Below, piece by piece: positions 1 to 64,000 of a stretch of 64,000 bases of DNA (positions are counted from its first letter, which is position 1; every line of letters begins with the position of its first letter). The DNA comes from a virus. The stretch covers positions 1 through 64,000 of the IMG/VR virus record IMGVR_UViG_3300015371_000010. One strand, given 5' to 3'. Position numbers and translations under genes: made by a program. The notes beneath the pieces were generated by a model. It did not search any database. It saw only the letters and a program-made list of their open reading frames with translations, and was not told where the DNA came from.

Positions 1-168
1 CGGCGCGAGCGCGGGCTGGAACGTGTCGATGCAGATTGGATCTTCATCGTCGCGAACCGCTGCGGTCTGGGGGGGCGCGACGTACGTCGGCGTGACGTAG
101 ACCACGCGCTCCCGATAGCACCCGGCGAGCGCAACCAGCGCGAGGCACGTAACGAGAGCGCGGGACAT
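1..168 (-). CDS. Putative lipoprotein (3' end beyond window)
   Basis: The 56 visible residues start with a short signal peptide and a lipobox ending LVALAGC (lipidated Cys at residue 17). A Val/Thr/Pro-rich stretch (VVYVTPTYVAPP) follows. The start is well supported: GGAGGT lies 5 nt upstream of the ATG and overlaps the stop of the preceding gene. The mature protein should be anchored on the outer face of the host membrane, as known for phage lipoproteins that exclude superinfecting phages, but nothing here proves that role. It is the last gene visible in the leftward operon and is truncated by the window edge. Confidence 0.75.
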   Translation of the reverse strand, partial: MSRALVTCLALVALAGCYRERVVYVTPTYVAPPQTAAVRDDEDPICIDTFQPALAP

Positions 169-171
169 GAT

Positions 172-291
172 CTACCTCCGTGGTGTGCGGCGGCGCTTCT
201 CCTCCGCCTCCATGCAGTTGGCGATCCGGTTCAGGTGCCGGGCGATCTGGTTGATGTCCTGGTACATCTGCACTTCGTAGCCAGTGGGCAT
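172..291 (-). CDS. Small basic-tailed hypothetical protein (39 aa)
   Basis: Starts MPTGYEVQMYQDINQIARHL and ends in a basic EEKRRRTPRR tail. Its ATG overlaps the previous gene's TGA (ATGA), which implies translational coupling, and a GGGAGG precedes it. The middle could form one amphipathic helix. I do not recognise a family. Confidence 0.6.
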   Translation of the reverse strand: MPTGYEVQMYQDINQIARHLNRIANCMEAEEKRRRTPRR

Positions 292-581
292 CAGTGCCTC
301 CCGTTCTTTCCTAGTTCCCAGGCACCGGCGAGCAGCTCGGTGCCATAGGCCTTGTAGATGGGCGTTCTCGGTCTGGAGGCCCGAGCCACCCGGGCCACTG
401 CGTGGGCGTCCCGGTTGGGCACCTTGCGCTCGGTCAGGACCCGCCGCTGGTTGCGGTTCCTGATGTCGGCCTGGATGGTGCCCAGCGCTGCCTTGAAGGC
501 CAGCGCGTGCTCGGCGCACATCGGCCTGGTCTCGACCTGATCGTCGGCCTGCTTGGTACAGGTGGAGTAGAAGCAGATCAC
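291..581 (-). CDS. Hypothetical protein with a small Cys/His cluster
   Basis: 96 aa from a GTG start that overlaps the stop of the 20-aa ORF upstream. The N-terminus has a possible zinc cluster: C3, C8, C22 and H25 (MICFYSTCTK...PMCAEHAL). The rest is basic with RNRNQRR and Arg-rich segments, compatible with nucleic-acid binding. No family recognised. It sits inside a chain of overlapping leftward genes. Confidence 0.6.
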   Translation of the reverse strand: MICFYSTCTKQADDQVETRPMCAEHALAFKAALGTIQADIRNRNQRRVLTERKVPNRDAHAVARVARASRPRTPIYKAYGTELLAGAWELGKNGRH

Positions 582-640
582 GGGCGAACTCCTATCGTCA
601 CGATCACCACGAACGCGGCCGTGACCAGCAGCCAGATCAC
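578..640 (-). CDS. 20-aa membrane micropeptide
   Basis: A GTG codon overlapping the previous stop opens a 20-residue ORF (MIWLLVTAAFVVIVTIGVRP) that is almost entirely one hydrophobic segment. GGAGGAGAGCC gives a good ribosome site, and both ends overlap the neighbours by 4 nt, filling the gap exactly. Such tight packing favours translation. It may be a membrane micropeptide; function unknown. Confidence 0.5.
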   Translation of the reverse strand: MIWLLVTAAFVVIVTIGVRP

Positions 641-1008
641 CGGCTCTCCTCCGCCCGCTTGGTCACCCGCTCGGCGTGGTGGACTACGCACAGCGTCTTG
701 ATCCAGTAGCCGCCGTCGTAGTCCGGGAACCCGTCATCCCCACACACCTCGCAGATCTTGAACGACTCGGTCTCCGCAGCGCTGATCCGAGCATGGAACT
801 GGGAGACCAGCTCCGCCGGGGTGGCGTTGGGCACGGCCGCGTAGTAGCGCAGCCCACCGAACTTCTCCTTGACCTGCTGCAGGCTGTAGTCGGGAACCAG
901 CGCGGTCAGCTCCGTCTCCAGGTCTCGGACCAGCGGTCGCCAGCCCTCCCCGACGTTGGTGATCCCGGTCATCATGTCCCGGGGCTCGACCTCCGATGGG
1001 CCGGTCAC
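637..1008 (-). CDS. Hypothetical protein with C-terminal zinc-knuckle-like motif
   Basis: 123 aa, GTG start. Residues 15-75 read as a compact alpha/beta domain (EGWRPLVRDLETELTALVP, VKEKFGGLRYYA). The C-terminal part has CEVCGDDG, then a Cys and paired His (LCVVHH), suggesting one zinc site. The KFGGLR segment recurs in uncharacterised phage and bacterial proteins known to me only as hypotheticals. It overlaps genes on both sides by 4 nt. Confidence 0.65.
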   Translation of the reverse strand: MTGPSEVEPRDMMTGITNVGEGWRPLVRDLETELTALVPDYSLQQVKEKFGGLRYYAAVPNATPAELVSQFHARISAAETESFKICEVCGDDGFPDYDGGYWIKTLCVVHHAERVTKRAEESR

Positions 1009-1256
1009 CGGACGATCACCTCCTGCTCGGAGATGACCTCGATCTTGGTGTAGCCGTGGCCGTTGCCCAGTACCTCCTGAGCCTTGGCCCAGATGGCCGG
1101 CATCACCTTGACGTGCCGTAGGTCCCCAGAGCGCTTCTGAGGCTTCTTCCGCTCCTGGGTGGGGGTTGGGTCCACCTCACCGCTGGCGACGGCCTGAACG
1201 GCCTTTTCATGCAGACTGGCGGTCTCCTGGACCGTCCTGCCCTTCTTCTGATTCAT
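1005..1256 (-). CDS. Hypothetical basic protein (83 aa)
   Basis: Starts MNQKKGRTVQETASLHEKAV. The middle is Lys/Arg-rich (QERKKPQKRSGDLRH), and the C-terminal half looks like a small alpha/beta fold. The start sits behind GGAAGGAATGAGATCAG, a version of the shared leftward start context. The 5' end overlaps the preceding gene by about 50 nt. No function recognised. Confidence 0.6.
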   Translation of the reverse strand: MNQKKGRTVQETASLHEKAVQAVASGEVDPTPTQERKKPQKRSGDLRHVKVMPAIWAKAQEVLGNGHGYTKIEVISEQEVIVR

Positions 1257-1419
1257 CTGATCTCATTCCTTCCATCAGAGCCATCAGCTCTGCAGGTTCC
1301 TTCAGTACCGGACCCTCGATGCACCAGGGCCCGTCCGGAGTGCGGTGCCGGCTGATCGGCCGGCCCGAGGTCATGTAGACATCAGACCCGCAGGTCTCGC
1401 ATGCGACGTACCAGCCCAC
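1207..1419 (-). CDS. Small zinc-ribbon-like protein (70 aa)
   Basis: GTG start two bases after the stop of the 153-aa gene upstream. The sequence opens MGWYVACETCGSDVYMTSGR with a CxxC pair and a later WCIEGP Cys, so a single zinc ribbon is plausible. The C-terminus overlaps the next gene by about 50 nt, an unusually long overlap that leaves the exact 3' reading slightly uncertain. Confidence 0.5.
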   Translation of the reverse strand: MGWYVACETCGSDVYMTSGRPISRHRTPDGPWCIEGPVLKEPAELMALMEGMRSDESEEGQDGPGDRQSA

Positions 1420-1420
1420 A

Positions 1421-1882
1421 TCAGTCCTCGGAGCCGTTCTTCTCCCCGAACTCCTCATCCGGGTCGACCATGTCCGGGTCGTCCAGGACCATCCTGGAGA
1501 ACTCCTCGTAGTGCGCGTACCGCGCCTTGAACCGCTTCCACTCCCGGAACATCTGCCGCAGCATGATGTTGCGCGAGATCGGGTCGACGATGACCTCTTC
1601 GATCGGTACGTACTGGCTCTCTGAGTCCTTCTCGGTCCCCTTGATCACCCAGAAGTGCCTCAGGTTAGCCACCTCTCCGCTCTCGGCGGTCTGCCGAAAC
1701 GTGACTCGCAGCAGCTGTGCCGCCTGGGCCAGCCGGTACTTCTCGGCCGCCACCGAGTCGTCCCACTCGAACTTGTCGTGCAGCGGGTGCTCCGGGTCCG
1801 TCGCCTCGGCCAGCACGATGGCCGGCGTCAGCTTGCCCCGCTCCTCTCGGATCCTGAGGAGCTCTGTCTTCAGATCACTCAT
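1421..1882 (-). CDS. Conserved phage protein with HPLHDKFEWDDS motif
   Basis: 153 aa. The HPLHDKFEWDDSVAAEKYRL segment (residues 32-51), followed by a predicted beta domain (ESGEVANLRHFWVIKG), resembles a family seen in many siphophages and prophages whose role is not established as far as I know. The start is strong (GAAAGGAATGAG-ATG). It is the first gene downstream of the 2.75-kb motif array and probably shares a transcript with the RAMP-like gene on the far side. The two genes therefore flank the array and may act with it (inference). Confidence 0.75.
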   Translation of the reverse strand: MSDLKTELLRIREERGKLTPAIVLAEATDPEHPLHDKFEWDDSVAAEKYRLAQAAQLLRVTFRQTAESGEVANLRHFWVIKGTEKDSESQYVPIEEVIVDPISRNIMLRQMFREWKRFKARYAHYEEFSRMVLDDPDMVDPDEEFGEKNGSED

Positions 1883-1947
1883 CTCATTCCTTTCATGTGT
1901 GTGGCCACGCTGGACCTAGCCCTACCAACCCAGATGCGGCCTTGCCT

Positions 1948-4676
1948 TGCCTGCCATGCCATCCGTTCCCTGTCCCGACGACCCAAGTCCTGCTTGCCAT
2001 GCCTGCCAGGCCTAGCGGGACCGCGAGCACCTGGCCTTGCCTGCCAAGATCCGCCCCGACTACCCATGAGTCGCTTTACCAAGAACGCCTTGCCTGCCCT
2101 GCCGAGTACGCCTAGCCCGGGCTTGCCCATCGAGCCGTTCCTTGCCTGCCCCGTCTTGCCCCCACAAGCCAAGACCCAGACGGCCATGCCTGCCCTGTCT
2201 TGCCGTGACGAATCCGCCAAGCCCACCATCCGAGCTGCACCATGCCTGCCATGCCCCGTCGTCCTCGACGCACCGATCGACCGCGCCGACCACGTCCCGC
2301 CTAAACCAGCCTGCCGCGCCGGGTCGTGCCGTGATTGCCTTGCCACGACCGGCAGAGCCTGCCGCGCCGGATTCAGCCATCCCCGCCGTGTCAAACTCAC
2401 CACGCCTGCCCTGTGCTGCCCTGTACTGCCTTGGCACACCTACCCAAGCCAGGGAGCACCCTGCCTGCCAGGCCAACCCAGCCTTGAACGCCGCAGTAAG
2501 CCTTGCCGCTCAGCGCCTGCCCAACCGGGACTCGCCTTGCGCCGACCAATGGGACACGCGATGCCATGCCTGCCGAGACTTGCCTTGCACTCCAAGACGG
2601 GCCTGGACTACCCAGTGATGACCTGCCGACGGCCACCTCGACGAGCCATGCCTGCCCTGCCCCGGTTCCCAAGCACCGCTGCACCGGGCCGTGACGTGAA
2701 TGCCATGCCTGCCATGCCTGGCCAAGTCCGGCGATCCCGCGCCTAGTCGCAGATAGCCCTGTGATGCCCCGCCTGCCGTGCCTGGCCTCGACTCAATGGG
2801 ACTGACCGAGACCGAATCGCCCAGCCTGCCGTGCCTGGACATGCGCGTGCCCACCCAGACCCAACGAGCCTGCCTCGCCAAGCCTTGGCATGACCGGATC
2901 CCGTACCGGGCCTGCCTCGCCCTGCCTGGTCTGGACTTGAGTTACCTCGTCACACCAGGTGTTGCCCCGCCTGCCATGCCGACCAAGCCGAGCGGTGCCA
3001 TCCCTCTGGACCACCCGTGCCTTGCCTGCCGTGACCGGAGAGACCTCGCCACGCCGTCCGCACGCCCTACCTACTCGGGCCCTGCCAACGGTGCCATGCC
3101 TGCCACGTACTGCCGGAGAGCGCCGTCCAAACCAAGACCGTCCATGCCTGCCACGCCGGACACTGTCACACACGCCAAGACCAGCAATCCAAGCCCATCC
3201 ATGCCTGCCGGGCCGGGCCGCGCCGTCCCCGACGCTGACAAGAAGTACCTAACCCTGATACGCCATGTGATGCCTGGCCTGCCGTGATCGGCCATGCCAC
3301 CCAACTGCCCCGTTATCCGAGCCCTGGCACACCTGCCATGACTCACCACGCCCAGCACCGTTGAGCCAACCGAACCCAACCTCGCCTGCCGCACCTAGTC
3401 GGGCCTCGCCGTCGGTAGCCAAGCCGGGACTGCCATGTCCTGCCGGAGCAAGACCTGATCTGCCTGGCCTGCCGCACCAGAACGAACCACACCTATCGGA
3501 GCCAAGGTGCCCATCCGAACCGCGCCTGCCCAGCCATGACCGTCGAACCTCACCGAGCCACGGGGCGCCTGCCGAGACAAGACACACCGATGCCCAACTT
3601 GTCCGGCCGTGCCAAGCCTGCCTCGTCGTACCACACCGGGTCGGACCGGCCCAAGCTACGCAGTGCCATGTGACGCCTTGCCTGCCACACCGCCCAAGCC
3701 AAGTCCTGGTGAGCCATGCCTGCCGTGCTCCGCCATGCCTAGTAGTGCCGGAACCGGCCACCCGAGCCACTTGACCCTGCCTGCCCTGTCCCGCCCACCC
3801 TAGACACTGACAGCCTTGTTCTGCCCTGCCTGCCGCGCTCCGCCATGCCGCTGCGAAACCGACCTAGCCGCGCCATCGGCCGCCCCGCCTAGCCTGCCGC
3901 GCTTCGCCATCCGGACCACGGATACCCTGCCGGTCCTTGCCTAACCTGCCACGCAGCCAAGCCGTGATTGCCTTACCCGAGCTAGCCGCGCCTGCCACGT
4001 GGGGCCACGTACCGACTTGTCCCGTGATGCCTGGTCTTGCCTAGCCTGCCATGCCCCGAGACGCCGAGCGCTGAATGACGGGTCATCCATGCCTAGCCTG
4101 CCTGACCATGCCGATCCGGACCGTCCCTGGCCGAACCTGCCTAACCATGCCGAGACCGACCCGACCATGAACGGTCGAACCCTGCCTGCCAGGTCAGGCC
4201 CAACCACGCTCCGCCTCACCGTGCCGGGCGAAGACAGCCGTGCCTGCCGTGCCGTGCCTAGCCGGGCCTAGCCAAGGGCCGCCTTGCCTGCCCCGCCGAC
4301 CAAGCCTTGCCAAGCGTCACCAAGCCGGGCCTGCCGAGCACTGCCTAGAATGCCGCGTCGCCCATGACCAGACCCGCTGAGCCTGCCCAGCCATGCCAGG
4401 CCTCGCCTTGCCGCGCCGTGCCTAGCCGGGCCTAGCCTGCCCTGCCGTGCGATGACGCCCTCGCCGGGACGACCCAGAGGATGCCTTGCCGCGCCTGCCA
4501 AGCCCATCCAAGCAGCACTTACCCGGCCGCGCCCCGTGGGACCGCGTCGAGGACCCGGGGGCAGGTGGGTTCCCTGGCCGTCCTGCCCCCGGGTGGTTCT
4601 TGCCTGCCCCGCCGCGCCATGTTCAAGCCATAACGTTCCTGGCCCTACCAAGCGCCGCCACGACATGCCTGCCTAG
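1948..4676 (-). repeat. Array of ~50 directly oriented TGCCTGCC-type motifs, gene-free
   Basis: This 2.7-kb stretch has no convincing gene. Its + strand carries about 50 copies of a (T/C/A/G)(G)CCTGCC core, often extended to CNTGCCTGCCNTGCC, all in the same orientation (GGCAGGCA on the - strand). I located CTGCC cores at 1951, 2003, 2041, 2094, 2146, 2190, 2246, 2311, and so on to 4669. Steps range from 21 to 88 bp, and the commonest spacing, about 15 of 52 steps, is 52-54 bp. Sequences between cores look unique but reuse words such as GTGATGCC, CCAAGCC and CCTAGCC. The + strand is visibly C-rich and G-poor, so a leftward transcript would be G-rich. Open frames across it change frame repeatedly and are artefacts of stop depletion. 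The array begins on the stop codon of the RAMP-like gene. Possible roles: processed RNA array, protein-binding iterons or centromere, R-loop or replication element. Confidence 0.85.
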
Positions 4677-5440
4677 CTGATGACCTCGACTTGCTTGGCC
4701 GGATTGATGCAATAGGTGCCGTATTCGCCGCGCCTCTCCGGACGCCACTCACCGACACCCACACCGAGGCCGCCGGCCTCGATGAGACTGAGGACCGAAT
4801 CCCTGGTCAACATTGACTTGACGTAGGTGACATCCAACGTGGTCTCCCACTCCTGCCAGCAGGGCCGGTAGCGGAGGTCGGTGCCACCGTTTCCAACCCT
4901 GACCACGTCCTCGCGCATCTCCGGCGTGCCTGAGATGCGAGCCAGCATCATCCCCTCGCCCTTGGAGAACTCGCCACCAATGAAAACCGTCTGGCGCAGA
5001 CCAACCATCGTCACCGACTTGCCGAAGAACCTGGCGGCGGAGACGGTGGCGGACTTGAAGGCGATGGCCGGGATGCCATAGCCCCCGTCGTCGAGCCGGT
5101 AGGCCGCTGCCTCGTACTCGGCCTCTGGGTTCTTGGGCTCCTTGGGGGACTTGCGTCCCTGCATCGCGTCCAGCATCTGCCTCTTCGCCTTCTCGCTGAA
5201 CTTGTGCGTGATCAGCGGGGAGGTGCCGAGCAGTGGAACGCGCACCGTCTCGGTGGCGATCTTGGAGATGACGATCTGACCCTCGGGCATCGTGTGCTCG
5301 GTGGTCTGCGGCTTCTTCAGGGGCGTCGTCGTCACCCCGTTGCCCGACGGCCTGGTCACCGCCGTGGCCTTGGCGGCCTTGGTGGCCTTCTTGACTGCCT
5401 TCTTTGCCGCCTTCTTGGCCGGCATCGCATCTACTGACAT
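4673..5440 (-). CDS. RAMP/Cas7-fold-like phage protein with histone-like N-terminal tail
   Basis: 255 aa. Residues 1-50 are a Lys/Ala tail (AKKAAKKAVKKATKAAKATA) like bacterial histone H1 tails, suited to nucleic-acid binding. The core from about residue 52 has VRVPLLGTSPLITHKFSEKA, then YGIPAIAFKSATVSAARFF, which resembles the IPxSxxKxxxR segment of RAMP proteins, and a C-terminal glycine-rich loop GGLGVGVGEWRPERRGEYG like that of Cas7-type RNA-binding subunits. I know relatives of this core in other phages only as uncharacterised proteins. The RAMP call is inference from motifs. Its stop codon lies in the last motif of the array, and transcription runs from the gene into the array. Alternatives: ssDNA-binding or recombination accessory protein. 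Start ATG has GAAAGGAATGA about 9 nt upstream. Confidence 0.75.
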   Translation of the reverse strand: MSVDAMPAKKAAKKAVKKATKAAKATAVTRPSGNGVTTTPLKKPQTTEHTMPEGQIVISKIATETVRVPLLGTSPLITHKFSEKAKRQMLDAMQGRKSPKEPKNPEAEYEAAAYRLDDGGYGIPAIAFKSATVSAARFFGKSVTMVGLRQTVFIGGEFSKGEGMMLARISGTPEMREDVVRVGNGGTDLRYRPCWQEWETTLDVTYVKSMLTRDSVLSLIEAGGLGVGVGEWRPERRGEYGTYCINPAKQVEVIS

Positions 5441-5465
5441 GATGGTGGTTCATTCCTTTCATGAG

Positions 5466-5506
5466 CAGGGGCCCGGGAACTCATCTCCCGGGCCCCTGTG
5501 CTTTTT
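5466..5506 (+). terminator. 13-bp perfect GC hairpin with U-tract on the + strand
   Basis: CAGGGGCCCGGGA (5466-5478) pairs perfectly with TCCCGGGCCCCTG (5486-5498) around a 7-nt loop, followed on the + strand by GCTTTTTC. As written it is an intrinsic terminator for rightward (antisense) transcription. Leftward genes flank it, and in that direction no U-tract follows, so for leftward mRNA it would only be a stable hairpin just ahead of the RAMP-like gene's ribosome site. Confidence 0.75.
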
Positions 5507-5722
5507 CTAGTGCCAGGACAGGACAAGCATTCCGCCGCTGTCCCAGGCGGTCGTGGAGGTGGCCAGCGCCTTCTCGATGGCTGGCAACCTGAACGGTGGG
5601 ATGTTGCGGTGGCCGATCTCCCAGGCACTGACGACCTGGGCTGAGACCCCCATCTCCTCGGCCAGCTGTGACTGGCTCATCCCAGCCTCGTGTCGCCGGC
5701 TCTTGAGCTCCTCACCGGTCAT
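5507..5722 (-). CDS. XRE-family HTH regulator
   Basis: 71 aa. MTGEELKSRRHEAGMSQSQL, then AEEMGVSAQVVSAWEIGHR, is a textbook Cro/C1-type helix-turn-helix (recognition helix around residues 28-40). Such proteins bind operator DNA and control phage transcription. ATG is chosen because GAAAGGACACAC precedes it; an in-frame GTG further upstream is possible. It is the gene directly before the RAMP-like gene and array and may regulate that unit (inference). Confidence 0.85.
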   Translation of the reverse strand: MTGEELKSRRHEAGMSQSQLAEEMGVSAQVVSAWEIGHRNIPPFRLPAIEKALATSTTAWDSGGMLVLSWH

Positions 5723-5750
5723 GTGTGTCCTTTCGTCGTTTGTCACTGCG

Positions 5751-5972
5751 TCAATCCCTCGCTCGGTGGTACGTCTCCACAACGGCCAGAACCGTGGTGA
5801 TCCACTGAGCAGCATGCAGGTCCACCGGCCAGACGACCCGTCGATCGGTGAACGTCATGATGAAGCCGTACTGACCGACCACGCGCTTGACCGTCTCCTC
5901 GGGGAGGTGGTCAGGAACGTCGATCGACCATTGCGGCACTGATCCGTCGTCGAGCTCAAGCAACGTGGTCAC
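5751..5972 (-). CDS. Hypothetical protein (73 aa)
   Basis: GTG start overlapping the 3' end of the upstream gene. The sequence alternates strands and helices (SVPQWSIDVPDHLPEETVKR, GFIMTFTDRRVVWPVDLH) like a small alpha/beta protein. No motif recognised. Followed within 28 nt by the XRE regulator. Confidence 0.6.
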   Translation of the reverse strand: MTTLLELDDGSVPQWSIDVPDHLPEETVKRVVGQYGFIMTFTDRRVVWPVDLHAAQWITTVLAVVETYHRARD

Positions 5973-6213
5973 ACTCGAACACGCCGGAGTGGATCAGGTG
6001 CACAGACTCGCCGTCCTTGGTGATCTCCAGCACGACCTTGCGGACGTGCAGAGACTCGGCCAGCTGACCGATCGGCTCGATGGCCTCGGCCAGCATCTTG
6101 CTGTACTCCTCGGTCGCGTCTCCCACGGTGGAGTGGTGATGCGTGAACTCGACCTCGTTGCAGTAGGTGATGGTGACGGTGATGACGCTGCCGTCCACTG
6201 CGGTGATGGTCAA
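5956..6213 (-). CDS. Hypothetical protein (85 aa, TTG start)
   Basis: The first sensible codon is TTG (6211-6213), placed behind CACATGAGAGGAATCATCCG, the shared leftward start context. The product (from TITAVDGSVITVTITYC) is mostly beta in its N-terminal third, then helical. Unrecognised. The preceding gap, 6214-6362, holds no gene; it contains a small CCACAG-CGGT-CTGTGG hairpin near 6350. Confidence 0.55.
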   Translation of the reverse strand: MTITAVDGSVITVTITYCNEVEFTHHHSTVGDATEEYSKMLAEAIEPIGQLAESLHVRKVVLEITKDGESVHLIHSGVFECDHVA

Positions 6214-6362
6214 CGGATGATTCCTCTCATGTGATGTGCTCTCTTCCTGCTCAGGGTGCGGGTCACCCTCCAGACACGCACGCCGATCGACCCCCCGGAA
6301 GATGACGTGCGCGCTGGGCTATGACCCCCGACCCCCCGGAGGAGGGCCACAGCGGTCTGTGG

Positions 6363-6734
6363 CTACCTCACCCGATCGGGATGGTGGTAGGGCCGCTGTT
6401 TGAGCGACGCGCCCTTGCGGGCTGGATGTGAGCACTTGTAGATCCACTGCATGTGGAGCACGACCTCATCATCATCGTGCCGACACTTGTGGACGGTGAT
6501 TCTGGCCAGGTGCGACCAGTCGGGGAAGAGCGAGAGCCAATCTTGTGGATCTTGGTTCTTCTTGAAGTGGCCGACTTCGCGACCGCTCATACCGATCAAT
6601 GTCAACGCGGCTGCGGCCTGGTTCGCCGCTGCCTTGTTCGCCATGAAGGTGCCGTCATCGAACTTCACGATGTGGATCGTGCCGGTGCAGTCCTCCAGAA
6701 CCAACTCGGCATAGTCAAAACCCTTCTTGCTCAT
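6363..6734 (-). CDS. Hypothetical protein (123 aa)
   Basis: Start chosen at the ATG giving MSKKGFDYAELVLEDCTGTI, because GGAAGGG lies 6 nt upstream; longer readings lack a ribosome site. Contains a beta-rich N-terminus and KCRHDDDEVVLHMQWIYKCS with two Cys and several His, possibly metal-binding. No known family. Confidence 0.6.
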   Translation of the reverse strand: MSKKGFDYAELVLEDCTGTIHIVKFDDGTFMANKAAANQAAAALTLIGMSGREVGHFKKNQDPQDWLSLFPDWSHLARITVHKCRHDDDEVVLHMQWIYKCSHPARKGASLKQRPYHHPDRVR

Positions 6735-6799
6735 GGAACCCTTCCGTTTGGTGCTGACCTGACCATGACTTGACCAGGGGTAATCCTCGCCTCCGAGGA

Positions 6800-6871
6800 T
6801 CACGTGTGTGTGATGAGCATGATGAGACTGGCGAGCGACACGACCACCAGCGCCCCGATGGCGGCGATCAC
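6800..6871 (-). CDS. 23-aa membrane micropeptide
   Basis: A GTG overlapping the previous stop (CAGTGA) opens MIAAIGALVVVSLASLIMLI and ends after THT. It is a single hydrophobic helix. A similar stop-overlapping GTG micropeptide lies at 578-640, which supports this being a real class of product. Function unknown. Confidence 0.45.
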   Translation of the reverse strand: MIAAIGALVVVSLASLIMLITHT

Positions 6872-7266
6872 TGGGCCGCCGCCAGGGCCGGGATCGAGTG
6901 CGTCGTCCAGATCACAACGCGCTCGGCCACCTTGGGGTCACGGGCGTCCAGGTCCTGGTGCCACTCGATGGGCGCGATGTTGTGGGTGACGAAGTGCGCG
7001 AACTGCTCCGGCAGGTCCAAGAAGGCGTACTCCTGGTAGCCGTCGGAGAGCATGCACTCCGCGATGATCCGGGCGTCCTGCTCGGTGACCTGGCTGCGCT
7101 CGACCTCGAAGTAGATCGGGCCGTCCTGGCCGAACGGCTCCTGGAGGATGCCGGGCAGCGGGCCGTTGATGTCGGCCGGGTGGAAGATGTGGAACCGGAA
7201 GGTGGCCGGGTCGTCGTAGCGACGCAGGCCGACGACGAACTCCGGGTAGATGACGATCTCGTCCAT
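6868..7266 (-). CDS. Hypothetical protein (132 aa)
   Basis: Starts MDEIVIYPEFVVGLRRYDDP; acidic, alpha/beta-like, with a GYQEYAFLDLPEQFAHFVTH segment. No conserved catalytic motif seen. ATG preceded by CACATCACATAGGAATGGG, one of the clearest copies of the shared leftward start context. An intrinsic terminator separates it from the gene upstream, so it may be partly insulated. Confidence 0.65.
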   Translation of the reverse strand: MDEIVIYPEFVVGLRRYDDPATFRFHIFHPADINGPLPGILQEPFGQDGPIYFEVERSQVTEQDARIIAECMLSDGYQEYAFLDLPEQFAHFVTHNIAPIEWHQDLDARDPKVAERVVIWTTHSIPALAAAQ

Positions 7267-7298
7267 GGTGGGAACCCATTCCTATGTGATGTGGACAT

Positions 7299-7332
7299 GC
7301 GAAAGGCCCCATAGCCGAGTTGCTATGGGGCC
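7299..7332 (-). terminator. Intrinsic terminator, leftward
   Basis: GGCCCCATAGC (7305-7315) and GCTATGGGGCC (7322-7332) form an 11-bp stem with a 6-nt loop. Read leftward it is followed by TTTCGC, a short U-tract. It lies between the genes ending at 7351 and starting at 7266, so it likely attenuates readthrough. Confidence 0.7.
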
Positions 7333-7350
7333 GGGTACTGCAGAGGGCGC

Positions 7351-7494
7351 CTAGCGACGCTTGTACTTCCGGGAGGTGACGAGGTTCCAGTAGAGCCCCT
7401 TCAGCTCCCGGACGATCAGGGCTGCGGCCACGAAGCAGCTGAAGTCCAGCAGCCCGCGTGCCGCGGCGGCGAGGTACCACTTCAGGTACCTCAT
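7351..7494 (-). CDS. Small membrane-associated protein (47 aa)
   Basis: MRYLKWYLAAAARGLLDFSC, then a hydrophobic FVAAALIVREL segment and a basic tail SRKYKRR: one TM helix with a cytoplasmic basic end. ATG overlaps the upstream stop (ATGA). Probably acts with the upstream membrane protein. Confidence 0.6.
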   Translation of the reverse strand: MRYLKWYLAAAARGLLDFSCFVAAALIVRELKGLYWNLVTSRKYKRR

Positions 7495-7784
7495 CGCTGG
7501 CCTGTGGCCTTGTCTGCCTGCATGATGCCGATCCCGGCCATGACGCCGGTCAGGACCAGTGCCAGCACGCAGATACCGATGGAGGTGAGAAGCCAGATCC
7601 CACCATCGAGGTTGTCCAGGACCTGGTTGAAGAGCCAGCCGCAACCCATCCAGGCTGCGAACCCGCCCCATCCGAACCAGCGCCAGAAGACCTTTGTCCA
7701 GCTGGCCTCTTCGGGGGTCAGAGTGAGGTTCGGTCGGGGTCCAGGTCGCTCGACCAGGTACACCGGCTTGGGCTTGTGAGTCAT
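7491..7784 (-). CDS. Two-TM membrane protein (97 aa)
   Basis: Starts MTHKPKPVYLVERPGPRPNL, a soluble proline-rich N-terminus, followed by an aromatic TM (FFGWGGFAAWMGCGW-like, residues 35-52) and a second TM (IWLLTSIGICVLALVLTGVM, residues 63-82). Start supported by ATCACATAGATAGGAATGGC. Could be a holin-like or superinfection-immunity membrane protein; no family recognised. Confidence 0.65.
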   Translation of the reverse strand: MTHKPKPVYLVERPGPRPNLTLTPEEASWTKVFWRWFGWGGFAAWMGCGWLFNQVLDNLDGGIWLLTSIGICVLALVLTGVMAGIGIMQADKATGQR

Positions 7785-7846
7785 GCCATTCCTATCTATG
7801 TGATGTCGAGATCTGGCCCCGTGCCCTGATCTCAGATGTGCTGGGA

Positions 7847-8191
7847 TCAGATCGCGACGTAGCGAGTCATGGCGAGGTGCTGGGTGCCGTCGTACTTGAC
7901 CCGGAAGGCCACCATGACGACCTTGCCCGAGTGCGGGCGGCAGTCGTTGTAGGCGTACATCGCGTAGCGGGTGCCCTCGTAGCTGTCGTTGATGTGGAAC
8001 CACGGGTGCGCGTGGGTCGCGGCGTTGACCTGCTTGGTGGTCATGCCGAGCCGCAGATTCGCCTTCTCCGACATGCTGATGCAGTCGTAGTTGCTGGCCG
8101 CCTGGGCCTCGGGTGCGGTGACCGCCAGGGTGCCGGCGCTGATCGCGGTGATGGCAGCCACGCTGGCCGTGGCCTTGATGATGATGTTCAT
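7847..8191 (-). CDS. Secreted small protein with BLIP/SmpA-like motif
   Basis: 114 aa with a clear Sec signal peptide: hydrophobic stretch IKATASVAAITAISAGTLAV and cleavage after APEAQA-A near residue 32. The mature part has two Cys (likely one disulphide) and ANLRLGMTTKQVNAA, resembling the LxxGMTxxQV repeat of BLIP/SmpA-fold proteins. Probably exported to the cell wall space. It is the first gene after a promoter and an intrinsic terminator, so its expression may depend on readthrough. Function unknown; an extracellular binding role is inferred. Confidence 0.75.
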   Translation of the reverse strand: MNIIIKATASVAAITAISAGTLAVTAPEAQAASNYDCISMSEKANLRLGMTTKQVNAATHAHPWFHINDSYEGTRYAMYAYNDCRPHSGKVVMVAFRVKYDGTQHLAMTRYVAI

Positions 8192-8221
8192 GTCATTCCT
8201 TCTGATGTGATGTGGACAAGC

Positions 8222-8250
8222 AAAAAGGCCCCCTGCCGAAGCAGAGGGCC
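8222..8250 (-). terminator. Intrinsic terminator with UUCG tetraloop, leftward
   Basis: Read leftward: GGCCCTCTGC-TTCG-GCAGGGGGCC then TTTTTG. A 10-bp stem closed by the very stable C(UUCG)G tetraloop with a U5 tract. It lies only about 35-60 nt downstream of the promoter at 8291-8320 and upstream of the secreted-protein gene. Confidence 0.9.
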
Positions 8251-8262
8251 TTTCGCCTGTAT

Positions 8263-8282
8263 CAGGGCATGCTTACGCCCTG
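8263..8282 (-). other. Short inverted repeat just after the transcription start
   Basis: CAGGGC (8263-8268) pairs with GCCCTG (8277-8282) around 8 nt. In the leftward RNA it would fold immediately after the predicted start and before the terminator hairpin, so the transcript would be two stacked hairpins and a U-tract. Confidence 0.6.
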
Positions 8283-8290
8283 ACCCCTTA

Positions 8291-8320
8291 ATTATAGGCT
8301 AAAACAGCCACTATATGCAA
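8291..8320 (-). promoter_or_regulatory. Sigma70-like promoter, leftward
   Basis: On the - strand: -35 TTGCAT (8320-8315), 18-nt spacer, -10 TATAAT (8296-8291). This is one of the few AT-rich patches in the window. The predicted start is about 8284. A GTAGTG hexamer (8333-8328) lies upstream, as at two other leftward promoters. Confidence 0.8.
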
Positions 8321-8329
8321 CTAAAACCA

Positions 8330-8734
8330 CTACTTTGAGCCGTTTTCCGACCCGTTTTCGACCTCCTGGGGCTGCTCGAACTCTTCCTGGGTGGTGGCGC
8401 GGACCAGCAGCACCATGGCGTTGTGGCCAGCGATCGCCTCTTCCTCGGTGGCGTATCGGAGCACGTCGAACTCGGTTAGGCCGTACCCCTCCTCGTCCGT
8501 CTCGGGGTTGGCGAAGACCATGGTCTCGAAGATCAGCGGAGGACCGTTCTGGAAGTAGTTGTGGTCCAGGCCGAGCCACACCGTGGAGATCCAGTAGACC
8601 CCCACGGTGTCCTCGGCCACCCGCTTGTACTCGATGTCCTCCGCCAGGGCCGCCCACTCGCGGTTCGTCTTGATCTTGTTGCCCCGTCGGTCATAGACCT
8701 GGTAGGGCTCTCGATCTAGCCAGTCACTCGTGAT
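8330..8734 (-). CDS. Hypothetical phage protein; true start unclear
   Basis: The only standard start in frame is GTG at 8620, giving 96 aa from MAEDTVGVYWISTVWLGLDH. However, the frame stays open upstream to about 8734 and reads like protein (DWLDREPYQVYDRRGNKIK, TNREWAALAEDIEYK), and the GTG lacks a well-spaced ribosome site. The only plausible site (AAGGGA) precedes an ATC at 8734-8732, so a non-AUG start or a sequence error is possible. The core NYFQNGPPLIFETMVF reads as a conserved beta segment. Function unknown. Confidence 0.55.
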   Translation of the reverse strand: MTSDWLDREPYQVYDRRGNKIKTNREWAALAEDIEYKRVAEDTVGVYWISTVWLGLDHNYFQNGPPLIFETMVFANPETDEEGYGLTEFDVLRYATEEEAIAGHNAMVLLVRATTQEEFEQPQEVENGSENGSK

Positions 8735-9299
8735 TGCTTCCCTTCTTGGCGATCAGCACCACGTTGTCGTGGTACTCGCCGGTGGATGGGTCGTAACCCT
8801 CGCAGGTGACCACCACCAGCTGGGGTGGTCCATCCTGCTGGAACAGGTGCACTGCTCGCTTGGCCAGCGCGGTCTTGGAGATCACCATGTTCTCGGTGAC
8901 CACATAGGTGTGCCCAGAGACGTACGCCCGGGTGCCCACCGGCACGTGCTCCAGCGCATCGAGCTTGCCCACGAACCCGGGTCGGGGATCGTGGACCGTG
9001 TGGCCCACCAGCAGGGTGGTCCCGTTGTCGGACCCAGCGGGACGACCCCACCAACCCAGCACACTCGGGTCATCGGGAGGCGTGAGCACTCGATTCGCCT
9101 CCCTCACCGGGACCACGGGAGCGTCGATCCACGCGAGTCTCAGGCGCCGGGGCTGATCTGTGGTGGCCGGAGCCGAGGAGGCCGATGATTCGGAGGCGAC
9201 AACATCGCGCACCGGCCTCCCCGACTCCGGGGTTTCCTTCACGGCCCCACCACACCCGCTGACGACAAGCACGACGAGGCCGATCAGGAGCCTTCTCAC
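8724..9299 (-). CDS. Class F-like sortase lipoprotein with altered active-site Arg
   Basis: 191 aa. Signal peptide with lipobox LVVSGC (Cys 16), a Ser/Ala/Thr linker to about residue 50, then a sortase-like barrel: LRLAWIDAPVVPV, VLGWWGRPAGSDNGTTLLVG with H100 in VGHTVHDP, and LVVVTCEGYDPSTGEYHDN with the catalytic Cys. Class F sortases have the same order: a HxD-type motif, TC, then Y-R-D-N-V-V. Here the Arg position reads His (EYHDN), so catalysis is uncertain. It would be lipid-anchored outside the membrane. The next gene encodes a Thr/Pro-stalk lipoprotein with a 4-nt overlap, so the two probably form a surface module. Confidence 0.8.
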   Translation of the reverse strand: MRRLLIGLVVLVVSGCGGAVKETPESGRPVRDVVASESSASSAPATTDQPRRLRLAWIDAPVVPVREANRVLTPPDDPSVLGWWGRPAGSDNGTTLLVGHTVHDPRPGFVGKLDALEHVPVGTRAYVSGHTYVVTENMVISKTALAKRAVHLFQQDGPPQLVVVTCEGYDPSTGEYHDNVVLIAKKGSNHE

Positions 9300-9700
9300 A
9301 GTCCGCCGACGACCTCAGTCGGAGGCGGCGCAGGAGGCGTCGTCGGCGGTGGTGACGGCGGCGGCGTGTTGTGCGTAGGCGGAGGTGTGGGCGGGCTGGT
9401 CGGCGGCGTCGTTGGCGGCGTCGTCGGCGGGCTCGTTGGGGGCGTCGTCGGTGGGCTCGTCGGAGGCGAGGTCGGCGGCGTCGTAGGTGGAGTTGTCGGC
9501 GGTGTCGTCGGTGGTGTAGTCGGCGGCGTCGTCGGCGGCGTACTGGTTGGGTACGTCGGCGTAGGCGTTGGCGAGTGCGTGTAGTGCGTACCCGTCGGGG
9601 TGGGCGATGGCGTGCCTCCGCCACCGCCCAACGATGCCCCGTTGGCTGCAGCGCACCCCGTCAGTGGCACCAACAGGGCCACTGCGAACAGTCGTTTCAT
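9296..9700 (-). CDS. Thr/Pro-rich stalk lipoprotein
   Basis: 134 aa: signal peptide MKRLFAVALLVPLTGC with lipobox LTGC, a Gly-rich segment, then about 75 residues of (P-T/S-T-P)n repeats (PTTPPTTPPTTPP) and a short ETVVGGL-like end. The repeat region should form an extended, likely glycosylatable wall-spanning stalk. No C-terminal LPxTG is present, so it is not an evident sortase substrate even though it lies beside the sortase-like gene. The DNA repeat is GGCGTCGTCGGCGG-type and prone to slippage. Start context GAAAGGAATGAG-ATG. Confidence 0.8.
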   Translation of the reverse strand: MKRLFAVALLVPLTGCAAANGASLGGGGGTPSPTPTGTHYTHSPTPTPTYPTSTPPTTPPTTPPTTPPTTPPTTPPTSPPTSPPTTPPTSPPTTPPTTPPTSPPTPPPTHNTPPPSPPPTTPPAPPPTEVVGGL

Positions 9701-9735
9701 CTCATTCCTTTCGTGGATACGGCATCAGGTCCAGG

Positions 9736-9945
9736 TCACTCGACCCGTCTGATCGGACCCTCGCGGAACGCTTCCGCGATGGCGGTGAGCATGTCGGCGA
9801 AGTCACCACTGGGCATTCCCTCAGCCAGGTTCACCCGGACCCCGTGGTCGTAGACCTCGATCCGGGCGAAGCAGCCCTCTGGCATCGGCTCTGCCTCGCC
9901 CAGCCGTTCCGCCTCGACGTAGGTCTCTTCCTCACCTTCGGTCAT
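9736..9945 (-). CDS. Small acidic hypothetical protein (69 aa)
   Basis: MTEGEEETYVEAERLGEAEP opens an acidic N-terminus; the rest (GCFARIEVYDHGVRVNLAEG) looks like a small beta-alpha fold. ATG overlaps the previous stop and follows GAGGAATCG; a GTG 15 nt upstream is an alternative. Unrecognised. Confidence 0.6.
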   Translation of the reverse strand: MTEGEEETYVEAERLGEAEPMPEGCFARIEVYDHGVRVNLAEGMPSGDFADMLTAIAEAFREGPIRRVE

Positions 9946-10568
9946 CGATTCCTCATCCACCTCCCGTCAGTGCCCACGATCAGCCGGCGGTTGCCGGCGG
10001 TCTCGTAGGCGCAGTCGAAGATGTCCCCGATGGCAGTCGGGGACTCCTCGTTCTTGATGGTCATGACGCAGCAGTTCTTCAGCCCCTCCACAGAGTTGAT
10101 CCCGCGCAGGTTGGCCGGCAGCCACTCACCGGCACCGACCGCCTTGATGTGCTGCAGCTCCTCCTGGCTGTTCCCGAACCGAGTCGCGTGCGGTGGCTTG
10201 TCGGGGTCCTTGGAGGCCTCGATCTGCCGATGGATCATGTTGTCCCGCTCGTTCTCGATCTCGATCATCGCCCGCTGGAAGACGATCTCGCCGCGCTTGA
10301 TCTTGAGCTCTCGGCGCTGCTTGAAGCCCAGCACCTCCTGCTCGACCTCGTTGGCGAACACCTTCTTGTGGCCCTCGACGTGGGAGCCGTAGTAGGTGGC
10401 CCCATAGCAGCAGGCCGTGGCTGCCGCCGCGGTGAAGAACGCCGGGATGATCATCTTCAGGCCGTACTCCATGGTCTGAGCCAGCAGCACCACGGTGACG
10501 ATCGCGGCGATGCCAGCCAACACCGCCAGCCCCCACATCAGCACCTGGTAGATGACCTTCTCGGTCAC
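9942..10568 (-). CDS. Two-TM protein with long cytoplasmic coiled domain
   Basis: 208 aa from a GTG overlapping the previous stop. Two TM helices (VLMWGLAVLAGIAAIVTVVL and MIIPAFFTAAAATACCYGA, residues 8-58), then a charged helical region (KQRRELKIKRGEIVFQRAMI), and a C-terminal part rich in short strands. Topology suggests a membrane-anchored scaffold. No family recognised. Confidence 0.65.
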   Translation of the reverse strand: MTEKVIYQVLMWGLAVLAGIAAIVTVVLLAQTMEYGLKMIIPAFFTAAAATACCYGATYYGSHVEGHKKVFANEVEQEVLGFKQRRELKIKRGEIVFQRAMIEIENERDNMIHRQIEASKDPDKPPHATRFGNSQEELQHIKAVGAGEWLPANLRGINSVEGLKNCCVMTIKNEESPTAIGDIFDCAYETAGNRRLIVGTDGRWMRNR

Positions 10569-10960
10569 AGCTCGACCCCCTGATCCGGGTCGAAGCCAGC
10601 CCGCTCGACCTTGGCCGCCTTCCGGAACAGGTCGATGACCTCCTGCCTGTCCCTGGCCCCGGAGCTCAACTTGCCGTCGTTCCAGTTCTCCAGCGAGGCC
10701 TCCTTGGGGAAGTCCCGGTCCGCGTTGAGCACCTTCAGCACCTTCTGGGAGACCCGGTGAACCATGGTCCGCAGCGCGCCGTACGGGGCGAGCTGGTACC
10801 TGGTCTGGTTCATTCCAGAGCCGTAGATGATCGCGCCGACTGCGCAGGCCTGCTTGCCGTTGGGCCCGATCAGCGCACCCCGCCACCAGCCGTTCTTTTC
10901 GATGTACTCAGCCGCCGCGTCCATGAACTCGGCGTCGTGTTCTTCACTGAATCGATCCAT
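10565..10960 (-). CDS. Conserved actinophage hypothetical (CAVGAI motif)
   Basis: 131 aa. ALIGPNGKQACAVGAIIYGS, then a helical region, resembles a small family of uncharacterised phage proteins (I think DUF6197-type, not verified). Start supported by CACATCAGAAGGGAATGAG-ATG. It is the first gene after a 20-bp gap, followed by two overlapping genes. Confidence 0.65.
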   Translation of the reverse strand: MDRFSEEHDAEFMDAAAEYIEKNGWWRGALIGPNGKQACAVGAIIYGSGMNQTRYQLAPYGALRTMVHRVSQKVLKVLNADRDFPKEASLENWNDGKLSSGARDRQEVIDLFRKAAKVERAGFDPDQGVEL

Positions 10961-10980
10961 CTCATTCCCTTCTGATGTGA

Positions 10981-11625
10981 TCAGGCCGCGACCGGCAAGG
11001 TCACGACGTTCGGCTGCCGACAGGGTTGCCGGCCGGACCAGTTGGCTCGGCGCAGGAACTCATCGGCGTGGAACTTCAGCCCCAGGTACTGCCCCAGCCA
11101 GCCGTCTTCCATGGGCATGGCGAACCCATTGGCGCGCATCGATGGGGCGATGCAGGCGCGGCCCAGGATGCAGCCGTGCTCGTCGACCCGGACGATGTTG
11201 CCGTGCACGGTGTCCCGGTGCAGCTCGATCCGGTACAGGTGCCCGTCCGAGCCCAGGACCTGGATCAGCTCCAGTCCCTCGACCCAGTCGGTGGGCGCCA
11301 CGATCTCGTCCAGCAGGCTCCTGGCCACCGCCCGAGCTCCCTCGATCCGCTGCTGCTCGGCCAGCCGCCGGCGCGAGTACTCCTCACGCTGTTGCTGCTG
11401 CAGGTCGGCCAGCCGGCGGAGCTCCTCCTCGGTGCGCTGGTACTGGTACATCACCGGCTCGTGCCACTGGTTCCAGGCCTGCCAGGTGGTGGCGGCTGTG
11501 GTGCTGTAGGCCGTCCCGGTGGTGAGCCACTGGTTCCAGGTGACCGTGGTGCTGGAGATGCTGCCGGTGGTGTAGGTCGGCCACGGCCAGGTAGCGCTGG
11601 CCGTGTAGGGCTGGAAGCTAGCCAC
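10981..11625 (-). CDS. Hypothetical protein: Trp/Thr-rich N-terminus, coiled-coil, globular C-terminus
   Basis: 214 aa. Residues 1-60 are rich in W, T and Y (TWPWPTYTTGSISSTTVTWN), residues 65-105 form a strong coiled coil (RRLADLQQQQREEYSRRRLA), and the C-terminal domain (ELIQVLGSDGHLYRIELHRD) is predicted beta. The layout suggests an assembly or adaptor protein, but no homologue is recognised. Confidence 0.65.
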   Translation of the reverse strand: MASFQPYTASATWPWPTYTTGSISSTTVTWNQWLTTGTAYSTTAATTWQAWNQWHEPVMYQYQRTEEELRRLADLQQQQREEYSRRRLAEQQRIEGARAVARSLLDEIVAPTDWVEGLELIQVLGSDGHLYRIELHRDTVHGNIVRVDEHGCILGRACIAPSMRANGFAMPMEDGWLGQYLGLKFHADEFLRRANWSGRQPCRQPNVVTLPVAA

Positions 11626-11869
11626 CGACGGGCTGCCGGATCATGATGATCTTCCCGGCCTTCTTGTCGAACTCCCGGATGACCTGGCCGGTCCGCTCCC
11701 CGGAGTCCGGGTCCACCGAGTAGGCCAGCATCCCCTTGGCCTTGGCGGCGTCGAAGGCGGCCTGGGCGGTGGCCACCTCGTCCTTGTTCCGCGGGTCCCA
11801 CATGATCCGGGTGTCCCCGGTCTCGTCGGTGATGTGCAGGGTGCCCTGCTCGATGAGCTGGTCGGTCAT
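11618..11869 (-). CDS. Hypothetical protein (83 aa)
   Basis: MTDQLIEQGTLHITDETGDT begins a small alpha/beta protein with a clear strand-helix-strand layout (TRIMWDPRNKDEVATAQAAF, GKIIMIRQPVGG). ATG preceded by AAGGAG at good spacing and overlapping the upstream stop. Such small proteins are common in actinophage early regions; function unknown. Confidence 0.65.
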   Translation of the reverse strand: MTDQLIEQGTLHITDETGDTRIMWDPRNKDEVATAQAAFDAAKAKGMLAYSVDPDSGERTGQVIREFDKKAGKIIMIRQPVGG

Positions 11870-12348
11870 GCGTCTTCTCCTTCGGATGGTGCGATGGGCG
11901 CCCCGTGAACGGGGCAGTTGGGGTCGGTCTCGACTCGGTTGCCCTGGTCGACCCACTGGCAGGTGCAGTGCAGCAGCGGGAGCTCGGCGTCCTCGACCGT
12001 GGTCTTCCGCATCTTCTCCTCCTGCTCAGCCTTGGCCTGCTGCTCGGCCTGGTGCTCCTCGTCGGCCTCAGCGATCCGGTCCAGCGCGAACTCTTCTGGG
12101 TTCAGGGCTCGGTCCAGGATCGAGATCCGACTCTGGGCCAGCATCAGCTGCAGCCGGGCCATCTCGATGATCGCGTCGGCCTCCGACATCGCTTCCAGCG
12201 CGACATCCACGCATCTGCGGCAGATCGGCTTGTCGTCTGGCAGGTCGTCCCAGAGCACCTTGACGGTGAACTCCTTGCCACACAGCCCCAAAACAGAATC
12301 GCCGACCTGGTATTCAGGCCGGCTCGTGATGTGTGCTCTCTTGGTCAA
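11866..12348 (-). CDS. Zinc-ribbon/coiled-coil hypothetical protein (TTG start)
   Basis: 160 aa. Residues 20-50 carry CGKEF...CRRCVD (a CX2C half-site), the middle is a long helix (EEHQAEQQAKAEQEEKMRK), and the C-terminus has HCTCQW...CPVH, a second metal cluster. TTG at 12348 is preferred because GAGAGGAATGAGA stands before it exactly as before the ATGs of neighbouring genes; an ATG at 12354 lies inside that site. Confidence 0.6.
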   Translation of the reverse strand: MTKRAHITSRPEYQVGDSVLGLCGKEFTVKVLWDDLPDDKPICRRCVDVALEAMSEADAIIEMARLQLMLAQSRISILDRALNPEEFALDRIAEADEEHQAEQQAKAEQEEKMRKTTVEDAELPLLHCTCQWVDQGNRVETDPNCPVHGAPIAPSEGEDA

Positions 12349-12350
12349 TC

Positions 12351-12857
12351 TCATTCCTCTCTGATGTGTCGCTTCCTCCAGGGCAGGAGGAAGTTGCGGA
12401 TCCTCAGCCAGTTGCTGGCCCAGGACTCGATCTCCTTCTGCAGCTCCAGGGCGGCCTTTGTGGCCTCCTCGGCCTGCAGCTGTTCGGCGGCCCGCTCGGC
12501 AGATCGGCGGGCCTGGTAGGCCTCGATGTCGACCCTCTTCTTGGCGAGCTGCTCCGGAGACATGATCCAAGTGTCGGCTTCACACTCGTGCTCGAAGGCG
12601 ACCGATTGGGCCTCCTTCTTGGAGAGGATCGGCTCGTCGTCGTCCTCCCAGCCGCAGGTGTAGCAGCCGACCGCCCACTCCTGATCGGCGTGCGCGATCG
12701 GGTTGTGCTCCGGACACCAGGCCTCGGCTATGTCGGCGGTGTTGAGCAGCCAACCGGCCTGCCGGGCCTGGTAGAGCACCTCCCACATGGAGATGTCCTC
12801 GCCAGTGAACTCGTTGATGCAGCCCTCCTTCTTGCAGCTCAGCGTGTTGAGCTTCAT
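12351..12857 (-). CDS. Zinc-binding hypothetical protein with C-terminal coiled coil
   Basis: 168 aa. Opens MKLNTLSCKKEGCINEFTGE (Cys pair), then WCPEH and CYTCGWEDDDE give further zinc ligands. The second half is a charged helix (RRSAERAAEQLQAEEATKAA) ending in a basic RIRNFLLPWRKRHIREE. Likely nucleic-acid or protein-binding. ATG follows AAGGAGAGG and overlaps the upstream stop by 4 nt. Confidence 0.65.
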   Translation of the reverse strand: MKLNTLSCKKEGCINEFTGEDISMWEVLYQARQAGWLLNTADIAEAWCPEHNPIAHADQEWAVGCYTCGWEDDDEPILSKKEAQSVAFEHECEADTWIMSPEQLAKKRVDIEAYQARRSAERAAEQLQAEEATKAALELQKEIESWASNWLRIRNFLLPWRKRHIREE

Positions 12858-13018
12858 TCCTCTCCTTCTTCGGCCGCCCTTCCCCGTCGCTGGTCGTAGA
12901 TGGGCAGCTCGATGGCTTCGGCCAGGTCCTCCAGGAGCCCGACCGCTCGATCCAGGGCATCCGCGATCCGCACGATCGCCGCGATCAGATCGCGGATGCC
13001 CGGCTCGTCGTTGGCCAC
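12854..13018 (-). CDS. Small helical protein (54 aa)
   Basis: GTG start overlapping the previous TAG, with GGAGG 4-5 nt upstream. Sequence (NDEPGIRDLIAAIVRIADAL, then LEDLAEAIEL) is one long amphipathic helix plus an acidic tail. No known function. Confidence 0.55.
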   Translation of the reverse strand: MANDEPGIRDLIAAIVRIADALDRAVGLLEDLAEAIELPIYDQRRGRAAEEGEE

Positions 13019-13380
13019 TAGGCCTCCATGCGCAACCGGATGCCGGTCCTGGCCGGGAGCACGTCCACCAGAATCTGGGCGTAGCGGGACGCAACGGGTG
13101 CGGATGGCACTGCGACCCACTGATGGACTCCTGAGTCGTCCAGGCCCTCGTAAACGAGCTCTACGGGGGCTTCTGAGCCGTCCCAGTACCTGATTCGGAC
13201 GTTCTCCGGCGGGGTTACGTCCGAATCCAGCTCTTCCGACAGGAACACGTGATCAGGACCCGCTTTGGCCTCTGTCCACCGTGCAGCCATACCGCCGGCA
13301 GGACGTTCCTCCGCTGCTTGTGGCGGAGCATCTTGTGCCACCAGATCACTCTTGCTGCCTCTCCTTCTTCTGAAGCGCAT
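13018..13380 (-). CDS. Hypothetical protein (120 aa)
   Basis: Basic N-terminus MRFRRRRGSKSDL, low-complexity Ala/Pro linker, then a beta-rich C-terminal half (NVRIRYWDGSEAPVELVYEG). GAGGTGGGAG precedes the ATG; the first 35 nt overlap the upstream gene in another frame. Unrecognised. Confidence 0.6.
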   Translation of the reverse strand: MRFRRRRGSKSDLVAQDAPPQAAEERPAGGMAARWTEAKAGPDHVFLSEELDSDVTPPENVRIRYWDGSEAPVELVYEGLDDSGVHQWVAVPSAPVASRYAQILVDVLPARTGIRLRMEA

Positions 13381-13840
13381 CTCCCACCTCTTGTCCGACC
13401 CGGTAGGCCAGGTCCGGAGGAACCTCCCACCTAGCCGCCCGAGCTCGCTCGAAGTCACTACGGTCGATCTCCCACAGGTTGACCACGTGGGCCGACCCAT
13501 ACTCACCCTCCGGCTCGACGATGGAGAACCACCGCCCGTACCGATAGCCGCGGGCATGGGAGTCGCGCAGTGCATCGAGCTCGTAGCGGGCCTCCTCATC
13601 CAGGTCCTCTTCGATCACCGGTCCGTTGAGCTCCAGGTAGCGCGACTCGGTGAAGATCTCCCCGAAGATCCACAGCTCATCGACTACCCGGACCACATGT
13701 GAGCCCCAGGTGATCCGCCACTGCTCATCGAGCGAGTACTTGATCCCCTGTTGCTCCTGTTCGGCCATGTAGGCCTGCATCTCTTCCATCGACTCGAAGC
13801 CGATGATCTTGTTGCCGTGTCCGAGATCTTGTTCCTTCAT
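13346..13840 (-). CDS. Hypothetical protein (164 aa)
   Basis: MKEQDLGHGNKIIGFESMEE starts an acidic alpha/beta protein with ITWGSHVVRVVDELWIFGEI and YGRWFSIVEPEGEYGSAHVV segments. GGAGGTAGCG is a strong ribosome site. No family or catalytic motif found. Confidence 0.65.
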   Translation of the reverse strand: MKEQDLGHGNKIIGFESMEEMQAYMAEQEQQGIKYSLDEQWRITWGSHVVRVVDELWIFGEIFTESRYLELNGPVIEEDLDEEARYELDALRDSHARGYRYGRWFSIVEPEGEYGSAHVVNLWEIDRSDFERARAARWEVPPDLAYRVGQEVGDALQKKERQQE

Positions 13841-13842
13841 CG

Positions 13843-14049
13843 CTACCTCCGAAGTCGCTGGCTGATCCGGACAGCACCGACCAGCACCCGGGGCTCTTCC
13901 GCGTGCCGGGTGGTGCAGGAGAGGCAGAAGGGGTCATCCGGGCCGGTAGTGGTGCCGGCACAGATGTTCTCTCCGTCCTCGTCGATGATCAGGCAGCAGC
14001 ATGGGTATGGCCCCCTTGCTTGAACCCGCACTGGTTCTGGTTCGATCAC
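13843..14049 (-). CDS. Small Cys-rich protein (68 aa)
   Basis: Contains YPCCCLIIDEDGENICAG, FCLSC and a downstream His: six Cys in all, consistent with one or two zinc sites. Overlaps the upstream gene by 4 nt. Function unknown. Confidence 0.6.
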   Translation of the reverse strand: MIEPEPVRVQARGPYPCCCLIIDEDGENICAGTTTGPDDPFCLSCTTRHAEEPRVLVGAVRISQRLRR

Positions 14050-14276
14050 GGCCGTCCCTCTTCCCTCGCCTTCATCTGCAGCCGGTCGACCTCGTCGACC
14101 AGGGCGATGATGGTGTGCGCCATCCCGATCTCCCAGGGGTATTCGGCGTCACCGTCCCGCATCTCGACGGCCTGGTCCCGCAGGGTCTGCAGGTCGACGA
14201 TCTTGTCGTTGACCACGAACGGCTCTCTCATCCACGGCTTGGTCACCGGGATGTCCTTCCGGCTGAACCAGCTCAC
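14046..14276 (-). CDS. Small hypothetical protein (76 aa)
   Basis: MSWFSRKDIPVTKPWMREPF then VNDKIVDLQTLRDQAVEMRD: short N-terminal strand region plus helical hairpin. Overlaps both neighbours by 4 nt. Unrecognised. Confidence 0.6.
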   Translation of the reverse strand: MSWFSRKDIPVTKPWMREPFVVNDKIVDLQTLRDQAVEMRDGDAEYPWEIGMAHTIIALVDEVDRLQMKAREEGRP

Positions 14277-14473
14277 AGCTCTCTCACCTCGGTCGGTGGG
14301 TCTCTGAAGAAGTCGATGAGCTCGCCGGCCATCGCCGGATCATGGCCATGTAGCACCACCACTGGCTGGTGGCAGGCCGAACACGGCATCACAATGTCGA
14401 ATCCACCGGCAGGGTTGAGTCGTACCTCGCCGGCCTTGAAGCGATCACTGCCGCACGCGCAGGTGATCTGCAT
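14273..14473 (-). CDS. Zinc-ribbon protein (66 aa)
   Basis: MQITCACGSDRFKAGEVRLN with CxC, then MPCSACHQPVVV with CxxC: a complete four-Cys ribbon, typical of small phage nucleic-acid or protein-binding adaptors. The ATG is chosen because GAGAGAGGACAACAG precedes it. It is the first gene of the leftward operon after the terminator and promoter cluster at 14504-14816. Confidence 0.7.
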   Translation of the reverse strand: MQITCACGSDRFKAGEVRLNPAGGFDIVMPCSACHQPVVVLHGHDPAMAGELIDFFRDPPTEVREL

Positions 14474-14503
14474 CTGTTGTCCTCTCTCGGGGGTCTGGAC
14501 ATG

Positions 14504-14548
14504 AAAAAAGCCCCAACGGTCAGGAGGTCTGCTCCTGGCCGCCGGGGC
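14504..14548 (-). terminator. Intrinsic terminator in the operon leader, leftward
   Basis: Read leftward: GCCCC...CCAGGAG-CAGAC-CTCCTGACC...GGGGC then TTTTTT. Outer 5-bp and inner 6-8-bp stems with a U6 tract. It lies between the promoter at 14607-14635 and the first gene (14473), so full operon expression needs readthrough or antitermination. Confidence 0.85.
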
Positions 14549-14581
14549 GGATGTGCGGACTCGGGTTGGTTCCTCGTCCGG

Positions 14582-14602
14582 GCATGCCTCATTAAGGCAT
14601 GC
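14582..14602 (-). other. Perfect inverted repeat at promoter start
   Basis: GCATGCCT (14582-14589) and AGGCATGC (14595-14602) around 5 nt, placed immediately downstream of the -10 at 14607-14612. Either an operator or the first hairpin of the leader RNA; the promoter at 8291 also has an inverted repeat at this position. Confidence 0.65.
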
Positions 14603-14606
14603 ACTA

Positions 14607-14635
14607 AGTATATCAAAAACACTACAAACGCACAA
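14607..14635 (-). promoter_or_regulatory. Sigma70-like promoter, leftward
   Basis: On the - strand: -35 TTGTGC (14635-14630), 17-nt spacer, -10 TATACT (14612-14607). The spacer contains GTAGTG exactly 7 nt before the -10, the same arrangement as at 14788-14816. It should drive the 14.5-kb leftward operon. Confidence 0.75.
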
Positions 14636-14787
14636 GGGCCGGGGCGATACCGCCTCGGCCTGCTCGGGAGTGCCGGTGCTCCCCTCGGGAGACTTATCCG
14701 GGTGACTCCGGGAGGGCTAGGGACCATCACAGTGGGTCCCTCAGGTCCTCCAGAGGCTCCCCCTGACGGGTTCGACCTCATGCATCC
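14636..14787 (-). ncRNA. Possible structured leader or small RNA between two leftward promoters
   Basis: No gene with a ribosome site is visible here. The RNA from the promoter at 14788-14816 would contain GGGACC...GGTCCC and other GC-rich pairings before reaching the second promoter. It may be an untranslated leader or a small RNA; evidence is position and folding potential only. Confidence 0.3.
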
Positions 14788-14816
14788 ATTATAGACCATC
14801 CACTACATCAGGTCAA
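14788..14816 (-). promoter_or_regulatory. Strong sigma70-like promoter, leftward
   Basis: On the - strand: -35 TTGACC (14816-14811), 17-nt spacer, -10 TATAAT (14793-14788): the best consensus promoter in the window. GTAGTG sits 7 nt before the -10, within GATGTAGTGGAT. It begins right after the virion cassette at 14813-16835 and directs transcription into the early operon. Confidence 0.85.
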
Positions 14817-15106
14817 TGGATCGTGGATCCGTCCCACCAGCCCTTGATGGTCGCCGGCCGGACGGCCGAGCCATCCCACCAGCCCCTCAGCGTGGCCGAC
14901 CTCCTGGTGGAGCCGTCCCAGTAGGTCGGCGTCATCGGGTTCAGGTTGGTGCTGTAGAGCACCTCGACATGAAGCCGGGAGAGTCGCATGGTCGGAGAGC
15001 TCTGCAGCACCAGGGCCTCGGAGTGCAGCCGGGACAGCCGGATCTGAGGCGGGCTCTGCTGGACCAGCGTCTCGGCGTGCAGCCGGGAGACTCGGGTGTC
15101 GGTCAC
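14813..15106 (-). CDS. Repeat-containing virion-type protein (97 aa)
   Basis: Two internal repeat series: three copies of an approximately 18-residue unit with R(V/L)SRLHxExL (residues 5-55), then three copies of a WDGS unit (YWDGSTRR, GWWDGSAVRPATIK, GWWDGSTIH). The first type recalls short RVSQLxVEVL strand repeats common in actinophage minor tail genes. Last gene of the four-gene minus-strand virion cassette, overlapping the previous gene by 4 nt. Its end overlaps the promoter at 14788-14816 by a few bases. Confidence 0.7.
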   Translation of the reverse strand: MTDTRVSRLHAETLVQQSPPQIRLSRLHSEALVLQSSPTMRLSRLHVEVLYSTNLNPMTPTYWDGSTRRSATLRGWWDGSAVRPATIKGWWDGSTIH

Positions 15107-16122
15107 ACCGCCTTCACCCCGATCTCCATGGCGTTGACGTTGGCCACCGAGAAGTTGCCGCCGGCGTTGGGCCGGAGCTTGACGAAGTCGGACCAGTAGG
15201 CCCCGTAGGTGGTGCCCACGCCCAGGGTGCCAGAGATGGTGGAGTTGACCGAGTTGTCCCGGATCACCGCCTGGAGGCTGGCAGCACCGGTGTCGGTCTT
15301 GGCCGCATACATCCCCAGGCGGACGCCGTAGACGACCTGTGCCGCGCCCGGCAGGTCAGGGAAGACGTAGGTGTCGATCAGGTTGGAGCCGCCCAGGGCG
15401 CCCACATAGTCGGTGGTGGTCGGCGGGTTCTCGTCCACGGTGCCCCAGTTCGGGGCCACGCTCGGGGTCCAGCCGGTGGTGGTGCCGGCCCCGGTGGGGT
15501 AGCCGTGAGCCACCTTCACATCCCCGAGGAAGGTGTTGTTGGGCCGACCATCGGTGGCGGTGCCGTCGGAGAGGTCCAGCAGGTACATGTCATCGATCCA
15601 GCCGTTGGAGCCAGCCCCGTTGATCAGATCGATGCCGGTCACCGGAGTAGTGGAGACCGCCGTCCGAGCGGTGAAGTTCATCCACTGGACACCATCCACC
15701 CGGACCTGACACAAGCCGGCGGTCAGATGTGGGGTGTAGGCGATCTCCAGGTAGTGGTCGACGTTCTGCAGCCAGTTCAGGCCACTGGTCACCGCCACCT
15801 CGGAGACGGTGTTGTGGAAGCCGATCTCATTGGTGCTGACACCGGAGAAGTAGAGCGTGCCCAGGGTGGTGGTCCCGTTCATGAACCGGGCGATGGGCCG
15901 GTTGGAGGTGGCCGTCCAGACTCCTCGGCCCAGCGCATAGCCGACGATCAGGCTGCTCATCGGCGCCCCGGGCACAGTGAGCGAGCAGGTGCTGTTGGAA
16001 AGCAGCGAGCTGGCGTGGTTGGCCACTCCGTCCCGGCCGGTGGTCGAGTTGTAGCCGTTCCATTCCGGGTAGGCCATCGTGGTCGATCCCCCGTCGAACC
16101 CCCAGAACCCGCGCAGTGCCAT
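15103..16122 (-). CDS. Minor tail protein, LamG/concanavalin-like
   Basis: 339 aa beginning MALRGFWGFDGGSTTMAYPE. Composition and pattern (repeated short strands, DHYLEIAYTPHLTAGLCQVR, WIDDMYLLDLSDG, FLGDVKVAHGYPTGAG) match jelly-roll lectin or LamG-like receptor-binding tail proteins. It probably contributes to host recognition. Encoded on the opposite strand from the main tail genes, within a cassette of collagen-like and BppU-like partners. Confidence 0.7.
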   Translation of the reverse strand: MALRGFWGFDGGSTTMAYPEWNGYNSTTGRDGVANHASSLLSNSTCSLTVPGAPMSSLIVGYALGRGVWTATSNRPIARFMNGTTTLGTLYFSGVSTNEIGFHNTVSEVAVTSGLNWLQNVDHYLEIAYTPHLTAGLCQVRVDGVQWMNFTARTAVSTTPVTGIDLINGAGSNGWIDDMYLLDLSDGTATDGRPNNTFLGDVKVAHGYPTGAGTTTGWTPSVAPNWGTVDENPPTTTDYVGALGGSNLIDTYVFPDLPGAAQVVYGVRLGMYAAKTDTGAASLQAVIRDNSVNSTISGTLGVGTTYGAYWSDFVKLRPNAGGNFSVANVNAMEIGVKAV

Positions 16123-16123
16123 C

Positions 16124-16486
16124 TCAGCCCTTCTCGAAGATCACGGTGCCGGCCGGAGTGCCACCGGGCACGGCGGCTCCGTTCTCGATCAGCAGCAGCC
16201 CGACACCAGCTGGGCCGGTGGGACCGGTAGGCCCGGGAGGACCGGTGGCGCCAGCGACACCAGCACTTCCAGTCAAGCCGGTGGGGCCTTGAGGCCCGGG
16301 TGCGCCGGCTGCTCCGGGTGGTCCATCGGCGCCGGCGGGGCCAGAGGCCCCAGCGGGTCCAGGCGGGCCCTGCTGACCAGGGATGCCCAGGTGCACCGCC
16401 GGCAGGTCCAGGTAGACCTCGACCGCGATCTGGTCGTGCAGCACCGCGACGTAGTTCGTCTCGATGTCCAGGAGCAGCTCATCCAT
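16124..16486 (-). CDS. Collagen-like tail protein
   Basis: 120 aa. N-terminal 35 residues ([20 protein letters not shown]) form a small domain. About 19 Gly-X-Y triplets follow ([20 protein letters not shown]), and a short beta end [19 protein letters not shown]. Trimeric collagen-like rods are usual in phage fibres. Start overlaps the stop of the BppU-like gene. A similar pair (BppU-like then collagen-like) occurs at 32010-33093 on the other strand. Confidence 0.85.
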
Positions 16487-16835
16487 GGGTCACGTCCAGG
16501 ACCGCCTTGAAGCTGCCGCTCACCAGGGTCTCGATGTCGGCGCCATCGTCCATCTGGAGGTCCCATACCCCCGACTTCTCCACCTCGCTACCGAGCCAGG
16601 TCGTCACGTCGTCACCGGGCCAGGCGAGCATCATCACCCCGTGCACCTCGTCCACAGCGGTGATCACGGCGTCCAGCGCGTCTGTGGCATTGGCGGCACT
16701 GCGGGCCATAGCCGTCAGAGTCGTTCCGGTCAGGTCGATAGGCCGACCAGCACGGGTGATGGTGATCTGCATCTTGTTGCTGTCTCCAGCTCGGATCCCG
16801 TCCAGATCCAGAGTGGCTGGTCCTAGCTGCACCAT
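16479..16835 (-). CDS. BppU N-terminal-like baseplate/tail protein
   Basis: 118 aa beginning [20 protein letters not shown]; the strand order ([20 protein letters not shown], then [13 protein letters not shown]) fits the BppU N-terminal domain found ahead of phage fibres, which senses or docks to the baseplate. Ribosome site GGAGGTGGAGCG. First gene of the leftward virion cassette. Family call is by pattern, moderate certainty. Confidence 0.65.
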
Positions 16836-16920
16836 CGCTCCACCTCCGTCCTCAGGCTAACGAGCAGCGCTCGTCGTTACCGTGGAGATGATCAGAGATG
16901 GCCAGGAGAGGAGACTGGTG

Positions 16921-17172
16921 ATGGCTCCTCTTCGGGATCGACCTACCGCTGATGTGGTGATCGTCATCTTCACCATGGTGGTGGCCTTCGTGGTGATCAC
17001 CATCACCCTGGTCACGGTCATCTCTCTGTTGACCGGAAACTTCGATCATCTCAGCAACGTCTTGCAGGCGGTGGGGGATCTGACCGGTTCCCTGATCGCC
17101 CTGATCGTTGGTTATGTAGCCGGTCGAGGTACCAACGGCAATGACGGCCGAGGTAGTACTCCTGGAAGCTGA
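16921..17172 (+). CDS. Two-TM holin-like protein
   Basis: 83 aa. Starts MAPLRDRPTADVVIVIFTMV; TM1 covers about residues 10-35 (Val/Ile/Thr-rich) and TM2 residues 50-68 (LTGSLIALIVGYVAGRG), with a Gly/Asn/Ser tail. GGAGAGGAG 8 nt upstream supports this ATG over one at 16882. Position just before a glycosidase suggests a lysis or export partner; it could equally be a membrane anchor unrelated to lysis. Confidence 0.65.
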   Translation: MAPLRDRPTADVVIVIFTMVVAFVVITITLVTVISLLTGNFDHLSNVLQAVGDLTGSLIALIVGYVAGRGTNGNDGRGSTPGS

Positions 17173-17231
17173 GGATGGATAACCTCCTAGGGAACTGACA
17201 CGTTTCAGTGAACTGAATAAGGAGACCCCCA

Positions 17232-18167
17232 GTGACCATCTATGACGATGTGCGAGCCAAGCTCGCCGAAGCTGAAGCCGGCTACCAGCAGCTCACTGCA
17301 GATCTGAACGCTGCCGAGCAGCAGATCATGACCCTGACCCAGCAGCTGGAGGAGTGCCAGGCTGCTCAGCAGCCGGAGACTCCGACCACTCCCACCCAGC
17401 CCCAGCCGACCGGAACCAAGATCGGCTGCTCCTGGAAGGGCACCGAGGGACTGCCGGCCTCGATCACCAAGATCGACTCCTACCGCTACTTCTTCCAGCC
17501 CGGGGACATGAAGTCGGCGAAGACCTGGGGTGGCAACGCCAGGACTGCCCACGACAAGTACGGCTGTCGGAACTTCTCGGTCTCCTTCAAGCCGGACTCG
17601 GCCTCGGCCAACCCACCGTTCGCAGCAGCCTCGATCACCAACATGACCAACTACCTGAAGTCCATCCCCAGCGATGTCCCCCGGGAGAACGTCTACGTGA
17701 CCTTCTACCACGAGCACGACGGGAACATCCGGGACGGCAGCTACTCCCTGGACCTGTACAAGAAGGGTTCCAAGCAGGTGGCTGACGTGGCGCACTCTCT
17801 GGGGATGAAGTACGGACCGATCCACAACGGCTGGCCGATGAAGATCTCGGAGTGGCAGTCCAAGGAGGCTGACGTGTCCCTCTACGACTTCTGGGGCGCG
17901 GACTGCTACTCCGACACCTACCAGGCCAGCTCTCCGTACATGGATGTGCTCAAGCAGTACGCGGACTCACTGAAGAAGCCGCTGTTGATCGGGGAGATGG
18001 CCTCTCCGGCTGAGTCTGGTTCCAAGCAGGAGGACTGGTGCAAGCAGGCCAGGACCTGGGCTCTGAAGAACACTGCGGTGGCCCACTACTGGTCCTCTCA
18101 GGTGGGGACCACCGGTACCAACTACCGGCTCTCTGACCAGGCCGCCAGGAACTGGTTCGGGGTCTAG
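17232..18167 (+). CDS. GH26-like glycoside hydrolase with coiled-coil N-terminus
   Basis: 311 aa, GTG start with AAGGAG upstream. Residues 1-45 are a coiled coil (AEAEAGYQQLTADLNAAEQQ), followed by a TTPTQPQPT linker and a TIM-barrel domain. VYVTFYHEHDGNIRDG holds the likely acid/base Glu and KPLLIGEMASPAES the likely nucleophile Glu, as in GH26-type enzymes (HExxG and a late Glu). There is no signal peptide. It could be an endolysin-class hydrolase or a virion-borne depolymerase for surface polysaccharide; the coiled coil favours a multimer. Followed by a terminator. Confidence 0.75.
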   Translation: MTIYDDVRAKLAEAEAGYQQLTADLNAAEQQIMTLTQQLEECQAAQQPETPTTPTQPQPTGTKIGCSWKGTEGLPASITKIDSYRYFFQPGDMKSAKTWGGNARTAHDKYGCRNFSVSFKPDSASANPPFAAASITNMTNYLKSIPSDVPRENVYVTFYHEHDGNIRDGSYSLDLYKKGSKQVADVAHSLGMKYGPIHNGWPMKISEWQSKEADVSLYDFWGADCYSDTYQASSPYMDVLKQYADSLKKPLLIGEMASPAESGSKQEDWCKQARTWALKNTAVAHYWSSQVGTTGTNYRLSDQAARNWFGV

Positions 18168-18179
18168 GAAGACCCGGAG

Positions 18180-18221
18180 GAGGCCACGATCTTGGGACGC
18201 CAGGTTCGTGGCCTCTTCTTC
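18180..18221 (+). terminator. Intrinsic terminator after the glycosidase gene
   Basis: GAGGCCACGA (18180-18189) pairs with TCGTGGCCTC (18206-18215), a 10-bp stem with 16-nt loop and TTCTTC tail, 12 nt after the stop. The T-run is weak, so efficiency is uncertain. From here to 18630 I see no convincing gene. Confidence 0.7.
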
Positions 18222-18566
18222 ATGGCCTCTACATAGAGCCGGTACTGCTCCCTGGCCAGAGCGAATGGCTCCTTCGGAGCCTCCGTGTTCGCTTCGCTCA
18301 CGCTGTTCCTTCTGGGCATGGGTGACTCTTTAGGCTCAGCAGCCCTGCAGGTCACTCACACCTGAGATCTTCAAGTGCTTAGGGGCAGTGGGTACGGATC
18401 CACCCCGGTTGTCCTGTACAGCCGGTGACGTATCACGGAGCCGGCATCCTGGCTCTCCGGCCAGACCACGAGGGACCGCAGTGGACTTTGATGTACTACA
18501 CTGCACTCACTCGTGATCTGACACTCGCGACGCTAGGCCTCGATCCGCTCCTGGTCAAGCATGAGG

Positions 18567-18600
18567 AACCCCGGTGTATGGATGCCACCGGGGTTTCTCC
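18567..18600 (+). terminator. Intrinsic terminator or leader hairpin
   Basis: AACCCCGGTG (18567-18576) pairs with CACCGGGGTT (18586-18595), then TCTCC; outer GAG/CTC extends it. It precedes the small membrane protein gene at 18631 and may be an attenuator like those in the leftward operon. Confidence 0.6.
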
Positions 18601-18630
18601 ATGTCTGGACAGCGCCGGTGGACTAGACAC

Positions 18631-18786
18631 ATGCCTCGTCCGATGCCCGATACCAAGCGCCGCGACTTCATGGTCCTGTGCGTCGCGCTGGGTGCTCTCC
18701 TGGGTGCCGCGGCCGCCTTCACGGTGGTCGGCGTGCATGTAGTTGAAGTAGCCCTGAACAAGGTTGCCGGCATGGCCGAGAACTAG
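18631..18786 (+). CDS. Small single-TM protein (51 aa)
   Basis: MPRPMPDTKRRDFMVLCVAL then LGALLGAAAAFTVVGVHVVE: basic N-terminus and one TM helix. Ribosome site is poor (GCCGGTGGA), so translation is less certain; an upstream in-frame ATG at 18574 exists. Unknown function. Confidence 0.5.
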   Translation: MPRPMPDTKRRDFMVLCVALGALLGAAAAFTVVGVHVVEVALNKVAGMAEN

Positions 18787-18800
18787 TCCGCTCGGACCTG

Positions 18801-18828
18801 TTGACGCCTCCTCGAACAGGTGTACGGT
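18801..18828 (+). promoter_or_regulatory. Promoter for a leaderless gene
   Basis: -35 TTGACG (18801-18806), 16-nt spacer, -10 TACGGT (18823-18828), then 6 nt and the ATG at 18835. The transcript would begin on the start codon. This is the rightward promoter nearest the replication genes. Confidence 0.7.
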
Positions 18829-18834
18829 CGCCAG

Positions 18835-19176
18835 ATGCCCACCGTCTGGGTCACCGCGAACCGGAAGCGTCGAACCCGCTTCCACCGCAGCCCAGACTGC
18901 CGGCAGCTGAAGAAGGCGCCTGCTCGTGGCGAGCGCCAGCCGGTCCAGGCCCTGGACCTGAACGACGTGGGCGTCCGCCCGTGCAAGACCTGCTACCCGG
19001 ACGCGCCGGCGCTCAAGATCTTCAAGCCCTACTGCCACAAGTGCCGCTCCCCCTACCCCTGCCGGCACAACGGCGGGATCGAGGTCGTGGACCGTCGTGG
19101 TCATCGTCGGTACGTGTGGCCGGACACCAACCAGGCACCGTACTACCGAGCGCAGGGGCTTGACTGCGTGTCGTAG
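18835..19176 (+). CDS. Zinc-finger protein with two Cys/His clusters
   Basis: 113 aa. Residues 15-60: FHRSPDCRQLKKA...GVRPCKTCYPD, a fold like Ada/Zn-binding minidomains that read short CRxL and CxxC sites; residues 65-85: YCHKCRSPYPCRHNGG, a second ribbon. Probably DNA- or RNA-binding. No Shine-Dalgarno precedes it; instead a promoter spaced for leaderless initiation. First gene before the helicase. Confidence 0.65.
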   Translation: MPTVWVTANRKRRTRFHRSPDCRQLKKAPARGERQPVQALDLNDVGVRPCKTCYPDAPALKIFKPYCHKCRSPYPCRHNGGIEVVDRRGHRRYVWPDTNQAPYYRAQGLDCVS

Positions 19177-19240
19177 ATGCGATTGCATCATTGCATGTAG
19201 TGCATAGTGTGAAGGACGAGCACACGAGGGAGCATCCACA

Positions 19241-20539
19241 ATGCCCGCAGCACCTGCAGAGACCCTGTTGATCTCTGCCCTGCTCAATGGCCAGTGCGTC
19301 GGCACCGAGGTCCAGTACGGCATCACGGTCGGGGACTTCGAGGGGTACGCCGATGAGTTCAATTGGCTCACCAACTACGTGGCCACCTACGGGTGCCAGC
19401 CGACCCGGGACATCTTTCGGATCAGGTTCCCCGGCTTCATCTTCTCCGAGCACATAGATGTCCGGTCAGCGGCGGAGATGGTCCATCAGTCCGCCAACCG
19501 ACGCCGGATCAACACCGCGATTACCGAGGCGATGGACTCGCTCCACCTGGGTGATGCGACCGCCGCGTACGACCGGCTGGTCGCTGCGAAGCCGAAGCGG
19601 GCGCTGGCTCCGCCGCGTGCTCTACTCACCGACGCGGGACGACTAGAGGCCTGGGGCGACCGCCGGTTCGCCATCGAGCTGCCCTACCCCTCGCTGCAGC
19701 GCTGGACCGGCGGGATCCGGGCCGGCAACCTCTGGTACCTGGCGGCACGGCCCCAGCAGGGCAAGAGCGCCCATCTGGCCTCGATCTGCAAGTACGCCAT
19801 GCTCCAGGGCCACCGGATCCTGTTCTTCTCCCTGGAGATGAGCGAGGAGGAGGTGGTCGGCCGGTTCCATGCCGCACTGGCCACCGAGATGGGCTACCCC
19901 ACGCTGACCCTGACCGCGCTCCGGGACCGGCGGGTGGAGCTGGCCAGCTACCGGAAGTTCATCGGGGAGCTCGCAGAGAAGCTGGCCGATTGTGGTGGTG
20001 GTCTAGACATCCACACGCCGGCGGACGGCAAGGTCTCCCCGAGCACGGTGGCCTCCCGGTGCGGGGAGTACGACCTGACCTGCATCGACTACGTGGGGCT
20101 GATGGCCTCCGACGCCGGTGGCCGGGCCGTGGACGACTGGCGGGTGATGGCCACCATCTCCAACAGCCTGAAGGAGACTGCGCTGGCCCAGCCGGATGCC
20201 CGGCTGCTGGCCGCGGCCCAGATCAACCGGGAGGGCGACACCGGGAGTGCCCCTCCGAAGCTCAGAAACCTGGCTCAGAGCGACGCACTCGGCCAGGACG
20301 GGGATGTGGTCGTCACGATGCGTGCGAAGCCGCACAACGTCGCTACCACCTTCTCCCTGGAGAAGAACAGGCATGGGGTCAGTGGGACCTCGTTCCACAC
20401 CACCTTCGACCCGGACCGAGGCGCCTACGCCGAGATCTCCGCTGACCACGCGGAGGACCTGGTGATCAACGCCGAGGAACTGGCCATCAACCCCGGCCCG
20501 CCTGCTCTGCGGGTCATCAAGAGTGAGGACAAGCCATGA
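19241..20539 (+). CDS. dnaB: Replicative DnaB-family helicase
   Basis: 432 aa. N-terminal helical domain to about 150, then a RecA-like core: Walker A LAARPQQGKS (H1), FFSLEMSEEEVVGRFHAAL (H1a), Walker B-type TCIDYVGLMAS (H2), LLAAAQINREG (H3), and NRHGVSGTSFHTTFDP (H4). Unwinds the phage fork as a hexamer in partnership with the primase encoded two genes downstream. Length is near the usual 430-470 aa. GAGGGAGCATCCACA precedes the ATG. The gene overlaps the next start by 4 nt. Confidence 0.95.
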   Translation: MPAAPAETLLISALLNGQCVGTEVQYGITVGDFEGYADEFNWLTNYVATYGCQPTRDIFRIRFPGFIFSEHIDVRSAAEMVHQSANRRRINTAITEAMDSLHLGDATAAYDRLVAAKPKRALAPPRALLTDAGRLEAWGDRRFAIELPYPSLQRWTGGIRAGNLWYLAARPQQGKSAHLASICKYAMLQGHRILFFSLEMSEEEVVGRFHAALATEMGYPTLTLTALRDRRVELASYRKFIGELAEKLADCGGGLDIHTPADGKVSPSTVASRCGEYDLTCIDYVGLMASDAGGRAVDDWRVMATISNSLKETALAQPDARLLAAAQINREGDTGSAPPKLRNLAQSDALGQDGDVVVTMRAKPHNVATTFSLEKNRHGVSGTSFHTTFDPDRGAYAEISADHAEDLVINAEELAINPGPPALRVIKSEDKP

Positions 20540-20682
20540 GTGCAGCAGCCGCCCAGACCATCGAACATGTCTGGCACCGCCCAGAGCCCCATTACTTCGA
20601 GGGGCTGAGGAACACCTGGGTCTGCAACCAGGTGAACTGCGATGGCGAGCACCACCACTACGTGCCATGTGGTCCGCGCTGA
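20536..20682 (+). CDS. Small Cys/His protein between helicase and primase
   Basis: 48 aa (MSAAAAQTIEHVWHRPEPHY, then TWVCNQVNCDGEHHHYVPC). Cys at VCNQVNC and the last CGPR with a His triad could form a zinc site. ATG overlaps the helicase stop (ATGA) and its 3' end overlaps the primase start by 16 nt, so it is most likely translated. Role unknown; possibly a helicase or primase accessory. Confidence 0.55.
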   Translation: MSAAAAQTIEHVWHRPEPHYFEGLRNTWVCNQVNCDGEHHHYVPCGPR

Positions 20683-21503
20683 CCCTGTCCGAGGCGCTGC
20701 GGTACGGGAAGGGGATCGAACGGTCGTTCCTGTGCCCTGAGCACGGGGACAGCCGCCCCAGCGCCTCGGTGAACATCGCCAAGGGGGTCTGGTACTGCTA
20801 CACCTGCCATGCCCATGGAGACCTGACCGGCGACGCCAAGCTGGTCGAGCCGGACTACCAGAAGATGAAGCTCTGGCTGGACAACAAGCTGAGCGAGGGC
20901 ACGATCTACCCTGAGTCCTGGCTGTCTCGCTATGACGCCGGCCCGGTCCATCCCTACTGGCTGGGTCGTGTGGGGGAGGTGGCGGCTAGACACTTCCGTC
21001 TTGGGGTCGACGTGGGTGCCGAGGCCGTCACCTATCCCCTGCGCGACCCGGCTGGTCAGGTGCTGGGCGTGGTGCGTCGAGCCCTGGACTATGACGGCCA
21101 GGGCCCCAAGTACCGCTACCCCAAGGGCCTGGACATGGGCAGCCTGCTGTTCAACTACACCCCGGCGGCTCGGAACGCGGTGGTGCTCTGTGAGGGCGCG
21201 CTGGACGCGATCGCGCTGTGGAAGGTGGGCGTGGACGCCTTCGCCATCTACGGCTCTCGACTGTCCATGGCTCAGGTCATGCTGATCAACAAGATCGATC
21301 CCGAGTACGTCTACTGCTGCTACGACATGGACAAGGCCGGCTGGCAGGCCTACAAGGACACCGCGGACGCCTTCCCCGGTCGCCTGGTGGGCCGGCTCAC
21401 CTGGCCTCGGGCCTGGGGTGGGGACATCGACGAGATCGGTGAGGCGCGCCGAAAGAAAGTAGTGAATGAGCTTGTATCAACAGGACGTGCGTGCATAGCA
21501 TGA
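20667..21503 (+). CDS. dnaG: DnaG-type DNA primase
   Basis: 278 aa. CHC2 zinc site: SFLCPEHGDSRPSASVN...WYCYTCHAHGD (residues 22-54). TOPRIM: NAVVLCEGALDAIALWKVGV (Glu of the EGxxDA motif) and YVYCCYDMDKAGWQAYKD (DxD-like). It primes lagging-strand synthesis. It lacks a recognisable C-terminal helicase-binding domain, so is shorter than bacterial DnaG (about 600 aa), as many phage primases are. No good ribosome site; probably coupled to the preceding small gene. Confidence 0.93.
   Translation: MWSALTLSEALRYGKGIERSFLCPEHGDSRPSASVNIAKGVWYCYTCHAHGDLTGDAKLVEPDYQKMKLWLDNKLSEGTIYPESWLSRYDAGPVHPYWLGRVGEVAARHFRLGVDVGAEAVTYPLRDPAGQVLGVVRRALDYDGQGPKYRYPKGLDMGSLLFNYTPAARNAVVLCEGALDAIALWKVGVDAFAIYGSRLSMAQVMLINKIDPEYVYCCYDMDKAGWQAYKDTADAFPGRLVGRLTWPRAWGGDIDEIGEARRKKVVNELVSTGRACIA
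21472..21501 (+). promoter_or_regulatory. Promoter for a leaderless gene inside primase 3' end
   Basis: -35 TTGTAT (21472-21477), 18-nt spacer, -10 TAGCAT (21496-21501), 6 nt, then ATG at 21508. No Shine-Dalgarno is present, supporting leaderless translation of the next gene. Confidence 0.65.
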
Positions 21504-21507
21504 GCAC

Positions 21508-21891
21508 ATGACCCAGCCAGACCTACTCGTGGCGCAGTACCTGAACGCCAAGACCGAGTACGACAAGGCCAAGGCCCACTACGAGGACCTGCAGGCCCAG
21601 GTGACCAAGCAGATGGAGGCAGACCACCGGAAGCGCTACAAGTGGAACCAGCAGGGCAAGGTCTGCACGCTCACCTTCGTGCAGCAGCACCAGACCGACA
21701 TCGATGAGCCAGGGCTGCGCAAGGCCCTGACCGCCAAGGTCTTCGATCGCTACACCAAGCGGGTGCTGGACCGAAAGGCGATGGAACTGGCCATGGACAC
21801 CGGCGAGGTCGACCCGGTCACGGTCAGCCGGTTCGTGGCCACGCGGCCCAAGAAGCCATTCCTGACCTACACCGAGAAGGAGGCGGAGTGA
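21508..21891 (+). CDS. Hypothetical replication-region protein (127 aa)
   Basis: Helical N-terminus (AKTEYDKAKAHYEDLQAQVT, coiled coil) and a central beta part (QGKVCTLTFVQQHQTDIDEP). Looks like small phage proteins that sit between primase and SSB; no enzymatic motif. Expression likely from its own leaderless promoter. Confidence 0.65.
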   Translation: MTQPDLLVAQYLNAKTEYDKAKAHYEDLQAQVTKQMEADHRKRYKWNQQGKVCTLTFVQQHQTDIDEPGLRKALTAKVFDRYTKRVLDRKAMELAMDTGEVDPVTVSRFVATRPKKPFLTYTEKEAE

Positions 21892-22187
21892 AGATCGTCG
21901 ACAGCAAGGAGATCAAGCGGAAGCCGAAGGTCTCTCCGGCCTCTCGGATGATCGAGGCCCTGCCGGCCGACCTGTTCTCGGCGCGCCAGGTGGCCGATCA
22001 CTTCGGCGTGAACATCGAGACCATCCGCCGGCTGGCCAGGGCCAAGGACAGCGATGGCAACCCCAAGTTCACCGCGCCGTCCAAGGCGGCCAAGAACGGA
22101 GATCTGGTCGTCTGGGTCTACACCCAGGACGACATCGATGAGCTCGCAGAGTACTTCGGAGAGAAGGCGAGGAAGGTGAGGAAGTAG
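21888..22187 (+). CDS. MerR/excisionase-type HTH DNA-binding protein
   Basis: 99 aa. FSARQVADHFGVNIETIRRL is a winged HTH of the MerR/Xis type; the following segment (NPKFTAPSKAAKNGDLVVWV) forms the wing. Basic ends suggest direct DNA binding. May control replication-gene transcription or help load proteins at an origin. Overlaps the previous stop by 4 nt. Confidence 0.8.
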   Translation: MKIVDSKEIKRKPKVSPASRMIEALPADLFSARQVADHFGVNIETIRRLARAKDSDGNPKFTAPSKAAKNGDLVVWVYTQDDIDELAEYFGEKARKVRK

Positions 22188-22432
22188 TGCCAGATGTGAT
22201 CAAGAAGGGAATGAAGGCATACGAGTTGTTCGAGGGAGACCAGATCACCGTGGGAATCACCGCAGAGATCTCAGTCGGTCGCGACAAGTCGTGGTGCAAG
22301 TACGAGGCGACAACCAAGCTTCGCAGTGGTGAGAGAGCAGAAGACGCCAGGACACGGGCCATCGGCCACGTCAACGAGAGCGTGATGGAAGTAGTAGCCA
22401 CAACAGTTGAGACGCAGAGGAGCTACAAGTGA
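22187..22432 (+). CDS. Hypothetical protein (81 aa, GTG start)
   Basis: GTG overlaps the previous TAG and follows GGAAGGTGAGGAAG. Sequence (GDQITVGITAEISVGRDKSW) is beta then helix, reminiscent of small RNase H- or dsRNA-like folds but too short to assign. Sits directly before the SSB gene. Confidence 0.6.
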   Translation: MPDVIKKGMKAYELFEGDQITVGITAEISVGRDKSWCKYEATTKLRSGERAEDARTRAIGHVNESVMEVVATTVETQRSYK

Positions 22433-23229
22433 GGTTCGGCAAGAGCAAGACGGAGGCGGCCGAAGAGCCTGGCCGCGGTGGCGGTGGGGACTTCATCCGC
22501 TACCTCAAGGATGGATCCACGACCTTCCGGATCCTGCAGGAGCAGGACGAGTGGGTCTACTTCTGGGAGCACTTCTCCCCGGCCGGGTTCTCCTTCCCGT
22601 GCCCGCGCAGCGCTGACGACCCGGTGGAGATGTGCCCGGGCTGCTCCAGCGACAACGACAAGATGCGCAAGGCGGGCCGGAAGATCGCCTTCAACGTGCT
22701 GCACAGCGTGAACGGCAACGAGTACATCGACGCCTTCAAGGTGGGCCCGATGGTCGCGGACAAGCTGGAGAACCGGATCAAGCGGTACGACACCATCACC
22801 GACCGGGACTACACGATCACCAAGTACAAGACCGGCAACGACCGCTGGGACTTCGACGTGGAGGGTGCCACGCCCACCCCGATCGACCTGCGCAAGGAGG
22901 AGTGGAAGGACATCGAGGCGATGCTCCAGCAGGCCTGGGACGACGCCTGGGGTGACCCGGAGGCGGCTGAGCGCAACAAGGCGGCTGCTGAGATGCAGAC
23001 CGCTCGCCCGCGCGCCACGATCGCGCCGGCGCCGAAGCGGGTGGCACCGAAGGAGGTTGCTCCCGAGGAGCCCCCTTTTGAGGAGAAGTCCTACCGAGAG
23101 GAGGACCTGCGGGCCATGGAGCTCCCCAAGTTGGTGGAGACGATCCGGGCCGACATGAAGGTGACCCCGCCGGAGACCCTCAAGACCAGCGATGAAGTGG
23201 TTGACTGGCTGATGGCCCTGCAGGGCTGA
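22429..23229 (+). CDS. gp32-like single-strand DNA-binding protein
   Basis: 266 aa. Segment STTFRILQEQDEWVYFWEHF, then a Cys cluster (CPRSADDPVEMCPGCSSDND) and NVLHSVNGNEYIDAFKVGPM, matches the OB-fold, zinc-containing SSB of T4 gp32-like phage proteins. The C-terminal 70 residues are Pro/Glu-rich and end in an acidic-to-hydrophobic peptide like other SSB interaction tails. It coats unwound strands in the helicase-primase-polymerase complex. GTG start overlapping the previous stop. Confidence 0.8.
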   Translation: MRFGKSKTEAAEEPGRGGGGDFIRYLKDGSTTFRILQEQDEWVYFWEHFSPAGFSFPCPRSADDPVEMCPGCSSDNDKMRKAGRKIAFNVLHSVNGNEYIDAFKVGPMVADKLENRIKRYDTITDRDYTITKYKTGNDRWDFDVEGATPTPIDLRKEEWKDIEAMLQQAWDDAWGDPEAAERNKAAAEMQTARPRATIAPAPKRVAPKEVAPEEPPFEEKSYREEDLRAMELPKLVETIRADMKVTPPETLKTSDEVVDWLMALQG

Positions 23230-23306
23230 GACGTGGGTGGGGCCGGCGACTGATCCCCCGGCCGACCCCACTCACCATTACCCAACGATCTACTAGGACA
23301 CGGGTT

Positions 23307-26060
23307 ATGAAGATCATCCCTGCGCAGCGGCCCTGGCGTATCGAGCCCACGGTCACCGATGCCAAGTTCTGGCACCTGCACGCGCACAGCCGGTACTCCT
23401 ACAACGACGCGATGAGCCACGTCGAGGCGATGGTCAGGCAGGTCGCCGGCTACGGGCAGCCGGCGCTGGCGATCACCGACCACGGCAACATGGCGGCCAG
23501 TGTGGAGCTGTACCAGGCCTGCCAGCGCTACGGCATCAAGCCGTTCCCGGGCTCCGAGTTGTACTTCGTGCCCGAGACCGCCCAGTACCGGGCGGACCGG
23601 GCCACCAAGGACCTGAAGTCGACCATGTACCACCTGGGCGTGGTGGCCTACACCAGCGTCGGCTACGAGAACCTGGTCCGGCTGAGCACCAACAGCCACA
23701 AGAATCATCACTGGAAGCCGCTTGTCGACTACCAGATGTTGGCCCAGATGGCGGAGGATGGTCACACCGAAGGGCTAGCGGTCACCACCGGTTGCTACTA
23801 CGGGTACCTGGCGCAGACATTGCTGGCTCAGGGCGAGGAGCCGGCGTTGCAGTTCTTGCACACGCTGTCCTCCTGGTTCCCGGACGGCGTCTACGTCGAG
23901 GTGCAGAACCACCACATCACCCACGACGAAGGCAGCACCGATGACCAACTGGCCGATGCGTTGGTCGGACTGGCGGACCAAGCGGGCCTCCCGGTCGTCC
24001 TCACGCAGGACTCGCACTACCTGGCGCCCGAGGACCGCGCGGACCATGACGGGCTCAAGAGGCTGGTTTCTTTCGGACCCGATCCCGATGACGCGGTATT
24101 CCCAGGAGACGGCTTTCATCTGTGTGATGCCCAGTGGATCGCCCAGCACCACGGTCACCGTCGCCTTGCCCGAGGCATGGAGGGACTCGCAGATCTCCTC
24201 GGCCGGCATCGGCTCGGGATACCTGTACTTGACTCTTATTCGTACGCCGTCCCCGAAGTTGTAGCCGACCCGCAGCGGGCCATGGTGAGCCGGGCCCAGG
24301 CGGCGTTGGAGGGCATGTGGGCGCCCAAGGACCCACCGCCGCGGTACCAGGCCAAGCTGAACGAGGAGATCGAGGTCATCGAGGCCTCGGGAATGGCCGG
24401 CTACCTGATGCTGGTCTGCCAGGTCACCGACTGGCTACGCGGCCAGGACATCATGTTCCAGACCCGAGGCAGTGCGGCCGGCTCCATGGTCTGCTGGCTG
24501 CTGGGCATCTCGAACGTGGATCCGATCAAGTGGAACCTTCGCTTCGAGCGGTTCCTGAGCAAGGATCGCACCAAGCCCCCGGACGTGGACTTGGACGTGG
24601 CCCACGACCGTCGCGACGAGCTCATCGAGATGCTCAACCTCAGATTCACTGCTCATCAGATCGGGTCGTGGGCCACTTACTCCCTGAATGACACCGAGGA
24701 CGAGTTCGGCGACACCCAGCGAGGGTCTCTGCGTGTCCGGTACTTCACTGCAGCAGGAAAGAAGGACGAGGGGGCCACCTCCTGGGGTGAGGTTCCTGCA
24801 GAGGACAAGGCCATGTTGTCGTCGCTCTCCGATCGCCACCTCTACAAGGGTATGGGCACGAATGCCGCCGGAATAGTACTCACCAGTACCCAGGCGGAGT
24901 TCGACCGACTCGTGCCGATGGCGCATATGACCCGGCCTGGGGGCAAGACCGGGCTGGTCACCCAGTACTCCAAGGACCAGATCGAGGCGCTGGGCCTGGT
25001 CAAGCTGGATGCCCTCGGGCTGAAGACCATGACGGTGCTGGACCGCACCATGCGGCTGCTGAACCTGGACCTGGCCCGGATCAACGACATCACCTACAAG
25101 GACCAGCCCACCTACCAGCTGATCCGCTCGGGCAGCACCGAGGGCATCTTTCAGCTGGAGGGCCGCTCCACGATGTGGGGGCTGCGGGACCTGAAGCCGA
25201 CCAGCATCAAGGACGTGATCGCGGCCATGGCGCTGTTCCGGCCGGCGACCATGAACACCGGTGCGACCAGGGCGTTCATCGCGCGCAAGCATCGTCAGCA
25301 GGCCCTGCCGCTGCGGCATCAGCTGATCATGGCGGTCACCAAGGACACCAACGGGATCATGCTCTACCAGGAGCAGGTGATCGACCTGCTGCGTGGGCTG
25401 GGCATGGACGCGGACAACCTGACCATCTTCCTCAAGGCGGTCAAGGCCTCGAACAAGGACATCGGCAGCGCTGGTGCGGTGATCGAGACCTACCAGGAGT
25501 GGATCCGCAACGCCTGTGAGGCCGTGGGCATGAGTCAGCTGGACCAGCAGTACCTCCACGACGCCATCGCCGGCTTCAGCGAGTACGGCTTCAACCGTGC
25601 CCACGCGACGGTGTATGGGATCACTGCGTACCGGATGGCGTACCTCGCTGCACGGCACCCACTGGAGTTCCACACCGCGCTGTTGGGCGTGGCCAGTGGT
25701 GGCGAGGCCAAGAAGGAGGACCGGTACCTGAGAGCAACCCGTCGGAGGCAGATTCGGGTGCTGGCTCCGGACATCAACGTCTCGGGAGCCACCTACTCCA
25801 TCGACGCTGCTCGCGGGGCCATCCGCAAAGGGCTGCAAAGCATAGACGGCGTGGGATCGATCTCCGCGGCGCGTCTGGAGGCCTTGCAACCCTTCACTGA
25901 TCTTGACGACCTGGTCGCCAAGGCGGCTGAGCATCACATCTCTGGGTTCAAGGAGTATGACGGCACTCTCGATTCCCTTACTGGGATCTTAGGCAAGCTC
26001 CACGCCTCTGGGTGCCTAACCAGGCTGACCAATGTGAGGAGGATCGATGCACAGATGTGA
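23307..26060 (+). CDS. dnaE: DNA polymerase III alpha subunit
   Basis: 917 aa. PHP domain: HLHAHSRYSYNDAMSHVEAM...LAITDHGNMAASVELYQAC. Polymerase core: RGSAAGSMVCWLLGI, then PDVDLDVAHDRRDELIE with the catalytic Asp triad region, KLDALGLKTMTVLDRT, and YGFNRAHATVYGITAY. It ends after a helix-hairpin-helix-like segment (GVGSISAARLEALQPFTDLD) without the usual tau-binding end, so is shorter than bacterial DnaE (about 1160). It is the phage replicase. The 76-bp gap upstream holds no gene. Confidence 0.95.
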   Translation: MKIIPAQRPWRIEPTVTDAKFWHLHAHSRYSYNDAMSHVEAMVRQVAGYGQPALAITDHGNMAASVELYQACQRYGIKPFPGSELYFVPETAQYRADRATKDLKSTMYHLGVVAYTSVGYENLVRLSTNSHKNHHWKPLVDYQMLAQMAEDGHTEGLAVTTGCYYGYLAQTLLAQGEEPALQFLHTLSSWFPDGVYVEVQNHHITHDEGSTDDQLADALVGLADQAGLPVVLTQDSHYLAPEDRADHDGLKRLVSFGPDPDDAVFPGDGFHLCDAQWIAQHHGHRRLARGMEGLADLLGRHRLGIPVLDSYSYAVPEVVADPQRAMVSRAQAALEGMWAPKDPPPRYQAKLNEEIEVIEASGMAGYLMLVCQVTDWLRGQDIMFQTRGSAAGSMVCWLLGISNVDPIKWNLRFERFLSKDRTKPPDVDLDVAHDRRDELIEMLNLRFTAHQIGSWATYSLNDTEDEFGDTQRGSLRVRYFTAAGKKDEGATSWGEVPAEDKAMLSSLSDRHLYKGMGTNAAGIVLTSTQAEFDRLVPMAHMTRPGGKTGLVTQYSKDQIEALGLVKLDALGLKTMTVLDRTMRLLNLDLARINDITYKDQPTYQLIRSGSTEGIFQLEGRSTMWGLRDLKPTSIKDVIAAMALFRPATMNTGATRAFIARKHRQQALPLRHQLIMAVTKDTNGIMLYQEQVIDLLRGLGMDADNLTIFLKAVKASNKDIGSAGAVIETYQEWIRNACEAVGMSQLDQQYLHDAIAGFSEYGFNRAHATVYGITAYRMAYLAARHPLEFHTALLGVASGGEAKKEDRYLRATRRRQIRVLAPDINVSGATYSIDAARGAIRKGLQSIDGVGSISAARLEALQPFTDLDDLVAKAAEHHISGFKEYDGTLDSLTGILGKLHASGCLTRLTNVRRIDAQM

Positions 26061-26388
26061 GGCGTTGGTGGGGATGACCAACGTGATCAGCAACCGGACC
26101 ATCTACGTGCCGTGCGGTCGGGTGGACGCCGAGCTGCACCACAAGGTGACCAGGGCGCGGGGTGGATTGATCCTGGACCAGTCCGGTGAGACCTACCACC
26201 ACATGTACCTGTGCCGGCACCACCACAACGTTGCGCATGACGCACCAGCGTTCGAGAACGGCCTGCTGATCCGGGGCACGGTGATCACCGGTGCCGATGG
26301 TCGGCCGTTGTACTCCGGGCCCGATGAGTACCTCACCGAGCACTACGGGAGACGAGATGCGATTCGCGGACACGACCAAGCTAGTTGA
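26047..26388 (+). CDS. HNH-like endonuclease
   Basis: 113 aa. VDAELHHKVTRARGG...YHHMYLCRHHHNVAHD carries the His-His of an HNH core and a CxxC-like pair (CGR, CRHHH). Such proteins cut DNA or help packaging, or are homing nucleases. It overlaps the polymerase 3' end by 14 nt and the next gene by 32 nt, so it is unlikely to be a recent intruder. Confidence 0.75.
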   Translation: MHRCEALVGMTNVISNRTIYVPCGRVDAELHHKVTRARGGLILDQSGETYHHMYLCRHHHNVAHDAPAFENGLLIRGTVITGADGRPLYSGPDEYLTEHYGRRDAIRGHDQAS

Positions 26389-27130
26389 CCCCAACCTGGT
26401 GGTGAGCCGGCGCCATGAGGACTGGCTGACCAAGTACGACCAGCCGGTGTACTCCCAGCGGGCCCTGGCCTTCGCTCACGAGCAGCTGTCCAAGCCTGGC
26501 CGGGTGCGGATGGGCACGGTGAGCGCGAGCTCGCTGGGGGACTGTCACCGCTACCAGCAGTTCACCTACCTGGGCCTGCCCAAGCTGCCCAATGACGCCA
26601 AGACCGCGCTGAAGTTCCAGAACGGCGCGTTCATGCACCTGCGCTGGCAGATGGCTGGGCTGAGCGAGGGCTGGCTGGTCGAGGCCGAGGTGCCGGTACG
26701 CGATCGAGAGCGTGGCTTGCAGGGCACCATGGATGGTGTGCTCTATGATGAGTCAATACTTGAACTCAAGAGCATCAACGCACACGGGTTCAGCGGGGTG
26801 ATGACCTTCGGACCCAAGCACGAACACCTGTTCCAGATGGCCACCTACATGGTCTGCACGAAGCGGACCAAGGGCGTGTTCATCTACGAGAACAAGGACA
26901 CCCAGGAGTACACCGAGATCGTGGTGAACGCCGATGAGGTGCCCTTGGAAGAGGCCATGGTTCAGGCCAGAACCTTATGGCAGGGGATTGAAGCCACCAA
27001 CCTGGCCGAGCCCCTGGAGAAGTGCATCGACAGGACGGGCTGGAAGTACCAGTCCTGCCCGTTCCGTGACCGTTGTCTGGAGCTCTACACCTGGGAGGAG
27101 GCGCTCCATGCGCGTGATTCCCACGCCTGA
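26357..27130 (+). CDS. Cas4-family PD-(D/E)XK exonuclease
   Basis: 257 aa. Active site GTMDGVLYDESILELKSINA (D...ExK) with upstream VEAEVPV strand, and four Cys for an Fe-S cluster: SLGDCHRYQQF near residue 57 and CIDRTGWKYQSCPFRDRC near the C-terminus. Cas4-like RecB-family nucleases degrade 5' ends and are common in phage replication modules. Start ATG 26357 has GGGAGACGAG upstream. Confidence 0.88.
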   Translation: MRFADTTKLVDPNLVVSRRHEDWLTKYDQPVYSQRALAFAHEQLSKPGRVRMGTVSASSLGDCHRYQQFTYLGLPKLPNDAKTALKFQNGAFMHLRWQMAGLSEGWLVEAEVPVRDRERGLQGTMDGVLYDESILELKSINAHGFSGVMTFGPKHEHLFQMATYMVCTKRTKGVFIYENKDTQEYTEIVVNADEVPLEEAMVQARTLWQGIEATNLAEPLEKCIDRTGWKYQSCPFRDRCLELYTWEEALHARDSHA

Positions 27131-27539
27131 CACGCCGGCGGTGATGGCGCCCAAGGCCCAGTTCAGCCGGCGACTGACCGATGTCGATGTCCTGGAGGGC
27201 CTGCCCAGCGTCGAAGAGCTGCACGACGAGCTGCTGGGTTACGCCAACATCATCCTTGGGCGTGCCGACCCACCAATGGAGATCGATGGGTTTTACTTGG
27301 ATCTGATGGAAGTGGCAGCCGCGTACTACGCGCGGGCCAAGGAGATCGACATGCTGATCCACTGGGAGGAGCAGAACCGGCGGGTGATCAGGGGGTCGCC
27401 GTACTACAAGTTCCGGACCGGTCAACTGAGGAGCTTCATCGAGATGGCCAAGATGATGGCGGAGCTGGGGAGCAGACGCCTGACTCAGGAACGGCTGCTC
27501 TCGGATCAGCGGTTCGATGCGGGGAACGGTGGTGAGTGA
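27108..27539 (+). CDS. Hypothetical protein (143 aa)
   Basis: MRVIPTPDTPAVMAPKAQFS then a helical bundle (LPSVEELHDELLGYANIILG, EMAKMMAELGSRRLTQERLL). Starts inside the Cas4-like gene behind GGGAGGAGGCG. Resembles small helical phage proteins next to RecB-like nucleases; no clear function. Confidence 0.65.
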   Translation: MRVIPTPDTPAVMAPKAQFSRRLTDVDVLEGLPSVEELHDELLGYANIILGRADPPMEIDGFYLDLMEVAAAYYARAKEIDMLIHWEEQNRRVIRGSPYYKFRTGQLRSFIEMAKMMAELGSRRLTQERLLSDQRFDAGNGGE

Positions 27540-27916
27540 TGAGGATCATCCCGACCCATGGTCCGGACTGGGAGCGTCGGATGGTGGAAGCCCTGGAGCG
27601 GGTGGGCTACGTCTGCCACCCACCGGGTCAGAGCTGTGTGGGTGCGGAGCATGTCTTCGCGGGGAAACAGGACACCAGCTACAGCGCCAGCGTGTACGTG
27701 GCTCCGAGGACGGGCACGCTGCGCCAGATGATCCTGATGGAGCTGCAACTGAACGGGCCCAGTACCGATGTGGAGCTGCAAGAGTCGCTGAAGCTGCATG
27801 GCAACAGCGAACGACCGCGGCGGGTCGAGCTCGTGGAGGGCGGATTCGTTCGTGACTCTGGACTGCGGCGCAAGCATCACGGTAAGGAACACATCGTGTG
27901 GGAGGCGATCAGATGA
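27539..27916 (+). CDS. Winged-helix-like hypothetical protein (125 aa)
   Basis: Residues 60-110 (MILMELQLNGPSTDVELQES and SERPRRVELVEGGFVRDSGL) read as a winged-helix domain that senses or binds DNA. ATG overlaps the previous TGA; a GTG sits just before it. Family not recognised. Confidence 0.6.
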   Translation: MRIIPTHGPDWERRMVEALERVGYVCHPPGQSCVGAEHVFAGKQDTSYSASVYVAPRTGTLRQMILMELQLNGPSTDVELQESLKLHGNSERPRRVELVEGGFVRDSGLRRKHHGKEHIVWEAIR

Positions 27917-28113
27917 GCACCATGGTTGATGAGATCACCGATGCAGAGTTGCATGCCGCGATGCGAGCGAGAAAGGTCGCGGGAGAGAGGTACCTGCAGC
28001 TCGTCCTCCAGGCCAAGGAGCAAGGCTGGAGCAACTCCCGGATCGCGCGGGCAGTGGGTCTCAGCGAGGCTGCGATCCGGCTGATGCTGCTCCGACGCGA
28101 CAAGGCAGCCTGA
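27913..28113 (+). CDS. HTH protein (66 aa)
   Basis: Helical protein with GWSNSRIARAVGLSEAAIRL, a classic helix-turn-helix (residues 41-60), and a basic end LLRRDKAA. ATG overlaps the previous stop. Likely a DNA-binding regulator. Confidence 0.75.
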   Translation: MSTMVDEITDAELHAAMRARKVAGERYLQLVLQAKEQGWSNSRIARAVGLSEAAIRLMLLRRDKAA

Positions 28114-28117
28114 CCCG

Positions 28118-28855
28118 GTGAGTGCATACCGCTGGGCTCATGGGAACACCCACTTCCCGCTGATGCGGGACAAGACGATGTCGCGCTGGCAGCAGTGCGA
28201 GAACCTGATCAGCGCCCAGGCGGGCAAGGCGGTGGCGCGGGGAGTGCCCTACTTCCTGACCGTGGATCACAACGATCACAGCGGGGACAGGTTCAATCCC
28301 AAGGGCTTCCGACGTATCGGTGGGCACGGGATCGATTACATCGGGGTCAGGCTGCCTGAGGACTGGAAGCTCCAGCCCAGCGACAAGGGGCGGGCCAAGA
28401 GCGTCAGCATTCTGAACGAGAAGATGGTGCCCGGGACCATCGACAGGCATGACTTCTACGGGGCTCGGGTGCTGATCGTCTACACCGAGCAGGTCCAGCT
28501 CCGGTTCTGGCTGGTCACCGCCAACCTGGGTCGTGGTGAGCCGGTGAATGTGTTCGAGCGCAATGTGCGCCGGATCAAGCGGGCCTTCCCCAAGGAGGCC
28601 TCGTTCGGGTTCCAGGAGATCGATGAGGCTGATCGGCCGCGGGAGCATGAGGAGTTGCGCCAGGAGTTCCCCCGGGCCCGGATGGTGGGCTGGGGCACGA
28701 TGAACCCGATCGTGACCAAGAGGCTGATGGTGCGCTCGGCCCGGATCACTAAGGCCTGTGATGGCCTGGCCAGGTACACCCCGACCCGGATGCTGGCCGA
28801 GGGCGAGTTCGAGGTGAAGGGTGATATCACCAAGCGAAGTGATATCAGTGGGTGA
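28118..28855 (+). CDS. EEP (DNase I-like) nuclease, apparently circularly permuted
   Basis: 245 aa from GTG. EEP hydrolases normally run: N-term NxG strand, QE, NTH, DxN, IDYI, SDH. Here the protein starts with the third motif: GNTHFPLMRD (res 9-18), VDHND (res 49-53), GHGIDYIGV (res 69-77), RHDFYGARVLIVY (SDH-like), and only then FWLVTANLGRGEPVNVFERN (N-terminal strand) and FGFQEIDEADRPREHEE (QE motif), ending just where NTHFP would continue. Read circularly, the order is canonical. It is followed by an RHH regulator and then by a conventional EEP protein at 29032. If active, it is a divalent-metal phosphodiesterase or nuclease. The family call is firm by motifs; permutation is inference. 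Confidence 0.75.
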   Translation: MSAYRWAHGNTHFPLMRDKTMSRWQQCENLISAQAGKAVARGVPYFLTVDHNDHSGDRFNPKGFRRIGGHGIDYIGVRLPEDWKLQPSDKGRAKSVSILNEKMVPGTIDRHDFYGARVLIVYTEQVQLRFWLVTANLGRGEPVNVFERNVRRIKRAFPKEASFGFQEIDEADRPREHEELRQEFPRARMVGWGTMNPIVTKRLMVRSARITKACDGLARYTPTRMLAEGEFEVKGDITKRSDISG

Positions 28856-28861
28856 TATCAC
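28821..28861 (+). promoter_or_regulatory. Triple palindromic operator GTGATATCAC at RHH gene start
   Basis: Perfect GTGATATCAC at 28821-28830 and 28852-28861, and GTGATATCAG at 28839-28848 between them. The outer two are part of an identical 17-mer (GGGTGATATCACCAAGC) 31 bp apart. They lie on the start codon(s) of the ribbon-helix-helix gene, the expected place for autoregulation. Confidence 0.8.
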
Positions 28862-29024
28862 CAAGCAGGTCTCGCTGCGGCTGCCCGCGCACCAGCTGAA
28901 CGAGGTGGACGAGCGGGCCGAGGCGCTGGGCATCTCCCGCAACCAGTGGTTCGAGAACATGCTCGACTGGGTGCTGCTGCACACCTACACGAACGCCGCG
29001 GGTGAGGTGCAGCGCAAGGGATGA
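28821..29024 (+). CDS. Ribbon-helix-helix DNA-binding regulator
   Basis: 67 aa. KQVSLRLPAHQLNEVDERAE then ALGISRNQWFENMLDWVL is a MetJ/Arc (CopG-type) ribbon-helix-helix; the strand residues KQVSLRL contact DNA. GTG at 28821 is chosen for GAGGTGA six bases upstream; GTG at 28839 or 28848 are alternatives. The start region is covered by three GTGATATCAC palindromes, so it probably represses itself. Confidence 0.8.
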   Translation: MISPSEVISVGDITKQVSLRLPAHQLNEVDERAEALGISRNQWFENMLDWVLLHTYTNAAGEVQRKG

Positions 29025-29031
29025 TGTGGCC

Positions 29032-30195
29032 ATGGCGGGCGAGAACCACTGGTACCACCAGAACGGCGACCTCTACACGCTGACCCAGCTGGCCAAGCTG
29101 GATGTCGGTGATGTGGTCTACCGCAAGGGCGGAGCCAGGAACAAGCTCGACCAGGCCGAGCTCAATGCCATCAAGGCCTATCTGCAGGCCAACAAGGCCC
29201 AGGCCCAGCACCAGGCCAAGTTCCCGCAGTTCGGGCACATCCACTGCTCATCGCGGTTCGACCGCTCTGCGGCTTCGCTGGAGGCGGACCTGGATGACTG
29301 GATGAGCCAGGTCGGGCTGATCACCCTGACCGAGATCAGCAACGACAACCGGGCCAACCAGATGCGGGAGAAGGGCTGGCAGTACTACAACGCCAAGGCC
29401 TCCCAGGGCCAGGACGAGTGCGGTACCGCCTGGCGGATGGACACCTGGCGTCGGGTGGCGGCCACGGTGCGCAAGCTCAACAACGAGCAGTACTACCGCC
29501 TGGACGGGAGAGTGGCCGATCCCGTGGTCAGCTCCACGGTGGTGCTCAAGCGGGCCGATACCGGGCATCGGCTGATGGTCTCGGTCACGCACATGCCCGC
29601 GCATGTGGAGGGCAGAGGTGGCTGGCGGACCACGGAGAACAAGTGGCAGGCCCGCAAGGCCGCCTACCTGAGCTCCCTGGCCAACTGGGCCACCCATGTC
29701 CAGGCCCTGGAGAACCAGTACAAGCCGGACGCCACGCTGGTGGTGGCGGACTGGAACCTCAACCTCAAGGAGGAGTGGGTCAGGGATCTGCTGCGCAACC
29801 GCTGGGGCGCGGCCTATCGGCAGGCCTGGACGCACTTCCCCACCAGTGGTGGAAGCCTGGTAGGAGGCGCCTCCGCGCCCCCAGGCGCGCCGGGCAAGGG
29901 CTATGGCGACCGAATCATCGACGGCACCCTGATCAGGGGCGTGGAGACGATCGGCGGCCCAGTGCTGATGCCACGAGTGAGCAGCTCGGATCACCGGCCC
30001 TACCGAGAGAGCTTCGAGTTCACCACCAAGGCCGGCCATCCGGGCTCAGCCGGTGCGGCTGGCGGGGATGGAGACGATGAGGCCACCGGAGACACTCACC
30101 GTGGCGACCCCTGGTGGGGCTTCGGGGACTACATGGACGACGAGATCTACCAGGTCCCGGTCACGGTGGGTGCGCCTGGAGGTGAGGTGCTGTGA
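29032..30195 (+). CDS. EEP (DNase I-like) nuclease with N-terminal extension
   Basis: 387 aa. Residues 1-75 are helical and Gln/Ala-rich (a possible targeting domain). The EEP core begins near SSRFDRSAASLEADLDDWM, with LITLTEISNDN (Glu motif), SVTHMPAHVEGRGGW (Thr-His), LVVADWNLNLKEEW (D-W-N), and SSDHRPYRESFEF (SDH). Canonical order, in contrast to the permuted relative upstream. A Gly-rich acidic tail follows. Probably a metal-dependent nuclease or phosphatase. Confidence 0.85.
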   Translation: MAGENHWYHQNGDLYTLTQLAKLDVGDVVYRKGGARNKLDQAELNAIKAYLQANKAQAQHQAKFPQFGHIHCSSRFDRSAASLEADLDDWMSQVGLITLTEISNDNRANQMREKGWQYYNAKASQGQDECGTAWRMDTWRRVAATVRKLNNEQYYRLDGRVADPVVSSTVVLKRADTGHRLMVSVTHMPAHVEGRGGWRTTENKWQARKAAYLSSLANWATHVQALENQYKPDATLVVADWNLNLKEEWVRDLLRNRWGAAYRQAWTHFPTSGGSLVGGASAPPGAPGKGYGDRIIDGTLIRGVETIGGPVLMPRVSSSDHRPYRESFEFTTKAGHPGSAGAAGGDGDDEATGDTHRGDPWWGFGDYMDDEIYQVPVTVGAPGGEVL

Positions 30196-30344
30196 GCGAA
30201 GAGCCATCGGTGATCGTCTACTGCGAGAACGACCATTGCCGGGTGCTGCTGTTCTCCACCAGGGCCAAGGCCACCCAGGGCGAGGTTGCGGAGCAGGAGA
30301 ACTGCCCGGGCTGCGGCCAGTTCGGACGGACCAAGGGCAAGTGA
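30192..30344 (+). CDS. Zinc-ribbon microprotein (50 aa)
   Basis: GTG overlapping the previous stop. Sequence has VYCENDHCRVLLF and ENCPGCGQFGRTKGK: four Cys in two CxnC pairs, a zinc ribbon. Likely a nucleic-acid or protein adaptor. Confidence 0.65.
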   Translation: MSEEPSVIVYCENDHCRVLLFSTRAKATQGEVAEQENCPGCGQFGRTKGK

Positions 30345-30373
30345 GGGTACTGGGTGAGGAGGAGGTGAGAGCC

Positions 30374-30466
30374 ATGGACAACGAGACGTTCCACTGGCTC
30401 ATCCTGATCGGCGTGATCGTGGTCATCGTGCTGCTGATCGTGCCCTTGGTGAGGCCCAGGCGGTGA
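30374..30466 (+). CDS. 30-aa membrane micropeptide
   Basis: MDNETFHWLILIGVIVVIVL then LIVPLVRPRR: one TM helix with a basic C-terminus (positive-inside). GAGGAGGTGAGAGCC gives an excellent ribosome site. First of three consecutive micropeptide genes. Confidence 0.7.
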   Translation: MDNETFHWLILIGVIVVIVLLIVPLVRPRR

Positions 30467-30470
30467 TGAC

Positions 30471-30548
30471 ATGAGCACACTGATCTGGGTGCTGATCATC
30501 GTGGTGATCGTGGTGCTGGTACTGGCCCTGTTGCGCGGCCGGTTCTAG
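30471..30548 (+). CDS. 25-aa membrane micropeptide
   Basis: MSTLIWVLIIVVIVVLVLAL then LRGRF: one TM helix and short basic end, similar in design to the preceding gene. GCGGTGATGAC is a weaker ribosome site. Possibly a paralogue of its neighbour. Confidence 0.6.
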   Translation: MSTLIWVLIIVVIVVLVLALLRGRF

Positions 30549-30649
30549 TGCCGGCATGGCTTCCTACCGTCCTGATCATCGCCGGCGTACTGCTGGTCGT
30601 GGCCTGGGTCTTCCGTGTCCCACCGTTTCGGGGTAGAGACAAGGGATGA
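30548..30649 (+). CDS. 33-aa membrane micropeptide
   Basis: GTG overlapping the previous TAG; MPAWLPTVLIIAGVLLVVAW then a basic RVPPFRGRDKG tail. Its TGA overlaps the RuvC-like ATG (ATGA). Third micropeptide in a row with one TM and a basic end. Confidence 0.55.
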   Translation: MPAWLPTVLIIAGVLLVVAWVFRVPPFRGRDKG

Positions 30650-31179
30650 GCATCGTCGGCATCGATCTGGGCGTGCACAAGATCGCCCTGGTCTGCATCA
30701 CCACGGGTGAGCAGGAGGCCTGGCTGTACTCGGCCACCCATCTCGAGCGCGACCTCCAGCTGTCCGAGCTGGGGGCGATGGCCCATGACTTCTGCCTGCT
30801 GCACCAGGCCGATTCGGTGTGGATCGAGGACGTGATCATCGGCAACAACCGGAAGTACTCCATCGGCCTGGCTCAGACCCTGGGCGCGGTGATGGCGGAT
30901 CTGGCTCAGCTCCGGATGGGACAGGGCACCGACATCTGCACCGTGGACAACAAGACCTGGAAGAAGGCCCTGCTCGGCAACGGCAATGCCAGCAAGGATG
31001 AGATCAGGGACTACATCGATGTGAGTCAATCTGGCTATGCTCCGCAATGTGAGGGCGAGCAAGACCTATACGACGCCACCTGCATCGCCCTCTACGGACA
31101 ACAGATCCTGGATCGAGCCGCCCACCTCCAGCTACAGCCTGGACGAGTGGATTCAGAGGACGAATCAGTTCGTTCCTGA
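30646..31179 (+). CDS. ruvC: RuvC-like Holliday junction resolvase
   Basis: 177 aa. MSIVGIDLGVHKIALVCITT holds the first catalytic Asp on strand 1 (RNase H fold), VWIEDVIIGNNRKYSIGLAQ the Glu, and GEQDLYDATCIALYGQ the final acidic pair. Size equals bacterial RuvC. It would resolve branched replication intermediates before packaging. The 3' end overlaps the WhiB frame. Confidence 0.85.
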   Translation: MSIVGIDLGVHKIALVCITTGEQEAWLYSATHLERDLQLSELGAMAHDFCLLHQADSVWIEDVIIGNNRKYSIGLAQTLGAVMADLAQLRMGQGTDICTVDNKTWKKALLGNGNASKDEIRDYIDVSQSGYAPQCEGEQDLYDATCIALYGQQILDRAAHLQLQPGRVDSEDESVRS

Positions 31180-31660
31180 GACCGACTCCGAACGCTGGGT
31201 CAGCTACAACATCGACGACCTCTATCCCGAGTGGCAGGTGCGCGCGCACTGTCGTGGGGTGGGGGTCGCCTACTACTTCGGGGACGATGACGACCAGCCG
31301 ACCATGTCCATCAAGGCGGTACGCCGGGCCTCGAAGCTGTGCGAGGTCTGCCCGGTGTTCGTGGAGTGCCTGACCTGGGCCTTGACCACGCGCGAGGAGT
31401 ACGGGGTCTGGGCCGGCACCTCAGGGCGAGTGCGCCGGCGGATCTTCAAGATGGTGGACAATGGCGACACCACCGTGGCTGAGGTGGTTGAGAGGTTCTG
31501 CAATGGACAAGGTGACACCTATCGACTCCCCGGAAAAGCGGAGACGCAAGCCCGTGGTGACCTCGTCCCGATCCATCCGGGACAAGTCGGTGGAACTGGA
31601 GCGGATGCGGAAGGCCCGCTCGGCCTACGAGCTGGTGCTGGCGGGGAAGTCGCACTCTGA
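31037..31660 (+). CDS. WhiB-family Fe-S transcription regulator
   Basis: Up to 207 aa. The WhiB core is clear: AHCRGVGVAYYFGDD (Cys 1), RRASKLCEVCPVFVECLTWA (Cys 2-4 in CX2CX5C), and EEYGVWAGTSGRVRRR (G-W/V-WAGT turn and basic helix). WhiB proteins bind a 4Fe-4S cluster and sigma factor, and are restricted to actinobacteria and their phages, so this fixes the host group. The start is uncertain: all candidates (31037, 31049) lie inside the RuvC-like gene; the C-terminal 50 residues run in another frame over the next gene. Confidence 0.85.
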   Translation: MLRNVRASKTYTTPPASPSTDNRSWIEPPTSSYSLDEWIQRTNQFVPETDSERWVSYNIDDLYPEWQVRAHCRGVGVAYYFGDDDDQPTMSIKAVRRASKLCEVCPVFVECLTWALTTREEYGVWAGTSGRVRRRIFKMVDNGDTTVAEVVERFCNGQGDTYRLPGKAETQARGDLVPIHPGQVGGTGADAEGPLGLRAGAGGEVAL

Positions 31661-32006
31661 GATCGCAGAGCTCCTGGACCTGAGCGGTGGCGACGTGGTC
31701 TGGACCATGATGACCGAGATGTTCCTCAAGGATGCTCGCCGGCTCACCGCCGCTGAGCGCCAGGAGATGCTCGGCACCGAGCTGCTCCGGCTCAACGCCC
31801 TGCAGGCCGCGGTCTGGCCGGCAGCCATGATGGGTGATCCCAAGTCCGTGGACTCGGCGGTGCGGATCATCCAGGCCCGTGCCAGGATCTCCGGGCTGGA
31901 GCAGGTCGACCCGGTGGTGCAGAAGAACCTGGTCCTGGTGATGGGGGAGAAGGAAGAGGACTACATCGCCGCGCTCAAGGCGGCTGGCGGGGACGGCGAG
32001 GATTAG
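31503..32006 (+). CDS. Putative terminase small subunit (HTH)
   Basis: 167 aa. Basic N-terminus (PEKRRRKPVVTSSRS), HTH AYELVLAGKSHSEIAELLDL, then a helical region and LQAAVWPAAMMGDPKSVDSA / RIIQARARISGLEQVD, the pattern of many actinophage TerS-type HTH proteins. It would recognise the packaging site. It lies 12 kb from the large subunit, so the call is moderate. GAGAGG precedes the ATG inside the WhiB frame. Confidence 0.6.
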   Translation: MDKVTPIDSPEKRRRKPVVTSSRSIRDKSVELERMRKARSAYELVLAGKSHSEIAELLDLSGGDVVWTMMTEMFLKDARRLTAAERQEMLGTELLRLNALQAAVWPAAMMGDPKSVDSAVRIIQARARISGLEQVDPVVQKNLVLVMGEKEEDYIAALKAAGGDGED

Positions 32007-32009
32007 GTC

Positions 32010-32402
32010 ATGGGAGCCGCGTACGTTCCGATCGACATCGACCAGGGCGAGGACTGGACCGGGAATGTCATCTACACCGATGACTTCGACCAGCCCTACA
32101 ACGTGATCGCTCCGTGCCGGCTGGACATCAAGTCCAAGCAGGGCGCCACCCAGCTGTCCCTGACCACGCCGGCCGATGACGAGGTGATCCCGGAGGGGAT
32201 GATCCCGGAGATCACGCTGAGCAGCGACATCGGGCTGATCCAGATCCACATCGAGGACACGGTCACCGCGGCCATGGTGCCCGGGGTCTACAACTACGAC
32301 CTGTTCGTGACCGTGAATGACGGGAACGAGTACTCGGGCAACCAGATCCAGCGGCTGATCAAGGGCGAGGTCACCGTGAACCAGAGAGTGACGGTGCTGT
32401 GA
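32010..32402 (+). CDS. BppU N-terminal-like baseplate/tail protein
   Basis: 130 aa. MGAAYVPIDIDQGEDWTGNV and a beta-sandwich pattern (CRLDIKSKQGATQLSLTTPA, YNYDLFVTVNDGNEYSGNQI) match the BppU N-terminal fold and resemble the minus-strand gene at 16479-16835. Probably docks fibres to the tail tip. The collagen-like gene follows 1 nt later, as in the other cassette. Confidence 0.7.
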   Translation: MGAAYVPIDIDQGEDWTGNVIYTDDFDQPYNVIAPCRLDIKSKQGATQLSLTTPADDEVIPEGMIPEITLSSDIGLIQIHIEDTVTAAMVPGVYNYDLFVTVNDGNEYSGNQIQRLIKGEVTVNQRVTVL

Positions 32403-32403
32403 G

Positions 32404-33093
32404 ATGGCGAACGTAGTCAGACTGGTCAACGGCGGGTCCATCCAGGTCCGCACCGGGGTGCTGCAGGGCATCGGCCCGATCGGCCCGCGTGGGGTGGCTG
32501 GCCCGCAGGGCATCGACGGTCCCCAAGGACCACAGGGCGACCAGGGCCCGATCGGCCAGATCCTGCAGCTGCAGGGCAAGTCCAACGTGGCCACCAACAA
32601 CCCGTTAGCCGCGAACACCGACAGCCTGATCGCCTTCGGCTCGGTGAGCTATGACGACCTGAGCTGCTTCACCTCCACCTCGAACATCACCCTGGTCACG
32701 CCGGGCGACTACCTGCTCAGCGCCTGGCTCAGGTTCGACGACGCCGCAGCTACCGCCCGAGAGCTGTGGTTCCAGGTCGGCAGCACCACCATCGCCAGAA
32801 CCAGCAGGATGGCCGGTAGTGGTGCTGCCTTCTATGTGGACCTGGCCAGCCAGTACCGAGCGGCGGCGGGTGAGGTGGTCAACGTGATGGCCCGCACCGG
32901 CACGGCCACGGGCGTGAGCATGGGCCAGGTGATGGTGACCAGGATCGGCTCCGGCCCGGTGGGACCGGTCGGTCCGCCTGGACCGCAGGGCTTGGTTGGT
33001 CCGCAGGGCATCCAGGGCCCGAAGGGTGACGACGGAGACGCGAACAGCGGTTTCGGCACCTACGCGGACCTGATGGCCGCCACTGGCCCCTAG
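32404..33093 (+). CDS. Collagen-like minor tail protein
   Basis: 229 aa. An N-terminal piece, a collagen run (GPIGPRGVAGPQGIDGPQGP), a C1q/jelly-roll-like beta domain (DYLLSAWLRFDDAAATAREL), and a second collagen run near the end ([20 protein letters not shown]). Typical of trimeric adsorption fibres. The terminal GFGTYADLMAATGP recalls a GTYAxL fibre-end motif. Confidence 0.85.
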   Translation: MANVVRLVNGGSIQVRTGVLQGIGPIGPRGVAGPQGIDGPQGPQGDQGPIGQILQLQGKSNVATNNPLAANTDSLIAFGSVSYDDLSCFTSTSNITLVTPGDYLLSAWLRFDDAAATARELWFQVGSTTIARTSRMAGSGAAFYVDLASQYRAAAGEVVNVMARTGTATGVSMGQVMVTRIGSGPVGPVGPPGPQGLVGPQGIQGPKGDDGDANSGFGTYADLMAATGP

Positions 33094-33102
33094 CATCAGC
33101 CC
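33091..33102 (+). promoter_or_regulatory. -10-like TAGCAT spaced for leaderless start
   Basis: TAGCAT (33091-33096), CAGCCC, then ATG 33103. The identical 13-mer CTAGCATCAGCCC precedes the tail chaperone start at 63016. No Shine-Dalgarno in either case. The -35 is weak. Confidence 0.5.
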
Positions 33103-35232
33103 ATGACCTTCGACCAGGCTCAGTCCCCCAGGCTGGGTCAACGGACACCGGTCGAGTCCACCTATGTCCGATCCTTCGATGTCACCCCAGGCAACGACAT
33201 CGCAGACCTGCTGGAGGCGGCCTGGCCCGGTCAGCTCATCCACCGGGCCGACCTGAACATCCTGCAGATCTACGACGGTGCGGCCTGGCTGGACATCGCT
33301 GGTGGCATCGCCGGCAACCGCACCTTCGTGGGCGATGAGCCCCCGACCGAGGGCCCGTTCAACATCGGGGACCTCTGGTATGACCAGAACGACGCCTACC
33401 GGGCCTACATCTGGGACGGGGACAGCTGGGAGCCGACCAAGGCCGGCGGTGGGGTGCTCACCTTCCGCCAGCCCGAGCCGCCCACCTCGGTGAACATCGG
33501 GGACATCTGGATCGACTCCGACGACAAGAACAAGCAGTACCGGGCCAACCGGGTCGGGATCAACACCATCAGCGCCGACGGGATCGAGGACGGCTGGGTG
33601 CTGGTCCGGGACACCGATATCCCGGTGGCCCTGGACACCGCGAACCGGAAGACCCGGGCCTACTACGCGCCCGGCTTCCTGGCCGATGACGACAGCGACC
33701 CGACCACGTTGGCCCCGATCGGCTGGCTGACCACAGCCCCGGACGGTGCTCCACTGACCATCGGGGACATCTGGTATCAGACCGACTACTCCAACCATCC
33801 GTGGTTCTGGGCCGGTCCGGACACCAGCGCCCCCAATGCCGGCTGGGTGGACGCGGTCGATCCGAACGTGGCCAGCAGCATCGACCTGTCCAAGCTGGCC
33901 ACCCAGGTGGAGAACCTGACCCTGACCAGCTCCTCCACCAACAACACCGCAGATACTGCGGACGGCCGGATCTCCACCTCGGACTACCGACCCGGCATCG
34001 ATGACCTGACCTACACCCAGACCCAGAAGCGACTGGACTCCTCGGTCAGCCCACCGGTGGAGATCGAGGTGCAGTACCAGGTGCCTCGGGTGGACGGCTC
34101 GATCTGGTTCACCCAGACCCGCCCGCGCGTGAACTACTGCACCAACCCCAGCTTCGAGGTCGACACCCAGTTCTGGACCAACTCGGCCTGCACCGTGGCC
34201 CGGACCACCGCACCCGATGTGCCGGCCGGGATGTGGACGCTGCAGGTGACCAACACCACCACGGCGGACCACAACGTGGCCTGGGGTGTGAGCACGCCGG
34301 CGCCGGCCTCCCAGGGTCAGGCCTGGACCGCCTCGATCTTCGCCGAGCTGATCAGCGGCAACGGCACCGGGCTGACCATCCAGCTGGTCTGGCTGGACGC
34401 CAGCAACGCGGTGCTGGCCCTGGACCAGAGCGCCCCCTTCGATCTGGTCCTCAACGCCTGGTCACCCGAGATCGCCGGCACCATCGCTGAGCCGCGGTAC
34501 TGGGTGACCGCTACGGCGCCGGCGAACACCGCTGGGGTCTACCTCCGGGTCAGCAGTCCACACGGTGCGAACGACTCCGATGTCTGGCACATGGGTGCGG
34601 CGCTGCTGGAGCCGCGCGCGGACCTGGGCCGGTACTTCGACGGCGACTCCTGGACCGTGATGGGTGGAGACGGGCACTGGCAGGGCACGCCGCATGCCTC
34701 CCGCTCCGAGCTCACCGGCGACCGGATCTTCCAGGTCTGGGAGCTGCGGGAGAGCAACTGGGTGCGCAAGTACCTCACCGACGACGCCCAGGCCCCGGTG
34801 AACGGCAGTGTGCTGGTCGGCACCATCGACGGGGAGCTGATCGCGGACAACTCCCTGACCCCGGAGAAGCAGCAGGCGGCCCTGGTCAAGGCCTACGAGG
34901 CGCTGAGCTACGGGGACCTGGTGCACATCTACAACGACCACGGCGTCTTCACCGCGCGCAAGGCCGATGCCTCGTTGGGCAAGGTCTACGAGGCGCACGG
35001 CTATGTCATCGACACCGCGGCTTCGGGCGCGAACGTACGGGTCTACCACGTCGGCTACATGGACCTGCCTGGGGTGACCCTGACCCCGGGCTCGCAGTGG
35101 CTGTCCACCACGCCCGGCAAGACCCAGACCCGGCCGCCCAATGGTCCTGGCCAGCTGATCCAGATGGTCGGCGTCGCGCCCAGTGCGCACATCCTCAACT
35201 TCGAGCCCCGGCTAGCTGTGAAGATCACCTGA
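33103..35232 (+). CDS. Minor tail protein with carbohydrate-binding-like domain
   Basis: 709 aa. The first half has three copies of an IGD(L/I)W(Y/I)D unit (FNIGDLWYDQNDAY, VNIGDIWIDSDDKN, LTIGDIWYQTDYSN). The middle domain begins VNYCTNPSFEVDTQFWTNSA, the signature of CBM-like jelly rolls in tail proteins (xNPSFExxxxxW), and the end (LTPGSQWLSTTPGKTQT) looks like a fibre tip. Likely binds host wall carbohydrate. Preceded by a leaderless-type start. Confidence 0.8.
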   Translation: MTFDQAQSPRLGQRTPVESTYVRSFDVTPGNDIADLLEAAWPGQLIHRADLNILQIYDGAAWLDIAGGIAGNRTFVGDEPPTEGPFNIGDLWYDQNDAYRAYIWDGDSWEPTKAGGGVLTFRQPEPPTSVNIGDIWIDSDDKNKQYRANRVGINTISADGIEDGWVLVRDTDIPVALDTANRKTRAYYAPGFLADDDSDPTTLAPIGWLTTAPDGAPLTIGDIWYQTDYSNHPWFWAGPDTSAPNAGWVDAVDPNVASSIDLSKLATQVENLTLTSSSTNNTADTADGRISTSDYRPGIDDLTYTQTQKRLDSSVSPPVEIEVQYQVPRVDGSIWFTQTRPRVNYCTNPSFEVDTQFWTNSACTVARTTAPDVPAGMWTLQVTNTTTADHNVAWGVSTPAPASQGQAWTASIFAELISGNGTGLTIQLVWLDASNAVLALDQSAPFDLVLNAWSPEIAGTIAEPRYWVTATAPANTAGVYLRVSSPHGANDSDVWHMGAALLEPRADLGRYFDGDSWTVMGGDGHWQGTPHASRSELTGDRIFQVWELRESNWVRKYLTDDAQAPVNGSVLVGTIDGELIADNSLTPEKQQAALVKAYEALSYGDLVHIYNDHGVFTARKADASLGKVYEAHGYVIDTAASGANVRVYHVGYMDLPGVTLTPGSQWLSTTPGKTQTRPPNGPGQLIQMVGVAPSAHILNFEPRLAVKIT

Positions 35233-36812
35233 TGGGCACCGACTGGGGAGCGTATGAGAACTCCGGAGGCCGAGGCATCCGGTGTGGTCTCACCTACAAC
35301 TGGCAGGCGGTCGGCCATGGAGACGGCAATGCGCACCTGGACCTCGACTGCCTGACCCAGAACAGCGCCAAGTACAACAACGACGCCCAGAGCCTGAACA
35401 TCTCCGGTGACTGGACCTTCACGGTCAACTACACCAACGACCAGGGCACCGGGGTCATCACTCGAAACTCGCGCACGCTCGCCTGGTCCTACCCTGGCAA
35501 CTCCTACGGCTCCTCACCGGGCAACATCACCGTCAAGTCCCTGCTCAGCGGGGCGGACAACGGGGTCACTCCTGGTGTCCAGGTCACGTTGGCGATCCCG
35601 GCTCGGCCCTATGGAGCGCCGAATGCGCCGTTCTTCCAGTCCGCGCAGGCCCAGTCCGACACCCAGATCCTGGTGCAGTGGCTGCAGCAGCCCACCGTTG
35701 GTGAGCCGTACCAAGCGGTCTACGTAGACCGGTACACCTACAACTTCGAGTCCTGGACCCGGATCATGAACGGCGGCGCGACCGGGGCCACCTCCGGCTC
35801 GGTGATGGCCGGCGCCCAGGCGAACCGGAAGTACACCTATCGGGTCTGGGCGGCCAACAGCGCTGGCAGCTCGGCGGCGGTGCAGACCAACGATGAGTAC
35901 ACCTCGCCGGGAGCTCCCGTGGGCGTGAGCCGGACCACGGCGGGCACCACCCAGAACCTGGCCTGGACCAACAACGTCGGCTATAGCGAGTACCAGACCG
36001 AGATCTGGGTCTCGGTCAACGGGGGCGGCTGGTCCCTGCTGGCCACCAAGGCAGCCGGAGTCACCACGCACGCGCACACCGGCACCTCGGTGGCGAACAA
36101 GTACAAGTACCAGCTCCGAACCAAGGCCACCGAAGAGCTCTCGCTCTACTCGGCCTACGTGGTGACCGACGAGTCCTCAGGTGTCACGACAGCCCCAGCC
36201 GCCCCGACCGCACTGGCTCCCGGTGGCGACATCGTGGTCGATGGCCTCAACCCCGTGGTGATGAGCTGGACCTACAACAGCACCGACGGCTCGGACCAGA
36301 CCCAGTTCGAGCTCCAGCACCGGGAGGTGGGCACCAGTACCTGGAATGTCACCTCGCCACCGGTGAACATCACCGCGACCCGGAACTACACCCTTGCCGG
36401 TGGCACCTACGACTACTCCAAGCACGTGGAGTGGCAGGTACGCACCTGGGGTGTGAACACCTCGCTGCCCTCGCCCTGGGCCTCGGCGTCCTTCCTGACT
36501 GCGGACGAGGTGCCGGTCAAGTACCCGCTGGTGATCAACCTGTCCTCGGGCCGGGTGGAGGCACTCTCCGGTGGTGGCGCGGCCGGGGTCGGGGATGCGA
36601 ACGTCTTCTACTACGAGCAGAACTACACCACGGCCACCACCACGGTGGGCTACAACCATGGCCTGGGGACCAAGGGACTGGAGATCGAGTTCTACGACTC
36701 GGGTGGAGTCCAGCGGTTCGGAGACGTGACCAAGACCGCCGACACGATCACCATGACTTTCTATCACCCAGTGACTGGGCTGATGATCGTGTACGGCGCG
36801 GTTGCGGCCTAA
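35232..36812 (+). CDS. FnIII-containing minor tail protein
   Basis: 526 aa. After an N-terminal beta domain (GIRCGLTYNWQAVGHGDGNA), at least three fibronectin type III repeats are visible (PGAPVGVSRTTAGTTQNLAW, PAAPTALAPGGDIVVDGLNP, with YTYRVWAANSAGSS). The C-terminus (YYEQNYTTATTTVGYNHGLG) is a fibre-tip-like domain. ATG overlaps the previous stop. Confidence 0.85.
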   Translation: MGTDWGAYENSGGRGIRCGLTYNWQAVGHGDGNAHLDLDCLTQNSAKYNNDAQSLNISGDWTFTVNYTNDQGTGVITRNSRTLAWSYPGNSYGSSPGNITVKSLLSGADNGVTPGVQVTLAIPARPYGAPNAPFFQSAQAQSDTQILVQWLQQPTVGEPYQAVYVDRYTYNFESWTRIMNGGATGATSGSVMAGAQANRKYTYRVWAANSAGSSAAVQTNDEYTSPGAPVGVSRTTAGTTQNLAWTNNVGYSEYQTEIWVSVNGGGWSLLATKAAGVTTHAHTGTSVANKYKYQLRTKATEELSLYSAYVVTDESSGVTTAPAAPTALAPGGDIVVDGLNPVVMSWTYNSTDGSDQTQFELQHREVGTSTWNVTSPPVNITATRNYTLAGGTYDYSKHVEWQVRTWGVNTSLPSPWASASFLTADEVPVKYPLVINLSSGRVEALSGGGAAGVGDANVFYYEQNYTTATTTVGYNHGLGTKGLEIEFYDSGGVQRFGDVTKTADTITMTFYHPVTGLMIVYGAVAA

Positions 36813-36827
36813 GGACGAGGAGACGCG

Positions 36828-38174
36828 ATGCCCACCTTCGACTCACAGGTGAAGTTCACCAAGATCCCCACCGTGGATCTGGTGGCACCGCAGGCGGCCG
36901 CAGCCTCGCCACCGGCCTCGCCCATCGCGGGCCAGCTCTGGTACGACACCACCAACAACCAGCTCAAGGTCTGCACCAACGCCACCGGACCGGTCTGGAC
37001 CCAGTGCGACAACGCTGCGGTCGCCAACCTCACCGACGGGGACAAGGGCGACATCACCATCTCCTCGGGCATCTGGACCATCGACAACCTGGTGGTCACC
37101 GCGGCCAAGATCGCCAATGCCACGATCACCGACACCCAGATCGCCGCCGGCAACAAGGACGGCACCACTGCCGTGCCGTCGATGCGCACCCTGGGGTTCA
37201 GCGGCAACTCGGCCATGCCCGGCACCGCCTCCCTCAACCAGCTGGCCTCGCCCACCGCGCTGATCAACATGAACGGGCAGCGGCTGACCCAGCTGGGCGC
37301 TTCGGCGGCCGGCACGGACGCGGTCAACCGCAACGAGCTGGACGCGGTGGCTGCCGGCTTGGACTCCAAGGGCAGTGTGCGAGTGGCCACCACCGCGAAC
37401 ATCACCCTGTCCGGCACGCAGACCATCGATACCGTGGCTGTAGTGGTTGGCGACCGGGTGCTGGTGATGAACCAGAGCACCGCGGCGAACAACGGCATCT
37501 ACGTGGTCGCCTCGGGCGCGTGGACCAGGGCCACCGACATGGACAGCTGGATCGAGGTGCCCGGGGCCTACACCTTCGTCGAGGACGGCTCGGCCAACAT
37601 CAACAACGGCTACGTGTGCACCTCCAAGGCCGGCGGCACCCTGGGCACCACCGCGATCACCTGGACCCAGTTCTCCGGGGCCGGTCAGATCACCGACGGC
37701 ATCGGACTGCTGAAGACCGGGAACACCCTGGATGTCCGGCTGGACAACACCACCATCGAGGCGCCCTCGGACATCCTGCAGGTCAAGGCGGGCGGGATCG
37801 GTGGCACTCAGCTGGCCACGGGTGCGGTGGACCTGACCACCGCCAAGGTCGCCGGCATCCTGCCCCCGGCCAAGGGCGGAACCGGTGCCGATGCCACCAC
37901 CGCGGCCGGTCAGCTCAGCGTTCGGCAGAACCTGGGCGTGATGGGTCAGTACGCCACCCTGTCGCCCTCGTTGACCGCCGGGGTCTGGGCCACCATCACT
38001 CACAACATGCAGTCCCGAGCTCGGCACGTCTCCTTCGAGGAGGTGTCCTCTGGTGAGGGCCGGCTCCTGGACTGGCGGGTGAACTCCACCAACCCGCTCA
38101 CCCAGATCGACATCCGCTGTGACGTGCCCGGGGGCCGGGCGGCCAGCTACTACAACGTGAACGTTGGCTGTTGA
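36828..38174 (+). CDS. Tail fibre protein
   Basis: 448 aa. Starts MPTFDSQVKFTKIPTVDLVA; contains GQLWYDTTNNQLKVCTN (phage tail repeat), Asn/Thr-rich strands, and a module TANITLSGTQTIDTVAVVVG...NNGIYVVASGAWTRATDMD that recurs in the next gene. C-terminal ARHVSFEEVSSGEGRLLDWR resembles the next gene's end. GACGAGGAGACG precedes the ATG. Confidence 0.8.
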   Translation: MPTFDSQVKFTKIPTVDLVAPQAAAASPPASPIAGQLWYDTTNNQLKVCTNATGPVWTQCDNAAVANLTDGDKGDITISSGIWTIDNLVVTAAKIANATITDTQIAAGNKDGTTAVPSMRTLGFSGNSAMPGTASLNQLASPTALINMNGQRLTQLGASAAGTDAVNRNELDAVAAGLDSKGSVRVATTANITLSGTQTIDTVAVVVGDRVLVMNQSTAANNGIYVVASGAWTRATDMDSWIEVPGAYTFVEDGSANINNGYVCTSKAGGTLGTTAITWTQFSGAGQITDGIGLLKTGNTLDVRLDNTTIEAPSDILQVKAGGIGGTQLATGAVDLTTAKVAGILPPAKGGTGADATTAAGQLSVRQNLGVMGQYATLSPSLTAGVWATITHNMQSRARHVSFEEVSSGEGRLLDWRVNSTNPLTQIDIRCDVPGGRAASYYNVNVGC

Positions 38175-39859
38175 TGCCAGGACTCGACGCGCCACTGGAC
38201 ATGGCCCAGCTGGGTTCCCCGACCAGAACCCCGACGACCGGGCGGACCTTCCTCTATCCCCGGGCCGACGGGCTGATGTGGGTGAAGACGCCGTCCTCGG
38301 AGTATGCCCTTCAGGTGGCCCAGCAGGCGGTCTCGCTGATCGCCAACGGGGACATGGAGATAGCCAAGGCCGGCACCCCACCGGTCGAGCCCTTGGCCTG
38401 GAGCGGCTTCTGGCACTCAGGCACCACCTCGGTGGCTCAGGACACCACCGTGTACGCCGGCGGGCTGGCCTCGCTCAAGGCCACCATCTCGGCAACCGCT
38501 GGTGACAACGTGGTCTGTCAGTCCGATGTGTTCCCGGTCCAGGGCGGCAGCACGCTGCTGCTGGACTACGACATGAAGGGCGAGGTGGGCGCTCAGTTCA
38601 CCTGCGAGCTGCAGACCTCGGCGGATGCCAGCAACGGCGCGCCGAACTTCTTCGCCACCGGCACCTATGTGACCGGTGGTGCGCCGGTGGTGTTCTCCAA
38701 CACCAACTGGACTCATGCCACCCGCGCGCTGGCCATCCCGGCCAACCACACCCTGGCCCGGATCAACTTCCGACTCGGTCACGTCGGCTCGGACGCAGCG
38801 GCTCACACCGGCTACATCGACAACGTGGTGGCCAGGATGGATGCCACCGCGGCTCCTAAGGCGAACTGGCCGCTGGTGGAGTGCCGGCTGGTCTCCACCA
38901 CCAACATCACCCTGTCCGGAAACCAGAGCATCGACTCCTTCACCACCGCGGCCGGGGACCGGATCCTGGTGGCCGGACAGACCACGGCCGCCGACAACGG
39001 CATCTACCTGGCCGACGCCGCGGCCTGGATCCGCGCCGGCGATGCAGACACCGCGGCCGAGCTGGCCGGGGCGATGGTGGCCATCCAGGCCGGCTCGGTC
39101 AACGGCGGCACCAGGTGGGGCACCAGCTTCCGGGCCACCGACGTGGTGGGCAGCACCGCGATGAACTGGGCCAACCTCAGCGTGGAGACGCTGGAGTGGC
39201 AGATGCTGTTCCTGAACGCGAACTACACGGGCACCACTGGCGGCGGGATCATGCCGTTCAAGACGGTGAGCGGTACCGGCGGCGGGATGACCGTGGACTC
39301 CTTCGGCCGGCATGTGGTGGCCAAGGCCGGGGTCTACCACGTGGCGGTCCAGTTCGAGTTCACCAACGCCGGCTCCGGGTACGCCATCGAGCGGATGAAC
39401 CTGATCCGGGGCGGGACCGCGATCAAGGTGGTGGAGACCGTGGAGTCCGGTGCCGGCTGGCACTCCGGGGTGGTCTTCGCCGACTGGGACTGCCAGGCCG
39501 GGGACATCTTCGAGGCGTTCGTGGCCTGTCAGACGGCGGGCCAGGTGCAGTTCGAGAACACCCGGAACCAGTTCATCGCGCATCGGTTGGCCACCGCGGC
39601 CCCGGCCGGTGCCGGAGGCGGGGGCGGCGCGGCGGGGCAGACGGTGGCCTCGCCGGCGATGGCCACGGCTGGGACCTGGTACTCGGTCTCCCACACCCTG
39701 GGCGTGCAGGTGCGCGAGGTGACCGCGGTGGACTCCTCGGGGGAGACCAGGCTGGTCGACTGGCGGCCCACCAGCGGGTCCATCGCCTCCTCGATCGACG
39801 TGCGCAGTGGGCTGGGCTCGCTGGCCGCCGGCTACTACAACCTGTATCTGGAGGGCTGA
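38174..39859 (+). CDS. Tail fibre protein, paralogue of neighbours
   Basis: 561 aa. N-terminus MPGLDAPLDMAQLGSPTRTP is shared with the next gene (MPGYDAPLDLAEI). Contains a CBM-like segment (LLLDYDMKGEVGAQFTCELQ), the TNITLSGNQSIDSFTTAAGD / ADNGIYLADAAAWIRA module also found in the preceding gene, a C1q-like region, and an end motif VREVTAVDSSGETRLVDWRP. Gene family expansion by module exchange is likely. Confidence 0.8.
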   Translation: MPGLDAPLDMAQLGSPTRTPTTGRTFLYPRADGLMWVKTPSSEYALQVAQQAVSLIANGDMEIAKAGTPPVEPLAWSGFWHSGTTSVAQDTTVYAGGLASLKATISATAGDNVVCQSDVFPVQGGSTLLLDYDMKGEVGAQFTCELQTSADASNGAPNFFATGTYVTGGAPVVFSNTNWTHATRALAIPANHTLARINFRLGHVGSDAAAHTGYIDNVVARMDATAAPKANWPLVECRLVSTTNITLSGNQSIDSFTTAAGDRILVAGQTTAADNGIYLADAAAWIRAGDADTAAELAGAMVAIQAGSVNGGTRWGTSFRATDVVGSTAMNWANLSVETLEWQMLFLNANYTGTTGGGIMPFKTVSGTGGGMTVDSFGRHVVAKAGVYHVAVQFEFTNAGSGYAIERMNLIRGGTAIKVVETVESGAGWHSGVVFADWDCQAGDIFEAFVACQTAGQVQFENTRNQFIAHRLATAAPAGAGGGGGAAGQTVASPAMATAGTWYSVSHTLGVQVREVTAVDSSGETRLVDWRPTSGSIASSIDVRSGLGSLAAGYYNLYLEG

Positions 39860-41193
39860 TGCCCGGTTACGACGCGCCCCTGGACCTGGCCGAGATCCCG
39901 ACTCCGAGTTGGAACCCGGCAACGGGCCGGAACCAGCTCTACACCAAGACCGACGACGTGTTGTACCGGAAGAACTCGGCCGGCATCGAGACCCCGATCG
40001 GGCTGGGCCAGCCGGGCTACGAGGTACGGGGCGGCTGCAACATCCCGTTGAACTCTACGGGTGCAACCACCGGCTGGCTCCAGATCACAGGTACGCCCAC
40101 GACGATCACCGTCGACCCATTGATGGGCGGAATGGCGCTGGGCAGCAACGGGCTCACCGTGCCAGTGACCGGCTACTACCTCGTCACCGGGATCGCCTCG
40201 TTCAACACCGGCTCCTCGGCCACCGGGCGCAAAGGTGTCGGGGTCGGGATCAACGGGGCGCTTCCCACGAACGCGCAGCTCGTGGACACCAACGCCAACA
40301 ACGCCTCGGGGAATCTACCGGTCTCATACTGCCTGGCGCTGAATGCCGGGGACACTCTTGGGGTCTGGCGCTACATCGACGCAGCGAACATCTTCAACGG
40401 GGTCACCGGTGTCCTCCAAGCGGTGCTGCTCTCCGGTGGGAGCAGCGCTCCGGCGGCGGCTGGGTTCCGGGGACCGGGCCAGACCCTCTCCAATGCGGCG
40501 GTTGCCGCTGTGGACCTTTCCGCTACGCCGGACCACAACATCGGTGGGGTGTTCTCCGTCGCCGGGAGTGTGGTCACGGTGGCGCGGGCCGGGGTCTACG
40601 CCTTCTCCGCCAACGTCACCTTCGACGCGGTGGGGGCGGGCGGTCGGCGGCTGCTGACTCTGGAGACGTGGACTGGTGCCGATCCCGGAGTCAGCCTTGC
40701 CACCCAATTGGGTCGTGCAGAGATAGCCGCCTCATCGGCCTCCTACTTCAGCGCCGTCGTCGCCGATCAGGCCAACCTCGCGGCGGGGGCGAAACTGCGG
40801 TTGGCGGCCTATCAGATCAGCGGCGGGACCATGAGCATCCTCCCCGCCTCGAACCTCGCGCCGAGGCTCAACGTCCACCAGGTGCCGACCGCGCTGTTCT
40901 CTGCCCCGGACATCCCCTGGACCTCGCTGACGCCCACCGCGAACATGACCGGGACCATCCAGTACACCCGTAGGTCGGGCAACGTCTACGTGGAGATGGC
41001 GGGCAGCAAGTCCGGCACGTCCGGTGCCATCCTGGCCACCCTCCCGCCCGGCTGCTGGCCGGCAGTGCAGGTGATCCGCCCTGCCGTGCAGGCGGGGGGA
41101 GTGCAGTCCGGGGTCTTCGTGGACACCGTCGGCAACATCAAGTCCGACTATGGCACCGGTGCCTACGGCGGCTTCTCGTTCCCGGCGGCCTGA
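39859..41193 (+). CDS. Tail fibre protein with C1q/TNF-like domain
   Basis: 444 aa. Shares its N-terminal 15 residues with the preceding gene. Two jelly-roll parts (VPVTGYYLVTGIASFNTGSS; VARAGVYAFSANVTFDAVGA) have the typical C1q/TNF-like 'GxYxxxAxVxF' strand. C-terminus YVEMAGSKSGTSGAILATLP looks like a fibre tip. Adsorption device. Confidence 0.8.
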   Translation: MPGYDAPLDLAEIPTPSWNPATGRNQLYTKTDDVLYRKNSAGIETPIGLGQPGYEVRGGCNIPLNSTGATTGWLQITGTPTTITVDPLMGGMALGSNGLTVPVTGYYLVTGIASFNTGSSATGRKGVGVGINGALPTNAQLVDTNANNASGNLPVSYCLALNAGDTLGVWRYIDAANIFNGVTGVLQAVLLSGGSSAPAAAGFRGPGQTLSNAAVAAVDLSATPDHNIGGVFSVAGSVVTVARAGVYAFSANVTFDAVGAGGRRLLTLETWTGADPGVSLATQLGRAEIAASSASYFSAVVADQANLAAGAKLRLAAYQISGGTMSILPASNLAPRLNVHQVPTALFSAPDIPWTSLTPTANMTGTIQYTRRSGNVYVEMAGSKSGTSGAILATLPPGCWPAVQVIRPAVQAGGVQSGVFVDTVGNIKSDYGTGAYGGFSFPAA

Positions 41194-41204
41194 GAGGAGA
41201 CGAT

Positions 41205-41246
41205 ATGAGCTATCTGACCCAGAGTGCCATTGCGGCGGACAACTAG
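41205..41246 (+). CDS. 13-codon ORF, possible relic or leader peptide
   Basis: MSYLTQSAIAADN behind a perfect GAGAGGAGACGAT ribosome site, ending 8 nt before the holin gene. The start resembles longer phage proteins beginning SYLTQSxIAxD, so this may be a gene truncated by a TAG, or a leader peptide that couples to the holin. Confidence 0.35.
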   Translation: MSYLTQSAIAADN

Positions 41247-41254
41247 GAGGAGTC

Positions 41255-41527
41255 ATGAAGCTCGACGGAGACATCATCAAGAACGAGCCGGTGCTGATCA
41301 CCGGATTCGTGGAGGCCGTGCTGGTGCTGCTGCTGGCCTTCGGTGTGGACCTGGACAACGACAAGATCGCCGCGATCATGGCGGTGGTCACCATCGGCCT
41401 GGCCATCCTGGCGCGGAAGTTCACCACGCCCACCAACAAGGTCACCCCGCAGCCGGAGGCTGAGGACAAGCCGATGTTCCCCGAGGAGCCGCCCCCAGCG
41501 CCGCCGCCAGTGCCGCCGAGCGTCTAG
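41255..41527 (+). CDS. Holin-like membrane protein
   Basis: 90 aa. Short N-terminus, TM1 (VLITGFVEAVLVLLLAFGVD), a short acidic loop, TM2 (KIAAIMAVVTIGLAILARKF), then a Pro/Glu tail (EEPPPAPPPVPP). This resembles two-TM holins found beside actinophage lysins. GGAGGAG is an excellent ribosome site. The CHAP-type hydrolase lies 1.8 kb downstream. Confidence 0.7.
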   Translation: MKLDGDIIKNEPVLITGFVEAVLVLLLAFGVDLDNDKIAAIMAVVTIGLAILARKFTTPTNKVTPQPEAEDKPMFPEEPPPAPPPVPPSV

Positions 41528-41561
41528 CCAGCGATGAGACCATCTGAACAAGGAGGCAGCC

Positions 41562-41888
41562 ATGCCAGGAACCACCCCCGCCCAGGGCTTTCGCGTCCCG
41601 GTGGCCGGCGATGACCCCGATGTCGTAGACGACATGACCCAGCTCGCCAAGATGATCGAGAAGCGGGTGATCGGGGTCTACGCCAATGCATCCGCGCGAG
41701 ACACCGCGACCGCAGCGGCCGGGCTGGAGGAGGGCATGTTCGCCTTCACCAGGGACAACAACCAGGTCTACTACTTCGATGGTGCGACCTGGCAGGCCTG
41801 GCCGGCGATCCCGCCGGCGATCACCTCGGGCACCTCGGTCCCGCCGAACTCCAGCGGCAACAACGGCGACGTGTTCTTCCAGGTGTAG
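41562..41888 (+). CDS. Small tail/fibre protein (108 aa)
   Basis: MPGTTPAQGFRVPVAGDDPD and the strand pattern FAFTRDNNQVYYFDGATWQA are typical of phage fibre-associated proteins. GGAGGCAGCC precedes the ATG. No specific function. Confidence 0.65.
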   Translation: MPGTTPAQGFRVPVAGDDPDVVDDMTQLAKMIEKRVIGVYANASARDTATAAAGLEEGMFAFTRDNNQVYYFDGATWQAWPAIPPAITSGTSVPPNSSGNNGDVFFQV

Positions 41889-41890
41889 TA

Positions 41891-42994
41891 GTGGCGCTCT
41901 ACCAGAAGGTCGACGACGAGTGGGTGCTCTGCCAGCGCCCCTACGTCAAGTACTCCGGGATCTGGACCGCCTGCACCAACGCCTACGTGAAGCGGTCCGG
42001 AGTCTGGGTCAAGGCCTACTCCTACGACACCACGCCTCCGGTCAAGCCCGAGGTCGGGCTGATCCTGGTCGAGGACTTCGACACCGTCGGTGGCAAGAAG
42101 ACCCTGAAGACCCGCTACATCCGGGTCGGGGTGCGGATGCCGCTCGCGGCCCACGACCCCACGGTGCCGATGATCCGGGTGCTCACCGACTACGGCGGTC
42201 AGGCGCCGACCACGCCGTTCGGTGGCACCTACACCTCGCAGACCGACAGCAGCTACCCCTACGAGCCCTGGAGCGACTGGACCTACGGGGCTGGTCGGCA
42301 CGGAGACAACTCCAAGCTGATCTACAAGCAGTGGCCGCGGAACGCCACCGACGGCACCCAGCTCAAGGGCGACACCAACTACCACTTCGGGGCCTGGGCG
42401 GTGGACCAGAACGGAAACTGGTCGCTGGCCACCCAGGCTCAGCTGAACATCCCCAAGGGCGGGGTGGATGAGCCCCGGGTGCTCAAGCGCGAGGTCGGCT
42501 TCCTGCCCAACGCCACCGGCTCCTGGAAGCGGAACGAGTGGGCGGCTGGTCGGCTGATCCAGCAGAAGTCCCCGCGCTCGATGGGGCTGTGGATGTACGG
42601 CCGGCAGTTCCCGGACAACTTCAGCACCAAGTCCCGGATCACCTCGGCCCAGGTCTACATCTACCGGCACAACGACTCGGGTGCGGCCAACGCCAACATC
42701 TACATGTTCTGGCACGCCTACAAGAACACCGCCGACTTGCCGGCCACCGGCGGCGCGATCGTGCGCAACCAGACCCAGAAGCTGGGCCAGCTGGCCAAGG
42801 GCCAGGGCAAGTGGTTCGACCTGCCCGGCCAGTTCCGGGACGACATCAAGGACGGCTCGGCCAAGGGGTTCGGGCTGGACTGGAAGGACCCGGCCAAGGC
42901 CGACGCCAACGCCAACGACTACTCCCTGGTGGCCACTACCGCCGAGGTCCCGCGGTGCGGCGAGATCCACATCATCTGGGAAGAGGACGTGTAG
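41891..42994 (+). CDS. Minor tail protein (367 aa)
   Basis: GTG start. N-terminal SH3-like repeats (WVLCQRPYVKYSGIWTACTN / AYVKRSGVWVKAYSYDT) and a C-terminal beta domain (SRITSAQVYIYRHNDSGAAN). Likely a structural or adsorption component. The region 42995-43036 contains only the next ribosome site. Confidence 0.7.
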   Translation: MALYQKVDDEWVLCQRPYVKYSGIWTACTNAYVKRSGVWVKAYSYDTTPPVKPEVGLILVEDFDTVGGKKTLKTRYIRVGVRMPLAAHDPTVPMIRVLTDYGGQAPTTPFGGTYTSQTDSSYPYEPWSDWTYGAGRHGDNSKLIYKQWPRNATDGTQLKGDTNYHFGAWAVDQNGNWSLATQAQLNIPKGGVDEPRVLKREVGFLPNATGSWKRNEWAAGRLIQQKSPRSMGLWMYGRQFPDNFSTKSRITSAQVYIYRHNDSGAANANIYMFWHAYKNTADLPATGGAIVRNQTQKLGQLAKGQGKWFDLPGQFRDDIKDGSAKGFGLDWKDPAKADANANDYSLVATTAEVPRCGEIHIIWEEDV

Positions 42995-43036
42995 TTCGGG
43001 CACCGTACGACTAGGCAACTAGGGAAGGATGAAGAC

Positions 43037-43363
43037 ATGACCGCCAATCCGTATGAGCACGAGACCTCCGACTCCGACATCGAGATGGATGAGGGTGGCA
43101 GCGGCATCAAGGGGCAGATCGTGTACCCCGACCGTGAGGTGGACGCCGAGCAGGCGGGCCGGTTTGCGGCCATGAAGGAGGACGCGCTCAACCCGGACCG
43201 CCCGGATCAGAGCGGCTGGCAGAACCCGGCCGACCGGCCTGGTGAGGTGGAGGACGCCGAGGGCGCCGCCGAGGGCAAGCCCGGCGACGAGACCGGTGAA
43301 GAGACCGAGCCCGAGGGTGTTGGCGGCAATCCCTACGGCGACGGCAGCGACACGGAGGAGTAA
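43037..43363 (+). CDS. Acidic low-complexity protein (108 aa)
   Basis: Highly acidic with repeated Glu/Asp/Gly (DEGGSGIKGQIVYPDREVDA, then EDAEGAAEGKPGDETGEETE). Likely disordered; could be a chaperone-like or inhibitor protein. It overlaps the next start by one base. Confidence 0.6.
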   Translation: MTANPYEHETSDSDIEMDEGGSGIKGQIVYPDREVDAEQAGRFAAMKEDALNPDRPDQSGWQNPADRPGEVEDAEGAAEGKPGDETGEETEPEGVGGNPYGDGSDTEE

Positions 43364-43773
43364 TGGCATATCGCGCCAGCGTGTGCGCACGCAATGCAGA
43401 GAACGACCGGCACAACGCCCCGGGCTACTGCCTACAGCAGGTGCGCACCTGGTGCGGTATCCCAGCCAGGTACGGGACCGCAGCCCTGGCCTGGGCCAAC
43501 ACCAATGACCGGCACACCGATCGGCGCCCTCCGCGTGGTGCCCCGGTGTTCTGGACCGGGGGCTCTCGGAGCTATGGCCATATCGCGCTGAGCCTGGGAG
43601 ACCGGAATAAGGACGGCACCTTCATGGTGCGCTCCACCGACGTGAACGGCTATGGCGGAGTCGGCACGGTGGACCTGGGCTGGATCGAGCGGAACTGGCA
43701 CCTGAAGTACGTCGGCTGGTCCTGGGACCTCAATGAGGTCCGAATCCCGCACTCCAAGGGCAAGAACCGCTAG
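43363..43773 (+). CDS. CHAP/NlpC-like cell wall hydrolase
   Basis: 136 aa. Catalytic Cys in APGYCLQQVRTWCGIPARYG and His in SRSYGHIALSLGDRNKDG with a PRGAPVFW segment before it, the order of CHAP or NlpC/P60-type peptidases. Presumably cleaves peptidoglycan in lysis. Small for a full endolysin (no binding domain), so it may act with the holin at 41255. Confidence 0.7.
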   Translation: MAYRASVCARNAENDRHNAPGYCLQQVRTWCGIPARYGTAALAWANTNDRHTDRRPPRGAPVFWTGGSRSYGHIALSLGDRNKDGTFMVRSTDVNGYGGVGTVDLGWIERNWHLKYVGWSWDLNEVRIPHSKGKNR

Positions 43774-43784
43774 ATGTAGTGGAT

Positions 43785-43796
43785 AGGATGGAGTCA
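43785..43796 (+). promoter_or_regulatory. -10-like TAGGAT spaced for leaderless start
   Basis: TAGGAT (43785-43790), GGAGTC, then ATG 43797. Preceded by GATGTAGTGGAT, a 12-mer also inside the promoter at 14788-14816. The only gap before the terminase operon. Confidence 0.55.
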
Positions 43797-44113
43797 TGGT
43801 CAGCGCCTGCATGATCACCGGCTCCTTCACCACTTCGCAGGGACGACCGGTCCAGGGCCTGGTCCGGTTCATACCCAGCAGGCTCTGGGTGGTGGTAGAC
43901 AACATCACCTGGGCCTGTCTGGCGCCCACGATCCAGACCGGCAGGGACGGCAGCTTCACTGCCTGGGTCACGGCCACCGACAACGATGCGGTGCCCTGGA
44001 CCTACCAGGTGGAGACACCAGCCGGCATCTGGACCACCTACATCCCCTGGATCGCCTCCGGCTACGCGCTGCCTGACCTGTTGCACGGCCATGGAGTAGA
44101 ACACTCCACATGA
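43797..44113 (+). CDS. Small beta-sandwich structural protein (105 aa)
   Basis: MVSACMITGSFTTSQGRPVQ and WTYQVETPAGIWTTYIPWIA suggest an Ig- or CBM-like virion domain. Overlaps the terminase gene by 4 nt. Unassigned function. Confidence 0.6.
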
Positions 44114-45612
44114 CGCTGATGCTGGGTCGGGCCCCCAGGACCGATGATGAGCTGTACGAGCTGGTCAAGGTCATGTGGGGGATCACCATCCCCCGGCACA
44201 AGGTGTGCGGCGAGCACGATGCCCCCTTCGACGCCTTCGCCTGCGCCTACTTCAACCGCGAGCCGCAGATCCTGATCCACGGCTCTCGTGGTCTGTCCGG
44301 GAAGTCCCGGCTGCTCTCCATCCTGGGCATCACCATGGCCGCGGTGAAGGGCTCGGACGTGAACATCGTCGGTGGCTCGCTGAACCAGTCGATCAACATC
44401 CACAACACCATCCGCGATGCCTGGGAGTCCGAGCACGCCCCGAACTACCTGGTCCGCGAGGAGAGCGCCACCAAGATCCGGCTGTTCAACAAGGCCGTGA
44501 TCATGCCGCTGACCGCCAGCCAGAAGACCGTGCGTGGCCCGCACCCACCGACCCTGTTGCTGGATGAGATCGACGAGATGGACCAGGCCATCTTCGATGC
44601 GGCCAAGGGCCAGCCGATGCCGCAGCAGAACTGGCGCGGGGAGATCGTCCGGCCGCAGACCGCGATGAGCTCGACCTGGCAGTACCCGGACAAGACCTTC
44701 GCGCACGAGTACCAGCGCTTCCAGGAGGAGGGGCTGCCGATCTTCACCTGGTGCTACCGGGACACCTCCAACCCGATCGATGGCTGGCTGGACCAGGAGA
44801 CCATCGACCAGAAGAAGCGCGAGATCCCGACCGAGATGTGGCGGGTGGAGTACGACCTGGGTGAGCCCTCGATCGGCAACCGTGCCATCGACTCCCAGGC
44901 GGTGGAGGAGATGTTCTCACTGCCCACCGACACCATCCACGAGTCGGTGCAGAAGGAGCGCCAGGAGTACCGGTTCGAGAACCCGAACTCCTCCGCGGAG
45001 TACGTGATCAGTGCGGACTGGGCTCAGGCCCAGGACTGGACGGTGATCACGGTGACCGATGTGAGCTTCTTCCCGGTCCGGGTGGTGCACTGGCTGCGGA
45101 TGCGCCGGCACCCCTACCCAGTGATGATCGGGCACTTCAACCGGCTGATGAAGGAGTACAACGCCGAGGGCATCCACGATGCCACTGGGCTCGGAGCCGT
45201 GGTCGCGGACTACGTGGACCGGCGGGCCCGGGGCTTCCTGATGACCGGTGCCCAGCGGGACAACATGCTCAGCGAGTACATCTCCGCGGTGGAGAACGGG
45301 AAGTGGCGCGCCCCTCGGATCCCGGTCTTCTACAAGTCCCACCTGTATGCCTCGGTGGAGATGATCTACGCGCGCGGCAAGGAGTTCCACCTGCCCGACG
45401 AGATCTGCTCGATGGCGCTGGGCTGGCGGCTGGTCTCCAAGCGGGCCATCCCGGCCCAGCCGATCATGGTGCCCGGTGACCACGGCCCGACCTGGATCGA
45501 GAAGGAGATGCAGGAGAACCGGGACGCCAAGCGGAAGCCAGGTCCCTGGGTGGTCGGCTCGGTGCAGAACAAGTCCGATGAGGTGCCCGAGGAGTTCGAC
45601 CTGATGGTCTGA
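44110..45612 (+). CDS. terL: Terminase large subunit
   Basis: 500 aa. ATPase: Walker A-like IHGSRGLSGKSRLLSIL and Walker B LLLDEIDEMDQ. Nuclease (RNase H-like): YVISADWAQAQDWTVITVTD, then GIHDATGLGAVVADYVDRR, and a later Asp region. It packages DNA into the prohead through the portal encoded after the small divergent gene. Length is normal for the family. Confidence 0.95.
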   Translation: MTLMLGRAPRTDDELYELVKVMWGITIPRHKVCGEHDAPFDAFACAYFNREPQILIHGSRGLSGKSRLLSILGITMAAVKGSDVNIVGGSLNQSINIHNTIRDAWESEHAPNYLVREESATKIRLFNKAVIMPLTASQKTVRGPHPPTLLLDEIDEMDQAIFDAAKGQPMPQQNWRGEIVRPQTAMSSTWQYPDKTFAHEYQRFQEEGLPIFTWCYRDTSNPIDGWLDQETIDQKKREIPTEMWRVEYDLGEPSIGNRAIDSQAVEEMFSLPTDTIHESVQKERQEYRFENPNSSAEYVISADWAQAQDWTVITVTDVSFFPVRVVHWLRMRRHPYPVMIGHFNRLMKEYNAEGIHDATGLGAVVADYVDRRARGFLMTGAQRDNMLSEYISAVENGKWRAPRIPVFYKSHLYASVEMIYARGKEFHLPDEICSMALGWRLVSKRAIPAQPIMVPGDHGPTWIEKEMQENRDAKRKPGPWVVGSVQNKSDEVPEEFDLMV

Positions 45613-45620
45613 ACATGAGA

Positions 45621-45653
45621 CAGCCCCTGATGCCTCGGGTACACCAGGGGCTG
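45621..45653. terminator. Bidirectional hairpin between convergent genes
   Basis: CAGCCCCTG (45621-45629) and CAGGGGCTG (45645-45653) form a 9-bp stem between the terminase stop and the minus-strand gene's 3' end. U-tracts are weak in both directions. Confidence 0.6.
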
Positions 45654-45666
45654 GGTCTCGTGGAGC

Positions 45667-46275
45667 TCAGGACTCGGGCGAGACGAACTGGCCGGTGTCC
45701 GGGTCGCGCGGCAGGTCGCCGGGCAGGGTGTTGTCCGGGTGCGGGTCGTCCGGGTTGGACGGCAGGTCGCCGGGCAGGGTGTTGTCCGGGTGCGGCTGGG
45801 AGTCGTCGGGCTCGGTGGCTCCGCTGTCCTGGCCATCGTCCGGCTCGGGCGGCTCCTCGGTGCTGCCGTCCGGCGGAGGCTCTTCGGAGCCGGTGTCGCC
45901 ACCAGTGTCGGGCTCGACCGGGGTCTCCGGGTTTGCACCGATCTGGTTGAGCTCGTCGATCTGCTCGTTGATCGCGTCTGCGGCCTGGCTGGCCTGGTCA
46001 AGGGCCTCCTGGAGCTGCTGCTGCATCGCAGCGTCGTCGAGCTCCTCGTCGGCCAGGGCCTGGTTGGCGGCGTCCAGAGCCTCCTGGAGCTCCTGAACCT
46101 TGCCGGCGAACCGGGCGTTGATGTCGTCCACGGCGGACTGAAGGTCTGCCACCGACTTGCTGAGATCTGCCATGCGCTTCTCCATCTGGTCGAGAGTGTC
46201 AATGATGTAGAACAGCAGCTGTCGATCCGACAGGCCACTCAGGGGAACGAGCACCCTGGTCTCGGGGTCAGCCAT
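45667..46275 (-). CDS. Coiled-coil protein with Pro/Asp repeats, minus strand
   Basis: 202 aa, the only leftward gene in the structural block. Residues 20-115 are a long coiled coil (MEKRMADLSKSVADLQSAVD, QEALDAANQALADEELDDAA). The C-terminal 90 residues are acidic and end in two copies of HPDNTLPGDLP. TAAGTT-GAGGCT precedes the ATG, a leaderless-type start. Possibly a scaffold, fibre chaperone or virion protein; it has its own promoter, suggesting distinct timing. Confidence 0.75.
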   Translation of the reverse strand: MADPETRVLVPLSGLSDRQLLFYIIDTLDQMEKRMADLSKSVADLQSAVDDINARFAGKVQELQEALDAANQALADEELDDAAMQQQLQEALDQASQAADAINEQIDELNQIGANPETPVEPDTGGDTGSEEPPPDGSTEEPPEPDDGQDSGATEPDDSQPHPDNTLPGDLPSNPDDPHPDNTLPGDLPRDPDTGQFVSPES

Positions 46276-46328
46276 AGCCTCAACTTAGTCAGTCTGTCTA
46301 GGCGTGACATCGCTGCGACGATGGGGGC

Positions 46329-48224
46329 ATGGCAGACGTTCGGCTTCCTCAGGGCGACATCTCCACCTGGGACGAGGACAACGCCGGGGATGAGATCCCG
46401 CAGCGCGTCGGACCCATGGAGGAGCTCGGTGTCACCGGGGTCAAGCGCGTCTCCGGCTACATCGACGAGGAGTTCCTGCCGGCACTGCGTGGCCGCAAGG
46501 CGGTCCGGGTCTACCGGGAGATGTCGGCCAACGACTCGATGGTCGGCGCCCTGCTGTTCAGCATCGACAAGCTGATCCGCGAGGTGGAGTGGAAGGTGCT
46601 CCCCGCCGAGCAGACCGATGAGGGGGTGCTGGCCCAGGAGTTCCTGGAGTCCTGCATGGAGGACATGTCCCACAGCTGGGACGACTTCATCGGTGAGGTG
46701 CTCTCCATGATGATCTACGGCTGGAGCTGGCACGAGATCGTCTACAAGCGTCGGATCGGGCCCTGGGAGAAGGACCCGAGGAAGCGGAGCAAGTACGAGG
46801 ATGGGCTGATCGGCTGGCGGAAGATGCCGATCCGGGCGCAGGAGACGATGCTGCGGTGGAGCTTCGACGAGACCGGTGGAGTCCGTGCGTTGGTCCAGAT
46901 GGCGCCGCCCCGCTACCAGACCACGGTGATCCCGATCGAGAAGTCGATCCTGTTCCGCACCAGCATCGCCAAGGGCAACCCGGAGGGTGTCTCCTTGCTC
47001 CGTACCGCCTACCGGGCCTGGTACTTCAAGAAGCGGCTCGAAGAGTTCGAGGCGATCGGGGTGGAGCGCGACCTGGCCGGCATGCCCGTCGGTAGGGTCC
47101 CCGCCGACTACCTGACCGCTCAGAAGGGCACGCCCCAGGCCAAGACGGTGGAGGCCTTCCGGAAGATGGTCCGAGGCGTCCGCCGGGACGAGAACGAAGG
47201 CCTGGTGCTGCCCACCCAGTACGACCCGGACACCAAGCAGCCGCTGTTCGACTTCGAGCTGATGAGCTCGGGTGGCACCCGGCAGTTCGACACCAACTCG
47301 ATCATCCAGCGCTATGAGCAGCGGATCCTGATGAGCGTGCTGGCCGACTTCATCCTGGTCGGCCACGAGTCCACCGGCTCCTACTCGCTGCACACCGACA
47401 AGACCGGCATCTTCCGGGCCGCGCTGAACGCGATCACCAAGGCCATCGCGGACACCCTGAACCGGTACGCGGTGCCCCGGCTGTTCGCGGTCAACGGCTG
47501 GAAGCTGGACCAGCTGCCTCGGTTCGAGCCCACCAACGTCGACCCGCCTGACCTGCAGCAACTGGCTGCCTTCATCTCCTCCACCGCCGGCGCCGGCATG
47601 CAGTGGTTCCCGGACCCGGAGCTGGAGAAGTACGTCCGCGAGATCGCCCGCCTGCCGGAGATGACCGACGAGGACGTGGACTACAAGAGGATGATGCTGG
47701 AGCAGGAGAAGGCGATGGAGTACGGGCAGAGCCAGATGGAGCTGCTCGGGATCCAGCAGAAGGCCGAGCTCACCGCCCAGGGCATGACCCCGGAGCAGGC
47801 CGAGATGCACGCCGCGACCCCACACCCAGCCACCCAGGAGCAGGAGCTGCAGATGCAGGAGCAGCAGATGGCCCTGCAGAACCAGCCGCCGCCGGAAGAC
47901 CCGAACGCGGAGAAGCAGCACGGCCGGGAGCTGCAGCGGATGCAGGCCGAGGAGAAGGTGGCCCAGTCCGCGCACGGCCGGGAGAAGGAGAAGCTGCGGC
48001 TCCAGGACGTGATGGCCGAGCGCGACCACAAGCGAACCAAGGAGCAGTTGCGGCTCAAGGATCGCTCGGCTGCCCAGCAGGCCAAGCTGCAGAGTCAGTC
48101 CATGAAGGACAAGGCCAAGTTCGGTCGTCCGGTGGCCGGGAAGAAGCAGCCGGCCACGCCGCCCAAGAAGGGGGCGGCCAAGAAGATGCCACCGCGGAAG
48201 CAGCCGCCGAAGAAGAGAGGCTGA
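46329..48224 (+). CDS. Portal protein
   Basis: 631 aa. Core pattern MSANDSMVGALLFSIDKLIR...EVEWKVLPAE...MMIYGWSWHEIVYKRR...FRTSIAKGNPEGVSLLRTAY is typical of phage portals of the DUF935/Mu gp29 type. The last 170 residues are Gln/Lys-rich helices (KLRLQDVMAERDHKRTKEQL) ending in a Lys-rich tail. Forms the packaging vertex dodecamer. GACGAT sits 6 nt before the ATG. Confidence 0.88.
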   Translation: MADVRLPQGDISTWDEDNAGDEIPQRVGPMEELGVTGVKRVSGYIDEEFLPALRGRKAVRVYREMSANDSMVGALLFSIDKLIREVEWKVLPAEQTDEGVLAQEFLESCMEDMSHSWDDFIGEVLSMMIYGWSWHEIVYKRRIGPWEKDPRKRSKYEDGLIGWRKMPIRAQETMLRWSFDETGGVRALVQMAPPRYQTTVIPIEKSILFRTSIAKGNPEGVSLLRTAYRAWYFKKRLEEFEAIGVERDLAGMPVGRVPADYLTAQKGTPQAKTVEAFRKMVRGVRRDENEGLVLPTQYDPDTKQPLFDFELMSSGGTRQFDTNSIIQRYEQRILMSVLADFILVGHESTGSYSLHTDKTGIFRAALNAITKAIADTLNRYAVPRLFAVNGWKLDQLPRFEPTNVDPPDLQQLAAFISSTAGAGMQWFPDPELEKYVREIARLPEMTDEDVDYKRMMLEQEKAMEYGQSQMELLGIQQKAELTAQGMTPEQAEMHAATPHPATQEQELQMQEQQMALQNQPPPEDPNAEKQHGRELQRMQAEEKVAQSAHGREKEKLRLQDVMAERDHKRTKEQLRLKDRSAAQQAKLQSQSMKDKAKFGRPVAGKKQPATPPKKGAAKKMPPRKQPPKKRG

Positions 48225-48225
48225 G

Positions 48226-51200
48226 ATGCCGTACGCCAGTAACAAGCAGGCCGCCTACATGCACATCCATCACCCGGATATCGCGGCCAAGTGGCACGAG
48301 GCAGGCCACGGCTACGTCAAGGGCGGCAAGAACGACCCGGCCAAGAAGAAGCGCAAGGTGCGGAAGAACGCCCAGATGCAGGGCTGGCTCAAGCCGCTGA
48401 GCGTCGGCGTGATCGGCGGGGCGCTGGCCAACCAGTTCCCCTCCTACGAGGAGCGGGAGCGGCGCAGGGCGCTCAAGGCCCGGCGCAAGGGTCAGATCAA
48501 GAAGATGCAGGCGCCGGCCTCGGACGACCCCCACTACAACCAGGAGGCGGCTCAGAAGGCCTTCGACCTGGTGATGAAGATGGACGACGACACCGCCGAG
48601 GTGTTCTGCCACGTCGTGACCTCGGACTACTTCGAGGAGACGGTGGAGAAGAACCTGGGCACCCTGCAGCGCCATCTCAACGAGACCCTGCAGGCTCAGC
48701 TGGCGGACCTGAAGAAGGCGCACGTCCGGCTGGTGGCCAAGGGCATGGACAGCCAGGAGGCGGTCGCCTACGCCCAGGCCATCGCGCTGATCGAGAAGCA
48801 GCTGGCCGACCCGATCAGCAAGGCGCAGGGCAAGAAGAACCCCTACCAGTACGGCTATGTCTGGCGGGAGCAGGACTTCAACCGGGACCCGGGCTCCGGT
48901 CAGTTCCGGACCAAGATCAGCCACAACCAGACCAAGGAGCTGGACGACAAGGTCTTCACCCAGCTCACCGGGGCATCCACGCCGTCCCGGTCGCGCAGTG
49001 GCAAGAAGCTGACCGAGGAGGACCGGGTCCGGTTCCAGGACGAGTACCGCCAGCTGTCCGGCTTCATGCAGGCGGTGCGGGCCTCCACCGGTCCCGGCGG
49101 CAACACCTCGGTGATGCTGCACTACCGGGACCGGAACGGGAACGACTTCTCCCAGGTGCACTTCGGTACCAAGCCGCCGATCGACGACCTGGCCGACCCG
49201 GACTTCAGGCTGCTGGGGGTGGAGGCCAAGCCGACCACGCTGACCGCCGGCGGAGCTGCCTTCGGACTGGCCACCGCGCTGGGCGGCGGGATGAACTCCC
49301 AGCAGATCGAGGCGATCAACAACGTCGAGGGCGGGGCTGGTCGGTCCTTCTCGGAGAAGTGGCTCTCCTCGGGAGACGCCCAGAACTCCAACGCCAAGCT
49401 GTACGGCCGGCTGGCGGCCAGCGGGGATCTGATCTCCTCGGTGGGTGGGCCCAAGGCCCAGATGGCCGGCAAGTTCGCCTCGATCGTGGGCAGTGCCGGT
49501 CCGCAGGCCGAGGCGGTGCTGGGCCCGACCACGCGCAAGACCGCCTACCGATACCGGGGCACCGAGAAGAGTCCGGAGCGGAACCTGGTCCGGGCCTACG
49601 ACCAGGGCATCAAGCAGGGCAAGGTCTGGGGCGACCTGTCCGAGGCCGAGCAGGAAGAGGCTGTCCGCGGCTATGCCACCCGCCCGCGTGGGAAGGCGCC
49701 ACGGGCCAAGGAAGGTGGAGCGCCGCAGGTTCACCGGATGGCCGAGAACCGGATGGCCCTGGAGCAGCGCGCTCCGGAGTGGGGCGAGCGGGAACCGGGT
49801 CGACGGGCCATCGTGGACCATCTGCGGGCCAAGCTGCCCAAGAAGAACCTCTACGAGCTTCAGCTGGCCAGCGGGAACACGCCACCGTCCGAGGGCGTGA
49901 TCCTGAATGCGGATGGGCAGATCGTCACCCAGGCGGTGGGTTACGGCGATGATCACTACCTCCCGTTCAACCTGAAGAACCTCAAGGGTCTGAAGGGCGG
50001 GGAGTACATCCGTACCCGGAGCGTCGGCGGGCTGACCAGCGAAGACATCTACACCGCGATGATGATGGGAGCCCGCCGGGTCACGGTCACCTCGCGCTCG
50101 GGCACCTACGTGATGGAGTTCGAGCCGGACTTCAGGGGCGGGCGTCGGCACAACGACAAGGCCCGCCGGATGACCAGGCGCTACGAGCAGCTCCTGGACG
50201 CGGTGCAGTCCCAGCAGGTGGAGCGGATCGACATCGACCCGGAGATGCGCCAGCAGATCGAGAACGAGGTCAAGGAGGAGATGTCGGGCGCTGGCTGGAC
50301 CCAGCGGGACCGAATGGAGGCGATCCGGGAGCGGATCGATGAGTTCAAGGAGAACCCCTACATCACCGAGCAGGACGAGAAGCGGGCCGAGGCGATCATC
50401 ACTTCCCGGGGCGCCAACGCCAGTGAGGCGGAGAAGGCCAGGATCCGGGCCTCGGTCTACGACGACCTGATGGACCAGAAGGAGACCAAGTTCCGGCTGA
50501 ACAGCGCCGGCTACAAGGCCGCCCTGGACGCGCTGCAGGAGCAGTTCCCCTACTACATCAAGCAGCCGCGCTGGACCCCGCCTCGGGACGAGGGCAAGAA
50601 GATCGAGACCGCGCTGGACCGCGGCTATGTGGAGCCGGGCCGGAACCGGCCCACGGCGGCCAAGGCCGGCCTGTACGGCACCAAGGCCAACCCGGGCCAG
50701 AAGTTCTCTGCTTCCCACGCCGACTACCAGGGCACTCGACACGCGCCCGGTCGGGCCGTCCCGGTGGAGACCGAGGAGGCCGCTGCCGTCAGTGCCGGCG
50801 GGGACCGGAAGAGCACCGAGAAGGAGCGGCGCAAGGCACTGGCCGGGGCCCAGAACGAGTACAAGGTCTCCGAGGTGGCGACCAAGATCCAGGAGAACGC
50901 CAAGGGCAAGCTCGGGCCGAAGTCCCAGGCCGACCCGGACATCAAGCGGTACCTGGACATGACTGGCGATGAGCTGAAGGACGCCGACAACCTGGAGGGC
51001 TTCAACAACTGGGTGGGCCGGTACCTGGGCATGGCCGAGGTCAACGAACCCGGTCTGCGCCGGGAGTGGGAAGCGGCCTACGGCGGGCTGAACCGGGAGA
51101 AGTTCGACCGGAAGAACATCCAGAGCTACCCCAAGTTCCCGCCCAAGTTCGATGAGGACGCCTACGAGGCCGGGGCCAGCCGGAGCGAGGTCGACAAGGA

Positions 51201-51807
51201 GCTGAACCGGATCGACCGGAAGGCACGCAGCGGGGTGGTGAACGCGGTGCCACTGTCCGGGATGACCGAGCAGGAGTACGCCTCGGAGCACCGAGCGCTG
51301 GCCGGGATGCACCGGGCGCTGCAGATCAACCCGGAGCAGCCGCTGTCCAACGCCGTGCTGCAGGACCTGGGCGTGGACACCACCGCGCCGGCGGTAGCCA
51401 AGCTGCGCCGGGATCCGGACGCGATCGTGGAGCAGATGGAGTACCTCCAGCGGGCCCGGGCGCTGACCAGCGGCATGTCCTCGGAGACCCGAGAGGCACG
51501 GCAGAGCGCGGCCACCCAACGTGAGGTGGTCCGGGCCCAGCCGCAGACCAAGACGGCTCGCGCGGCGGTGACCGGGAACGTGCAGGCCAACATCAACCTG
51601 GCTCGATCGATCGCAGATCAGCTGGAGACGCTGGAGGACAAGGACGAGGACGAGATCGAGACGATTCGGAACCTGGCCTCGGACTGGGAGGAAGGAGCCG
51701 GCGAGCTCACCAACCCGGAGCAGACGCAGGCGTTCAACGCAGTACACGATGACGCACTGCGGACGCTGATGCGGGCGATGCACCGGCTCAACAACCCGAG
51801 TAGCTGA
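48226..51807 (+). CDS. Large virion-associated protein (1193 aa)
   Basis: Begins MPYASNKQAAYMHIHHPDIA, a variant of the SKAQRRWMxxxHPEI-type motif found at the start of phage virion proteins. The rest is alpha-rich and charged, with a Gly-rich AGGAAFGLATALGGGMN patch (around residue 345) and RDPGSGQF (residue 221). No enzyme motif is certain. Position between portal and MuF suggests an internal or ejected head protein. Unusually long for this position. Confidence 0.7.
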   Translation: MPYASNKQAAYMHIHHPDIAAKWHEAGHGYVKGGKNDPAKKKRKVRKNAQMQGWLKPLSVGVIGGALANQFPSYEERERRRALKARRKGQIKKMQAPASDDPHYNQEAAQKAFDLVMKMDDDTAEVFCHVVTSDYFEETVEKNLGTLQRHLNETLQAQLADLKKAHVRLVAKGMDSQEAVAYAQAIALIEKQLADPISKAQGKKNPYQYGYVWREQDFNRDPGSGQFRTKISHNQTKELDDKVFTQLTGASTPSRSRSGKKLTEEDRVRFQDEYRQLSGFMQAVRASTGPGGNTSVMLHYRDRNGNDFSQVHFGTKPPIDDLADPDFRLLGVEAKPTTLTAGGAAFGLATALGGGMNSQQIEAINNVEGGAGRSFSEKWLSSGDAQNSNAKLYGRLAASGDLISSVGGPKAQMAGKFASIVGSAGPQAEAVLGPTTRKTAYRYRGTEKSPERNLVRAYDQGIKQGKVWGDLSEAEQEEAVRGYATRPRGKAPRAKEGGAPQVHRMAENRMALEQRAPEWGEREPGRRAIVDHLRAKLPKKNLYELQLASGNTPPSEGVILNADGQIVTQAVGYGDDHYLPFNLKNLKGLKGGEYIRTRSVGGLTSEDIYTAMMMGARRVTVTSRSGTYVMEFEPDFRGGRRHNDKARRMTRRYEQLLDAVQSQQVERIDIDPEMRQQIENEVKEEMSGAGWTQRDRMEAIRERIDEFKENPYITEQDEKRAEAIITSRGANASEAEKARIRASVYDDLMDQKETKFRLNSAGYKAALDALQEQFPYYIKQPRWTPPRDEGKKIETALDRGYVEPGRNRPTAAKAGLYGTKANPGQKFSASHADYQGTRHAPGRAVPVETEEAAAVSAGGDRKSTEKERRKALAGAQNEYKVSEVATKIQENAKGKLGPKSQADPDIKRYLDMTGDELKDADNLEGFNNWVGRYLGMAEVNEPGLRREWEAAYGGLNREKFDRKNIQSYPKFPPKFDEDAYEAGASRSEVDKELNRIDRKARSGVVNAVPLSGMTEQEYASEHRALAGMHRALQINPEQPLSNAVLQDLGVDTTAPAVAKLRRDPDAIVEQMEYLQRARALTSGMSSETREARQSAATQREVVRAQPQTKTARAAVTGNVQANINLARSIADQLETLEDKDEDEIETIRNLASDWEEGAGELTNPEQTQAFNAVHDDALRTLMRAMHRLNNPSS

Positions 51808-53783
51808 TGACCACAGCCCCGTACGTTGAGCTCCGGTTCAACCCGACGGACCTGCGACCCCAGGACATCCCTCGTGCCGGGGCCTACCTGGGGTCGCCGG
51901 CCCGGGCCATCGAGGCGGCCCTGGCGGTGGCTCGGGCCTCGATGGTGGACCAGATGAAGAAGGAGGTCCGGGGGCTCTCCCAGCCCACCCACAACCAGCT
52001 GCTCCGGATCGCGGACCTGGCCTGGCAGGCCACGTTCTGGCGGTTCCGGAAGGTCTCCGCCCCGGTGATCGCGGATGCCTACCTGCACGCCTACCGGGAC
52101 GCGGACGCCGGCGACGTGCCGGCCAGCCTGATCTACGACCTGGCCGACAAGCACGCGGAGAAGATCGGGGACTACTTCCACGCCACCTCCCGAGAGGCCC
52201 TGGCCGAGGGGTTCAACGGGCTGGTGAACCGGCGGGTCCCGGCCCGAGCGGCGGCGGACCGGGTGCTGGATGCCTACGGACTGACCCCACGGCAGATGCG
52301 TACCTACACCGCGGCCAAGCAGTTCGACACCCCGGTCAGTGATGTGATGCCCCGCTCGATCAAGGCCAAGGCCCGGGCCTACATCGACAAGGCGTTCACC
52401 ACCCGGAACCGGAAGCTGTCTGACCAGGAGGAGCACAACATCGACGAGCAGGCCAAGCAGCTGGCCTGGATGTGGCTCCAGGACAAGGGCCGGCTCAACG
52501 ACCGGGCCCAGAAGATGTGGCTGACCGCCAAGGACGAGCGGGTCTGCCCGGTCTGTGGTCCGCTGCACGGCAAGAAGGTCGGGATCAACGAGAAGTTCGT
52601 GACCCACCAGGGCGAGTTCTGGTCGCCGGGGCTGCACCCGAACTGCCGCTGTGAGCTCCGGCTGATCGAGAACAAGTTCTCCAAGGCCGACTGGGATCCC
52701 CAGGAGCACCCGCGCGGAGGCGACCCCGAGAACCGGGGCCGGTTCTCCCGAGTGGCGTCCCGGCCTGGCCCGCTGTTCAAGGAGCCGGACCGGCCGGTGA
52801 TCGAGACCACCGAGGAGGAGGCGCCGGTGGAGATGGCCTCCGAGACGGTGGAGATGGTCGGCAACGTGGAGATGAACCAGAAGGTCGAGATGACTCCGGT
52901 GGAGATGATCCGGCCGGAGATGACCCGGGGCCGGGCCGAGCTGATCCAGCCGGAGCTGACCGACGAGCGCAGGCGGGAGCTCCTGGAGATGACCGTCACC
53001 CCGCAGATGCGGCTGGAGATGGAGCGCAGCTTCGCCGACATCATCGCGGAGGGAGAGCGCAGGCGTCCGACGAAGCGGCCCAAGCGCGTCTACGACCGGC
53101 CGACCATCTCGATCCAGGACGAGAACGGGCACGAGTACCCGGTCTACGCGGTGGTGGACCGCAATGACGACGTGAACTGGCACGGAGGCAAGATGCAGTT
53201 GCACCAGGACGTGCGCTTCTACACCTCGCAGTCCCAGGCCTACCGGATCGCCACCGACAAGTTCGAGCAGGCCATCGAGGACGAGTACGACGCCATCATC
53301 GGCAGTGGCCGGCACAACCAGAAGCAGTGGCTGGGCAACCAGCAGTACGAGCTGATCTTCGACGAGGAGGACGTGTACAACGCTGTCATCTGGACCGCCT
53401 ACCAGGGTCGGGTGCCGGAAGGGATGGAGGCGCCCACGCACAGCTCGGTGGTGGCGGAGTTCCACGGCACCGGTCCGACCAGCGAGATCATCGAGCGGGA
53501 GATGAGCCTGAACGAAGCGGCCCGGTTGCTCAACATCGACCGGCGCAACTTCGACGTGCAGATCCTGCGGATGGACGAGGGCCATGCCTCCTACGAGGGC
53601 CAGACCACTGAGCTGGAGCACGGGACTCGGAAGGCCGACCAGGTCTGGGTGACCGAGGGGATCTACAACGTGACCCCGCTGCACGGCGAGATGGTGGACG
53701 AGACCCTCTCCCTGCAGCTGAACTACATCGAGCCGGACGTGGAGGAGACCGAGCGTCCGCTGCCACGGGGGATTCTCGACTAG
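51807..53783 (+). CDS. MuF-like minor capsid protein with C-terminal extension
   Basis: 658 aa. The MuF signature is exact: TAKDERVCPVCGPLHGKKVG...FWSPGLHPNCRCELRLI (residues 231-290; CxxC and HPNCRC). After it comes a repetitive Met/Glu region (VEMASETVEMVGNVEMNQKV) and a C-terminal globular domain (DVNWHGGKMQLHQDVRFYTS). The extension might be an effector or toxin-like domain as in some MuF proteins, but I see no specific catalytic motif. Start overlaps the previous stop. Confidence 0.88.
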   Translation: MTTAPYVELRFNPTDLRPQDIPRAGAYLGSPARAIEAALAVARASMVDQMKKEVRGLSQPTHNQLLRIADLAWQATFWRFRKVSAPVIADAYLHAYRDADAGDVPASLIYDLADKHAEKIGDYFHATSREALAEGFNGLVNRRVPARAAADRVLDAYGLTPRQMRTYTAAKQFDTPVSDVMPRSIKAKARAYIDKAFTTRNRKLSDQEEHNIDEQAKQLAWMWLQDKGRLNDRAQKMWLTAKDERVCPVCGPLHGKKVGINEKFVTHQGEFWSPGLHPNCRCELRLIENKFSKADWDPQEHPRGGDPENRGRFSRVASRPGPLFKEPDRPVIETTEEEAPVEMASETVEMVGNVEMNQKVEMTPVEMIRPEMTRGRAELIQPELTDERRRELLEMTVTPQMRLEMERSFADIIAEGERRRPTKRPKRVYDRPTISIQDENGHEYPVYAVVDRNDDVNWHGGKMQLHQDVRFYTSQSQAYRIATDKFEQAIEDEYDAIIGSGRHNQKQWLGNQQYELIFDEEDVYNAVIWTAYQGRVPEGMEAPTHSSVVAEFHGTGPTSEIIEREMSLNEAARLLNIDRRNFDVQILRMDEGHASYEGQTTELEHGTRKADQVWVTEGIYNVTPLHGEMVDETLSLQLNYIEPDVEETERPLPRGILD

Positions 53784-53805
53784 CGCAGGTGAGGACGATG
53801 AACAC

Positions 53806-54828
53806 ATGAGCAACGTGCGCGAGCTGCTGGCCACGGATGAGACGTTCCGCGAGGTGGCCGACCTGTTGTTCGGCGGTGGCGCCGACGAGCTGATCAGCAA
53901 GATGAGCCCGACCCAGTCTGACCTGGCCGCTCACGAGCGGAAGAAGCGCAAGATCACCGCTGGGCTGAGCGCGGTGGGCGCCGGCGCCGGGGCGGCTGGA
54001 CTGGCGCTGGGCACGCACAACCTGCGGCGTGGCTACCTGGCCGCGCGGGCCGGGCAGAAGGCCAACTTCGCCTTCCATGCACCTGGGGCCAAGCGGAAGG
54101 CGCTGAAGACCGCGGTCAGCCACGAGAAGCTGGCCACCGGCCTGGTGCCCCTGGAGGTGGCCGGTCTGGGCGGGGAGATCATGGCGACCAAGATCCTGCA
54201 CGGGGACACGAAGAAGAAGGGCTCCCTGGTCAAGAAGGACCTGGGTGAGCTGCTGAACAACGCTTCGGACTCCAAGAGTCAGCTGACCCGAGCCAAGATC
54301 CCCAGCCCGAAGCAGGTCGCGGCCAAGAAGGGGATCGAGTACACCGCCAAGTCGGGGGTGCTGAAGAAGCTCCCGGACAAGGTGCTGACCCATCACAAGG
54401 TCAAGAAGAACGAGGAGCCCAGCGAGGTCGACGTGATCTGGGAGGGCGAGTTCGCCAAGGCCGACCCGGACAAGCAGCAGGTCTTCGGCTGGGCCAGCGT
54501 GGTCGAGGTCAACGGCGAGCCGGTGGTGGACCTGCAGGGCGACGTGATCGCGCCGGAGGAGATGGAGAAGGCCGGCTACGAGTACGTGATGAAGTCCCGC
54601 AAGGGCGGGGACATGCACCTGCGGAACAACTGGGAGCCGATCAAGAAGTCGGAGATGATCGAGAGCTTCATCGTCACCGAGGAGAAGCGCGAGGCCATGG
54701 GCCTTCCCGACTCGGTACCGACGGGCTGGTGGGTCGGCTTCCAGGTCCAGGACCCCGAGGTGTGGTCGATGATCAAGGACGGCCGGCGTACGGGCTTCTC
54801 GATCCACGGTCACGGCAAGCGTTCATGA
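53806..54828 (+). CDS. Capsid maturation protease, XkdF-like
   Basis: 340 aa. Residues 1-205 are Lys/Ala/Gly-rich with a glycine-zipper-like hydrophobic run (SAVGAGAGAAGLALGTHNLR). The protease domain (205-340) has VDVIWEGEFAKADPDKQQVF, GDVIAPEEMEKAGYEYVMKS, GDMHLRNNWEPIKKSEMIES, and GLPDSVPTGWWVGFQVQDPE, the XkdF serine protease pattern. Cleaves scaffold or capsid parts during prohead maturation. GACGAT 6 nt before the ATG. Confidence 0.85.
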   Translation: MSNVRELLATDETFREVADLLFGGGADELISKMSPTQSDLAAHERKKRKITAGLSAVGAGAGAAGLALGTHNLRRGYLAARAGQKANFAFHAPGAKRKALKTAVSHEKLATGLVPLEVAGLGGEIMATKILHGDTKKKGSLVKKDLGELLNNASDSKSQLTRAKIPSPKQVAAKKGIEYTAKSGVLKKLPDKVLTHHKVKKNEEPSEVDVIWEGEFAKADPDKQQVFGWASVVEVNGEPVVDLQGDVIAPEEMEKAGYEYVMKSRKGGDMHLRNNWEPIKKSEMIESFIVTEEKREAMGLPDSVPTGWWVGFQVQDPEVWSMIKDGRRTGFSIHGHGKRS

Positions 54829-56666
54829 CCACCAAGCGACAGGAGCGCACCGCCTCCGGAGCGGCCATCGCCGCCGGCGGTGGGGTAGCGGCCGGGACAG
54901 GGCTTGCCGCCGGCGGGGTGCCAGGCGGCAAGTCCGACTTCACCACGGTGCTCAACCTGAAGGAGCCCAAGGGCAAGACCAAGCCGGGTCGGCTGGCCAG
55001 CGCTGCGATCCGGAACCGGCACGTGGCCCGAGCCGCGCCCGGTGGCATCCTCGGCTTCCGCACCCACGCGCACCAGGGCGGGATGGTGGGCTTCGAGCAG
55101 CAGGCCGCGCACAAGGCTGGGGTGAAGCCCCCGTCGGGCAAGGAGGCCGGCCATGCCTTCTCGCACGGCTACGTCCAGGGCAAGATCGCGCCCGAGGCCA
55201 AGATCATCCGGCACATGAAGGGCGGCAAGAAGGCCGCTGCCGGGCTCCTGGTCGGTGGGGCCGCGACCACGGCGTACGGCCTGAAGCGGACCAAGGTGGA
55301 GAAGGCCCAGCGCCACAACGACCAGTACAGCGGCACTCTGGCCGGAGCCGGCGGGGCCGGACTGGCGGTCAGCGCCGGCGGGCACAAGCTGTTCCGGGGC
55401 CAGGAGCGCAAGTGGCGCAACACCGCGAACACCAGCGTCGACGAGGCCCAGAAGCTGGTGCCGGGGTTGGGTGGCCGACAGGGCCAGCGACTCTCGCTGA
55501 AGCAGATGCACAAGTACCGGCAGAAGCATGGACCGGACAAGCCGTGGCCGAAGTCGATGACCCCGGAGCGCTCGATGAGCGAGATCTCCCGGGACAAGAA
55601 GGTCTTCCAGGGGGTGCACCCGGAGGTGGCCCGGAAGGCCGGTCAGCTCCGAGGCGTGGCGGCTCAGGCCGAGCACTTCTCGCACGTCTACGGGAGCACA
55701 GCGAAGGTGGTGGGCAGGTTGCGGGGTCCAAGCGCGATCGTGGCGGGAGCCGGAGTCGGCGGGCTGGCGGCCTCCAGGAAGCCGGACAAGCGGGTCTCCA
55801 AGTCGGACAAGCCGCTGATGAGCGATGCCCAGCTGCGCCGCCGACGCAAGGCGCAGAGCTCCATCGGCCGGACCACCTCCACCATGGGCCTGACCGGTCT
55901 GGGCGTCACCGGAGTCGCGGCGGTGGCCGCCAAGAAGCCGGGTGTGCTCCGGGCGGTGCGCAAGGCACCGGGGCTGAAGGATGTCACGCCCAAGAAGATG
56001 GAGGGCTACGCGCTCAAGACCGGCATCGTCTCCGGTGGCATCGGCGGGATCGGTGGGTTCAACCAGGCCGCGATCTATGGCGACGAGGCGCGGCGCAAGA
56101 AGCAGACCACCCTGAAGAAGGGGCTGACGGAAGGCACGGACATGGGTGTCATCGAGATGGGGTTCTTCGGTGAGGAGGGCCGGCCGGTCAAGCTGAAGGA
56201 GATCGAGGCCGAGGTGGAGAAGGCCTGGACCCCCGCCGCGCGCAACTTCGACTCCGAGGCCAGCCGGCAGAAGCGGGCCAAGGTCTACGAGGGCGGGTCC
56301 CTGGTGGCTGCCGGCGGGGCCGGCGCGTACACCGCGCACCACGGGCTGAAGACGATCGAGGCAGGGCGTGGGGCCAAGCCCAAGGTGATGGCTCCGGTGG
56401 AGCACCGCCGCAACGCCAAGGGGAACCCGTACAAGATCGCGCTGGCCACCAAGGGCGAGCACGCCATCCCGGTAAAGGGTCTCAAGGCGGTGGGCCGTCA
56501 TGGTGGACGCACTGCGCTTGGTGCTGGCGCGGTTGCGGCTGCGGCTGGCACGCATGCTGCGCTGAAGCGGAAGCAGAGTGGCTCGTGGCAGCCCTACGCC
56601 AAGCGAGACACCTTCTCGGCCTTCGGCGTGGACCACGGACTGGACAGCTCAGAGTCCACTGTCTGA
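54825..56666 (+). CDS. Gly/Ala/Lys-rich head-module protein with C-terminal SAFG tag
   Basis: 613 aa. Basic, with several glycine-zipper hydrophobic segments (GAAIAAGGGVAAGTGLAAGG, GLLVGGAATTAYG, TLAGAGGAGLAVSAGG, VSGGIGGIGGFNQAA), recalling internal or pore-forming ejection proteins. Its last 19 residues, DTFSAFGVDHGLDSSESTV, carry the SAFG(V/I)(D/E)HG tag found at the N-termini of three small capsid-module proteins. Overlaps the protease stop by 4 nt. Confidence 0.75.
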   Translation: MTTKRQERTASGAAIAAGGGVAAGTGLAAGGVPGGKSDFTTVLNLKEPKGKTKPGRLASAAIRNRHVARAAPGGILGFRTHAHQGGMVGFEQQAAHKAGVKPPSGKEAGHAFSHGYVQGKIAPEAKIIRHMKGGKKAAAGLLVGGAATTAYGLKRTKVEKAQRHNDQYSGTLAGAGGAGLAVSAGGHKLFRGQERKWRNTANTSVDEAQKLVPGLGGRQGQRLSLKQMHKYRQKHGPDKPWPKSMTPERSMSEISRDKKVFQGVHPEVARKAGQLRGVAAQAEHFSHVYGSTAKVVGRLRGPSAIVAGAGVGGLAASRKPDKRVSKSDKPLMSDAQLRRRRKAQSSIGRTTSTMGLTGLGVTGVAAVAAKKPGVLRAVRKAPGLKDVTPKKMEGYALKTGIVSGGIGGIGGFNQAAIYGDEARRKKQTTLKKGLTEGTDMGVIEMGFFGEEGRPVKLKEIEAEVEKAWTPAARNFDSEASRQKRAKVYEGGSLVAAGGAGAYTAHHGLKTIEAGRGAKPKVMAPVEHRRNAKGNPYKIALATKGEHAIPVKGLKAVGRHGGRTALGAGAVAAAAGTHAALKRKQSGSWQPYAKRDTFSAFGVDHGLDSSESTV

Positions 56667-56714
56667 CACACCGAATGGACAGCACCGTGAGACTGAGAAC
56701 TAGAGGTTGATGAC

Positions 56715-57521
56715 ATGCCACAGCGACGGAACTTGACCGACATGGAGATCGACGAGATCTCCACGGTGGACAAGGCAGCGAACCAGCTTTCCAGGTTCGT
56801 CATTGCGAAGCGGGCTCCCGAGGAGGAAGAGATGCCCAAGCTCTACAACCAGGAGGGACAGCCCCTCGACGAAGACAACCTGGAGTTCGGCGACATCGTC
56901 TACGACGACCAGGGCCAGGCCTACGAGTGGGTCGAGGACAAGGGTGAGGAGGAGGAGAAGGACGAGCCCGTTCCCGAGCTCGCCACGGTCGGCAAGTCGG
57001 CCTTCTTCGAGCGCCAGGCTCCTCAGGCCGGCAGCTTCACCCAGTCGGTGATGGAGGAGCTCTCCAAGGCCTTCTCCGACGAGGACCGAGACGCCGTGAT
57101 CGCCAAGGCGCTCGGCCGGGTCGAGGAGCTGGAGAAGGCGCAGAAGGAGGCCGCCGAGATCGCCAAGAGCGAGCGGGACCTCCGGCTGACCCGGGAGTAC
57201 ATCTCCAAGGCCGCCGAGTACAACCTGCCGGTCGCGCCGACCGAGCTGGGCCCGGTGCTCTTCCGGATGGCCGAGTCGATGTCCTACGAGGACTGCGCAG
57301 TGATCGCCAAGTGCCTGGAGACGGCCGGCGAGATCCTCTTCGAGGAGCGCGGCTACCAGGGCGGCGGCGACAACGCCGACATCTACAGCCAGGTCTCCGC
57401 TCACGCTCACGAGGCCTTCGGCAAGTCCGAGGACTTCAACGAGGTGACCGCCATCAACAAGGTGTTCGACGAGAACCCGGACGCCTACGACGAGTACCTG
57501 CGTTCGCAGCAGATCCGATAG
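56715..57521 (+). CDS. Putative capsid scaffold protein
   Basis: 268 aa. N-terminal DMEIDEISTVDKAANQLSRF resembles the XkdF/scaffold-type VDEISxVDRxAN motif. The remainder is acidic and helical (SFTQSVMEELSKAFSDEDRD, LEKAQKEAAEIAKSERDLRL), as expected for a scaffold placed between protease and decoration protein. Gap upstream (48 bp) holds no gene. Confidence 0.75.
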   Translation: MPQRRNLTDMEIDEISTVDKAANQLSRFVIAKRAPEEEEMPKLYNQEGQPLDEDNLEFGDIVYDDQGQAYEWVEDKGEEEEKDEPVPELATVGKSAFFERQAPQAGSFTQSVMEELSKAFSDEDRDAVIAKALGRVEELEKAQKEAAEIAKSERDLRLTREYISKAAEYNLPVAPTELGPVLFRMAESMSYEDCAVIAKCLETAGEILFEERGYQGGGDNADIYSQVSAHAHEAFGKSEDFNEVTAINKVFDENPDAYDEYLRSQQIR

Positions 57522-57533
57522 GAGGGAAGCTCA

Positions 57534-57935
57534 ATGGCCTACGAAGAGAGCCTTCGGTCGATCACGCTGAACGCGGACTCGTCCCTGGGCATCTACACGG
57601 GGGTTCCGGGTCAGCCCGGCTCCCCGGACCCACACGGAGGGCGGCAGTACCACTTCGTGAAGGTCACCGGCGTCCACCAGTGTGGGCTCGCGGCTGCCAC
57701 CGGCGATGTCTGTGGGGTGCTGCAGAACAAGCCCCAGGGCACCGGCCAGGCCGCCACGGTCGCCATCGCGGGGGTCTCCAAGGTGGTCTCCGATGTGGCG
57801 ATCACCGCAGGTGACCCGATCTACGCCAGCGCCGACGGCCAGGCTGCCAAGACCGGCACCGGTCCACGGGTCGGCACCGCACTGTCCACCACCGCCAACC
57901 CCGGAGAACTCGTCAACGTTCTCCTCACGCTCTGA
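57534..57935 (+). CDS. Capsid decoration protein
   Basis: 133 aa. MAYEESLRSITLNADSSLGI then strand-rich DVCGVLQNKPQGTGQAATVA / GDPIYASADGQAAKTGTGPR is the DUF2190/decoration-protein pattern. Lies directly before the major capsid gene, its usual place. GGAGGGAAGCTCA is a strong ribosome site. Confidence 0.85.
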   Translation: MAYEESLRSITLNADSSLGIYTGVPGQPGSPDPHGGRQYHFVKVTGVHQCGLAAATGDVCGVLQNKPQGTGQAATVAIAGVSKVVSDVAITAGDPIYASADGQAAKTGTGPRVGTALSTTANPGELVNVLLTL

Positions 57936-57951
57936 GAGGGAGTGACTAGCC

Positions 57952-58950
57952 ATGCCTAACCCCACCCAGAGCGATCTCCACGTCAACGTTCCGCTGACCA
58001 ATGTCTCCGTCGCCTACATGCAGGACAAGTCGCAGTTCATCGCGGACAAGGTCTTCCCCCGGGTGCCGGTGCAGAAGCAGAGCGATCTGTACTGGAAGTA
58101 CTCCAAGTCCGACTGGCGCCGGACCGACGCGCAGAAGCGCGCCCCCGGCACCGAGACGGCTGGCGTTGGCTGGAAGGTCGACACGGGGCAGTACTTCGCC
58201 GAGGTCTGGGGTGTCCACAAGGACATCGACGACCAGGTCCGGGCGAACGCTGACTCCAACTGGAGGCTCGACAGCGACGCGACGACGTTCGTCACCAACC
58301 AGCTCCTGCTCCGCCGGGACCTGGACTGGAACGACAAGTACTTCAAGACCGGACAGTGGGGCACCGACCTCACCGGGGTCACCGGAACCGTGGGTGCCGG
58401 CCAGTTCCTGCAGTGGAGCGACCCGGCTTCAGACCCGATCGTGCAGTTCTCCGACCTGCAGACCAACTTCGTGGAGCAGTCCGGCCGCAAGGCCAACACG
58501 CTGGTCCTCGGAGCACGGGCGATCACTCAGCTGAAGAACCACCCCGACATCATCGACCGCATCAAGTACACCCAGCGTGGTGTGGTGACCACCGACCTGC
58601 TCGCGTCGCTGTTCGATGTGGAGCGGATCCTGGTCAGCTACGCGACGGTGACCGATGTGGCCGAGCTGAACGACGCCAAGGCGCAGGATGCTGCGGCGAC
58701 CTACCGGTTCATGTCCAACTCGAAGAGCGCGCTGCTCTGCTTCACCCCGAGCAGCCCGTCCCTGATGACCCCGGCTGCGGGCTACATCTTCACCTGGAAC
58801 GGCTACCTGGCTGGCAACAGCTACGGGATCCGCATGAAGAACTTCCGGATGGAGCCGATCGCTGCGGACCGCATCGAGGGCGAGATGACCTACGACATGC
58901 GTGTCGTGGCGAAGGACATGGGCATCTTCCTGGCCAACGCTGTCGCCTAG
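57952..58950 (+). CDS. Major capsid protein
   Basis: 332 aa. N-terminal ADKVFPRVPVQKQSDLYWKY, then TLVLGARAITQLKNHPDIID, and C-terminal GYIFTWNGYLAGNSYGIRMK match phage E/HK97-fold major capsids. Surrounded by decoration, protease and head-completion genes, confirming identity. GAGGGAGTGACTAGCC precedes the ATG. Confidence 0.92.
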   Translation: MPNPTQSDLHVNVPLTNVSVAYMQDKSQFIADKVFPRVPVQKQSDLYWKYSKSDWRRTDAQKRAPGTETAGVGWKVDTGQYFAEVWGVHKDIDDQVRANADSNWRLDSDATTFVTNQLLLRRDLDWNDKYFKTGQWGTDLTGVTGTVGAGQFLQWSDPASDPIVQFSDLQTNFVEQSGRKANTLVLGARAITQLKNHPDIIDRIKYTQRGVVTTDLLASLFDVERILVSYATVTDVAELNDAKAQDAAATYRFMSNSKSALLCFTPSSPSLMTPAAGYIFTWNGYLAGNSYGIRMKNFRMEPIAADRIEGEMTYDMRVVAKDMGIFLANAVA

Positions 58951-58958
58951 GAGGCGTC

Positions 58959-59159
58959 ATGGAGAGCGCCTTCGGCGTCGAGCATGGCGGAATCAGCAAG
59001 GGGCTCGGCGGGTTTCTGAAGCCCGCCGGGTCCAAGGCTGGCAAGGCCGTAGCAGTGGCTGGGAAGCGTCGTGGGCCGGTTACCGTCACCGGCGGCGCGC
59101 AGACCGGCGGTAAGTACCGGGCTGGGCAGCTGCCCTACAAGGGCAAGCACACGGGGTAG
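58959..59159 (+). CDS. Small basic capsid-module protein with N-terminal SAFG tag
   Basis: 66 aa. Begins MESAFGVEHGGISKGLGGF, then a Gly/Lys/Arg-rich body (KAGKAVAVAGKRRGPVTVTG) ending PYKGKHTG. The first 14 residues match two other small genes here. Probably packaged with the capsid; could bind DNA. GGAGGCGTC precedes the ATG. Confidence 0.65.
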   Translation: MESAFGVEHGGISKGLGGFLKPAGSKAGKAVAVAGKRRGPVTVTGGAQTGGKYRAGQLPYKGKHTG

Positions 59160-59161
59160 CC

Positions 59162-59266
59162 ATGAAGCGGTTGGCCTGGTTGATCGGGCGGTTCGTGCGA
59201 TGGTTTCTGGGAATGCCTAGACAGCTACCAGGACCAGTACAGAGAAGGGCGGAGTTCCATGCCTAG
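59162..59266 (+). CDS. Amphipathic micropeptide (34 aa)
   Basis: MKRLAWLIGRFVRWFLGMPR then QLPGPVQRRAEFHA: strongly amphipathic and cationic, like a membrane-active helix. It fills the gap between two genes and overlaps the next start; ribosome site GGGGTAGCC is weak. Expression uncertain. Confidence 0.4.
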   Translation: MKRLAWLIGRFVRWFLGMPRQLPGPVQRRAEFHA

Positions 59267-59783
59267 CCAGCTGATCAACAACGAGGCCATCTCTTTCGTC
59301 TGCGCCAAGAACTTCACCTACGCCGGCGAGGACTACCAGATGGGGGACGACTTCCCCCAGGAGGTGGCCAAGAACATCGAGTCTCTCGTCCGAGCTCGGT
59401 TCCTGATCCCGGTCATTGAGTCCACCGACGACAAGCCGCGGCACTGGCATCGAGAGGTACGGACTCGTGAGGAGGCCATGGAGTACCTCAACCGGGATCG
59501 GGTGCAGCTGCGAATGCACCACGAACCGGACTCGGACGAGGTGGTGGACATCGAGAAGCTCACCTACCCGGAGACCACTCCAGAGGCCGAGGAGCTGGCG
59601 GAGTCCCAGAGCGAGGAGACCACGACGGCTGCTCAGGCGGTGCACGACGACCAGTACGACCCCAGCTACCACACGGTGGTGGAGGTCAACACCTACCTGG
59701 CCACCGCCGACGCGGAGGAGCGGGAGCGGGTGCTGGAGGCCGAGCGCAACGGCAAGGCCCGCAAGGGCATCCTGGAGGCCTGA
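59259..59783 (+). CDS. Head-module hypothetical protein (174 aa)
   Basis: MPSQLINNEAISFVCAKNFT, alpha/beta N-terminal domain (about 70 residues), then an acidic tail (DSDEVVDIEKLTYPETTPEA). Position (after MCP) is typical of small head-completion or stability proteins. GGGCGGAG precedes the ATG. Confidence 0.65.
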   Translation: MPSQLINNEAISFVCAKNFTYAGEDYQMGDDFPQEVAKNIESLVRARFLIPVIESTDDKPRHWHREVRTREEAMEYLNRDRVQLRMHHEPDSDEVVDIEKLTYPETTPEAEELAESQSEETTTAAQAVHDDQYDPSYHTVVEVNTYLATADAEERERVLEAERNGKARKGILEA

Positions 59784-60145
59784 TGATCAGCGCGTTCGGT
59801 GTGGACCACGGCGAGGTCTCCAAGGCCTTCGGCTCCAACATCACCCGGTTGGGCTCCAAGCTCGGCTCCGCGACCTCACGGGCCGGCACCAACCTGGTCG
59901 GCCGGGGTGTGGCCAACAAGGGTGCGGCTCGGGCGATGGGGAAGCCGATGACCGGCGCGATGCGCGGGTTCCAGCGGGGTCTGGGCGTGGGCGGCAGTGC
60001 ACAGGGTGCTGTGGGCGGCCGGCTGCAGCGAGCCGGTGCCGGCATGATGAAGCGGCCCGGACTGACCGGGAGCCTGGCCGTGGGTGGCGCTGGCGCCGGT
60101 GGTGGCGCGGCTCTCCTCGGGAATCGGCAGCGCAGGACGTTCTGA
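59783..60145 (+). CDS. Small capsid-module protein with SAFG tag and Gly-rich hydrophobic segment
   Basis: 120 aa. N-terminus MISAFGVDHGEVSKAFGSNI, a basic middle (KGAARAMGKPMTGAMRGFQR), and a glycine-zipper C-terminal half (LTGSLAVGGAGAGGGAALLG). Same design as the next gene. Likely an internal or ejected head protein (inference). ATG overlaps the previous stop. Confidence 0.7.
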   Translation: MISAFGVDHGEVSKAFGSNITRLGSKLGSATSRAGTNLVGRGVANKGAARAMGKPMTGAMRGFQRGLGVGGSAQGAVGGRLQRAGAGMMKRPGLTGSLAVGGAGAGGGAALLGNRQRRTF

Positions 60146-60453
60146 TGCAGAGCGCGTTCGGGATCGAGCACGGGGAGGTCGCCAAGGCCTTCCGCGCGCC
60201 CCGGCCCAAGAAGGGCTACGTCCCGAGGGGCGGTGGCCAGACCGGCCCGCAGAAGACCAAGGGGGCGCTGCACCGGATCGGAGAGGCCGACATCTCCCTG
60301 AAGAACATCGGGACCGCCGCCGGCCGGGGCATGAAGGGCACTGGCGGCTTCCTGGAGCGGCATCCTGGTCTGACCGGCACGGCACTGGTGGGAGGTGGCG
60401 GTGCCGCCGGGTACAAGTACCTGAGCACCAAGCCGCGCAAGAAGGGGTCCTGA
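60145..60453 (+). CDS. Small capsid-module protein with SAFG tag and Gly-rich hydrophobic segment
   Basis: 102 aa. N-terminus MQSAFGIEHGEVAKAFRAPR, a basic middle, then HPGLTGTALVGGGGAAGYKY and a Lys-rich end. It parallels the preceding gene (RPGLTGSLAVGGAGAGGG), so they are probably duplicates. ATG overlaps the previous stop. Confidence 0.7.
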   Translation: MQSAFGIEHGEVAKAFRAPRPKKGYVPRGGGQTGPQKTKGALHRIGEADISLKNIGTAAGRGMKGTGGFLERHPGLTGTALVGGGGAAGYKYLSTKPRKKGS

Positions 60454-60959
60454 TGACCACCACCTACACGGTCCCTGGCGATACCGACAAGGACACCCTG
60501 CGGTTCCTGATCCAGGACACCGACCCGCACGACGCGGATGAGTGGCAGCTCCAGGACGAAGAGATCCAATGGGCCTACGACACCTGGTTCCCGCTCTACA
60601 ACAACCTCTACTTTGTGGCGGCGACGCTGGCAGATACGATCGCAGCGCGTTACGCACGCGAGGCGTCTTACAGCGCCGACGGGGTGAGCATCAGTCTCGG
60701 GCCGGTGGGGGATCAGTACCGAGCTCTGGCTGCGTCGCTTCGAGAGCAGTACAAGAGCTCGCTCGTTGGGGGCGGACCCGACGTGGGTGGCATGGCCCCC
60801 AACGAGCAGCTCCTGCCCGACACCAAGCCGTTCTCCTTCGGCAAGGGGCTGCACGACAACATCGAGGCCGGCCCCCAGGAGTACGGCGGGGTCTACCCGC
60901 CTGAGCAGGCCCTGCAGATCCTGGCCGTGCCCGAGTACGAGCAGGTCGTCGAGCCGTGA
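60453..60959 (+). CDS. Head-tail connector (adaptor) protein
   Basis: 168 aa. TLRFLIQDTDPHDADEWQLQ and DEEIQWAYDTWFPLYNNLYF with TLADTIAARYAREASYSADG match the helical adaptor proteins of siphophages (gp15/gp6-type). A flexible C-terminal tail follows. First of the head-completion genes. Confidence 0.8.
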   Translation: MTTTYTVPGDTDKDTLRFLIQDTDPHDADEWQLQDEEIQWAYDTWFPLYNNLYFVAATLADTIAARYAREASYSADGVSISLGPVGDQYRALAASLREQYKSSLVGGGPDVGGMAPNEQLLPDTKPFSFGKGLHDNIEAGPQEYGGVYPPEQALQILAVPEYEQVVEP

Positions 60960-61369
60960 CCAGCCCGATCACCGCCGAGGCTCGGAAGTACGTCCGGACC
61001 CGGGCCACCGAGGTGATGGAGTACACCTGCCGGATCGAGCGCACCGGGGTGCCCGGGAGCTATGACGAGGACTCGCTGATCTACACCCCCGAGGGCATGG
61101 CCGAGGTGATCTACGAGGGTCCCTGCCGGATCTGGGAGGTCTCTGGAGCGGCCGCGATCGTGGTGGGCGACACCGATGTCTACCAGGTCAGCACCAACCT
61201 CTCGATCCCCTGGGACACCCAGGCCATCGTCAAGCGCTATGACCAGGTGACCGTGCTGACCGCGCCCCAGGACAGCCAGATGGTGGGCAAGCGGTTCGAG
61301 ATCCAGACGGTGGCCAAGGCCGGTGAGCTCCGGGCCACCCGCCGCTTCGAGGTCACGGGGCTGCAGTGA
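60956..61369 (+). CDS. Head closure protein
   Basis: 137 aa, GTG overlapping the previous stop. EYTCRIERTGVPGSYDEDSL and VYQVSTNLSIPWDTQAIVKR with GKRFEIQTVAKAGELRATRR fit head-closure/DUF6093-like beta barrels between adaptor and neck proteins. Confidence 0.75.
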   Translation: MTSPITAEARKYVRTRATEVMEYTCRIERTGVPGSYDEDSLIYTPEGMAEVIYEGPCRIWEVSGAAAIVVGDTDVYQVSTNLSIPWDTQAIVKRYDQVTVLTAPQDSQMVGKRFEIQTVAKAGELRATRRFEVTGLQ

Positions 61370-61824
61370 CCGCCGTCGCCTCTGCCGACATCTCTCGGCT
61401 GACCGAGGCGTTGCGGAAGACCGCCCAGGAGTCCCAGATCACCACCCAGCAGGTGCTGATCCAGTCCGCCAACCACATCCTGGCGGAGATCGAGGCCCGG
61501 GTCCCGGTGAAGACCGGCACGCTGCGGCGCTCCCTGGCGATCAAGGTGGAGACCAACAAGGTGACCATCGGGCCCAACGAGGCCCAGGCCCCGTACGCCG
61601 GCTACGTGGAGTTCGGGACCAAGCCGCATGTGATCAAGCCCAAGAAGCCCGGTGGCTACCTGGTCTTCACCATCGGCGGTCGGAAGATCTTCGCCCGGCA
61701 GGTCCGCCATCCCGGCACCCGAGCGCAGCCCTACGTGGAGCCAGGCTTCGAGGCCTGGGTGGACAGTCTCGGGACGATGGCTGCAGAAGCGAATGTGAAG
61801 GTGTTCAAGGACGCTGCCAACTGA
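61366..61824 (+). CDS. HK97 gp10-like neck protein
   Basis: 152 aa, GTG overlapping the previous stop. IEARVPVKTGTLRRSLAIKV, then APYAGYVEFGTKPHVIKPKK and RQVRHPGTRAQPYVEPGFEA are diagnostic for HK97 gp10/neck-type proteins that join the head to the tail. Confidence 0.88.
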   Translation: MTAVASADISRLTEALRKTAQESQITTQQVLIQSANHILAEIEARVPVKTGTLRRSLAIKVETNKVTIGPNEAQAPYAGYVEFGTKPHVIKPKKPGGYLVFTIGGRKIFARQVRHPGTRAQPYVEPGFEAWVDSLGTMAAEANVKVFKDAAN

Positions 61825-62291
61825 TGCCAAGCTCACTCTCCCGAGGACCGATCACCGACCGGCTACTGGCCGAGTTGGTGACCGAGAACTTCCCGGTGGG
61901 CGACAACGCCTCACCGACGGTGCCCTACGGCTGGCAGGGCGAGCCGAACGACCCAGGGACCACCTTCACGCCATGGATGTCCCTCACCCCCGGAGCCTCC
62001 ACCCTGCAGGCGCCTCCGGGGGCGATGGGCGACTCCCAGAGTGAGTGGCGACTGAGCTACCTGGTCATGTACTCCGGCATCTCCCGGAAGCAGACCGAGG
62101 CGCTGGCGGATCGGATGCGACTCAACCTGACCAACATCGTTCGGGAGTCGATCGACACGCCCACGGGGAAGTGGCGGATCCAGAAGACCACCTGTACCGC
62201 CATCGGCAACACCGCCCGGATCGGGTCGGCCTATCCGGACTACTTCACACAGACAGACTCATTCGAGGTATGGGTCACGAAGGGAAGCTGA
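61824..62291 (+). CDS. Tail terminator protein
   Basis: 155 aa. ITDRLLAELVTENFPVGDNA, VPYGWQGEPNDPGTTFTPWM and LSYLVMYSGISRKQTEALAD match actinophage tail terminators, which sit just before the major tail protein. ATG overlaps the previous stop. Confidence 0.8.
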   Translation: MPSSLSRGPITDRLLAELVTENFPVGDNASPTVPYGWQGEPNDPGTTFTPWMSLTPGASTLQAPPGAMGDSQSEWRLSYLVMYSGISRKQTEALADRMRLNLTNIVRESIDTPTGKWRIQKTTCTAIGNTARIGSAYPDYFTQTDSFEVWVTKGS

Positions 62292-62292
62292 G

Positions 62293-62517
62293 ATGCCGCG
62301 TCCGAAGCAGATCAAGATCACCAAGGACGACCAGGTGGGCTACTGCCTGGAGTCCTCACTGAAGGCCTGGGAGCGCGCTGGCTGGACGCCTGCGGATGAT
62401 GGAAGTAGTGAAGAGGAAGCCCAGGTGAGCGCACACCCGATGGAGACCCAGGTGGTTGACACCGGTGAGCCAGGCCAGGAGGTTCCGCCGAAGAAGACTG
62501 CGAGGAAGGCACCGTAA
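62293..62517 (+). CDS. Small tail-region hypothetical (74 aa)
   Basis: MPRPKQIKITKDDQVGYCLE, then a Glu/Pro-rich disordered end with KKTARKAP. Lies between tail terminator and major tail protein. The C-terminal Lys tail may be structural. No known function. Confidence 0.65.
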   Translation: MPRPKQIKITKDDQVGYCLESSLKAWERAGWTPADDGSSEEEAQVSAHPMETQVVDTGEPGQEVPPKKTARKAP

Positions 62518-62996
62518 TGGCCCGGATCATCCCGAACGAGAACACCTGGATCGGGTTCACGACTGCCGATATCACCGACCTGTCGGCCCCTACGGCCGCG
62601 CAGGTGGCGGCGTGTGTGGACCTCACTGGCTTCTGCATCAGCCTGAATGCCTCGGCCCGAGGCAACACCGTGCCGACGCCGGCCTTCGACTCCCTGTTCG
62701 AGACCAGCACGGCCGGTACCAGCGCGGCGACCTTCGACGCGGACTTCTACCGCGACGACGAGGACGACACCGCCTGGGAGACGCTGCCGCGCGGAACCCG
62801 TGGGACGTTCATCATCGCCAGGTTCGGTGGCACCGGTACCGACAACCTGCCGATCGCCGGGGATGACGTGGAGGTCTGGACCGTGATGGTGACCAGCCGG
62901 ACGATGGCGAACATGAGCTCCAACACGGTGCTCACCTTCACCGCCTCCTGCTCGGTCAACATCGAGCCGGCGGAGGATGCTGTAGTCGCTGCATAG
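62517..62996 (+). CDS. Major tail protein
   Basis: 159 aa. Strand-rich N-terminus (IIPNENTWIGFTTADITDLS) with FDADFYRDDEDDTAWETLPR and GTFIIARFGGTGTDNLPIAG resembles actinophage major tail tube proteins; position before the chaperones confirms it. Overlaps the previous stop by 1 nt. Confidence 0.88.
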   Translation: MARIIPNENTWIGFTTADITDLSAPTAAQVAACVDLTGFCISLNASARGNTVPTPAFDSLFETSTAGTSAATFDADFYRDDEDDTAWETLPRGTRGTFIIARFGGTGTDNLPIAGDDVEVWTVMVTSRTMANMSSNTVLTFTASCSVNIEPAEDAVVAA

Positions 62997-63003
62997 GAAG
63001 GGC

Positions 63004-63015
63004 TAGCATCAGCCC
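63004..63015 (+). promoter_or_regulatory. -10-like TAGCAT spaced for leaderless start
   Basis: TAGCAT (63004-63009), CAGCCC, then GTG 63016. Identical to the 13-mer before 33103. TGTAGT at 62981-62986 could be the -35 with a 17-nt spacer. Confidence 0.5.
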
Positions 63016-63453
63016 GTGCCGACACAGAACGCGGGCAAGACCGTTGAGGCGCGCTCGAAGCAGTCGCAGGCTTCCAAGCGCGCCACCCTGGAGATGCTCC
63101 AGAACAAGCCACGCTCCACCACCGAGTTCTCGCTGTACCTGGGCGACGGCAATGGTGGAGCCAACGAGGTGACCCTGAAGTACCAGGCGATCGGGATGCG
63201 CGCCTACGACCGGCTGGTGGCCAAGCACCCACCCAAGCCCGAGCAGCGGGCCGAGGGTGCTTCCTTCGACATCGACACATTCGCGCCGGCGCTGATCGCC
63301 GCCTGCTCGGTGGACCCGGAGATCTCCCCGGCCGAGGCCAAGCAGATCTGGGACTCCGAGGACTGGTCGCGCGGGGATGTGATGGTCCTGTTCCGCAACG
63401 CGGTCGAGCTGAACAACCGGGGGCTGGACATCCCTTTCAGCGAGCGCGGCTGA
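63016..63453 (+). CDS. Tail assembly chaperone (upstream frame)
   Basis: 145 aa from GTG. Lys/Ser-rich start, then FSLYLGDGNGGANEVTLKYQ and DTFAPALIAACSVDPEISPA / EAKQIWDSEDWSRGDVMVLF, the usual form of lambda gpG-type chaperones. Ends GLDIPFSERG; the slippery site CCCTTTC encodes the PF. The start has no Shine-Dalgarno but TAGCAT 6 nt upstream (leaderless type). Confidence 0.88.
   Translation: MPTQNAGKTVEARSKQSQASKRATLEMLQNKPRSTTEFSLYLGDGNGGANEVTLKYQAIGMRAYDRLVAKHPPKPEQRAEGASFDIDTFAPALIAACSVDPEISPAEAKQIWDSEDWSRGDVMVLFRNAVELNNRGLDIPFSERG
63432..63438 (+). other. -1 ribosomal frameshift site CCCTTTC
   Basis: C-CCT-TTC in the upstream frame slips to CCC-TTT-C: a perfect XXXYYYZ heptamer. After the slip the ribosome reads cag (Gln) and continues open to 63806, giving a predicted 263-aa fusion, the G-T product typical of siphophage tails. 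Confidence 0.9.
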
Positions 63454-63479
63454 GGAAGGACCAGAACTTCTACCTGGAG

Positions 63480-63806
63480 ATGCGCTACTGCAACGAGCAC
63501 GCCATCCCGCACTCCAAGTTCCTGACCTGGGACCCCGAGGACCGCGCCAAGTGTGTCGCCTTCATCCTGGAGGACTCGCTGCGCTGCAGCATGTGTGGCA
63601 CTGCTCCCTGGGAGTGGGAGGAGAACAAGTTCGCCTTCACCGCGGTCGATGAGTTCTGCCAGGGCTGCTACCAGAAGGCCATCTTCGGCGACACGCAGGG
63701 GTCGTCACTGCCCGGGACCAATGTCAAACTGATCCCAACCACCCCGCAGCTCACAGCTCAGATGGCCATCAAGGCCAAGAAGCGGGCCAGGCTGAAGATG
63801 GACTAG
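63480..63806 (+). CDS. Tail assembly chaperone (frameshifted extension)
   Basis: The T-type segment is read mainly by -1 frameshift from 63438 (joined after F-Q-R-A-R). An internal ATG at 63480 gives 108 aa: MRYCNEHAIPHSKFLTWDPE, LRCSMCGTAPWEWEE...CQGCYQKAI (a four-Cys zinc site) and a basic end. Zinc-bearing T domains of this sort are common in actinophage chaperones. Independent start is unlikely as there is no ribosome site. Confidence 0.85.
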   Translation: MRYCNEHAIPHSKFLTWDPEDRAKCVAFILEDSLRCSMCGTAPWEWEENKFAFTAVDEFCQGCYQKAIFGDTQGSSLPGTNVKLIPTTPQLTAQMAIKAKKRARLKMD

Positions 63807-63814
63807 GACGAGAT

Positions 63815-64000
63815 GTGACGAGCCAGCCGGTTGAGGCGAACGTTGTCCTGACAGCGGACAACACTCAATACGACCAGGCGATGAACCAGTCGACTCAGTC
63901 GACTGACCGGTTGGGCTCCTCCCTCGACTCGCTGGGCCGCAAGATCTCCTCGATCACCAAGATGGCGGGGAAGTCCCTGCTCGGGATCACTGCCGCCGAC
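63815..64000 (+). CDS. Tape measure protein (N-terminus, cut by window end)
   Basis: GTG at 63815 starts a frame open to the window end: TSQPVEANVVLTADNTQYDQ then AMNQSTQSTDRLGSSLDSLG, a start shared by actinophage tape measures (amphipathic Gln/Ser-rich helix). Position right after the chaperones fits. ATG at 63813 is not usable because TGA follows. Confidence 0.8.
   Translation, partial: MTSQPVEANVVLTADNTQYDQAMNQSTQSTDRLGSSLDSLGRKISSITKMAGKSLLGITAAD

Follow-up and report, generated by a model that had tools for sequence, protein, structure and literature searches.

The EEP superfamily is large and much studied, and includes DNase I, APE1, ExoIII, TDP2, and the inositol phosphatases. Its fold consists of two pseudo-symmetric halves, and the first and last strands of a canonical EEP domain are neighbors. 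Our search of the open-access literature found no description of a natural permuted EEP protein, in agreement with the initial annotation of the locus. A 2025 preprint on permutation detection names no nuclease or phosphatase (PMC12667903). Natural permutations of other enzymes, the cpRAS GTPases (PMC2430557) and NlpC/P60 enzymes (PMC3142127), are reported to represent the same kind of evolutionary change as the protein described here, although their folds and chemistry are unrelated. The gene reported below is apparently the first circular permutation reported in the EEP superfamily.

The gene comes from a soil phage and lies at 28118-28855 of a 64-kb stretch of an 82,687-base virus record; we call this whole stretch the window, and all of its features given here are on the plus strand. 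It encodes 245 aa from a GTG start that closely follows the upstream gene's stop codon. As the initial annotation had described, a single open frame carries six EEP-type motifs with the C-terminal half first: NTHFP (aa 10-14), VDHND (49-53), GHGIDYIGV (69-77), (D)RHDFYG (109-115), TANLGRG (134-140), and FGFQEIDEAD (163-172). The window protein shares a conserved motif set and a predicted fold with the EEP superfamily (PF03372, Exo_endo_phos), but its halves are inverted, it has no PF03372 match, and D-x-H stands in place of SDH. The canonical order of motifs is not something that the chemistry requires, so we class the protein as a permuted variant rather than as an ordinary EEP member.

Sequence evidence for a permuted EEP domain

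In its native order the protein is close to invisible to standard searches. It matches no Pfam or PHROG family, tblastn against phages and plasmids gave nothing or noise, and direct homology searches returned the protein itself and noise only. The rotated protein matches no Pfam family either, PF03372 included. Because an unpermuted, canonical homologue (L016) likewise goes unmatched, we regard the Pfam model as insensitive for the window protein. Homologues were reached by searching viral contigs for DNA encoding FQEIDEAD and then iterating. This yielded unpermuted relatives in viral contigs and Nocardioides genomes (L016, L017, L019, L022, and L061-L066), the standard-order homologues whose search had been proposed at the outset as a check. 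These phage and prophage EEPs share about 27-33% identity with the window protein along almost the entire chain after rotation and have the same invariant residues, but their order is canonical and some are located immediately downstream of a presumed lysis gene, not in a replication module.

Rotation restores full-length similarity to these proteins. Against a 226-aa homologue the native protein aligns over 87 residues only, whereas the rotated protein aligns over the full length (E 8e-18, 30% identity); across the unpermuted homologues, the best nearly full-length alignments of the rotated protein reach E values of about 1e-17 to 1e-18 at about 30-32% identity. Alignment A1 shows the permuted N-terminal half ending in TIDRHDFYGARV, at the place where unpermuted homologues end TIDGHDAQWARV. 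A rotation scan with a scoring profile made from unpermuted members alone raised the score from 94.7 bits (best single domain of the native protein) to 142.2 bits on rotation at residue 124, turning two partial profile matches into one full-length match. No other rotation exceeds this value, and the maximum falls exactly at the joint between the former termini. In the same scan, 300 shuffles scored at most 5.4 bits, and the unpermuted homologues peak at or adjoining zero rotation. The rotation scan and the full-length rotated alignments, at about 30% identity, bear out the proposal that rotation gives the canonical EEP order and establish the permutation at the sequence level. We conclude with high confidence that 28118-28855 encodes a natural circular permutation of an EEP domain.

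The two halves can be delimited with the A2 profile, whose scores for the window protein are inflated because the profile was built with the rotated protein included. Over the 256-aa open frame, model positions 110-221 match aa 13-136, and positions 2-110 match aa 140-246. The canonical C-terminal half, now N-terminal (aa 1-123), thus occupies 28118..28486 as judged from profile positions 110-221 and the alignments; the canonical N-terminal half, now C-terminal, occupies 28487..28807 (profile positions 2-110) and is 40-44% identical to homologues across 87-100 aa. No core elements have been lost: the old termini are joined, and the new termini lie on either side of the loop that precedes the NTHFP strand, with the new N-terminus 9 residues upstream of NTHFP. 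The protein closes with an extra C-terminal tail of 15 aa (28808..28852) that is modelled with low confidence (pLDDT 48 over the last residues).

Predicted structure and active site

Structure prediction of the native order, also proposed with the initial annotation, was carried out with AF2. From the single sequence the model reached a pLDDT of 36.5; with a half-fragment alignment it reached a pLDDT of 84.2 and a pTM of 0.86. This alignment had 23 rows, 22 of them unmodified homologue half-fragments placed where they match, and the permuted order came from the query alone. The rows were a subset chosen by simulation for their expected MAFFT placement; with whole half-fragment sets MAFFT misplaced the C-halves, and the subset follows the local alignments instead. 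The pLDDT drops to about 71-80 between about residues 81 and 130, a stretch that leads up to and includes the joint. The predicted architecture of the native order is that of an EEP protein, a four-layer alpha/beta sandwich with the DNase I-like fold; a structure lacking this sandwich, one of the two outcomes that the initial annotation had named as refuting it, did not result. In its secondary structure a short turn links strands 113-123 and 126-136, the fused former C- and N-termini, and this turn coincides with the rotation maximum (joint, 28484..28492).

A structure search of the PDB with the model returned EEP proteins in 50/50 of the matches listed, with E values from 5e-8; among these are TDP2, Nocturnin, DNase I, LINE-1 endonuclease, CNOT6L, ExoIII, and others. 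Of the named matches in BFVD up to E 0.001, the majority likewise have an EEP annotation. Sequential-alignment TM-scores against the PDB were about 0.4-0.6 (about 0.55), with rmsd mostly 5.6-9, low values that would be expected of a half-swapped chain of a pseudo-symmetric fold. A sequence search of the PDB with the A2 profile found no EEP protein.

These data suggest how the permutation could be accommodated. The first and last EEP strands would be joined by a tight turn in the window protein, and the chain would be opened instead in the loop that connects strand TRMLAEGEFE to the one running into NTHFP. The permuted chain should then fold into the usual four-layer sandwich, bringing the Asn, Glu, His, Asp, Asn, and Asp-His residues to their usual positions. 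As to its origin, we infer that a canonical gene was most likely duplicated in tandem and in frame, after which the outer halves were lost. Of this route, which the initial annotation had put forward, the near-linkerless joint is a fitting outcome, and no remnant proves it.

The catalytic positions are invariant in A2, and the active site departs from the canonical motifs at one place, D-x-H for SDH. In the N-terminal half, NTHFP (28145..28159) supplies the catalytic His of the canonical THxP motif (H123, invariant in A2), DHN (28265..28273) corresponds to canonical GDxN with its metal/substrate Asp and Asn (D161 and N163, both invariant), and GIDYIGV (28328..28348) holds the position of the ExoIII-type RIDY Asp (D183, invariant). 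DRH (28442..28450) lies at the position of canonical SDH, with D209 and H211 invariant: the His is retained, and the Asp stands two residues before it. The first-strand Asn motif TANLGRG (28517..28537; columns T7-R12 invariant, N9 being the Asn) and FGFQEIDEAD with the catalytic metal-binding Glu (28604..28633; Q39 and E40 of the QE pair invariant) follow in the C-terminal half. D-x-H also occurs in most canonical-order members of the group and is therefore not due to the permutation; its replacement of SDH means that metal binding at this site may differ.

The window protein is most likely a working Mg-dependent EEP phosphodiesterase, which would hydrolyse phosphodiester bonds, most likely in DNA, with Mg2+ or Mn2+. 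The genes around it encode a DnaB-like helicase, a primase, a DNA polymerase, a Cas4-like exonuclease, and a RuvC-like resolvase, and its product may be part of this phage DNA-metabolism module. From this gene context we somewhat favor DNase activity. A smaller but substantial share of our expectation goes to a protein with the right fold and another substrate, as in many EEP members, whether RNA, 5'-tyrosyl-DNA, nucleotides, or lipids, and whether a phosphodiester or a phosphomonoester. The best structural matches, TDP2 and Nocturnin, rank ahead of DNase I, D-x-H replaces SDH, and some relatives adjoin or are fused to cell-wall hydrolases, all of which would suit such a substrate; the position of the window gene within a DNA replication module speaks for DNA. 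Similarity of EEP folds does not fix the substrate, so neither side of this argument is strong.

Integrity and surroundings of the gene

Fusion of two partial EEP genes by a sequencing or assembly error, which the initial annotation had named as an outcome that would overturn its reading, or decay of a gene, would leave no natural permuted protein at all. We consider this very improbable. Only one genotype has been seen, with one exact instance of the window-type permutation, near-identical in two contigs, and no other gene with this cut point in the viral contigs or in the sampled actinobacterial genomes; a second EEP-like gene also lies close by (29002-30195). That neighbor, however, is not detectably related to the permuted gene, whose single uninterrupted frame has coding-type GC periodicity like its neighbors and whose catalytic residues are intact. 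A second contig (IMGVR_UViG_3300015374_000411), which may share the window's sample, contains the same 8010 bases with 2 differences, both outside the gene. The frame is thus the same in two assemblies, which argues against a sequencing slip. Neither flank holds leftover EEP halves; the flanking genes are conserved or typical of the slot and so leave no room for them. That two other genomes encode another kind of permuted EEP also counts against a fusion artefact.

Equally improbable, in our estimate, is a natural split enzyme, in which the halves would also be made as separate chains that assemble with one another. A GTG codon at V118, ahead of the N-terminal-type half, could provide the internal start near residue 118 that this would call for. 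There is no stop between the halves, however, and the full-length protein is therefore made in any case.

The permuted gene occupies a slot marked by an upstream helix-turn-helix (HTH) gene (27898..28113), which has 42-57% identity in six related loci. In three related phages (L002, L003, and L006) the slot after the HTH gene holds EEP-like proteins whose motifs follow the canonical order; L002, for instance, has GTEAG...SAHYLTKR...GADTN...YIDVI...SDHYLL. These proteins belong to other subfamilies, are unrecognized by Pfam, and are assigned as EEP by motif reading only. The arrangement suggests that the permuted EEP takes up a position occupied by canonical EEPs in other phages. Both these unpermuted genes in the same slot and the second permuted form, with its different cut point, go beyond what had been annotated before. 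In another related phage (L008:4348-4998), a 216-aa protein downstream of the HTH gene looks phosphodiesterase-like by eye, is not an EEP protein, and has no Pfam hit. The slot after the HTH gene is variable.

Downstream of the permuted gene lies a ribbon-helix-helix (RHH, CopG-like) gene (28848..29024, likely GTG start at 28848), recognized by weak Pfam and PHROG RHH hits that are below the Pfam cut-offs; by inspection, L002 and L006 also have RHH-type genes in the equivalent downstream position. It is followed by the second EEP-like protein (29002..30195), which has the canonical order HIHC, TE, THMP, DWN, SDH (alignment A5 and motif reading) and is conserved in related phages. This protein has no Pfam hit and its profile link to A2 is not significant, so that it is an EEP protein by motif reading only. 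An origin of the permuted gene from this neighbor was considered and rejected, there being no significant relationship between the two.

Near-copies of a palindrome, GTGATATCAC, occur at 28821, 28839, and 28852 (28820-28866), over the tail of the permuted gene and the start of the RHH gene. Its copy number in the window is barely above chance; 3/3 copies are clustered at 28820-28866, and the palindrome looks like an RHH operator. The C-terminal tail of the permuted protein overlaps a 16-base repeat (28820, 28851) common to the start of the next gene, and the tail's GDITK resembles the GDITK at the RHH start.

A second permuted form and further relatives

A different permutation is found in a Nocardioidaceae genome (L031, 1501-3105, minus strand) and in a viral contig (L067, 3242-4600). 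These type-2 EEPs have the same former C-to-N joint as the window protein but their cut point lies further along: no more than the final segment, which bears D-x-H, has moved to the front, and the proteins end directly after a GLDTIRYVVG-type strand. Their order in the A2 profile is 187/191-219 followed by 2-185/186; this profile was built with a rotated L031 among its members, and taken by itself the first segment of L067 scores weakly (iE 13). Rotation also improves their best-domain scores against the profile that contains only unpermuted members, from 89.5 to 107.3 bits and from 86.6 to 101.4 bits. The L067 protein carries an Amidase_2 domain ahead of its EEP domain in one fusion, and the L031 gene lies directly after a presumed lysis (peptidase-like) gene.

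A phylogenetic tree unites L031 and L067 in one clade (100/100). Its placement of the window protein has no support, and the AU test does not reject a clade that brings the three together (p 0.33). A single origin is therefore neither shown nor rejected. We see an even chance that actinobacterial phage EEP nucleases have been permuted at least twice independently, at two loops, and that phages have thereby accommodated the domain in amidase-EEP fusions and in operon slots. If so, the two independent permutations would mean that an old superfamily tolerates natural relocation of its termini. The unpermuted EEP-like genes of the slot, the two cut points, and the amidase fusion together constitute a natural experiment on the tolerance of the fold, and they offer natural cut sites for the design of split or fused enzymes. 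Because Pfam and PHROG searches miss the permuted genes altogether and pairwise search misses them in part, others may hide among phage orphans.

The family profile also reaches three proteins that pass the PF03372 cut-off (L050, L056, and L058). In L058 (1102-3444) and in L051 and L039, the EEP domain is followed by a GH25 lysozyme domain, with Pfam hits for L058. The canonical EEPs of L016 and L022 lie directly after a presumed lysis gene, for which there is no Pfam hit. An association between EEP proteins and endolysins in Nocardioidaceae prophages is possible. The same profile group contains chromosomal EEPs with the canonical order (L069-L091), spread over many large genomes from the order to which Nocardioides soli belongs. 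These relatives appear to be secreted, as a Tat-like leader is present in the two that were read, L069 and L070.
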